Below, piece after piece: positions 1 through 25,808 of a DNA stretch of 25,808 bases. The stretch is taken from positions 1 through 25,808 of IMG/VR virus record IMGVR_UViG_3300025127_000235, one strand, 5' to 3'. Positions within the stretch are counted from its first letter, which is position 1; each line of letters begins with the position of its first letter. The translations under genes were made by a program, and so were the position numbers. The notes beneath the pieces were generated by a model. It had not been told where the DNA came from. It did not search any database and worked only from the letters and a program-made list of their open reading frames with translations. The stretch comes from a virus.

Positions 1-124
1 ATGTATATGCACCATCAGGATATGATCCAGTTGCTTCCAAATTGACGTATGGGCCTGCAAATGCAGCACCAGCGAATAGGAATGGAGAGGCAGCTACTGC
101 TGCAATTTTAGACTTAATAGACAT
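1..124 (-). CDS. Exported porin-like protein, N-terminus only (runs off the left edge)
   Basis: Reading leftward from the ATG at 124-122, the first 41 codons give a clear signal peptide: the basic start MSIKSK, a hydrophobic Ala-rich core, and an AFA-type cleavage site before GPYVN. The mature part then begins with residues (YVNLEATGSYPDGAY) that resemble the opening strand of an outer-membrane beta-barrel. Porin-like proteins with this kind of N-terminus are known from T4-like cyanophages, but the barrel lies outside the window, so the family is inferred. The gene follows talC on the same strand with a strong hairpin terminator between them, so it probably has its own promoter. No Shine-Dalgarno sequence is visible. 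Confidence 0.65.
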   Translation of the reverse strand, partial: MSIKSKIAAVAASPFLFAGAAFAGPYVNLEATGSYPDGAYT

Positions 125-151
125 TTTGTTTATGTTTATCTCGCAAGCAAT

Positions 152-205
152 AAAAAACCTGCGGATGGAAATTCTTTCGACTAAGAATTTTACATTCTAC
201 GCAGG
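152..205 (-). terminator. Factor-independent terminator after talC
   Basis: On the minus strand an outer 6-bp stem (CCTGCG at 205-200 with CGCAGG at 163-158) encloses an inner 8-bp stem (AAATTCTT with AAGAATTT, hexaloop 182-177). Six T residues follow at 157-152. This is a typical intrinsic terminator with an asymmetric internal loop. It would end the talC transcript before the porin-like gene. Confidence 0.7.
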
Positions 206-269
206 GTACGATCTTTCGGGCCTTTGTTCTATGTAATGATATTTAGTATACACTTTGTTTGGGATTGTG

Positions 270-920
270 TCAACCCCCTGACTTTTGTACGGATTTCCAG
301 TCATTGTCAAACAGTTCCAACCCTTTCTCTGTCAAGATATGATTGTACATCTTGTTGAATACAGTTGGTGGAATTGTGCAAATGTTTGCTCCATACTCAA
401 ATGCTCTTCCAACATCTCTTACATTACGAATTGATGCAGCGAGTATTTCAGTATATACATTCTGTCTGGTATAGATGTTTGCAATGTCCTTAACAAGACA
501 TAAACCACCGAATGAATTGTCATCAACTCTACCAACAAATGGTGAAACATATGTTGCACCTGCTTTTGCAGATAGAATGGCCTGTGATGGTGAGAATATA
601 AGAGTAACATTTACCTTGACAGATGGTGTAAGTTGCTTACATACCCATAGTCCCTCTGGTGAACATGGAACTTTGATTGTGGCATTTTTACCAAACTTGT
701 TTGCAAGTCTTCTACCCTCTGCAAGCATGATCTCATCATCGCCTACAACTTCCATGCTGACATCGGTAACACCCATGTCAATGAGCTCTTGGTAAACATC
801 CTCTGGATCTCTACCACTCTTTCGGATGAGTGTGGGGTTTGTTGTAACCCCATCAATCAATCCAGTTTCAAATGCAGAACGTATAACCTCTACGTCTGCG
901 GAATCAATAAAAAGTTTCAT
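270..920 (-). CDS. talC: Phage-type transaldolase TalC
   Basis: This 216-aa protein is a small single-domain aldolase-fold transaldolase of the TalC/FSA subfamily. It moves a dihydroxyacetone unit between sugar phosphates in the pentose phosphate pathway. Visible features are D6, the TTNPT loop at 26-30, E57 in SMEVVGD, the Schiff-base K83 in ATIKVP, and F128 in SPFVGR. Glu and Phe at the last two sites are what transaldolases carry, whereas fructose-6-phosphate aldolases have Gln and Tyr, so transaldolase is the better call. In cyanophages this enzyme is a known auxiliary metabolic gene thought to support NADPH and ribose supply for dNTP synthesis, matching nrdAB in this window. It lies 15 bp after a small Ala/Glu-tailed gene. 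A TATAAT sequence directly abuts the start codon, and there is no clear ribosome binding site. Confidence 0.95.
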   Translation of the reverse strand: MKLFIDSADVEVIRSAFETGLIDGVTTNPTLIRKSGRDPEDVYQELIDMGVTDVSMEVVGDDEIMLAEGRRLANKFGKNATIKVPCSPEGLWVCKQLTPSVKVNVTLIFSPSQAILSAKAGATYVSPFVGRVDDNSFGGLCLVKDIANIYTRQNVYTEILAASIRNVRDVGRAFEYGANICTIPPTVFNKMYNHILTEKGLELFDNDWKSVQKSGG

Positions 921-935
921 ATTATAGTGTGTGGA

Positions 936-1166
936 TTACTCTGCAGCTTCAGCAGGTGCCTCCTCTGCAGGTGCTTCTGCCTCTGCTACTGGTGCTTCTT
1001 CCTCTGGAAGTTTAACACCTGTTTGCTCAAGATATTCAATGATACCTTGTACTTTTAGTCCAAGTTCTCTTTTAGAATTGATTTGCTTATTCAATTCTTC
1101 AATCTCTTTAACTATGTTATTTCGTTGCTCGATAGCAGACTTTAAATGAGTTTGTGAGTCAGTCAT
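936..1166 (-). CDS. Small helical protein with Ala/Glu/Pro tail, upstream of talC
   Basis: From the ATG at 1166 this encodes 76 aa. The first 50 residues are helical and probably coiled-coil (MTDSQTHLKSAIEQRNNIVK..., with heptad-like spacing of I, L and V). The last 20 are almost only Glu, Ala, Pro and Val. I know of similar small proteins in T4-like cyanophages, with no established function. An ATG at 1202 would add 12 residues. I prefer 1166 because the helical protein begins there and the extra residues overlap an AT-rich leader and a promoter-like sequence. It probably shares a transcript with talC. The acidic low-complexity tail is typical of phage proteins and gives no functional clue. 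Confidence 0.75.
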   Translation of the reverse strand: MTDSQTHLKSAIEQRNNIVKEIEELNKQINSKRELGLKVQGIIEYLEQTGVKLPEEEAPVAEAEAPAEEAPAEAAE

Positions 1167-1202
1167 CTTCAATAAATTTCGACTTAGTATATATACCCCC
1201 AT

Positions 1203-1230
1203 AGTATAGCATCTTTTTTTAAATTTGCAA
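1203..1230 (-). promoter_or_regulatory. Putative sigma-70-like promoter for the talC unit
   Basis: Reading leftward, TTGCAA (1230-1225), a 16-bp spacer and TATACT (1208-1203) lie about 37 bp before the ATG at 1166. The -10 matches 5 of 6 consensus bases and the -35 matches 4 of 6. The site sits in the divergent gap between the minus-strand talC unit and the plus-strand exported proteins. It is a motif match only. Confidence 0.4.
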
Positions 1231-1233
1231 ATG

Positions 1234-1240
1234 CTAAATA
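1234..1240 (+). promoter_or_regulatory. Putative T4-type late promoter (CTAAATA)
   Basis: CTAAATA lies 28 bp before the ATG of the first exported protein. It resembles the T4 late promoter TATAAATA and the relaxed forms reported for cyanophages. The same string occurs at matching distance before the genes starting at 9577 (plus) and 11753 (minus), which adds some weight. Confidence 0.45.
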
Positions 1241-1268
1241 GAGCTACATCAAATAGGTAAATTTACAG

Positions 1269-1772
1269 ATGAAAAAACTACTACCTATATTATTGTTAGC
1301 AGGTTTTAGTTCACCTGCAATGGCTGATATAACACATAAGTTATCAAGTAGTGTACAGTTAAGCGTTGCTGCGGCCGCAACTCAGGTTGAGCGAATCGGA
1401 ACATCATACTCCGTATCAGGTTCTGGTGTTGATACAACATACACACCAACAGGTGGAAGTGCAGTAAGTGATGGTATTGGTTCATTAAGCATATCAACAG
1501 GTGTTGGTGCGATTCCATCTTTAGAAGCAACTCAGAAAACAGCAGGCTCAGCATTCAGCTTTAGCCAGACATTCACTCAAGGTGATGCTCTAGCAACATC
1601 AGCTCCTACTGCAGGAACAGTTTCAAACTTTAGTAACCAGACATCTACTGGTTCAGGAACTGCTGGTGATTTAGCTGGTACAATCACAACTGCTGGTGCA
1701 GTGACACTAACAGCAGGTGGTGCTGGTACTGTGGCTACTGGTCAATTTGTCAACGAACTCACAATCGACTGA
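1269..1772 (+). CDS. Exported low-complexity protein (cyanophage virion/secreted type)
   Basis: This 167-aa protein has a textbook signal peptide: MKK, a hydrophobic LLPILLLAGF core, and cleavage after PAMA near residue 19. The mature protein is rich in Ser, Thr, Gly and Ala with no Cys, and near the end it carries short repeated stretches such as GTITTAGAVTLTAGGAG. This composition suits a beta-rich surface or virion protein. I recall similar exported proteins in T4-like cyanophages, without a known role. It heads a plus-strand group of four overlapping genes, three with signal peptides, behind a CTAAATA late-type motif. The next gene starts inside its stop codon (TGATG), which suggests translational coupling. 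Confidence 0.8.
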   Translation: MKKLLPILLLAGFSSPAMADITHKLSSSVQLSVAAAATQVERIGTSYSVSGSGVDTTYTPTGGSAVSDGIGSLSISTGVGAIPSLEATQKTAGSAFSFSQTFTQGDALATSAPTAGTVSNFSNQTSTGSGTAGDLAGTITTAGAVTLTAGGAGTVATGQFVNELTID

Positions 1773-1912
1773 TGATAAATGACTTCCTTGATAATTTGGC
1801 AGCACAACAATATCTTAAAATGCACGACCACAAAGATGAAACTTGCGATGGTTGTGGTTGTGTCTGCCCTTGTGAATGTCCAGACTGCGATGTCTGTTCC
1901 TGTGGTGCCTAA
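1772..1912 (+). CDS. Cys-rich, metallothionein-like mini-protein (46 aa)
   Basis: The ATG shares a base with the stop of the previous gene (TGATG). The product opens with a helical stretch (MINDFLDNLAAQQYLK), then H18 and H20, and ends in a run with nine Cys at residues 25, 28, 30, 32, 34, 36, 39, 42 and 44, mostly as CxC and CxxC. This density recalls metallothioneins and other metal-binding mini-proteins, but I cannot assign a family. Its last 77 nt overlap, in another frame, the signal peptide of the following gene. Because TGT/TGC-rich DNA reads as Val-rich in the adjacent frame, one frame could be a by-product of the other. The ordinary-looking N-terminal half outside the overlap and the coupled start favour a real gene. 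Confidence 0.5.
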   Translation: MINDFLDNLAAQQYLKMHDHKDETCDGCGCVCPCECPDCDVCSCGA

Positions 1913-2273
1913 TTTCACACAGGGCTCGATGACCTCAAACACAGAGACAACTTCCACTGTGGCTGAGACCATAAATAGTATGAATTATAATACTGGCTAT
2001 CAGTATGTAATTACGGGAACAAATATTTCACATGATGGCGATACTATTTCCGCACCTAATTCAACTGGAAATAGTAATACATTAAATGGAGTGACTTCAA
2101 CATGGACGAATTTGGATCTACAAAGCAAACCGAACTTTACGGTAACAACACCGGGAGCACCCTTTCAATTTACAGAAAGTTATTCCGGGCCTGGCCTCTC
2201 AAATCACACAATAATACAGAGGACAACAACTATCCAAAGCGTAACAAACACAACAAGCACCTTCTCAAACTGA
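1836..2273 (+). CDS. Exported Thr/Ser-rich protein
   Basis: From the ATG at 1836 this encodes 145 aa. MKLAMVVVVSALVNVQTAMS is a good signal peptide. The mature protein starts VPVVPNFTQGSMTS and is rich in Thr, Ser and Asn, with a FQFTESYSGPGLSNHT stretch near residue 110. I recall closely similar exported proteins in T4-like cyanophages, usually beside the other exported genes seen here. An upstream in-frame ATG at 1779 would add 19 residues before the signal peptide and is less likely. The gene overlaps the Cys-rich ORF at its 5' end and the next exported gene by 172 nt at its 3' end, both out of frame. Confidence 0.75.
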   Translation: MKLAMVVVVSALVNVQTAMSVPVVPNFTQGSMTSNTETTSTVAETINSMNYNTGYQYVITGTNISHDGDTISAPNSTGNSNTLNGVTSTWTNLDLQSKPNFTVTTPGAPFQFTESYSGPGLSNHTIIQRTTTIQSVTNTTSTFSN

Positions 2274-2977
2274 TTTCAATCTGTTTATTAGGAACTGCAT
2301 CACCTACATTTGCGAGTGATATTGGTGGTGTTTCTGCGACTGCGAATCCCGTGGCCAACTCTTCAGGCTCCGTGACCAATCAAGCTATACAAGTATTACA
2401 AGGCCCATATATTACAAACACTTATGGTAACGGAATACAATGCCAAGGCCCTACCATGAATGTTACTCCATTTTTCACCGGAAACATTGCCATAAAACGT
2501 CCATATGAGGATTATTGGATGGATCCAGTCTACAACAATGTAGACGCAGATAATGACGATGTGCCAGATAATCCCGGCCAAATTTTGTATTATAAACCTG
2601 TAAAAACAAATCAAAAAGATAGTAGCACAGTATCACTCGGTGTCTCTGCTACTTGGTCAAAACCGTTAGATAAAGAATTACAGCAGCAATGTAAGGATGC
2701 AGCAGCAGCGAATATTGCATTGATGCAACAAGCAAATGCAAATAAAAGATTAGACTTTGAAATAGCTCGTTTGAAAAACTGCGGAGAGTTGATGAAAGCT
2801 GGAATTATGTTTCATCCAAAGTCTCCTTACTACTCTGTATGTGCTGATGTAGTATTAGTTAATCCACCCGGAGTTGTAGCAGAACACAATCATACCATCG
2901 AACATAAACCTTTACCAACTACTATACCAACTGGTGATGCAAGTGTTTTAAAAGAAATATCAATCGGTGGGAATTAA
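2102..2977 (+). CDS. Exported conserved phage protein with Ca-binding-like Asp motif; start uncertain
   Basis: The frame encodes up to 291 aa. A signal-peptide-like segment (LLKLISICLLGTASPTFA) sits at about residues 54-71, after a long basic N-terminus. The mature part begins SDIGGVSATANPVANSSG and has an Asp-rich DADNDDVPDNPG loop resembling calcium-binding repeats, then a helical stretch (LQQQCKDAAAANIAL, RLDFEIARLKNCGEL) with conserved-looking Cys. The only ATG is at 2102, preceded by GGAG ten bases upstream, and it lies inside the previous gene. No ATG, GTG or TTG falls close to the signal peptide; a CTG at 2269 and an ATT at 2272 do. True initiation could therefore be non-canonical. The stop codon overlaps the convergent gene's stop. 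Confidence 0.75.
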   Translation: MDEFGSTKQTELYGNNTGSTLSIYRKLFRAWPLKSHNNTEDNNYPKRNKHNKHLLKLISICLLGTASPTFASDIGGVSATANPVANSSGSVTNQAIQVLQGPYITNTYGNGIQCQGPTMNVTPFFTGNIAIKRPYEDYWMDPVYNNVDADNDDVPDNPGQILYYKPVKTNQKDSSTVSLGVSATWSKPLDKELQQQCKDAAAANIALMQQANANKRLDFEIARLKNCGELMKAGIMFHPKSPYYSVCADVVLVNPPGVVAEHNHTIEHKPLPTTIPTGDASVLKEISIGGN

Positions 2978-3747
2978 TTCTTTTTCTTAATTGGAGGTAG
3001 ACCCTTCTTTTCGCGATACTTATTCGTTTTAATTTCTGCACGAGTAGGTGGTTCAACTTTTTTACCTAGTTTTTTCTGCAGAGTCTTCCATAATTTTGTA
3101 ATTACAGGTTTAAAAATTCTTAGTAGTAATGGTGTTGCAGCAGCACCTGCTGTGGCCACAACTGCGATTGCAACTGTTGTGGTTGTCTGATTTATTGATG
3201 GAAGAAATTTTTCAACAGGTGTGGTTGGTTCATATAATGTCTCACAGGTTTTACCATTATCAATGAGTCGATGTCCCACAACTCTCTCATCACCTGATTG
3301 AGTAATATCACCAACTCTTAATTGTGCTGGGCCGGGACATGGTACTTCTTCTTTTCCACCAAGGTCTCCAGTGGGTGGAACTTCTGGTGCATCGATTTCT
3401 GGTGGAGGAGATACTGGTGGTGGAGGAGTTTCTCTTTGAATGATTAATTGCTCTGGTGTATAATCCATCGCATCATAAGAAGGATATTCACCATGAGGAC
3501 ATAAAGTTGTAGATCCCTTTTCATCCTGATTCACAAGGTCATGATCAAAAGGCATCCTCGTCACATGATCTTTATTATCCCTATGCATCTTCACACAGCC
3601 CGGCATCTCTACGATTGGAAAACCAATTTGAGTTGTTACAGGAGGGTGATTACTCGGAACAAATGGCACACCATTCAACCATACTTCATTTGTACCAAAC
3701 TTTGGTATTACAACATTTGGTATGTTAATCTCATTTATTTCCGACAT
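2974..3747 (-). CDS. Pro-rich phage protein with C-terminal membrane segment
   Basis: This 257-aa protein is unassigned. The N-terminal half is polar with few helices (it contains VWLNGVPFVPSNHPPVTTQIG). A Pro-rich linker follows near residues 108-127 (PPPPVSPPPEIDAPEVPP), then a small Cys-containing region. A hydrophobic segment at about residues 194-212 (TVAIAVVATAGAAATPLLL) leads into a strongly basic tail (KLWKTLQKKLGKK ... IKKKN). That order suggests an anchored protein with a basic face on one side of a membrane, or a virion protein that contacts DNA or membrane. Its start overlaps the end of the 69-aa membrane protein upstream by 17 nt, so the two are probably co-translated. I recall similar proteins in T4-like cyanophages without a function. 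Confidence 0.7.
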   Translation of the reverse strand: MSEINEINIPNVVIPKFGTNEVWLNGVPFVPSNHPPVTTQIGFPIVEMPGCVKMHRDNKDHVTRMPFDHDLVNQDEKGSTTLCPHGEYPSYDAMDYTPEQLIIQRETPPPPVSPPPEIDAPEVPPTGDLGGKEEVPCPGPAQLRVGDITQSGDERVVGHRLIDNGKTCETLYEPTTPVEKFLPSINQTTTTVAIAVVATAGAAATPLLLRIFKPVITKLWKTLQKKLGKKVEPPTRAEIKTNKYREKKGLPPIKKKN

Positions 3748-3940
3748 TTACTTTACCTGTCGTAGGTGGCATCATTAAAATGACACTTTGATGAACCTGT
3801 TGATTGATTTGTTCTGTCAACCACTTTCGATTCTCCTCGACTCTTGCTTCACGAGTAATTAACCCATACATCGCAACAGTAAATACAAAAAGATTTAGTG
3901 CAACAGATACACCAACACCAATTTTAACAAAGAGTTTCAT
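3731..3940 (-). CDS. Small single-pass membrane protein (69 aa)
   Basis: MKLFVKIGVGVSVALNLFVF opens with a transmembrane helix spanning roughly residues 5-28. A charged helical stretch (TREARVEENRKWLTEQINQQ) and a short polar tail follow. A signal-anchor followed by a soluble helix is common among phage spanin-like and regulatory membrane proteins, but nothing here settles the role. It overlaps the upstream 63-aa membrane gene by 4 nt and the downstream Pro-rich gene by 17 nt, so the three probably form one translation-coupled group. Confidence 0.65.
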   Translation of the reverse strand: MKLFVKIGVGVSVALNLFVFTVAMYGLITREARVEENRKWLTEQINQQVHQSVILMMPPTTGKVNVGNK

Positions 3941-4128
3941 TTTGTTTCTTCAATCGCTTCTTTAATAACTTGTTTAAGTTGTCTTAATTTCTTTTTACCA
4001 AGACCTGCTCTTGTGTCTATTTTAACTTTTATCCAATATAAAATAATTAAACAGAGCATAAATGGAAATGCATCTTCCCAAGGAATAGCATTGTACGCAT
4101 TAGCAGCGTCACCTAAAATAGCAAACAT
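3937..4128 (-). CDS. Small membrane protein with Lys-rich tail (63 aa)
   Basis: The product has a short amphipathic start (MFAILGDAANAYNAIPWEDA), one transmembrane helix (FPFMLCLIILYWIKVKI, about residues 21-37), and a strongly basic helical tail (GLGKKKLRQLKQVIKEAIEE). It ends in an overlap with the next membrane gene and starts 2 bp after the nuclease gene. No family recognised. The size and topology would fit a small holin or a membrane-tethered accessory protein, but this is only inference. Confidence 0.65.
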   Translation of the reverse strand: MFAILGDAANAYNAIPWEDAFPFMLCLIILYWIKVKIDTRAGLGKKKLRQLKQVIKEAIEETK

Positions 4129-4130
4129 AA

Positions 4131-4595
4131 TTAACCCTCGTCAAGTGTACCAAAAGATCTTCTTATTTCACGAAGTTCTTCAAAGTCTTTTTTCTTTGTA
4201 CCACCATCATACTCCCATGCATACCCTTCGGTAATCATTTGTTCATTGAGTGATACAGTATCTTCCCCGATATATAACCAACCAAGAAGCCTACCATACT
4301 TACCCATGCCACCGACAAGTTCGGTTCTGATTGTAAGTTCATCTTCCCCTGAGATAGTGTCTTCTAATTTTTGCTTTAACCAATAGGTAGCATCTAGTCC
4401 TAACGCTTTTTCTTCTAGGTCACGAGTTCTTTTTTCTGGAGTATCAACTCCTGCCACACGAACTCTTTCTTTCTTGTATAGATCAAATCCTAAATCTATA
4501 GTTACATCTATAGTGTCTCCATCGAGTACCTTATCAATTGATACGACTCGGAAGTTGTAACAACTCTTCCGACTTGGAGGTGTCATTGCTCCCAT
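4131..4595 (-). CDS. Staphylococcal-nuclease-like (thermonuclease family) endonuclease
   Basis: This 154-aa protein carries the staphylococcal nuclease core: VVSIDKVLDGDT, then VRVAGVDTPE, then KYGRLLGWLY. The active-site set of the family is intact: D27 (SNase D21), R46 (R35), D51 (D40), E54 (E43) and R102 (R87). It is therefore expected to cleave DNA or RNA in a calcium-dependent way. No signal peptide is present, so it should act in the cytoplasm, perhaps in host DNA breakdown, or travel in the virion. It sits 21 bp behind a perfect TATAAATA late motif, which argues for late expression. A second in-frame ATG at 4586 is an alternative start. Confidence 0.9.
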   Translation of the reverse strand: MGAMTPPSRKSCYNFRVVSIDKVLDGDTIDVTIDLGFDLYKKERVRVAGVDTPEKRTRDLEEKALGLDATYWLKQKLEDTISGEDELTIRTELVGGMGKYGRLLGWLYIGEDTVSLNEQMITEGYAWEYDGGTKKKDFEELREIRRSFGTLDEG

Positions 4596-4616
4596 TGTTA
4601 TAATAAGTAGTTGATG

Positions 4617-4624
4617 TATTTATA
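4617..4624 (-). promoter_or_regulatory. T4-type late promoter (perfect TATAAATA)
   Basis: TATAAATA on the minus strand ends 21 bp before the nuclease ATG at 4595. It overlaps the stop codon region of the subtilisin-like gene. Spacing and sequence match T4 late promoters, which are read with gp55 as sigma factor. Confidence 0.65.
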
Positions 4625-6524
4625 GATTTGCTTGTGGAGTATCTGGTGGATCTATGTCAAACTTCCGTGGTCTTGGATAAAGAACTCCATTCAATGGTCT
4701 TTTCTTATAAGTATGTTCTCGATTATATCCTCGTGCATTTATGAATGTTTGTCTATTAGGAGTTCCTGCTCGATCTGTTATTGGCATGTCAAAATCAGTC
4801 ATACCCTCCTTCATTTGAAGTGATGGGAATGAAGAGTTTAAAGGATTTCTTGTTGACATTATAGTATCTCCTGTAGCAGCAGGGACATTTGACCAATTCA
4901 CTGTGTCTTGAAACACCATGCTAGGTCTTGATTCTGCTATCGCTGCACTCTTAAGTTGATCAGGAGTTGGCCATACACCATTTTTAACATAATATTTTTC
5001 TGCAATACAAGCGAGTCTTCCTGCTATAGAGGGTATTGAAGCACTATTTCCACCAAAATTTGACCATTTATATCCAGCACTATCCGCATTAGAGGATGAT
5101 AATCCTGCACAAAAAGATGCAATACCTCTACCAATTAATTCAACAGCAGGCCCTCTGGATGTATACCAGTCAAGCACTGGATTTTTTTCACTATTACGTC
5201 CTGCAGCAGTTGTTACACATTTAGCAAGTCCCCCTGCACCATAATTATAATGAGGATACCATTTTGTCGTGCTAGTAGTTCCTCTAGATATGGTGGTTGG
5301 GTTTTCATTTGTACATGTATAAAGAACAGTGTTGCCAGAAATAGAACAATAATATTTGTCTTCATCTGCCTCTGGTACAAAAGTAAAAGTATAATTCCCT
5401 GCAGAATCCACAACAGTAATACCAGCATCCCACATTTGCTCTACTGCAGTTTTAAGTTGAGTATACCTATGATATGTGCCTTGTCTGTTGAAGGGAACAA
5501 CCCAATAGTAATTACTATCAGTTGGATCTAATAATTTTCTAGGGATGATATGTGCATCTTTAAATGGACTAAAATCACTACCCCATCCACCACTTGGTCT
5601 ATTTACTGTGCCACTAGGACTTGTAATACTTACAATATCCTCACACTTTATTGCATAGTTAAAAAATGTAGAACTATATTGAAACTCAAAGGCAACTATG
5701 GTTGGATTTTTTAAACCAGTTGCTGAATTAACACCTTTACTATCATGCCAACTTTTTACTGCATTTAGTCTACTAATGGTACCAGCAGATGCACTATAGT
5801 AAATTATACGACCATGTGCTTTTTTAGCAAATCCCGATTGTCTACCTATAGCACAACTCAATGCTCGTATACCATGTGTGCTAAACATAGGATCACCACT
5901 TACTTGATTATTATTAGTACTACCCCAGTTATGTTTTACTGCTCTGAATGATCCCCCATCAGGATCAGTGAAATCCCAATGAGAATCTCCGTGGTTTTCA
6001 CTTGCGTTTGGTTCTGTTCCAAATTCTAAGAGAACAATATCTACATGTTTACCTGTATATTTTTGAAAGTATTCTGCTGATTCATATTTACTATGGTAAT
6101 CATCATTGAATAAACTATGCCCATCATTAGCACCTAATTTTGGTTCAACTATATCTGTTCCAGCAAGACCAGCCTGAGGTTGGATCTGATCAGTATCGTA
6201 GTAACATTGATATGGTAAATATTGTTCACCTTTATCACCTGTCACTACAAAATAACTTATATAAGAAGTGGTTCCAAATCCAACAGGTTCAGTTGGATAT
6301 ACAACCATTGGTTTTGGTTCGATTGAAGGATCACTAATAGATTCAACATCAGAATTACTTTCTAACGTAGATAAGTATGATTCTTCAACTGTTAATACTA
6401 CAAGGTCTAATAAACTTTCAACTTTGTCCTTCAGTGTTACTTCAGAAACTTCATCAAAAGAACTTACAAAAGCATCTTGATCAACTCCTGATTTTAATTT
6501 AACTTCTATTTCTACTTTTGCCAT
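4620..6524 (-). CDS. Subtilisin-like (S8 family) protein, probably virion-associated
   Basis: This 634-aa protein has an N-terminal region (about 1-75) resembling a peptidase propeptide, then a subtilase-like domain. The His motif is STHGIRALSCAIG (H217), the oxyanion motif is AGITVVDSAGNY (N377), and the Ser motif is FGGNSASIPSIAG (S494). The catalytic Asp position is the odd one: the strand VDIVLLEFGTE has Glu (E167) where subtilases have Asp. Activity is thus uncertain. The C-terminus (530-634) is Pro- and Arg-rich. It sits 1 bp from the tail-fibre-like gene, so a structural or tail-associated role is likely, for example processing a fibre or degrading a host surface layer. Subtilase-like proteins near structural genes occur in cyanophages. 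Confidence 0.8.
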   Translation of the reverse strand: MAKVEIEVKLKSGVDQDAFVSSFDEVSEVTLKDKVESLLDLVVLTVEESYLSTLESNSDVESISDPSIEPKPMVVYPTEPVGFGTTSYISYFVVTGDKGEQYLPYQCYYDTDQIQPQAGLAGTDIVEPKLGANDGHSLFNDDYHSKYESAEYFQKYTGKHVDIVLLEFGTEPNASENHGDSHWDFTDPDGGSFRAVKHNWGSTNNNQVSGDPMFSTHGIRALSCAIGRQSGFAKKAHGRIIYYSASAGTISRLNAVKSWHDSKGVNSATGLKNPTIVAFEFQYSSTFFNYAIKCEDIVSITSPSGTVNRPSGGWGSDFSPFKDAHIIPRKLLDPTDSNYYWVVPFNRQGTYHRYTQLKTAVEQMWDAGITVVDSAGNYTFTFVPEADEDKYYCSISGNTVLYTCTNENPTTISRGTTSTTKWYPHYNYGAGGLAKCVTTAAGRNSEKNPVLDWYTSRGPAVELIGRGIASFCAGLSSSNADSAGYKWSNFGGNSASIPSIAGRLACIAEKYYVKNGVWPTPDQLKSAAIAESRPSMVFQDTVNWSNVPAATGDTIMSTRNPLNSSFPSLQMKEGMTDFDMPITDRAGTPNRQTFINARGYNREHTYKKRPLNGVLYPRPRKFDIDPPDTPQANL

Positions 6525-6525
6525 C

Positions 6526-8799
6526 TTATGCTTCTAATTTAAGTGTTTTTAGAGTCACTGTAATTGCGTTACTACCACTTGTTGCCCTTTTATTCACTAT
6601 CTTTGCATGAACTTGTGCTGCTGGAGTGGAATCATTATTCCATCCAAGAACTGCAGGGGTCATTAAGAATGTTGATGATCCACTTGTAGTTGTACTTATT
6701 TCTGTTAGCACACCAGAACCCGGAGCTGGATCTGTTCCCTCTGATCTACTACTATCAGCAGTTCTAGATGCTGCATCAATATACAATACAACATATGCTG
6801 GAGCACTTATTGTGATACTAAGTAGTGCGAATGATTTTCCTGCTGTTGTAATTGCTGTATTAGCAGTTGCTCCTTGTGCCAATGAACCTGTGGTTACACT
6901 ATTTTGCTGTCTACTTGCTAAACCTATGGTTGCCTGATCAACCCAATCCAATGTACCAGAGCCATCAGTTTTCAAAACTTGGTTGGCATTTCCGTCAGTA
7001 TTTGGAAGAGTTAATGTATAACTTGCCCCTGCACTATGTGGAGGTGATTTAATTTTTACACCATGACTATTTGCTGAACAATTAAGTTGTAATGTTCCAT
7101 CATTACCGCCAGCACCTTTAACCTCCACAACACCAGTTCCATTTGGTGTGAGTTTGATGTTACCATTCGATGTGCTTGTATTAATTTCTCTGGTTTGCAC
7201 ATCAAGATTTCCACCTAACTGAGGTGAAGTATCTGAAACAACGTCAGCAGTAGCAGAAATACCAGTAAGTGCTGAACCATCACCGCTGAATGATGTTGCA
7301 GTTAAGATTCCAGTTACAACTGCTCCTGTATTTGTGGTGGCAAATTTCTCATTGCCATTAAAATATAATTTTACATCTTGATTCTTAGTAGCTTTAAGAT
7401 ATCTGTCACTATTATCTGCTGTTTTGAGTGCGAGTGAATCACTACGAATATGAAAATCACCCGTAGAATTTTTTATATTGCTGTTTGGGGCATCATGCCA
7501 TATCTCAAGATCATCATTATTTCCAAATTTTATTCTAGCAGCATCAGTAAACTCTAAATCATTTTCAGAAGCATCAAATGTTATATTCTGACCAGCAGCA
7601 GCACCTTGGAAAATTACATCAGCATTATTGAATGTAGTAACACCAGCAACACTTAAAGTCTGAGCAGATATATGTTCTGTTGATGCAGCACCAGCAGATC
7701 CAGTGACAGTAACTATTCCTGCAGATATAGCAGACACTGATAGGTTACTTCCGAAGTTTATAGTTCCAGCTGTGCCAACAGTTGAACCACTATCCTTAAC
7801 AACAACACCAGAACCTGATCCGACAATACCAGTTAATCCAGAACCATCACCTACAAAGTTAGATGCAGTGACTATTCCAGATGCATTTATCTGATTGAAT
7901 ACAGAAGTTCCAGTGGTGCTTATACCTGCGATACTACCACTACCACCACTAGCCGTTACAACACCATTACCATCAATAGATAATCCACTACCGATTTTGA
8001 TACCACCAAGTGTTCCTGCAGATGCAGTCGGAAGTGTATAACCACCACCAGCAGTATCAGATCCAACCCATTTACCTGATGCAGCATTATACTTTAAAAA
8101 CTTATTATCTACCTTTGCAGTTGAAGTATCAACATCATCCAAATCAGATATAAGAACAGCACCACCGCCACCTAGTGTTGATAGTTGTCTTTGAATTCTA
8201 TTTAAAAATAATCTATAATGTTCTTGAAAATCTTGAAGATTGACAAAGTTTTTATCTAATGGTGTTAAAGGATCACTGTTATCAACGCTAGGTGGTTCAT
8301 TGTAACTTTCAGTTAATAACTTAACATGTTTTTCATTAATAATATTGACTCTATTTTCAAGGTGTTTTATATTATCAAATACATCTCCCTTCAATAAGTT
8401 CTGTACATCAACAATAATATTTTCCTTTAAATCATTTAACTTTATTGCCCTTTGTCTTTTCTCAATAATAGTAACTTCAGTTGTTAAATTGCTATGTGAT
8501 TTTCTAAGTGCTTTGACTTCATTTGAAAACTCCTCTTTGATTCTATCAATCTTCTTATTGAGTTTTTGTATTACCTCATTATATTGAGTTTGTAAAGAAA
8601 CTACATTTACATTATTATCTACGACTTCTGACAAAGATTCATTGATAGAACTTGAAACATCTTCGAGTTGCTTCTTTAGTTCATCAACTTTACTAAATTG
8701 ATTTCTTATTTTGCTAATGCTTTCATTCACATTCGGAGAGGTATCTTGTATTACATTCCTCTTCTTTGCAAATAAATCACCCGGTTTTTTTAAAGCCAC
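6526..8799 (-). CDS. Long tail-fibre-like structural protein with repeated GDGSGLTGI modules
   Basis: This 757-aa protein begins with a long coiled coil (about residues 25-200, rich in K, E, N and L heptads). A transition region follows (LISDLDDVDTSTAKVDNKFL, then KYNAASGKWVGSD). The rest is a beta-rich Ser/Gly/Thr repeat body with ASNFVGDGSGLTGIVG and ATSFSGDGSALTGISA modules and a segment reading FGNNDDLEIWHDAPNSNI. These are hallmarks of trimeric phage fibre or whisker proteins in cyanophages. The C-terminal 110 residues form a compact domain ending in ITVTLKTLKLEA and could contact the host. It lies between the lipoprotein gene and the subtilase gene. An AATAAATA motif 29 bp before the ATG may be a late promoter. 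Confidence 0.85.
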   Translation of the reverse strand: MALKKPGDLFAKKRNVIQDTSPNVNESISKIRNQFSKVDELKKQLEDVSSSINESLSEVVDNNVNVVSLQTQYNEVIQKLNKKIDRIKEEFSNEVKALRKSHSNLTTEVTIIEKRQRAIKLNDLKENIIVDVQNLLKGDVFDNIKHLENRVNIINEKHVKLLTESYNEPPSVDNSDPLTPLDKNFVNLQDFQEHYRLFLNRIQRQLSTLGGGGAVLISDLDDVDTSTAKVDNKFLKYNAASGKWVGSDTAGGGYTLPTASAGTLGGIKIGSGLSIDGNGVVTASGGSGSIAGISTTGTSVFNQINASGIVTASNFVGDGSGLTGIVGSGSGVVVKDSGSTVGTAGTINFGSNLSVSAISAGIVTVTGSAGAASTEHISAQTLSVAGVTTFNNADVIFQGAAAGQNITFDASENDLEFTDAARIKFGNNDDLEIWHDAPNSNIKNSTGDFHIRSDSLALKTADNSDRYLKATKNQDVKLYFNGNEKFATTNTGAVVTGILTATSFSGDGSALTGISATADVVSDTSPQLGGNLDVQTREINTSTSNGNIKLTPNGTGVVEVKGAGGNDGTLQLNCSANSHGVKIKSPPHSAGASYTLTLPNTDGNANQVLKTDGSGTLDWVDQATIGLASRQQNSVTTGSLAQGATANTAITTAGKSFALLSITISAPAYVVLYIDAASRTADSSRSEGTDPAPGSGVLTEISTTTSGSSTFLMTPAVLGWNNDSTPAAQVHAKIVNKRATSGSNAITVTLKTLKLEA

Positions 8800-8828
8800 T
8801 TCTTTTTCTTACTACAATGATACTGTTA

Positions 8829-8836
8829 TATTTATT
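8829..8836 (-). promoter_or_regulatory. Putative late promoter (AATAAATA) before the tail-fibre-like gene
   Basis: AATAAATA reads leftward 29 bp before the ATG at 8799 and overlaps the stop codon of the lipoprotein gene. It is one base off TATAAATA. AT-rich context makes chance matches likely. Confidence 0.4.
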
Positions 8837-9161
8837 GATCTGACTCAGTGGACATTTCAAATTCAAGAAGTGCCTGATCAATTGAGTCGGATGGTTTTGT
8901 TGCTGTCTGTTCGATTCTACTTTTTCTTAGATTATCAACATAAACTCCATGTAGTGTGCTCCAATGGTATGGATCGTATATATCTACTTCACCTCTTACT
9001 TGCTTTCTTGGTATCTCAACCTTACCCAATTCAAAGTCATGAGGTGGGCAAGTAAATGCACTACCATCTAAAGGTGGACTACAAGCATGAGCAGGTGGAT
9101 CAGTAACTGGTGCTGTACATCCAACTAATATAAAGGGTAATAGTAAAAATCTACGCATCAT
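8832..9161 (-). CDS. Small lipoprotein (about 109 aa)
   Basis: From the paired ATGs at 9161/9158 the product starts MMRRFLLLPFILVGCTAPVT, a short lipoprotein signal peptide with lipobox LVGC (lipidated Cys at residue 15). The rest is soluble and includes VDIYDPYHWSTLHGVYVDNL and a polar tail, with no family I recognise. An upstream in-frame ATG at 9188 would add nine residues and lies inside the preceding gene. The start used here overlaps the stop of the 52-aa gene, typical of this genome. Phage lipoproteins can act in superinfection exclusion or as outer-membrane spanins, but there is no direct evidence for either here. Confidence 0.7.
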   Translation of the reverse strand: MMRRFLLLPFILVGCTAPVTDPPAHACSPPLDGSAFTCPPHDFELGKVEIPRKQVRGEVDIYDPYHWSTLHGVYVDNLRKSRIEQTATKPSDSIDQALLEFEMSTESDQ

Positions 9162-9309
9162 ATCCAATATCTCTCTTGTATAATTCATCCTTTACCTTTT
9201 GAGTAATTGCAGCATGTCTTCTTATCTCACCGCCCATAAACATTTTATCTTTAGTTTGTTCAAGGATAAATTCTAACTGTAGTAGCTCTGGATAGTCTAA
9301 GTTAATCAT
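9151..9309 (-). CDS. Small soluble protein (52 aa)
   Basis: ATG at 9309, stop TAG at 9151. The product runs MINLDYPELLQLEFILEQTK, then a charged helix with GGEIRRHAAITQKVKDELYK, ending IGYDA. It is amphipathic and probably all-helical. The start overlaps the stop of the 38-aa membrane gene by 8 nt and its own end overlaps the lipoprotein start, so it fits between two coupled genes. I do not recognise a domain. Confidence 0.65.
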   Translation of the reverse strand: MINLDYPELLQLEFILEQTKDKMFMGGEIRRHAAITQKVKDELYKRDIGYDA

Positions 9310-9418
9310 TTGGAAAGAAGTGATCGTATCTCATTATGTAGTATATCACAATACTAACAAAAAGCAATAGTATTGCAATCATTATTACAATCGACCAAGT
9401 AACCGTTTGAGTTGCCAT
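9302..9418 (-). CDS. Mini membrane protein (38 aa)
   Basis: ATG at 9418, stop TAA at 9302. The product is a single transmembrane helix (VTWSIVIMIAILLLFVSIVI, about residues 6-25) with a short polar tail (YYIMRYDHFFPND). It heads a chain of overlapping genes (38 aa, 52 aa, lipoprotein) that leads to the fibre-like gene. A weak TTAAAG lies just before the ATG. A membrane helix followed by a small helical protein and a lipoprotein could be a lysis or exclusion set, but this is speculative. Confidence 0.6.
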   Translation of the reverse strand: MATQTVTWSIVIMIAILLLFVSIVIYYIMRYDHFFPND

Positions 9419-9466
9419 AACTTTAATTGATACCAATTTTTCTTTCGATAAACTGGTAATATTTCT

Positions 9467-9495
9467 TTGAATCTATGTGTCATACTTTATATATT
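9467..9495 (+). promoter_or_regulatory. Putative sigma-70-like promoter for the PTOX unit
   Basis: TTGAAT (9467-9472), a 17-bp spacer and TATATT (9490-9495) point rightward in the 158-bp divergent gap. A start near 9502 would leave a leader of about 75 nt before the ATG at 9577. The rest of the gap (9419-9576) holds the CTAAATA motif at 9545 and no further gene that I can see. Confidence 0.4.
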
Positions 9496-9544
9496 AATGT
9501 GTGGAAACCGACATGTCACTGCGTAATTATACCTACGTGCTATA

Positions 9545-9551
9545 CTAAATA
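9545..9551 (+). promoter_or_regulatory. Putative late-type motif (CTAAATA)
   Basis: CTAAATA lies 25 bp before the ATG at 9577, at the spacing seen for other late motifs in this window. Together with the sigma-70-like site upstream it could give the PTOX unit both early and late expression. Confidence 0.4.
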
Positions 9552-9576
9552 CAAATGTACTGGAGTTGAAACTATC

Positions 9577-9738
9577 ATGTCCCACTACACACTCGGTTGG
9601 CACGACCAACAAAACGAACACCACGAAATAAGTGAATATGCGGATGACGCATTTGAAGCAGCAAGAAATGCCAGAGAGGATGTTCCCTATCTACAGGAAC
9701 ATCCTTTTTCTTTGGATTCAATTAAGGAGATCAAATGA
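9577..9738 (+). CDS. Small conserved cyanophage protein (53 aa)
   Basis: The product starts MSHYTLGWHDQQNEHHEISE and is His/Glu/Asp-rich, continuing YADDAFEAARNAREDVPYLQ and ending IKEIK. GGAG sits 10-15 bases before the ATG, so this start is preferred over an upstream one at 9475. I recall similar 50-60 aa proteins in T4-like cyanophages, of unknown function. The stop overlaps the start of the 29-aa membrane peptide gene (ATGA), so these two and PTOX look co-translated. Confidence 0.75.
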   Translation: MSHYTLGWHDQQNEHHEISEYADDAFEAARNAREDVPYLQEHPFSLDSIKEIK

Positions 9739-9824
9739 AAAACTTACCAATCAAATCAACAAGTATTTTATTCGGATTAATCTGCATAGCGGTTTATGCA
9801 TCAATTAACTACGCATGGGTATGA
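9735..9824 (+). CDS. 29-aa membrane mini-peptide in the PTOX unit
   Basis: ATG at 9735 overlaps the previous stop (ATGA). It is preceded by AAGGAGA five bases upstream, one of the best ribosome binding sites in the window. The product MKNLPIKSTSILFGLICIAV plus YASINYAWV has a basic start and a single hydrophobic helix. Its stop TGA overlaps the preferred ATG of PTOX (ATGA). A strong ribosome binding site on a peptide this small suggests either a real membrane peptide next to the oxidase or a leader peptide that couples ribosomes into PTOX translation. Confidence 0.6.
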   Translation: MKNLPIKSTSILFGLICIAVYASINYAWV

Positions 9825-10324
9825 AAAAATTTAACACATGGGTCTTGGATGTAACTATCTACATCCTTGACTTTCTCTACAGAGGTAGAGACTTTCAAAG
9901 ATTCTGGGTTCTAGAAGTTATTGCAAGAGCACCTTACTTTTCATTCATCAGTGTGTTACATTTCCGAGAATCACTAGGATTACGTGGTGAAGAACATATA
10001 TACTTGATGAAGGAACACTTCTATCAGGCACTAAATGAAACAGAACACTTGGAAGAAATGGAGCTTAGAGAAGGTAACAAGTATTGGATTGACCGCTTCT
10101 TTGCCAAACATCTTGTTTTACTTTATTATTGGATTATGGTTGGGTACTATCTTCTTAGTCCTAAGAACGCTTATGACATCAACATGAAGATTGAAAAGCA
10201 TGCCTTTGAGACATACACAAAATATAGTGCATATCATCCCGAAGATACGAAGATAGCTGAGATTGCACAAGATGAATTAAACCACTCTAAAGAGTTGCAG
10301 CAAGCAATGTTAATGATTGCCTAA
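9821..10324 (+). CDS. ptox: Plastoquinol terminal oxidase (PTOX)
   Basis: This 167-aa di-iron oxidase of the AOX/PTOX family transfers electrons from plastoquinol to oxygen at the thylakoid membrane. All six iron ligands can be placed: E32 in LEVIARAPYF, E73 and H76 in NETEHLEEME, E125 in IEKHAFETY, and E152 and H155 in DELNHSKEL. The segment DRFFAKHLVLLYYWIM matches the hydrophobic part of plant and cyanobacterial PTOX. It is short compared with plant PTOX and lacks the insertion before the last ligand pair. In cyanophages PTOX is thought to relieve photosystem II pressure when phage carbon metabolism alters downstream electron use. The ATG at 9821 overlaps the previous stop; an in-frame ATG at 9815 adds two residues. 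Confidence 0.95.
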   Translation: MKKFNTWVLDVTIYILDFLYRGRDFQRFWVLEVIARAPYFSFISVLHFRESLGLRGEEHIYLMKEHFYQALNETEHLEEMELREGNKYWIDRFFAKHLVLLYYWIMVGYYLLSPKNAYDINMKIEKHAFETYTKYSAYHPEDTKIAEIAQDELNHSKELQQAMLMIA

Positions 10325-10342
10325 GCTCTTTTTCTTTTTCTT
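10304..10342 (+). terminator. Weak terminator-like hairpin at the end of PTOX
   Basis: GCAAT (10304-10308) and ATTGC (10316-10320) form a 5-bp stem with a 7-nt loop just before the PTOX stop. A T-rich stretch (TCTTTTTCTTTTTCTT) follows. The stem is short and the T-run starts several bases later, so this is only a candidate. It would act against read-through into the convergent gene. Confidence 0.3.
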
Positions 10343-10500
10343 GTAGATAAAGCAAATATACCAACACCAAAAATTACTGGTAGTAAGATTGTATTGAGTG
10401 TCATTACTAATTCCATATTAGTAAGACCGGTTGCACTCAAGGCTCTTTCAGACCATGTACCTGATAATGTCCATACTTGTGGATTTGATAGAAAGATCAT
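10321..10500 (-). CDS. Small membrane protein with basic C-terminus (59 aa)
   Basis: ATG at 10500, stop TAG at 10321, which overlaps the convergent PTOX stop. The product starts MIFLSNPQVWTLSGTWSERA, has one transmembrane helix (ELVMTLNTILLPVIFGVGIF, about residues 30-49), and ends in the basic run STRKRKRA, so the tail probably faces the cytoplasm. It is last in a chain of four minus-strand genes behind the CTAAATA at 11784. No clear ribosome binding site is visible. I do not recognise the family. Confidence 0.65.
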   Translation of the reverse strand: MIFLSNPQVWTLSGTWSERALSATGLTNMELVMTLNTILLPVIFGVGIFALSTRKRKRA

Positions 10501-10525
10501 TTATAAATTTATTACTACTCTATAT

Positions 10526-10777
10526 CTAGTCAATTCCTTGAGCAAAGTCAAGTGCTTTACGTGCGGATTGTAACATTTTAATCTTTTTGTAGTCTTTTGC
10601 ATACGGAACTGTAATATGAAATCCTAGAAGATCTCCCTCTGGATCATCAGGAATACCAACCGGTTGCACAAAAAAGATACCGGCATGAGCAACACACTTC
10701 CAACCGATATCTACAAATCCTAATTCTCTGAGTGCACACTCAAGTTTTAAAGAGTGACACCCATCAATTAGTTTCAT
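10526..10777 (-). CDS. Small conserved hypothetical protein (83 aa)
   Basis: The ATG at 10777 shares its A with the TAA of the upstream gene (TAATG), so I prefer it over the ATG two codons earlier. The product starts MKLIDGCHSLKLECALRELG and continues through WKCVAHAGIFFVQPVGIPDD to a Lys-rich helical end. Three Cys and a His are present but not in a known metal motif. It looks like a small alpha/beta protein of unknown function. Confidence 0.7.
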   Translation of the reverse strand: MKLIDGCHSLKLECALRELGFVDIGWKCVAHAGIFFVQPVGIPDDPEGDLLGFHITVPYAKDYKKIKMLQSARKALDFAQGID

Positions 10778-11337
10778 TAGCAATCTTTATTTAAGTCCTC
10801 TGCCATCTGACCTCCTATATCTGCACCCTGATTACCACCAAACATTGTTACCCAGCCAGCAGCAACCCAACCAACATAGGGAATATTAGCGAGAGAAGGA
10901 GCAGCACTAGCACCAATACTGGAACCCACGAGTCTTCCTGTTCCTTCTGCACTTCCGATTGCTTTGATACATGCTTCGGATTTTCCGTCTGCGATGGTTG
11001 TTGATGTACTATTTGGTTTTGTGTGAACTGCACCGTCCATCGTGTACTGTTCAACTGTTTTAACTTTGTTGTTAGCCAACCCAAGAAAGCCACCCTTTGT
11101 GTTACTATCCCTTTCCACACGAAGAACCTTTGGATCGTTTGCTTTATATTCTATGTAATATCCGTTATGACTTACATCTGCTTTATATGATGTATATGGG
11201 CCTACTGGTAAATTAATACTAGGTAGTTTGCTCTCACGATTTGATAATGACCCAATCATACCTATGTGAGACAAACCAATGAGTCCACCCAAACTAAGAG
11301 CGAACCACTTTCCCCATTTCACTTCTTTCTTTTCCAT
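10777..11337 (-). CDS. Membrane-associated phage protein with glycine-zipper-like C-terminus (186 aa)
   Basis: An N-terminal hydrophobic helix (WFALSLGGLIGLSHIGMIG, about residues 11-29) acts as a signal anchor or signal peptide. A beta-like middle follows (YTSYKADVSHNGYYIEYKAN). The C-terminal 60 residues are Gly/Ala-rich and hydrophobic (VGSSIGASAAPSLANIPYVG, then WVAAGWVTMFGGNQGADIGG). Repeated small residues in that stretch resemble glycine-zipper membrane segments. It starts in a TAATG overlap with the upstream 138-aa gene. No family recognised; location in or near the host membrane is the main inference. Confidence 0.65.
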   Translation of the reverse strand: MEKKEVKWGKWFALSLGGLIGLSHIGMIGSLSNRESKLPSINLPVGPYTSYKADVSHNGYYIEYKANDPKVLRVERDSNTKGGFLGLANNKVKTVEQYTMDGAVHTKPNSTSTTIADGKSEACIKAIGSAEGTGRLVGSSIGASAAPSLANIPYVGWVAAGWVTMFGGNQGADIGGQMAEDLNKDC

Positions 11338-11753
11338 TATCCTTTCTTAGGTGTACCACTAGGAGTCAAGACCATAGGTGCTTGCTCTATTCTTATTGTC
11401 TGTGCAGGTGCTGTATTTGCTGCCTTCTCAATTAATATTTCCATATCTTTCTTAGATATGTTTGCTCCACCTGATGCTGCATTCTTTTTATTTTTACCAG
11501 CTTCAACACCAAATGTGGCCAAAACTCCTGTGAATACAGAAGCTATGAATGTTGGATCAATCTTATCCTGTTCTGTCATTCCGGGAAATGTAACGTAGTT
11601 CAAAGTTAAAATTCCACCGGCCCAGATCAAGATCCCAAGTCTTACAAAGGTACTTAGGATCGCCATCTGTTCTTCTTTGTCCTCAGATAACTCCTTGAGT
11701 TTACCTATAGGGCCCTTTTTCTTTTCTTCTTCCTTTTTAACTGCTTCTGCCAT
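11337..11753 (-). CDS. Two-helix membrane protein, holin-like topology (138 aa)
   Basis: A very charged N-terminus (MAEAVKKEEEKKKGPIGKLK) is followed by two predicted membrane helices (AILSTFVRLGILIWAGGILT, and FIASVFTGVLATFGVEAGK) separated by a short loop of about 16 residues. A polar tail ends TPSGTPKKG. Two helices with charged ends is a common holin layout, but the length, the long tail and the lack of a linked lysozyme gene leave this open. It is the first gene behind a CTAAATA late-type motif and overlaps the next gene in a TAATG. Confidence 0.65.
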   Translation of the reverse strand: MAEAVKKEEEKKKGPIGKLKELSEDKEEQMAILSTFVRLGILIWAGGILTLNYVTFPGMTEQDKIDPTFIASVFTGVLATFGVEAGKNKKNAASGGANISKKDMEILIEKAANTAPAQTIRIEQAPMVLTPSGTPKKG

Positions 11754-11777
11754 TTTAATGCTTGGGTCATGCAGCCC

Positions 11778-11784
11778 TATTTAG
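11778..11784 (-). promoter_or_regulatory. Putative late promoter (CTAAATA)
   Basis: CTAAATA reads leftward 24 bp before the ATG at 11753, in the 44-bp gap after the preceding unit. It would drive the membrane-protein chain 11753 to 10321. Confidence 0.5.
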
Positions 11785-11797
11785 AAGATTAATTTTT

Positions 11798-12082
11798 CTA
11801 AAAACCTAATGGTAAATTTGGTGCTGTAGGTTCTGCTTGTCCTGTTGGTGCATCAGGTGCTGGTAATCCAACAGATGGCATGTCTAATCCACCAAGTGCT
11901 CCACCAATACCACCGCCACCAAGTGCTCCTCCGATTCCACCGGGTAAGACAGATTCCATAATCTTACTCTTTACATTGTCAATGATTGCATCCTTGCGAA
12001 TGAATACATATCCACCAAGACCAACTACACCAAGTGCCACCGCACCTGAGAAAATAGCGATCCCATTAATAATTTTCTGCAT
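11798..12082 (-). CDS. Single-pass membrane protein with Gly-rich tail (94 aa)
   Basis: The ATG at 12082 is preceded by GGAGGTT four bases upstream, a strong ribosome binding site that decides between it and an ATG at 12094. MQKIINGIAIFSGAVALGVV plus GLGGYVFI forms an N-terminal membrane helix. A short charged helix (RKDAIIDNVKSKIMESV) and a disordered Gly/Pro tail with two GGIGGALGG repeats (residues 48-64) follow. I recall similar proteins in cyanophages, function unknown. It closes the unit headed by the GIY-YIG gene, and overlaps the upstream gene by 17 nt. Confidence 0.75.
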   Translation of the reverse strand: MQKIINGIAIFSGAVALGVVGLGGYVFIRKDAIIDNVKSKIMESVLPGGIGGALGGGGIGGALGGLDMPSVGLPAPDAPTGQAEPTAPNLPLGF

Positions 12083-12293
12083 TGTAACCTCCATATATGT
12101 TCAGAAAATGTTTGATGATACCATCACAGTTAAGATTACCGGAGGCAACCCACCGTTCGGCACATTCATAAATGATATGACTTTGATATTTAGGGAGTCC
12201 TTGATCGTTTCTTTTACTACCAAATTGACCCAAAAGTATTTTAAGTGCCTCCTGTCGGAGTAACATCTGAGAGGGACTATATTTAAAAGTCAT
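12066..12293 (-). CDS. Small hypothetical protein (75 aa)
   Basis: The ATG at 12293 follows GGTGAAGGTAGTGAGT closely, so I chose it over an ATG at 12311 inside the previous gene. The product starts MTFKYSPSQMLLRQEALKIL, continues SKRNDQGLPKYQSHIIYECA, and ends NIYGGYNAENY. It is mostly helical with two Cys. No domain recognised. It starts 8 nt before the end of one neighbour and overlaps the next, so it belongs to the same transcript. Confidence 0.65.
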   Translation of the reverse strand: MTFKYSPSQMLLRQEALKILLGQFGSKRNDQGLPKYQSHIIYECAERWVASGNLNCDGIIKHFLNIYGGYNAENY

Positions 12294-12471
12294 ACTCACT
12301 ACCTTCACCAAAATATGCTAAAGAAATAATTTCATGATCAGGATCGTCATTTTCAATCCATTCTGCAAACTCTTTGTATATTGCATTTTTATCTGCAACA
12401 GGTTTCACTTTTTTTAGTCTTTTAATAGACCATGATCTAGTCTTTACTAGAGTTTGACTCAAAGTTTCCAT
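12283..12471 (-). CDS. Small conserved phage protein (62 aa)
   Basis: The product starts METLSQTLVKTRSWSIKRLK and ends in the acidic DHEIISLAYFGEGSEYDF. Basic first half and acidic second half may give a compact, pH-sensitive fold, but no family is recognised. The start overlaps the end of the GIY-YIG gene by 35 nt in another frame, and an AAAGATT sequence lies just before the ATG. Confidence 0.7.
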   Translation of the reverse strand: METLSQTLVKTRSWSIKRLKKVKPVADKNAIYKEFAEWIENDDPDHEIISLAYFGEGSEYDF

Positions 12472-12898
12472 AATCTTTACGCATATAGCGTCCTAATATA
12501 TTGCTATTATAATACTTTGGTGTCCCGTCGTCAAGAGCCTCTGTTAATACATTGTTTAAAAATAATTGTCTTGTCTCTTCGTAATTTACTTTTCCAAGAG
12601 TTGTATGAAGACTTATGATTTCTCTTCGGAAAGAATCCTTGCCATCTCTTCTAATATCCTGCTTAAGATCCTCAGAGCTTCCGTAGTACTTCTTCCAGTC
12701 TGACTCGCTTGTAACTCTACGCTTTGCTCCTTTGGGTTTTCTCTTCTGCACGAAGTACTTTCTTCCGATGTAGGACTTCTGAGTGGTGATATTGGTGATG
12801 CGATAGACGAACCCATAATAGTCCCCGATATCATCAGAGGTAAAAGGATTGCCTTTGTAAATCCAAGGGTTTTCATAATCAATGTTTTTATCAGTCAT
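12437..12898 (-). CDS. GIY-YIG family protein (T4 SegE-like putative endonuclease)
   Basis: This 153-aa protein has the GIY-YIG core: GFVYRITN (about residues 29-36) corresponds to the GIY strand and KSYIGRKYF (42-50) to the YIG strand with its conserved Arg. ESDWKKYYGSS and FRREIISLH follow, as in T4 SegE-type proteins. Catalysis would be single-strand nicking or double-strand cutting of DNA, with roles ranging from homing to genome maintenance. The gene heads an operon behind a strong sigma-70-like promoter, so it is probably early. The start is unclear because the -10 box lies only 3 bp from the ATG and no ribosome binding site is visible. Confidence 0.8.
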   Translation of the reverse strand: MTDKNIDYENPWIYKGNPFTSDDIGDYYGFVYRITNITTQKSYIGRKYFVQKRKPKGAKRRVTSESDWKKYYGSSEDLKQDIRRDGKDSFRREIISLHTTLGKVNYEETRQLFLNNVLTEALDDGTPKYYNSNILGRYMRKDYGNFESNSSKD

Positions 12899-12901
12899 TT
12901 A

Positions 12902-12930
12902 ATTATAACATCACAATTCTATGTAGTCAA
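12902..12930 (-). promoter_or_regulatory. Strong sigma-70-like promoter for the GIY-YIG unit
   Basis: TTGACT (12930-12925), a 17-bp spacer and TATAAT (12907-12902) read leftward. Eleven of twelve consensus bases match. The -35 begins directly after the T-run of the upstream terminator. The predicted start falls near 12895, inside or just past the annotated ATG at 12898, so the message would be leaderless or the start codon is misplaced. Confidence 0.7.
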
Positions 12931-12958
12931 TAAAAAAGAGGGTTATCCACCCTCTTTT
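12931..12958 (-). terminator. Terminator of the primase-nrdAB unit
   Basis: AAAAGAGGGT (12958-12949) and ACCCTCTTTT (12943-12934) form a perfect 10-bp stem with a 5-nt loop. The T-run extends to 12932. The stop codon of the upstream 52-aa gene (12945-12943) sits in its loop and descending stem. The hairpin can also work on the plus strand, but no plus-strand gene is near. Confidence 0.8.
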
Positions 12959-13101
12959 GTCCATTCACATTCTAACCATTCATACGGATCTAAATTTGCT
13001 CCAAACAGTTTCTCGGTGTGTTTTGCGGAATCAAGGTAAGCTTGAATGCTTGCCTCCACTTCATCATAGTTTGAATCCTGAGAATGAATCTTCCTTAACA
13101 T
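12943..13101 (-). CDS. Small protein encoded after nrdB (52 aa)
   Basis: ATG at 13101 and stop TAA at 12943-12945, overlapping the nrdB end by 38 nt in another frame. The product starts MLRKIHSQDSNYDEVEASIQ and ends NLDPYEWLECEWTKEGG. GGAGG lies about 12 bases before the ATG. It is acidic and Trp-rich at its end. I believe similar small genes follow nrdB in other T4-like cyanophages, with unknown function. Its position hints at a link to nucleotide reduction or electron delivery, but nothing in the sequence proves it. Confidence 0.7.
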   Translation of the reverse strand: MLRKIHSQDSNYDEVEASIQAYLDSAKHTEKLFGANLDPYEWLECEWTKEGG

Positions 13102-14194
13102 CTTGTTTAATGCCTCCTACGACGTAACTTTCGACTTCTGTTTCTTGTGGTGCAACTTGCAACCCTTTTGAAGAAATCCAGTGTGTTGTCCAAGGTAAAG
13201 GATTATTACGCATTGATATGTCGTAAATTGGTTTTAATCCCACTGCCCTCATTCTTTTGTTCGCAGTCCACTCAACGTATTGTTGAAGTAGTTTCTCATT
13301 GAGACCAATCATAGAACCATCCTTGAACAAATATTCTGCCCAGTATTTCTCCTGATTGACAGCATTTTCAAATGCCTTTTGGAACCATACTTCCTCCTCT
13401 TTGTAGATTTTTTTCATCTCTGGATCATCACCTTCTCTCCAGTTCTTAAGGATACTTTGTGTGATGACTAGATGTTGGTTTTCGTCTCTGGCGATAAGAG
13501 ACACGATCTTTGCCGATCCTTCCATGAGCTTAAGTTCGCCAAAAGCGAACGAGCATGCGAAGGAGACATAGAACCTAATTCCTTCCAAAATGTTGACATT
13601 CGCAACTGCTCGGAAGAGTTTTCTTTTGAGTTCATACCTTGTGTAATCTGATACGTAAGATCCTCTATGTCCATCTTTCCATAAGTTACCGCTATCATAT
13701 TCATGTGCGTCATTTATGAAATCGTCATATGCTTGAGTAACACTTTGTGCTCTCTCCAGAATGCGATCATCTGTGAGAATAGTGTCAAACATACCAGATG
13801 GATTAGAGTAGACATTCTTTATGATATATGTGTAAGAGCGACTATGGATCATCTCCATAAACTCCCATACTTTCATACATCCTTCCAACTCAGGTAGAGA
13901 ACAGTATGGTGCAAATGCCATACCGGGGCCTCTTCCCTGCACAGAATCTAACATTACCTGATACTTCAAGTTAGAAGTAAAGATATGCTTCTGTTCTGGA
14001 CGAAGTGTTTGATAATCACTTCTGTCCTTTTGGAGAGAGACTTCCTCTGGTCTCCAGAAATATCCTAGTTGTTGAGTGGTTAGTTTTTCAAAAACAGGAT
14101 ACTTATAGTTATCATATCTTTGAACTCCAAGTGGTTGCCCAAAGAACATAGGTTGTTTTTTTGTATCAACAACCTGTGAATTAAATACCGTCAT
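13064..14194 (-). CDS. nrdB: Ribonucleotide reductase class Ia, beta subunit
   Basis: From the ATG at 14194 the protein is 376 aa, the length of E. coli NrdB. It provides the di-iron centre and the tyrosyl radical. Iron ligands are D83, E114, H117, E204, E238 and H241; the radical Tyr is Y121 in IHSRSY. All agree within one residue with E. coli numbering. The C-terminus SGFKL matches the tail that docks on NrdA. An in-frame GTG at 14254 would add 20 residues and overlap nrdA; T4 and E. coli NrdB both begin close to MTVFN, so I prefer 14194. It lies 40 bp after nrdA and supplies dNTPs for phage replication. Confidence 0.95.
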   Translation of the reverse strand: MTVFNSQVVDTKKQPMFFGQPLGVQRYDNYKYPVFEKLTTQQLGYFWRPEEVSLQKDRSDYQTLRPEQKHIFTSNLKYQVMLDSVQGRGPGMAFAPYCSLPELEGCMKVWEFMEMIHSRSYTYIIKNVYSNPSGMFDTILTDDRILERAQSVTQAYDDFINDAHEYDSGNLWKDGHRGSYVSDYTRYELKRKLFRAVANVNILEGIRFYVSFACSFAFGELKLMEGSAKIVSLIARDENQHLVITQSILKNWREGDDPEMKKIYKEEEVWFQKAFENAVNQEKYWAEYLFKDGSMIGLNEKLLQQYVEWTANKRMRAVGLKPIYDISMRNNPLPWTTHWISSKGLQVAPQETEVESYVVGGIKQDVKEDSFSGFKL

Positions 14195-14234
14195 CTCAGT
14201 GACTGGTTTTGATTTTGTTGTTTCCACGTTAGTC

Positions 14235-16532
14235 TTAAATTTTACAAGACTCACAATCTTCTTCCTCCTCGATAAGTATACTAGAAACTAATTCATCAAG
14301 GTTAGGTTTGTCTTCCTCAACCTCATCTGTTTTGATATCATAAGTGTTCTGATAGTAACTAGTCTTCCAACCATACTTGTAGGTGGTAAGAAGATCTTGT
14401 GCCATCACAGAAACTGGTACTTCATTGTCTGGATAGTGTTCTGGGTTGTAACTCCAGTTGCCGGAAATCGCTTGATCAAAGAACTTTTGCATAACTGCAA
14501 CGACGTTGATATAACCCTTATTGGATTCCATATCCCATAAGAGTGTATAATTATTTTTTAAGTATTGATATCCGGGTACTATCTGTTTCAAAGGCCCCTT
14601 TTTCGACTTTTTAATGGACAGGTATCCTCTAGGTGGTTCAATTCCATTTGTGGCATTAGACACAACGGAACTGCTCTCCGATGGCATCTGTGCGGACAAC
14701 GTTGAGTTCCTGACTCCGTATTCCTTGACAAGTACCCTAAGAGAATCCCAATCATATTTTAGGTCATTTGAAACAATTTCATTCACGTCCTGCTTATATG
14801 TATCAATCGGAAGAATTCCATTTCCGTATTTGGTTCTGTCTGAGTATTTACACGCACCCTTTTCTTTTGCAAGGTCAACTGTGGACTTAATTAAGTAATA
14901 CTGAAACGCTTCAGTAAGGTCATGAATCAACTGCCATGCTTCCTTATCCTCATATTTTACACCGTTCTTAGCAAGGTAATGTGCAAGTCCTATGTAACCT
15001 ATACCAAGCGAACGACGGGCCTTTGTGGCGAGTTCTGCTGCTCTGACGGGATAATGTTGGAAATCAATAAGTTCATCAAGACTCCGAACGCTAAGATCGC
15101 ACAGAACTTCGAGATCGGATAGATCACGTATCTTACCGATATTAACAGCACTAAGAATGCAGAGAGCAATTTCACCACTTTCATCATCAATATGTTGGAT
15201 AGGTTTGGTTGGTAATGTGATTTCCTGACATAAGTTACTCATCTCCACCTTGTCAATGAATGATGAATGACTATTACAGTGATCAATATTCATCAAGTAT
15301 AATCTACCAGTTTCTGCTCTTTCTTTCAAGAGGGCAAGTATAAGTTCTTGTGCACCTATAGTAGTCTTAGGAATAGACTCATCATTCTCATACCCTACAT
15401 ACAATTCATCAAAAGACTCTGTGCCGAAACTCTCATAAAGGTTTGGAACATCATGGGGAGAGAAAAGTGTAATCTCTTTATTCTGAATAAACCTTTCATA
15501 AAATATTTTTGATAATTGAATACTATAATCTAACTTACGAACTCGGTTATCTTCTGTACCTTTGTTGTTTTTAAGAACAATTATGTCTTGGATTTCTTGG
15601 TGCCAGATCGGAAAGTGGACAGTCGCTGATCCCCCTCTAATGCCATTTTGAGTACAACATCTGACAGTTGCCTCAAATTTCTTGAGGAACGGTACAACAC
15701 CTGTGTGTTGAACTTCACCACCCCTGATTTTAGCGTTGATCCCACGGATTCGACCTGCGTTGATACCGATGCCAGCCCTTTGTGCGACATAACGACCAAT
15801 GGCCATATCACTACTAAAAATACTATCCAAGGTGTCGTCAGCATCAACCAGAACGCAAGACGCAAATTGCCGAATAGGTGTTCTAACCCCTGCCATGATT
15901 GGTGTTGGGATGTTGAGTTTGTGTTTACTGATTGCGTCATAGTACTTTTTAACGTAGTCTAGTCTGTTTTCTTGTGGATATTTAGAGAATATGGTTGCAG
16001 CGATCAAGAGATACATGAACTGTGGTGATTCATAAACTTGATTACTACTTCTATCTTGAACCAAGTATTTGTCAACAACTTGTCTTAGACCTGCATAGGT
16101 AAACAAATAATCACGATCATGATCAATAAACGATTCTAATTTGGTGAACTCCTCCTCTGTATAGAGATTAAGTATCTCTGGATCATATACACCTTTCTCA
16201 ATACAACTTTTTACATGCGAAAAAACTGTAGGTAAATCATGTAGTCTTTGAAAGACTTGTTTTCTTACAGAGTAAAGTAATAGTCTCGCTGCTACAAATT
16301 GATAGTTTGGACACTCCAAGTCTATCAAGTCGGATGCACTACGAATGAGTATCTCTTGTATCTCTGCGGTGCTTATACCATCATAGAATTGGATTCCTGA
16401 CTGAATCTCTACTTGACTAGCAGAGACTCCTGCAAGACCCTTACATGCCTCTTCACACATGACATGCATCTTTTCAAGGTTAAGAGGTTCAATTGAACCG
16501 TTTCTTTTCTTTACCTTAGTTCCGTTGCTCAT
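14235..16532 (-). CDS. nrdA: Ribonucleotide reductase class Ia, alpha subunit
   Basis: This 765-aa catalytic subunit reduces ribonucleotides to deoxyribonucleotides. An ATP-cone lies at about 5-95. Active-site Cys are C226 in FASCVL, C435 in NLCQEI (thiyl radical site, with E437) and C458 in GEIALC. The radical-path Tyr pair is in SYYQNTYD, and the C-terminal CESCKI carries the redox pair that regenerates the active site. All parts expected of a working enzyme are present. The ATG overlaps the primase stop (ATGA), so primase, nrdA and nrdB form one transcript. Unlike E. coli CESGACKI, the tail pair is spaced CxxC. Confidence 0.97.
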   Translation of the reverse strand: MSNGTKVKKRNGSIEPLNLEKMHVMCEEACKGLAGVSASQVEIQSGIQFYDGISTAEIQEILIRSASDLIDLECPNYQFVAARLLLYSVRKQVFQRLHDLPTVFSHVKSCIEKGVYDPEILNLYTEEEFTKLESFIDHDRDYLFTYAGLRQVVDKYLVQDRSSNQVYESPQFMYLLIAATIFSKYPQENRLDYVKKYYDAISKHKLNIPTPIMAGVRTPIRQFASCVLVDADDTLDSIFSSDMAIGRYVAQRAGIGINAGRIRGINAKIRGGEVQHTGVVPFLKKFEATVRCCTQNGIRGGSATVHFPIWHQEIQDIIVLKNNKGTEDNRVRKLDYSIQLSKIFYERFIQNKEITLFSPHDVPNLYESFGTESFDELYVGYENDESIPKTTIGAQELILALLKERAETGRLYLMNIDHCNSHSSFIDKVEMSNLCQEITLPTKPIQHIDDESGEIALCILSAVNIGKIRDLSDLEVLCDLSVRSLDELIDFQHYPVRAAELATKARRSLGIGYIGLAHYLAKNGVKYEDKEAWQLIHDLTEAFQYYLIKSTVDLAKEKGACKYSDRTKYGNGILPIDTYKQDVNEIVSNDLKYDWDSLRVLVKEYGVRNSTLSAQMPSESSSVVSNATNGIEPPRGYLSIKKSKKGPLKQIVPGYQYLKNNYTLLWDMESNKGYINVVAVMQKFFDQAISGNWSYNPEHYPDNEVPVSVMAQDLLTTYKYGWKTSYYQNTYDIKTDEVEEDKPNLDELVSSILIEEEEDCESCKI

Positions 16533-17500
16533 ACTTTCTTCCAGTTATTGAATTTAATTTTTGCTTTAAGTCCAGAATACACATTTGATTCTAACACGCT
16601 AGACACATCCTGTCCAGCATTTATCATGTCATTCACATCTTTCTCCTTAATAGAGGAAGGCCAAATGACTACCTTATCTCCTCGACTGATGGTTTTGTCG
16701 ATTCGTTTGATGATTTCTCTGTTGCGAGGTTCATTATCAAAAACCCAAATATAATCGCTCCAACCAAACGACCCAATATCAAGATCGGAACCGCACATAG
16801 CAACCGAGTTTTCCACGAAGGTGGAATCGAAAGGGCCTTCCAGAATGTAAATTGGTTTTTTCTTGTCAATTTTATCAAGTCCATAAATTTTGGGAGCGTC
16901 TTCATCAAGCATCACAGTGATATATTTAACATTATTCGGGCCTAGACTTCTGCCTTGAAAACCGATTATGTTTTTATCCTCATCATACAATGGTATAATG
17001 ATTCTACTTTCATCTCTGCCAACATCATGAAACGTATATTTTTTAGTGTTTACCCATTCTCTAAACTTTGCAGCAAAGAAAAAACGAGTAGGGTCTAATC
17101 CCCTTCTCTTAAGGTATTCTTTTGCAATCGGAACCTCCGATGCCCTTGGTATATCTAACTTCTGACTGAATACAGGTTTCTTGAATTCAAACTTTGGTTC
17201 TTCGTAGATAGACCCTTTACCAGTATTACGCTCTTTGAACTTCTCAAAGATATACTGTTTGTAAAGAACAGGGTCTAAAGTTTTAATAAAATTACTAAAT
17301 GTTGAGGAAGTACCACAGTTGTGACATTTAAAGTTCATGTCTGCCTTTACTGGATAGATATATCCTCTTGCCTTGTTCTTATGTTTTTGTGAGTCACCAC
17401 AAACGGGACAACGAAAGTTGTAAAGGTCTGCCTTAACTCTTTTAAACTTTTGTAGTCTTGAGGATACAAGTCCGATATACTTGGAATCAATTATATCCAT
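16529..17500 (-). CDS. 61: DNA primase, T4 gp61 type
   Basis: This 323-aa protein has the T4-like primase layout. An N-terminal zinc ribbon has C31 and C34 (RCPVCGD) and C59 and C62 (KCHNCG). A TOPRIM-type catalytic region shows SRIIIPLYDE, PIYILEGPFDSTFV with its conserved Glu, and VFDNEPRN with the metal-binding Asp. It makes RNA primers for lagging-strand synthesis, together with the gp41-type helicase encoded elsewhere. The start codon overlaps the upstream gene stop (TAATG). It lies upstream of nrdA in the same unit and so is expressed with dNTP supply. Confidence 0.93.
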   Translation of the reverse strand: MDIIDSKYIGLVSSRLQKFKRVKADLYNFRCPVCGDSQKHKNKARGYIYPVKADMNFKCHNCGTSSTFSNFIKTLDPVLYKQYIFEKFKERNTGKGSIYEEPKFEFKKPVFSQKLDIPRASEVPIAKEYLKRRGLDPTRFFFAAKFREWVNTKKYTFHDVGRDESRIIIPLYDEDKNIIGFQGRSLGPNNVKYITVMLDEDAPKIYGLDKIDKKKPIYILEGPFDSTFVENSVAMCGSDLDIGSFGWSDYIWVFDNEPRNREIIKRIDKTISRGDKVVIWPSSIKEKDVNDMINAGQDVSSVLESNVYSGLKAKIKFNNWKKV

Positions 17501-17973
17501 TATTCACCTAAAGTATGCACTACTGGTTTCTCATACAACAAAATCTTATACAACCAATGATCCTCTGCACAAGACACTGGTTTGAATTCTTCCTCTGGAT
17601 TGAATCCTTTATATCTCTTTGCCTGATTGATTACGATTGATCCGCTTTCACCCGATGTAGATCTATGATATGTGTTCTTAGGAATAATTAATGCTCCACT
17701 CTGTACATTTAAGTGTACTATATGATATGGATATTTCCAAGCATTGTTAACTAATTCAAAGGTTCTTTGCCCTGAGACAACTCTATTATAATCATCTTGG
17801 AATTCATGCTTGTAGAATTGTTTTGCCCCCACAGCGTCATCTGGTGGGGATACAGCAGGGCCTGAATGAACTACAAGGTCAGATGCGTTCGATTCTTCAA
17901 CTGATATATCATAAAAAATAACATCTTGCGTTTCACGGAACACACGATGTTTTTTAAATTGAACGTCACTCAT
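17500..17973 (-). CDS. Conserved phage protein, possibly cupin-like (157 aa)
   Basis: The product is a beta-rich protein. A central segment reads VHLNVQSGALIIPKNTYHRS with a following GSIVINQAKR, resembling the paired strands of a cupin barrel (G-x-hydrophobic-P-x-x-x-x-H). H113, and H95 and H98 nearby, could bind metal, but a full cupin motif is not visible. It is the first gene of the primase-nrdAB unit, immediately behind a consensus sigma-70 promoter and an RNA hairpin. I recall similar proteins in T4-like cyanophages. A role in early infection is inferred from position only. Confidence 0.7.
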   Translation of the reverse strand: MSDVQFKKHRVFRETQDVIFYDISVEESNASDLVVHSGPAVSPPDDAVGAKQFYKHEFQDDYNRVVSGQRTFELVNNAWKYPYHIVHLNVQSGALIIPKNTYHRSTSGESGSIVINQAKRYKGFNPEEEFKPVSCAEDHWLYKILLYEKPVVHTLGE

Positions 17974-17974
17974 T

Positions 17975-17994
17975 ACAAAATATTTCTATTTTGT
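17975..17994 (-). promoter_or_regulatory. GAAA-loop hairpin at the start codon of the replication unit
   Basis: On the minus strand ACAAAATA, a GAAA tetraloop and TATTTTGT form a perfect 8-bp stem ending one base before the ATG at 17973. The predicted transcript start from the adjacent promoter is near 17992, so the mRNA would begin with or inside this stem. No Shine-Dalgarno sequence is present. The stem is A/U-rich and also contains the upstream gene's stop codon. Confidence 0.55.
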
Positions 17995-18372
17995 CTGTAT
18001 TATACCTGATTGTGGTGGTGCTGTCAACGCACTTCTTAAAAATCTTTGTCCTATTGGTGATACTACGAAACTTATGATAGTTAAAGAACCTGCGATTGTC
18101 CACATCTTCTTCTCTATTGTTCTTAGACGATTATCTACAAGCATTATATCTCTCTCACATCCTTTCTTGATATCTGTTGCATGACGATCTAATTTCTGAT
18201 CTACTTGTTCAATCTTTTCAAATAATACTGCATCTATACGATCTTGTTTATCTAACTTCTCATTATGAACCGCAAGAAGTTCACCCATCTTCACAGAGTT
18301 TTCCTGTAAAGACTGAACTACTTTCTCAAGTCTTTCTAATATCGCTGCATTAACACTTTTGTTGTCATCCAT
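17986..18372 (-). CDS. Coiled-coil protein with C-terminal membrane helix (128 aa)
   Basis: Residues 1-90 form a long helical, coiled-coil-like region with hydrophobic heptads (ILERLEKVVQSLQENSVKMG, FEKIEQVDQKLDRHATDIKK). A membrane helix follows (MWTIAGSLTIISFVVSPIG, about 90-108) and a short tail. The layout resembles XhlA-type membrane-anchored lysis accessory proteins, which is only a topology match. The gene overlaps the next upstream one by 8 nt. Its last codons (SALTAPPQSGIIQTK) also contain a perfect sigma-70 promoter for the following unit, so this DNA serves two functions. Confidence 0.75.
   Translation of the reverse strand: MDDNKSVNAAILERLEKVVQSLQENSVKMGELLAVHNEKLDKQDRIDAVLFEKIEQVDQKLDRHATDIKKGCERDIMLVDNRLRTIEKKMWTIAGSLTIISFVVSPIGQRFLRSALTAPPQSGIIQTK
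17999..18027 (-). promoter_or_regulatory. Perfect-consensus sigma-70 promoter for the primase-nrdAB unit
   Basis: Reading leftward: TTGACA (18027-18022), a 17-bp spacer and TATAAT (18004-17999), all twelve bases as in the consensus. It lies inside the 3' end of the coiled-coil membrane gene and about 26 bp before the ATG at 17973. The expected start is close to 17992. Confidence 0.85.
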
Positions 18373-18556
18373 TTTTCTTATTTGCTAACCACATCTTTCG
18401 TGATCCATGTCCACCATAGATATATTTCTTTTTCTTTTTCTTCATAGGAGGATCATCTCCTGCTTCAATGGTACCAGCAATCTTGCCACCACCCACGTTA
18501 TTTGTAGGTACAGCAGCGACTGTCTCTTCAGACATAAATTGCTTAAAAGTTTTCAT
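18365..18556 (-). CDS. Small basic protein with capsid-targeting-like N-terminus (63 aa)
   Basis: The ATG at 18556 overlaps the previous stop (ATGA), so I chose it over an ATG at 18580. The product starts MKTFKQFMSEETVAAVPTNN, passes a Gly-rich and acidic stretch, then a run of six Lys (MKKKKKKYIYGG) and a basic tail. The first ten residues resemble the capsid-targeting sequence of T4 internal proteins (IPIII starts MKTYQEFIAE), which ends at a prohead-protease site of the (L/I)xE type. FMSE fits loosely. It may be a small DNA-binding protein packaged in the head. No family recognised beyond this. Confidence 0.65.
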   Translation of the reverse strand: MKTFKQFMSEETVAAVPTNNVGGGKIAGTIEAGDDPPMKKKKKKYIYGGHGSRKMWLANKKNG

Positions 18557-18924
18557 ATTGATCCAAGTTCTGATATGCAATAATCATCTTGTGGTATACC
18601 ATGTACATGCGATTTAGGGTATTCCGGTATTCTTCTTAAGAAGATAAGGAAACTTTTGACCGCAGGCCATAGGTCTTCTTCTAAATTATAAAACAAAAGG
18701 GGTGTTGCTGCGTCATCAAAAACATTGAACAATACTGTTAAGTGGTTCAATATCAAATGAGTCTTCAGTACCCCAGTGTTTTTATATCTTTTGAGAAGTC
18801 TTTTTACATATTTGATTCGCTTTAAATCATCCTCAAAGTCATCTTTGGTAAGTGCATGTGGATTGTTGTAAAATTTTATAGCAAATAACAAATAGTTATC
18901 TTCATTCAATTCATCAAATCTCAT
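18553..18924 (-). CDS. Conserved cyanophage protein, helical (123 aa)
   Basis: The product is mainly helical: MRFDELNEDNYLLFAIKFYN, then DFEDDLKRIKYVKRLLKRYK, then LKTHLILNHLTVLFNVFDDA, and LWPAVKSFLIFLRRIPEYPK. There are no clear catalytic motifs. I am confident that T4-like cyanophages carry close relatives of this length, but I know no experimentally proven function. A CATAAATA motif lies 21 bp before its ATG. It overlaps the small basic protein gene by 4 nt. Confidence 0.8.
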   Translation of the reverse strand: MRFDELNEDNYLLFAIKFYNNPHALTKDDFEDDLKRIKYVKRLLKRYKNTGVLKTHLILNHLTVLFNVFDDAATPLLFYNLEEDLWPAVKSFLIFLRRIPEYPKSHVHGIPQDDYCISELGSI

Positions 18925-18944
18925 ATGTTTTAATCATACTGCAA

Positions 18945-18952
18945 TATTTATG
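18945..18952 (-). promoter_or_regulatory. Putative late promoter (CATAAATA)
   Basis: CATAAATA reads leftward 21 bp before the ATG at 18924 and overlaps the end of the SWM-repeat-like gene. It differs from TATAAATA at one base. Confidence 0.5.
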
Positions 18953-19520
18953 CAGCAACAGTCAATGTTCCAGCAGCAGTTCCGATTGCAACTGAACTAG
19001 TAATTGTAGCATTGGTGTTTGTACCTTCATCCTTTATAGTTCCACCATTTAATGAAACTGGGTTGGCAACAACCTTTAGAACATCATTTGCGTTTGTTGC
19101 AGCATTGTTAGCAGCAATTACCTTTCTGAATGTAAGTTCGTTTGTACCTGATCCAGACAAGTAATCACATGTGATGTTTCTTGAAGATGATGTATTGTTA
19201 GTTACTAAGAACTGTGGAGTACCTGTTACAGTAACTGCCTCGTTAAATCTAACTAACATATCAATGTTACCACCATCTGACTTATCAAACGCTGTAGATT
19301 TAAACTCTACATCTGTGATGTCAGCAGCACCTAGACTTGTTGTTAGATCACCAATTGCAACCAGAACCTCTGGTGTTGCACTTGTATTATCGTTTCCACT
19401 GAAAGCAGAACCAGCTTCTAGAACCCATCCACTTGTATTAGCGAACACGAGTTTCTTCTCCGCGTCGGTCAGAAACTTGGGTTTTGACTCGTCTGCGTCA
19501 GTTGCTCCCCATGAAGACAT
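18948..19520 (-). CDS. Virion-type protein with SWM/Ig-like repeat domain (190 aa)
   Basis: An N-terminal stretch (MSSWGATDADESKPKFLTDA) leads into a beta-rich domain. The part ADITDVEFKSTAFDKSDGGN, then MLVRFNEAVTVTGTPQFLVT, resembles the Ig-like repeats of cyanobacterial surface proteins such as SwmB. The C-terminus is Ala/Thr/Val-rich and ends AAGTLTVAA. The protein is probably displayed on the virion. It is expressed from a perfect TATAAATA promoter 28 bp upstream, in keeping with a structural role. I cannot place it in a specific virion part. Confidence 0.8.
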   Translation of the reverse strand: MSSWGATDADESKPKFLTDAEKKLVFANTSGWVLEAGSAFSGNDNTSATPEVLVAIGDLTTSLGAADITDVEFKSTAFDKSDGGNIDMLVRFNEAVTVTGTPQFLVTNNTSSSRNITCDYLSGSGTNELTFRKVIAANNAATNANDVLKVVANPVSLNGGTIKDEGTNTNATITSSVAIGTAAGTLTVAA

Positions 19521-19548
19521 GTTTTTTTACCTATAATCTTTATAGTGA

Positions 19549-19556
19549 TATTTATA
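19549..19556 (-). promoter_or_regulatory. T4-type late promoter (perfect TATAAATA)
   Basis: TATAAATA reads leftward 28 bp before the ATG at 19520, in the 49-bp gap upstream. A second AT-rich stretch (CTATAAAG) lies 6-13 bp nearer the gene. Confidence 0.65.
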
Positions 19557-19569
19557 AAAATATAGATTA

Positions 19570-19764
19570 TTAACGTGCTTTTATAGCAGTTTCTACTTGG
19601 GCGAGTAATTTATCATCCATATCAGTCTTTGTTAATTTGACTGCCTTCTTAAGAATTACGAGACAAACATCAATTAGTTTTTCTCCTAGTTCTTCGTTTT
19701 CTGGAATCTTGTTGACTGCATCTGAAATAATTTTTGATGCGAATGGTAATAGAAAAGAGAGCAT
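19570..19764 (-). CDS. Small helical protein (64 aa)
   Basis: MLSFLLPFASKIISDAVNKI forms an amphipathic or membrane-associating start. ENEELGEKLIDVCLVILKKA and LTKTDMDDKLLAQVETAIKA follow. It is helical, with Lys and Asp alternating. No family recognised. It is preceded by a 30-bp gap with a TATATATAG stretch and lies between the DUF3008-like gene and the SWM-repeat-like gene. Confidence 0.6.
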   Translation of the reverse strand: MLSFLLPFASKIISDAVNKIPENEELGEKLIDVCLVILKKAVKLTKTDMDDKLLAQVETAIKAR

Positions 19765-19794
19765 ATTATTAGGTTGAACTCACTCTATATATAA

Positions 19795-20166
19795 TCAATC
19801 GTACTTTTTTTTGCCTCCGACGATTCGACCAGTTCCTTTTTTGTCGTAGAATTTAACACCGTGCTTCTTGGTGTCGGAATATAGTCTATCGGATTCTTTC
19901 TTTTTGTCTCTTGCTCTATCCTTCGCATCCCTTATACGTCTTTGCATTTCGGGAAATGAAATCTTACGGTCTAACTTGAGTTCTTCTGAAGTAACTTTCT
20001 TCTCAGGTAGACCTTTGTGTTTGGTTGAAGCAAACTTCTTTACATCAGTTTTCTTCATATCCTCAGCTGCTTTCGCAGTCTCAGGAGTGGTAGGTGCTTG
20101 TTCGCCTTTTTGAATGGCACGAACAATTCCAAAGAACCTTTGTTGTTTTTTAGACAGTGCGGGCAT
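19795..20166 (-). CDS. DUF3008-like basic protein (123 aa)
   Basis: The product begins MPALSKKQQRFFGIVRAIQK, then has KKTDVKKFASTKHKGLPEKK, which matches what I remember of the DUF3008 family (a short Lys-rich module with an F-AS-T-KHKGLP signature). The remainder is highly basic and helical (RIRDAKDRARDKKKESDRLY). DUF3008 proteins are found in phages and bacteria without known function; the charge suggests nucleic acid contact. The start codon overlaps the stop of the 763-aa gene (TAATG). Confidence 0.8.
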   Translation of the reverse strand: MPALSKKQQRFFGIVRAIQKGEQAPTTPETAKAAEDMKKTDVKKFASTKHKGLPEKKVTSEELKLDRKISFPEMQRRIRDAKDRARDKKKESDRLYSDTKKHGVKFYDKKGTGRIVGGKKKYD

Positions 20167-22457
20167 TAGGTTCCTAAACCTCCCTTACGAACTGCCTGTA
20201 CATTTACATAATCCTGTGTGCTCTTGTAACCTGCCTTCTTTGCTTTATCTGCAATTGCTTTGTTTTTTGCTTGCTGTTCCTTTTTCTTCGCAAGCATCTG
20301 TGTAACTCTACCAGTTCCAACGTCAGACTTAGCACCCTTTACCTTTTTAGGTTGGTTCGCACCCATACGTTGTTTACCATATGTTTTCATGACTGCTTGA
20401 AAAGCAAGGTCTTTCTTTGCAGATCCACCTTTCTGAACAGGTTTACCAGTTTTGGTATCCATGCCCTTTTCTTTTTCAAAACGATTCAACTCACTTACAA
20501 CCTCACCATTTGGTTCATGTGATGCTTGAATATCAGATCCGGCACCCATACGAACTGCTTGCAACTTCTTCATGAGAACTTGCTTCTTTGCCATGTTCGC
20601 TTTCTTTTCCTTTGCTGCTAGTTGTGGGTCTGGTTTTTCAGTTTTTTTTTGAGCCTCCATTGCCTGATTCTCAAATATATCACCAATGATGTCTAGAAGC
20701 TTCTGGTCTTCTTTACGGAAAATGTTTTGTCCATATGCCTCTGCTTTGTATCCTTTATGATGCATTCTTGTTCCAGCTTCATTTCTATAGGTTTCATTTT
20801 CCATTCTTCCACCCATCTTACCTGCTTTTCTCAAACGGTTTCTTTCTGCTGCTCTCTTTGCTGCTGCCTTTCTGTTTCTATCATATGAAGACATTGCTTC
20901 ATTCATACCCTTAGTTTTTACACCTCTTTTTGCTTTATGCTCATCTGTTCTCTTCTTACTAAGTTCAGCTGCCTGTGATGGTTTCTGACCAAAGTATCCT
21001 TGAGGTTCTGTGCTACCTGCCTTACCAAATCTTCTTTCATTCCTCGCTTTTGTTCTTGGTAAAGAATAAATTGGTGATTTTACTTTATCTACTTTTGCTT
21101 CAATCATGTCACCTTCTGGTTCATGAGACATATTTAATCCCATAGAACGAAGTTTCATCTTCTTAAGATTCATCGCAGTTGGTATTTGTCTAGGATCATC
21201 ACTACCTTTGATCGTTACTGGAAGTGCTGCACCCATATCAAATGTAACATCTGTCATACCATCTGGTGTTTCTTTCTTATCTTTTACTTCCTCTTCTTCT
21301 CTTAGTCCTTTCTTAATTCCCTTCATTGCACCTTGGCCTGCACCTTTGATTGCACCACCGACTGCACCTGCAGTACCACGAAGAACTGCCATACCAGTTT
21401 TCTTAGCAACCTTCTTAACATTCTTAACTGCTGGTTTTACAACTTTCTTTTGAATAGACTTAGTTACTTTGTCATCAAACTTGTTGAATTTCTTGACTCC
21501 TGATTCTACACCTTTAGCAACATTAACTAACATTCCCTCTTCAACTGAACTTGGTGTACCATCTGCATCATGTTTGTGAGGTATGACGTTACCATCTTTA
21601 TCCTTTTGATGATGCTCTCTGACTTCATCTGGGAATACTTTGATAAGTTTCTTGTTGTTTACACCCTCACCTGTGATCTTTTTCTGTTTATCTTCAGATA
21701 CCTTCTCTGATAATTCAGAAAGTGCATCCCACTCAATAGACTCTTTCTTTGATGCAATTGCTTTACCGATTGCCTTACGACGATTCATTAGGTACTTATC
21801 AGTCTTATCCTTCTTGCCATCATTGTTTATATCACCATCTTCCTTACCAACAGGATCCATCTTACCCTTCTTACCAACCTTCTCTGACTTAGTAGGTTCA
21901 CCATAACCTGTCATCTCAACAGAGGATATTCCGGGATTACCACGAAGTTCTCCAATCTTAGCACGACTCGCCATTCTTACATATGAATTACCTGTCTTCT
22001 TATCTGTGACTCTTACTTTAAATTGTTTCTCTTCTGCCTCTTCCTTCATCTCTGCCTTCTTAAGATGATCGGCAGCAATATACCTATTATCTCCTTTCTT
22101 ATAATTCTGATATGCAGGTGTATTGCCAACCTTATCTGCGTTAGTGACAATCATCTTTTTCTCTACAAATATCTTCTTCAATATTGAAGTTGTAGATTCC
22201 TTAACAAGATTATCAACATCAATATATCCTTCACCCATAAGCATTTGTTTTGCTCTTGCTTTAATTGCAGGTGCAGCAGGAGACTTTGCTAACTGAGAAA
22301 TATATGCTTTACGCATTGCAGCAGGATCTACTCGACCACCAGCCTTTGCCTTCATTGATTGCTTGACTTTATAGCGTGAATCATACGCAAGTTGCCTTGC
22401 CTGTTTTTCAATCTTTTCCTTCGCTCCCACAGCAGGAGCAACCGCTGGTTTGTCCAT
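20166..22457 (-). CDS. Large Lys-rich internal/virion-type protein with EF-hand-like loop (763 aa)
   Basis: This very basic 763-aa protein has an N-terminal region with QLAYDSRYKVKQSMKAKAGG and an EF-hand or dockerin-like calcium loop (EDGDINNDGKKDKTDKYL, residues 206-223; ligand-like D209, N211, D213, D217). A Gly/Ala-rich amphipathic segment (GTAGAVGGAIKGAGQGAMKG, about 361-380) could bind membranes. Two SHEP(E/N)G(D/E) repeats sit near 444 and 646. Long Arg/Lys-rich helices follow (RNRKAAAKRAAERNRLRKAG). Several (L/I)xE sites are possible prohead-protease cuts. I infer a DNA-binding protein packaged in the capsid or a scaffold, from composition and late promoter. No enzyme domain is visible. 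Confidence 0.75.
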   Translation of the reverse strand: MDKPAVAPAVGAKEKIEKQARQLAYDSRYKVKQSMKAKAGGRVDPAAMRKAYISQLAKSPAAPAIKARAKQMLMGEGYIDVDNLVKESTTSILKKIFVEKKMIVTNADKVGNTPAYQNYKKGDNRYIAADHLKKAEMKEEAEEKQFKVRVTDKKTGNSYVRMASRAKIGELRGNPGISSVEMTGYGEPTKSEKVGKKGKMDPVGKEDGDINNDGKKDKTDKYLMNRRKAIGKAIASKKESIEWDALSELSEKVSEDKQKKITGEGVNNKKLIKVFPDEVREHHQKDKDGNVIPHKHDADGTPSSVEEGMLVNVAKGVESGVKKFNKFDDKVTKSIQKKVVKPAVKNVKKVAKKTGMAVLRGTAGAVGGAIKGAGQGAMKGIKKGLREEEEVKDKKETPDGMTDVTFDMGAALPVTIKGSDDPRQIPTAMNLKKMKLRSMGLNMSHEPEGDMIEAKVDKVKSPIYSLPRTKARNERRFGKAGSTEPQGYFGQKPSQAAELSKKRTDEHKAKRGVKTKGMNEAMSSYDRNRKAAAKRAAERNRLRKAGKMGGRMENETYRNEAGTRMHHKGYKAEAYGQNIFRKEDQKLLDIIGDIFENQAMEAQKKTEKPDPQLAAKEKKANMAKKQVLMKKLQAVRMGAGSDIQASHEPNGEVVSELNRFEKEKGMDTKTGKPVQKGGSAKKDLAFQAVMKTYGKQRMGANQPKKVKGAKSDVGTGRVTQMLAKKKEQQAKNKAIADKAKKAGYKSTQDYVNVQAVRKGGLGT

Positions 22458-22461
22458 TAAA

Positions 22462-23655
22462 TTATTTTTTTAATTTTTTTCTATATTTATTTATAAAGTG
22501 TAAACCGTAACTACTTCCGGGAACCATAGTTTCTACGTATTTACGATGAGCATCAGTGCCAACTTCCCTTTGATTTGCAGGGACTCCTGATACATCAGTG
22601 CCATTTACAACTGCCTCTGATACATCTTTAATCCATGATTTGAACATTAACTTATCTTCAGTTACACAGATCAAATGATTTGCACCACGACGAATAATAC
22701 GTCCAACTAATCCACTATTGACATTCTCTACGATTTGACCGACACGAAATATCTTTTCACCAATATAATTTTCACGAAGACCTTTCCAATCAAACTTAGG
22801 TGCTATCTCCCACAGATTCCAACCCTCTTTGATATTCATTGCAGAACGAACTTTTTTGTATAACTGCTCTGCATCTTTCTGACTTAATGAACTTGGAACA
22901 CCTTTCATGAATGTTTTTAGATCACCTTCGGCAGCTGCCTTTCTTTGCTTTGATGCAGACATTCCCTCTACACCTTCACCATCTGGGTCTCTATCTCCTG
23001 CAGACATGACCTCTACATTATCAAACTGATATAATTTACCGTTGTAATTATTTGCTAGTTTCTCAAATTCACCTACACGATCTGCACCACCAACAATTCT
23101 TACTCCTGCATATCCATCAGTATGTGCTTTCTTCAATACATCAAAGATGGTTCTGTTTGAATCATCATTGACAATCTTATCTTTATGCTTTGGAAACATC
23201 TTCTGCATCACAGACACTTTCATATTTGCATCCAATGGATTCTTCTTCTTATCCTGTGACCTTGAAGGAACAATAATATAATCATCTTCGTCAGATGAGG
23301 ATGCAACACTATCCAATAGTTTTTCGTGTCCTGTGGTAGGAGGATTGAAACGACCAAATGCAATTGTTAAAGTTCCTTTTGTTTTCTCAACCTCTGCAGG
23401 TTGCATCATATGTGTTGGTTCCTGTGCAGGTTCAGCAGATGTAGTTGCTGATAATTTCTTTTCCTTATCAGTCTGTGGTGGATCTTGTTGCCCTGCCCTC
23501 TGTCTCTTATTAAAAAATTTTAATTGTCCTCTCTCGGTCTTTGCTACAAACTCGCCATCTTTGTACCATCCTCCATGACCGTCACTCTTCAAACCCATAC
23601 GTGTGGCTTGTTGGACTGCCTGTGATTCTGATAAAAATTGGAAAAGAGATTTCAT
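22462..23655 (-). CDS. Capsid-targeted NMNAT-like nucleotidyltransferase (397 aa)
   Basis: The ATG at 23655 overlaps the previous stop (ATGA); an in-frame TTG at 23661 is less likely. The N-terminus MKSLFQFLSESQAVQQATRM resembles a T4 capsid-targeting sequence ending at an LSE protease site. Next is a Lys/Gln-rich linker (31-90), then a nucleotidyltransferase fold: TIAFGRFNPPTTGHEKLL (T/HxGH at 107-110), YIIVPSRSQDKKKNP, RIVGGADRVGEF, and MSASKQRKA (232-240), comparable to the ISSTKIR motif. Such enzymes transfer a nucleotide to a phosphate, for example in NAD or CDP-compound synthesis. The C-terminal 100 residues are a separate domain ending HFINKYRKKLKK. The substrate is unknown. Confidence 0.8.
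   Translation of the reverse strand: MKSLFQFLSESQAVQQATRMGLKSDGHGGWYKDGEFVAKTERGQLKFFNKRQRAGQQDPPQTDKEKKLSATTSAEPAQEPTHMMQPAEVEKTKGTLTIAFGRFNPPTTGHEKLLDSVASSSDEDDYIIVPSRSQDKKKNPLDANMKVSVMQKMFPKHKDKIVNDDSNRTIFDVLKKAHTDGYAGVRIVGGADRVGEFEKLANNYNGKLYQFDNVEVMSAGDRDPDGEGVEGMSASKQRKAAAEGDLKTFMKGVPSSLSQKDAEQLYKKVRSAMNIKEGWNLWEIAPKFDWKGLRENYIGEKIFRVGQIVENVNSGLVGRIIRRGANHLICVTEDKLMFKSWIKDVSEAVVNGTDVSGVPANQREVGTDAHRKYVETMVPGSSYGLHFINKYRKKLKK
22488..22495 (-). promoter_or_regulatory. T4-type late promoter (perfect TATAAATA) inside the upstream gene
   Basis: TATAAATA reads leftward 30 bp before the ATG at 22457. It lies inside codons for the C-terminal HFINKYR of the nucleotidyltransferase gene, so the same bases serve as protein code and promoter. 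Confidence 0.6.
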
Positions 23656-23876
23656 CGGCAAAGTTTCATCTTAACTGCATTCTCATTCGCAATAAGATAG
23701 TTTATAATTTTTTGTCGCATTTGTATATATTTATTTGATTTACGTTTGTGCTTCTTACTATTGATCATTGATTCAAATGACACGAATACATGATATAAAA
23801 AATCATTAAACATTTCTTTTGGATTTTTTGACTTCGTTTCAAATGAATCGAAGAGTTCGTCTATTTCTTTTTTCAT
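23652..23876 (-). CDS. Small helical protein (74 aa)
   Basis: The product starts MKKEIDELFDSFETKSKNPK and continues MFNDFLYHVFVSFESMINSK, then a basic stretch (KKHKRKSNKYIQMRQKIINY) and VKMKLCR. It looks helical and highly charged. It fits between two genes with ATGA overlaps at both ends, so it is translated with them. No family recognised; an AATAAATA motif inside it (about 23729) could be a late promoter for the nucleotidyltransferase gene, though AT-richness makes this weak. Confidence 0.65.
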   Translation of the reverse strand: MKKEIDELFDSFETKSKNPKEMFNDFLYHVFVSFESMINSKKHKRKSNKYIQMRQKIINYLIANENAVKMKLCR

Positions 23877-25591
23877 GTTATTTTTAAATGAAACCCTGCT
23901 CCTAGTATAGCATCATAACTGGGCATATCAACCGGTAAAACCAGATCGTCATCTGTCATACCCAAGTATTTAGCTCTTGCAGCGATTTGTTGTGGACTTG
24001 CACCAACTTGTACACCACCAGATCCTGCTGCCAAATGAAGATTTTCAATAGTGATATCTCTTGAATTACGATTCAATATTTTTGTAATCGCCATCGCTAT
24101 TTCACCTGCTCCAGCCTTTGTAGCGATGGCAAGAGGTCTACCTCCACCTTTAAACTTTTCTGCTTTGAATGCCGAGTCTTCACCGTTTATTTCTTCCATC
24201 ATTCTATTCACATATGGTAACAAATCCTCTGCTGCCTTACCCATTTTACTATAACGATTCACTCCCATCCAATCTTTGGATCCTTTTGATGGAAGAGATA
24301 CGTACAAATCATCATCCTTAAACTCATCTCTGACTTTTTGCAACTCTCCAATACCTGTCCTATCAGTATTGTAAATAATAAAATTCTGTAGACCAACACC
24401 TATAGAACCATGTCTTGCCATAGTATTCTTACCTGTTTCATATAACTCCAATCTAAATCCACCAGACAAGGTTTTCATTTTGGCATAATAACTTTTTGAT
24501 GTTACCATCTTTCCATCATCATAAGTTTTTATCTTATAAAAAATTTGAACGTCTTGGTTTGTAGGAGCAAGTAAAACTTTATCATATTCTAAAGTTTGTT
24601 CTAGTTCATTTCTACCTAAATTAATCTCCTTAATCTGCACTGATGATCCACTCTTTTTAAGAGATACTGGATACACATCACCCGACTTGTAGAGTTTTAC
24701 TAATTGCCTGTTAACAAGATTCATATAACTTGATGAGTAGGTCTCTGAATTGATTGATTTCAACCTTTTTGATTTTTCATTCCATTGCTCCAATAATTGT
24801 AGACCCTTGCGACTAAAAATCCAAAAGTCTGCAGGATTCCATTTATCAGGGCCTATCTTTCTACTCATTCCAATATATCCCTTTAAGGATTCTGCGATAT
24901 TATTGTATGCAGTGTAAGGACTTATTTTATCTGGTAATGCACTTGGTCTTGCAATATAGTAATTTGTACCAACAGTTGGATATGTTTGTTTAAATTTCTT
25001 AACTTGTCTTCTTATGATAGGATCAAATTTTTCAGTTGTAAGAAAGGCATGCATTTTGCTTAGTTGACTATCCATGTCTTTAATATCATTAAACTGATAT
25101 GACAACATCTTACTTACACCTTTATATTGATTACATAATTTTTGAAAGTCTGCTGTATTTTTTACACTCAGCCATGAATCAACACTATAAGTATCTAACT
25201 GTTTATTTACGTGTAAAGCATAGTAAAAACAAAAACCAACTTCACTCAATACTTCAGTAACCACACCACCAGTTGTAATCTTACCTGTTTGTGCTTTACC
25301 TTGACCACCAAACTCAGGGACTTTTGCTAGTTTTGTTATTGATAATACTGGGCCCTTAACACTGTATAATTTGAATTCTCTTCCTAATTTCGGAAATGTT
25401 AACATTATTGATCTAAGTTCACCACTCTTCTTAGGTAAAAACTTCTCTTGATTAAATTCTATTTTTTTTAACTTTACTGCTTTACCATCTGCCATAGTAA
25501 AATTTTCTTCCTTATCAAACTTATCTAAGAAAGCATTTACTCTATCCTCTGTCTTCAAACTATCTGATTTTAACGCTGTGAATACAGTCAT
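23873..25591 (-). CDS. Unrecognised 572-aa phage protein
   Basis: This is a large soluble protein without a family I recognise. A Lys-rich N-terminus (MTVFTALKSDSLKTEDRVNA) precedes a mixed alpha/beta region with GKITTGGVVTEVLSEVGFCF (about 102-121), where an invariant-looking E could be catalytic. A central segment has NYYIARPSALPDKISPYTAY and WNPADFWIFSRKG. The C-terminal part has GGGRPLAIATKAGAGEIAMA and a final LPVDMPSYDAILGAGFHLKI. It has no signal peptide or membrane helix. A PD-(D/E)xK-like or other nuclease fold is possible but not supported by a full motif. It sits with virion-type genes and overlaps both neighbours. Confidence 0.7.
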   Translation of the reverse strand: MTVFTALKSDSLKTEDRVNAFLDKFDKEENFTMADGKAVKLKKIEFNQEKFLPKKSGELRSIMLTFPKLGREFKLYSVKGPVLSITKLAKVPEFGGQGKAQTGKITTGGVVTEVLSEVGFCFYYALHVNKQLDTYSVDSWLSVKNTADFQKLCNQYKGVSKMLSYQFNDIKDMDSQLSKMHAFLTTEKFDPIIRRQVKKFKQTYPTVGTNYYIARPSALPDKISPYTAYNNIAESLKGYIGMSRKIGPDKWNPADFWIFSRKGLQLLEQWNEKSKRLKSINSETYSSSYMNLVNRQLVKLYKSGDVYPVSLKKSGSSVQIKEINLGRNELEQTLEYDKVLLAPTNQDVQIFYKIKTYDDGKMVTSKSYYAKMKTLSGGFRLELYETGKNTMARHGSIGVGLQNFIIYNTDRTGIGELQKVRDEFKDDDLYVSLPSKGSKDWMGVNRYSKMGKAAEDLLPYVNRMMEEINGEDSAFKAEKFKGGGRPLAIATKAGAGEIAMAITKILNRNSRDITIENLHLAAGSGGVQVGASPQQIAARAKYLGMTDDDLVLPVDMPSYDAILGAGFHLKIT

Positions 25592-25800
25592 TAACCTTTA
25601 TTTTTGAAATATTTATTTATTATGTCTATCTGATCTTGATACTTAGCAATCATATCTAATTCCTGTTCAATTGCTTCTACAATATTTGAGTGCTCACCAA
25701 TACCTGCAGGATTAGTCAAATACACCTCTACGTTTGCTACATGTTTCTGAATGTCACCTTGTGCATGTGCTAACAGTGCTTTGATTAATTGTTCTCTCAT
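25591..25800 (-). CDS. Small conserved cyanophage protein (69 aa)
   Basis: The product is helical: MREQLIKALLAHAQGDIQKH, then VANVEVYLTNPAGIGEHSNI, then VEAIEQELDMIAKYQDQIDI, ending NKYFKNKG. I recall near-identical small proteins in other T4-like cyanophages, in virion-gene neighbourhoods, without a proven function. Its start lies 8 bp from the right edge of the window, and its stop overlaps the start of the 572-aa gene (TAATG), which suggests one late transcript. Confidence 0.8.
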   Translation of the reverse strand: MREQLIKALLAHAQGDIQKHVANVEVYLTNPAGIGEHSNIVEAIEQELDMIAKYQDQIDIINKYFKNKG

Positions 25801-25808
25801 GGTGTTAA

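Follow-up and report, generated by a model that had tools for sequence, protein, structure and literature searches.

The window, a virus record of 25.8 kb (25,808 nucleotides), is a fragment of a T4-like cyanophage. Close to its start lies a set of overlapping genes on the plus strand, with the following features:

1234..1240, + strand: CTAAATA, seen by sequence only, which we take to resemble a T4-type late promoter element
1269..1772, + strand: upstream gene, phrog_564, exported protein of unknown function
1772..1912, + strand: Cys-rich peptide gene, 46 aa, MINDFLDNLAAQQYLKMHDHKDETCDGCGCVCPCECPDCDVCSCGA, an ATG-started ORF supported by conservation and selection in relatives
1772..1825, + strand: N-terminal phage module, MINDFLDNLAAQQYLKMH, found in 97 distinct ORFs with 15 body clusters
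1836..2273, + strand: DUF6322 gene (PF19847, phrog_650)
1836..1895, + strand: probable signal peptide of the DUF6322 protein, MKLAMVVVVSALVNVQTAMS, in the +1 frame of the Cys core
1844..1903, + strand: Cys core, residues 25-44, homologous to a Prochlorococcus stand-alone peptide
2102..2977, + strand: third gene of the set, phrog_848, start uncertain, overlapping the end of the DUF6322 gene

The TGA of the upstream gene (1770-1772) shares one base with the ATG of the Cys ORF. This 1-nt stop/start overlap suggests translational coupling, in which ribosomes ending the upstream gene would restart on the ATG of the Cys ORF. Residues 25-44 hold nine Cys and are preceded by His 18 and His 20, as a preliminary description of this DNA had stated. 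It had also proposed that the Cys part shares its DNA with the signal peptide of the next gene, and this is borne out, since the Cys part is the +2 frame of the signal peptide. The downstream gene belongs to DUF6322 by its match to PF19847 (E 5.2e-38, 130 bits against a curated cut-off of 30.6), and an alternative in-frame ATG at 1779 is also possible. The mature DUF6322 protein begins VPVVPNF at 1896, a start that is conserved in relatives, and the preceding stretch matches in hydropathy the signal peptides of those relatives that lack a Cys ORF.

The Cys peptide of the window has no match in Pfam, PHROG or NCBIfam, and none of the curated metallothionein profiles is matched by the window, host or other phage peptides. 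The AlphaFold model has a mean pLDDT of 57 and shows no confident fold, with a low-confidence helix over residues 2-22 and no fold in the Cys part. A search for a PDB relative returned no solid match, and hits to L40e at an E of about 0.5 were judged to be chance.

A DUF6322 match is present in 417 phage records. Relatives were collected by reading 80 viral contigs with the upstream gene and 80 with DUF6322 in all frames. This gave 155 loci with an anchorable mature start, including the window and three isolate loci and excluding a copy of the window (L007). Five Cys classes cover 92 of the 155 loci (A 18, B 20, C 6, D 21, S 27), and the other 63 comprise a few further Cys-rich forms and many ordinary signal peptides without a Cys ORF. 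The N-terminal sequence of this ORF varies by class, being MINDFLDNLAA in A, MKLKDHAFAIKENED in B, MTDEK or MSNEE in D, and LTEDxxNEYYDSL or NDPFWKD in S. The class S leader is often TTG-started, and most S-type ORFs need this start. Only about 4-7 Cys remain in classes S and B, with the layout C-x2-C-G ... C-x-C; classes A and D have up to 11 Cys and leave little room for a fold. Conserved positions include G, P, E and D residues and the N-terminal module as well as the Cys. Other clades have the overlap with different N-termini, or no overlap. Among 13 isolate records chosen as S-type or S-ShM2 matches, 12 hold a Cys ORF with 4-7 Cys, syn9 being the one without, and the ORF is annotated in none of the 12. 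D-type and B-type peptides gave no match and one chance-level match against isolate genomes. S-type pattern matches L345-L424 were examined for stand-alone state; two that had seemed to stand alone (L381, L408) proved to be overlapped, with SVVPNFTRG in +1.

Selection acts more strongly on the Cys frame than on the frame of the signal peptide. The pN/pS values for the Cys frame and the signal-peptide frame are 0.04 and 2.4 in A1, the class nearest to the window, 0.07 and 1.3 in Ains, 0.27 and 1.35 in D, 0.40 and 1.09 in S, 0.55 and 0.92 in B, and 0.77 and 0.87 in C. Over the overlap the Cys frame is therefore lower in all six Cys groups, the difference being modest in B and small in C (n 5), and the signal-peptide frame exceeds 1 in four of the six. 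Both control groups without a Cys ORF show the reverse (K 2.52 and 0.71; T 1.30 and 0.75).

As these groups were defined by Cys motifs, a third-base test was repeated with clusters built from the signal-peptide amino acids alone, after identical DNA rows were deduplicated (155 to 145). Third bases are frozen in three clusters with a Cys ORF (p 0.0003, 0.0001 and 0.0007, with columns treated as exchangeable and phylogeny ignored). Four clusters without the ORF give p 0.023, 0.87, 0.094 and 0.16, one being weakly positive, again with phylogeny ignored. Stops in the Cys frame, which would speak against a gene, were sought in close relatives, and the +2 frame is open at 36/36 distinct loci of the signal-peptide cluster that contains the window and at 26/26 and 18/18 in two further Cys-bearing clusters. 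Of 29 conserved Cys columns, 21 contain TGT as well as TGC, the signal peptide carrying Val or Ala accordingly; the exception is a pair of S rows with TCT and Leu at one Cys column. Both frames are open in relatives, and the second frame shows purifying selection beyond that of the first (phylogeny ignored). The earlier proposal that the two sequences constrain each other, provided that both are translated, is thus upheld by pN/pS, third-base freezing and the Val/Ala switches. It needs amending in one respect, as the constraint is unequal: the Cys frame is the conserved and more constrained frame in relatives, its homologues can stand alone, and the signal peptide looks derived.

Some Cys are expected from the signal peptide itself, as a signal-peptide codon with a final T, when a Val or Ala codon comes next, produces a Cys in the +2 frame. 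When the signal-peptide stretch was rewritten with the codon usage of the window (4000 draws), the +2 frame held a mean of 4.7 Cys. The probability of at least nine was 0.0073, falling to 0.0018 when the frame also had to lack a stop. The occurrence of Val/Ala codons behind codons that end in T therefore explains about half of the Cys but not the excess.

The first 18 residues of the Cys ORF are a recurrent phage N-terminal module, which is phage-specific and probably helical. The module, NDFLDNL[A/G] or more fully M(I)NDFLDNL[A/G]AxQ[YH]xKM, leads otherwise different small cyanophage proteins. Two degenerate patterns matched 66 and 65 stretches, and the 97 ORFs were reached by adding isolate records. 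Their bodies include a coiled-coil-like one and ones matching phrog_618 and phrog_2067. In each of eight phage records searched, some of them short fragments, the module occurs once; across the module ORFs listed (L001, L002, L003, L008-L013, L180-L310) it likewise seems to occur once per genome. An element acting at the DNA level was rejected as the source of the module because codons are mixed at every degenerate position.

Of 32 distinct Cys-type module ORFs, 29 have a DUF6322 start after them in +1, and another (L214) is cut off by the end of its contig. The same peptide stands alone in L187 and L195, with genes of tail or baseplate type on one side and other small genes on the other, and no DUF6322 start lies downstream of it on either contig. 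In L193 the signal-peptide frame has a stop within the module region, so the module there is not shared coding.

The Cys core also has relatives in host genomes. The back-translated core CGCxCPCECxDC was searched against 257 Gb of prokaryote genomes and gave 34 matching stretches, with a rough expectation of about 0.002 under equal base frequencies. All but one (33/34) come from records of Prochlorococcus or Synechococcaceae, in which the ORF stands alone. The remaining record, L323, is labelled a gammaproteobacterial MAG and shows a phage-type DUF6322 locus with VPVVPxF in +1, probably through a binning error; it was dropped from the host counts. The host homologue stands alone, is 45-46 aa long and carries CPGCGCxCPCECxDCxEC. 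The strict pattern is matched exactly in 31 of 200 sampled Prochlorococcus-genus genomes, whose completeness is not given. Pairwise BLAST of the window peptide against the host peptide gives only E 0.003. The core pattern with two codons between CP and CEC had no matches. Kinship with the host gene is not extended to classes S, B and C because these lack the CGCxCPCEC core, and the S-type pattern was also absent from all 400 family genomes searched.

The host gene is preceded by a Zur-type box. Of 32 regions upstream of the host ATG, 28 score at least 13 of 15 for the box TGATAATCATTTTCA, compared with 0.4% of shuffles; L326, which has no ATG in frame, was dropped in defining the 32. In 24 of the 32 regions the box is centred at -81 to -84 from the estimated transcription start. 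In MIT 9314 the same box is found between a ZnuA gene and an ABC ATPase, beside a FUR-family gene, and MIT 9107 has the same znu arrangement, judging from sequence alone. The fixed upstream position of this predicted site, which is the box also present at znuA/znuC, would place the host homologue in the Zur regulon. PMC9337993 describes a comparable case in Synechococcus WH8102, where Zur boxes are predicted between znuC and znuA and before bmtA, and Zur activates bmtA. The host gene resembles bmtA in having a Zur-type box. As the box lies upstream of the -35 element, the host gene is probably activated by Zur, which would occur at sufficient zinc as for bmtA in WH8102, and such activation would make the gene a zinc store. 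Two Zur-type boxes lie upstream of the host Cys gene of MIT 9314 (L316). The ORF that follows this gene is presumably HupE/UreJ-like. Elsewhere in MIT 9314 (L468, about 1501-1561), an NMT1-like substrate-binding protein gene is likewise preceded by two Zur-type boxes.

No Zur box was found at the phage gene, the sole match in the window being at 7445 with two mismatches, as expected by chance. Expression in the phage is therefore probably tied to the phage programme.

The host gene also bears on the origin of the signal peptide. Its +1 frame has a median maximal 11-residue hydropathy of 2.37 (n 33), against 2.27 and 2.42 for signal peptides of relatives without a Cys ORF and 1.15 for the +1 frame of long host ORFs. 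Given this signal-peptide-like hydropathy, putting a gene rich in Cys in front of a mature exported protein could yield a usable signal peptide at once. The two frames can share DNA because TGY read in +1 becomes GTN or GCN, and the TGT/TGC codons would in this way supply the Val/Ala run of the next gene's signal peptide. The signal peptide looks derived from the Cys gene, given the stronger constraint on the Cys frame and the stand-alone homologues in host and phage. From these stand-alone copies, and from the relatives with ordinary signal peptides, we infer that overprinting ran from the Cys gene to the signal peptide.

Taken as a whole, these sequence comparisons make it probable that the ORF at 1772-1912 is translated and encodes a small, Cys-rich peptide of the cytosol, most likely binding zinc in thiolate sites as a functional metallothionein analogue. 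The Zur-type box of the host homologue makes metal binding, which the preliminary description had suggested, the best interpretation. None of the results favours the further suggestion that the peptide buffers metals for nearby exported or photosynthetic proteins. The phage peptide would share ancestry with the stand-alone Prochlorococcus gene and its predicted Zur control, and would probably be made late, holding or relaying zinc during virion production. The module, as a leader on different small proteins, may be a docking tag. A fuller history can be proposed more tentatively, and we hold it at a little short of even odds: a hitherto undescribed, Zur-activated zinc-storage peptide of Prochlorococcus would have been captured by T4-like cyanophages, fused to a docking module and joined to DUF6322, its Cys codons giving rise to the signal peptide in +1.

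Other readings of the ORF differ in how well they fit. It may encode a real peptide with a single structural zinc or iron site, an adaptor or regulator that acts on a partner through the module and stores no metal. The 4-7 Cys of classes S and B would be enough for one site, and a module seen on many other small proteins may act in protein docking. However, the Zur-type box of the host homologue points to zinc supply, and the up to 11 Cys of classes A and D leave little space for a fold, so we regard this reading as unlikely though worth keeping in mind. Much less credible is a regulatory leader, in which a Cys-codon-rich ORF would sense cysteine supply and attenuate translation of DUF6322 while the peptide itself is idle. 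Mycobacteria have polycysteine leader ORFs, which are short, Cys-rich and coupled to a downstream gene, and the coupled position, the overlap with the downstream start and the many Cys codons seen here fit that precedent. In a cysteine-responsive leader, only the Cys codons should matter and the ORF should always precede the regulated gene. Neither holds here, since conservation also covers the N-terminal module and G, P, E and D residues, and some copies stand alone with no DUF6322 gene after them; nor are the Cys codons in a run. The conserved non-Cys residues and the stand-alone copies argue for a working product rather than a leader of the mycobacterial type. The least probable reading, that T-ending codons of a Val/Ala-rich signal peptide yield the +2 Cys and the ORF is untranslated, accounts for the roughly 4.7 Cys of the recoding and for certain relatives with few Cys and stops in the Cys frame, but was rejected through the recoding and the clusters built blind to the Cys frame, and is contradicted by the lower pN/pS of the Cys frame, by third bases frozen only where a Cys ORF exists, and by stand-alone phage and host homologues, which have no +1 signal peptide to cause their Cys. 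The ORF at 1772-1912 is best read as a real gene.

As a metallothionein analogue, the peptide can be compared with SmtA/BmtA of Synechococcus, which are likewise small and Cys-rich, occur in marine picocyanobacteria and are a putative zinc store. It differs from them in that the Cys peptide is shorter, matches nothing in Pfam or NCBIfam and shows no treble-clef-like fold, and in that the phage copy overlaps a signal peptide and carries the phage module. The closer likeness is to the Prochlorococcus stand-alone ORF (e.g. L316, MIT 9314), with which it shares the core CGCxCPCECxDC and the Cys spacing, whereas the host ORF stands alone with a Zur-type box, another N-terminus and no signal-peptide overlap. 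In lambda Rz/Rz1, a signal sequence is embedded in another frame of a neighbouring gene. The arrangement here departs from Rz/Rz1 in that the partner is Cys-rich and probably cytosolic, and in that the Cys frame dominates. The literature searched, which takes in few subscription papers, gives no description of the Cys peptide or of the NDFLDNL string, nor of a Zur-controlled small Cys protein in Prochlorococcus.

The locus offers a clean, testable case of opposite chemistries, thiolate and hydrophobic, in two frames of one DNA, and a route by which a signal peptide might emerge from a gene rich in Cys. On this evidence, marine cyanophages would carry a zinc peptide of the host type, and Prochlorococcus would possess a small Cys protein under Zur control. 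If true, overprinting of a metal-binding gene gave birth to a signal peptide, and annotation has overlooked a zinc gene in a virus. A further outcome of the comparison is the N-terminal module, which recurs across many small proteins of cyanophages.

A second overlap is present in the same gene set, as the third gene begins within the DUF6322 gene (2102-2273 in the window), an arrangement also found in isolates (L005 1410-1575). Further along, the window carries an endonuclease-family gene (phrog_452, 4131-4595) and a plastoquinol terminal oxidase gene (phrog_4235, 9815-10324), both usual cyanophage genes.

Follow-up and report, generated by a model that had tools for sequence, protein, structure and literature searches.

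A T4-type capsid-targeting leader may direct a core cyanophage nucleotidyltransferase into the phage head

We propose that a nucleotidyltransferase of T4-like cyanophages is a head-packaged enzyme with a T4-type targeting leader, cut by a protease, expelled with the DNA and acting early in infection, a reading that we consider likely. The enzyme is encoded by an ATG-start open reading frame of 397 aa (22462–23655, minus strand) in the window, the whole 25.8-kb virus record IMGVR_UViG_3300025127_000235 (25,808 nucleotides), which comes from a T4-like cyanophage. The first ten residues would constitute a T4-type capsid-targeting sequence, in which Phe/Leu-4 and Phe-7 would bind the prohead core, and a gp21-type protease would cut after Glu-10, between FLSE and the following Ser, and free the enzyme inside the head. 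At infection the enzyme would leave the head with the DNA and act early as a small-molecule nucleotidyltransferase, by adenylyl or cytidylyl transfer. For the window phage we infer the targeting function and the cleavage from the leader, and entry of the transferase into the host by analogy with T4. The enzyme has turned up in cyanophage virions in the work of several groups with nothing to explain why, and the leader would supply the mechanism. It also predicts the exact mature N-terminus, flags further cargo proteins by sequence alone and could be used as a tag for tracking cargo inside the heads of cyanophages. Delivery of the enzyme would mean that a very common ocean virus group alters host nucleotide/cofactor chemistry from entry onward.

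The window protein falls in phrog_395 (E 5e-104), whose profile it matches over its full length, and has full-length matches across cyanophages. This family is the 'cytidyltransferase' of the cyanophage core, cluster T4-GC190 according to a note in the P-SSM2 record, and the gene keeps the same neighbours as in T4-GC190 cyanophages. Given full-length orthology and the same synteny, leader and motifs, the window protein shows no essential difference from known T4-GC190 / phrog_395 proteins (S-SM1, S-SCSM1 ORF91 'NMNAT', P-SSM2 PSSM2_194) and is a further member. The closest sequenced isolate by transferase protein is S-SKS1 (74.5% identity), where the transferase (HQ633071, 72006–73234) is split over two frames and no gene is annotated in the deposited record; the split may reflect an error in sequencing or a genuine frameshift. 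From its N-terminus, the window protein consists of the leader MKSLFQFLSE (residues 1–10; 23626–23655, minus strand as for all parts), a DGHGGWY module (residues 13–54; 23494–23619) that also occurs on a separate S-CRM01 gene, a variable linker (residues about 60–90), the nucleotidyltransferase domain (residues 93–275; 22831–23379; PF01467 E 8e-10, with support from pLDDT and Foldseek), a small beta domain (residues 282–346; 22618–22812) and a conserved tail. S-CAM3-like phages encode the small beta domain as a separate gene (S-CAM3 L160:2118-2309), labelled phrog_4808; the phrog_4808 label 'ribonucleotide reductase alpha subunit' looks misannotated, as the protein corresponds to this C-terminal domain of the transferase.

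The preliminary description had likened the N-terminus MKSLFQFLSES to T4 capsid-targeting sequences, and this likeness held on closer comparison. In a scan of the T4 genome, LSE (residues 8–10) lay in register with IPIII (MKTYQEFIAE), and the leader has the features of a T4-type targeting sequence, namely aromatic or bulky residues at positions 4 and 7 and [LI]xE at 8–10. Of the 77 environmental relatives whose start is intact, 67 keep M-K-x-F-x-x-F-[LIF]-x-E and the other ten lack the x before the Glu. No change occurs at positions 1, 2 and 7, position 4 holds either F or L, variation among the ten is greatest at position 9, and the P1 residue is E in all 77, which agrees with the earlier suggestion that LSE is a prohead-protease-like site. 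Mutagenesis of IPIII in T4 assigned targeting to the capsid mainly to residues 4 and 7 and processing to residues 8 and 10 (PMC9026906), and these same positions are conserved in the cyanophage transferase leader. The leader is also found in Kyanoviridae isolates, and it is present on the transferases of S-SM1, Syn9, S-SCSM1, P-SSM2, S-SZBM1, S-RIM2, ACG-2014b, S-WAM1 and freshwater S-CRM01. Several homologues count against the packaging-leader reading: those of S-CAM3 and Paride have no leader, in the pelagiphage HTVC008M the leader is degenerate, and it is missing from the distant homologue of S-CBWM1 although an NMNAT was reported in the S-CBWM1 virion (PMC9602691). The constraint on the leader acts on the protein, because constant residues use both synonymous codons. 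An explanation of the first codons by constraint on the RNA or by gene overlap was rejected, given that K2, F7 and E10 are each encoded by alternative synonymous codons; the overlap with the upstream stop is limited to the transferase start codon.

With six [LI]xE triplets in the transferase, an LxE by itself says little, and we dropped it as the main argument in favour of the positioned ten-residue motif. Loose LxE N-termini in S-SCSM1 were only modestly enriched among virion proteins (12/48 vs. 38/234 others), and we gave this enrichment no weight. When M[KR]x1-2[FYLI]x1-2[FYW][LIMVF]xE was searched in six frames across six complete phage genomes and the window (1.23 Mb), all 14 matches lay at the start of an annotated gene or a homologue thereof, and S-SCSM1 had two matches compared with 0.08 expected from shuffling. 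Across the whole T4 genome the motif matched only gp61.1, identified by annotation, and two proteins that we take, from sequence and length, to be IPIII and IPII. A weight matrix built solely from cyanophage transferase leaders and scored on 1,780 T4 methionines ranked gp61.1 1st, IPI 4th, IPIII 5th and IPII 6th. In 80 related contigs the motif occurred 80 times (67 on the transferase and 13 on other proteins), with zero matches on their non-coding strand.

Cleavage after LSE is predicted for the window protein by comparison with the capsid proteins. T4 gp23 reads FLTE at residues 62–65, of which E65 is the known cut site, and the corresponding sites in the aligned capsid proteins read FLAE in S-SCSM1, FLSE in S-SKS1 and P-SSM2, and ILTE in S-SM1 and Syn9. 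The window leader ends in FLSE, the same four residues as at the cleavage site predicted in the S-SKS1 capsid protein. Strict cleavage is countered by the 10/77 relatives without position 9 (FLES) and by eight with Phe at P3. All of these relatives keep residues 4 and 7, and therefore their leaders may still target the protein while being cut inefficiently.

The known T4 systems offer partial parallels. T4 IPI, IPII and IPIII are head-packaged, and their ten-residue leader agrees with that of the transferase in the positions for targeting and processing. They are small and basic, however, lack an enzyme domain, and have mature parts unrelated to the transferase. T4 Alt, a packaged ADP-ribosyltransferase with a short N-terminal propeptide, is ejected with the DNA (PMC9026906); it and the transferase are both enzymes with a short N-terminal leader, although their enzyme folds are unrelated. 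The cyanophage leader heads unrelated, mostly strongly basic proteins, and one leader on such cargo is also the build of the T4 internal proteins. The 13 other carriers comprised proteins of 68–90 residues and large lysine/arginine-rich proteins of 401–682 residues, and in P-SSM2 the leader occurs on a 573-residue protein with a net charge of +76. We regard as evenly balanced a broader reading, in which a general T4-type leader would load a cyanophage cargo set comprising large strongly basic proteins, gp61.1-like proteins and the nucleotidyltransferase; injection would deliver this set, and the near-universal transferase would alter host metabolism before phage transcription. S-SCSM1 ORF30 carries the leader yet is absent from the virion-protein annotation, which counts against packaging. 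Sequence evidence that a set of other proteins shares the leader is a further addition of this analysis; in open-access full texts, cyanophage proteins with T4-type capsid-targeting sequences were treated nowhere beyond one T4 review.

In nine or ten related contigs (including L073:7835, L077:8984 and L119:5201), a small basic protein of 68–90 aa with the leader MKTFKEFISEEGYD is encoded downstream of the transferase. Homologous small proteins are encoded near the terminase gene by S-SCSM1 ORF30 (44215–44535) and at S-SKS1 113009 (minus strand), with the leaders MKTFKQFMSE / MKNFKQFLSE.

With regard to the enzyme, the two motifs described earlier as intact are indeed so: GRFNPPTTGH (residues 101–110; 23326–23355, minus strand) is invariant in 30 aligned sequences except for its two Thr, and in MSASKQR (residues 232–238; 22942–22962, minus strand) S233, S235 and R238 do not vary. 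F100–P106, G109 and H110 are likewise invariant in this alignment, which includes S-SM1 and Syn9 and extends down to 46% identity. PF01467 (CTP_transf_like) matched with 39.5 bits (cut-off 21), which together with the GxFxPxTxGH-type and SxSxxR motifs places the protein in the superfamily. The first His of the canonical HxGH is Thr in the window transferase, as it also is in PPAT/CoaD and eukaryotic NMNATs, and this residue does not settle the substrate. In the AlphaFold model, pLDDT is mostly 80–90 in the enzyme domain and below 50 at the ends, so only the enzyme domain is reliable. Foldseek matched this model to NadM, NaMNAT and CoaD as well as to archaeal NMNAT (E 3e-6 to 1e-4), and the modelled fold is consistent with NMNAT/PPAT adenylyltransferases. 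The window domain has the Rossmann-like fold of nucleotidyltransferases and the two signature motifs in common with NadM, NadD, NadR and CoaD; identity in the fold matches is 11–21%, and the window protein adds N- and C-terminal modules.

It is possible, if doubtful, that the packaged enzyme adenylylates NMN or NaMN specifically and thereby raises or restores NAD+ in the host at entry, either for metabolism or against NAD-depleting defences. NadR and NadD were the best curated profiles, NadM, NaMNAT and archaeal NMNAT stand among the top Foldseek matches, and the S-SCSM1 orthologue has been called NMNAT in the literature (PMC9602691). However, all NMNAT equivalog profiles scored far below cut-off (NadR, NadD and NadM: 23.2 of 341, 22.4 of 112 and 14.6 of 181 bits), PPAT structures fitted equally well (TMt 0.71), and a defence-library search gave no match. 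Curated PPAT profiles also gave weak matches far below cut-off, and a PDB sequence search with the family profile returned no significant match. NARP1 needs a Nampt-like Namat (PMC12774641), and PF04095 (Nampt/Namat) was found in 0/6 related complete phage genomes; the genome behind the window is incomplete. Because these six relatives are without Nampt, NARP-type NAD salvage is unlikely, and we rejected NARP1 or Nampt-fed salvage for them; the enzyme could instead be fed by host NMN or NaMN. The NMNAT identity given in the preliminary description is accordingly not upheld by the profiles, nor are its suggested targets, NAD metabolism or host-protein modification, of which the latter left no sign. 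We have corrected the label to putative adenylyl/cytidylyltransferase and assign no substrate specificity, with NMN or NaMN adenylylation as the leading but tentative guess.

The head-packaged enzyme that we favour was foreseen in the preliminary description, and published virion proteomes of orthologues bear out its presence. The core 'citidylyltransferase' T4-GC190 was found in S-SM1 virions (Sullivan et al. 2010, PMC3037559), and S-SCSM1 ORF91, 51.8% identical to the window transferase over its full length, was found in a CsCl-purified virion proteome whose authors discuss host entry (PMC9602691). Further detections are S-SZBM1_140 (PMC9146016), with two peptides only, and S-CREM2 ORF154 (PMC10665884). 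Packaging is not a new prediction, since orthologues had already been detected in purified virions; what is new is its probable mechanism, a leader for targeting and cleavage. Our search of the open-access literature found no published link between T4-GC190 / phrog_395 and a capsid-targeting sequence. An auxiliary metabolic enzyme made from the phage genome in the infected cell could also give a virion signal, through carry-over of an abundant protein, as the authors of the S-SCSM1 (PMC9602691) and S-CREM2 (PMC10665884) proteomes warned and as the two S-SZBM1 peptides (PMC9146016) would allow. We consider this improbable, given independent detections in at least four phages, the presence of same-island neighbours among the virion proteins and the match of the leader to T4 internal proteins at functional positions. 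Specifically, seven of the nine genes from S-SCSM1 ORF89 to ORF97 are marked as virion proteins, compared with 48/282 genome-wide (hypergeometric 8e-5, a generous value since genes cluster).

The counterparts of this island in the window are all on the minus strand. A strongly basic neighbour of 763 aa (+69) without leader (20166–22457) is probably a co-packaged head protein, judging from synteny and a motif shared with S-SCSM1 virion protein ORF92. The adjacent DUF3008-like basic protein of 123 aa (19795–20166) is the counterpart of virion protein ORF93, and a gp61.1-like protein of 63 aa with the leader MKTFKQFMSE (18365–18556) adjoins the gp61 primase as in T4. Packaging as a structural or core component, with enzymatic activity incidental or lost, would suit the additional N- and C-terminal modules and the basic head proteins nearby but is unlikely, as the active-site residues are invariant while the rest drifts to 46% identity, and the domain stands alone in other phages (e.g., Paride, S-CAM3).

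In many cyanophages (S-RIM2 at L157:447-1343, S-SM1, Syn9, S-WAM1 and S-SZBM1) the protein just upstream of the transferase contains a KWDGAP stretch, which recalls the KxDG motif by which ATP-dependent ligases bind nucleotides. A different gene, of 572 aa, takes this slot in the window.

We also observed that gp61.1 and its positional counterparts (S-SCSM1 ORF97, Syn9 near 154414, S-SM1 near 152739 and window 18365–18556) are similar to the N-terminal arm of the major capsid protein of the phage that encodes them. This similarity is weak in the case of the window protein (p 0.03–0.06). T4 gp61.1 (NC_000866 18966–19130, L155) aligns without gaps to gp23 residues 57–93, across the E65 cleavage site, with a score of 82 that 0/1000 shuffles reached, and it has no match to gp23 of the other phages. 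For the virion protein S-SCSM1 ORF97 and for the Syn9 counterpart, the best match is likewise the phage's own capsid protein.
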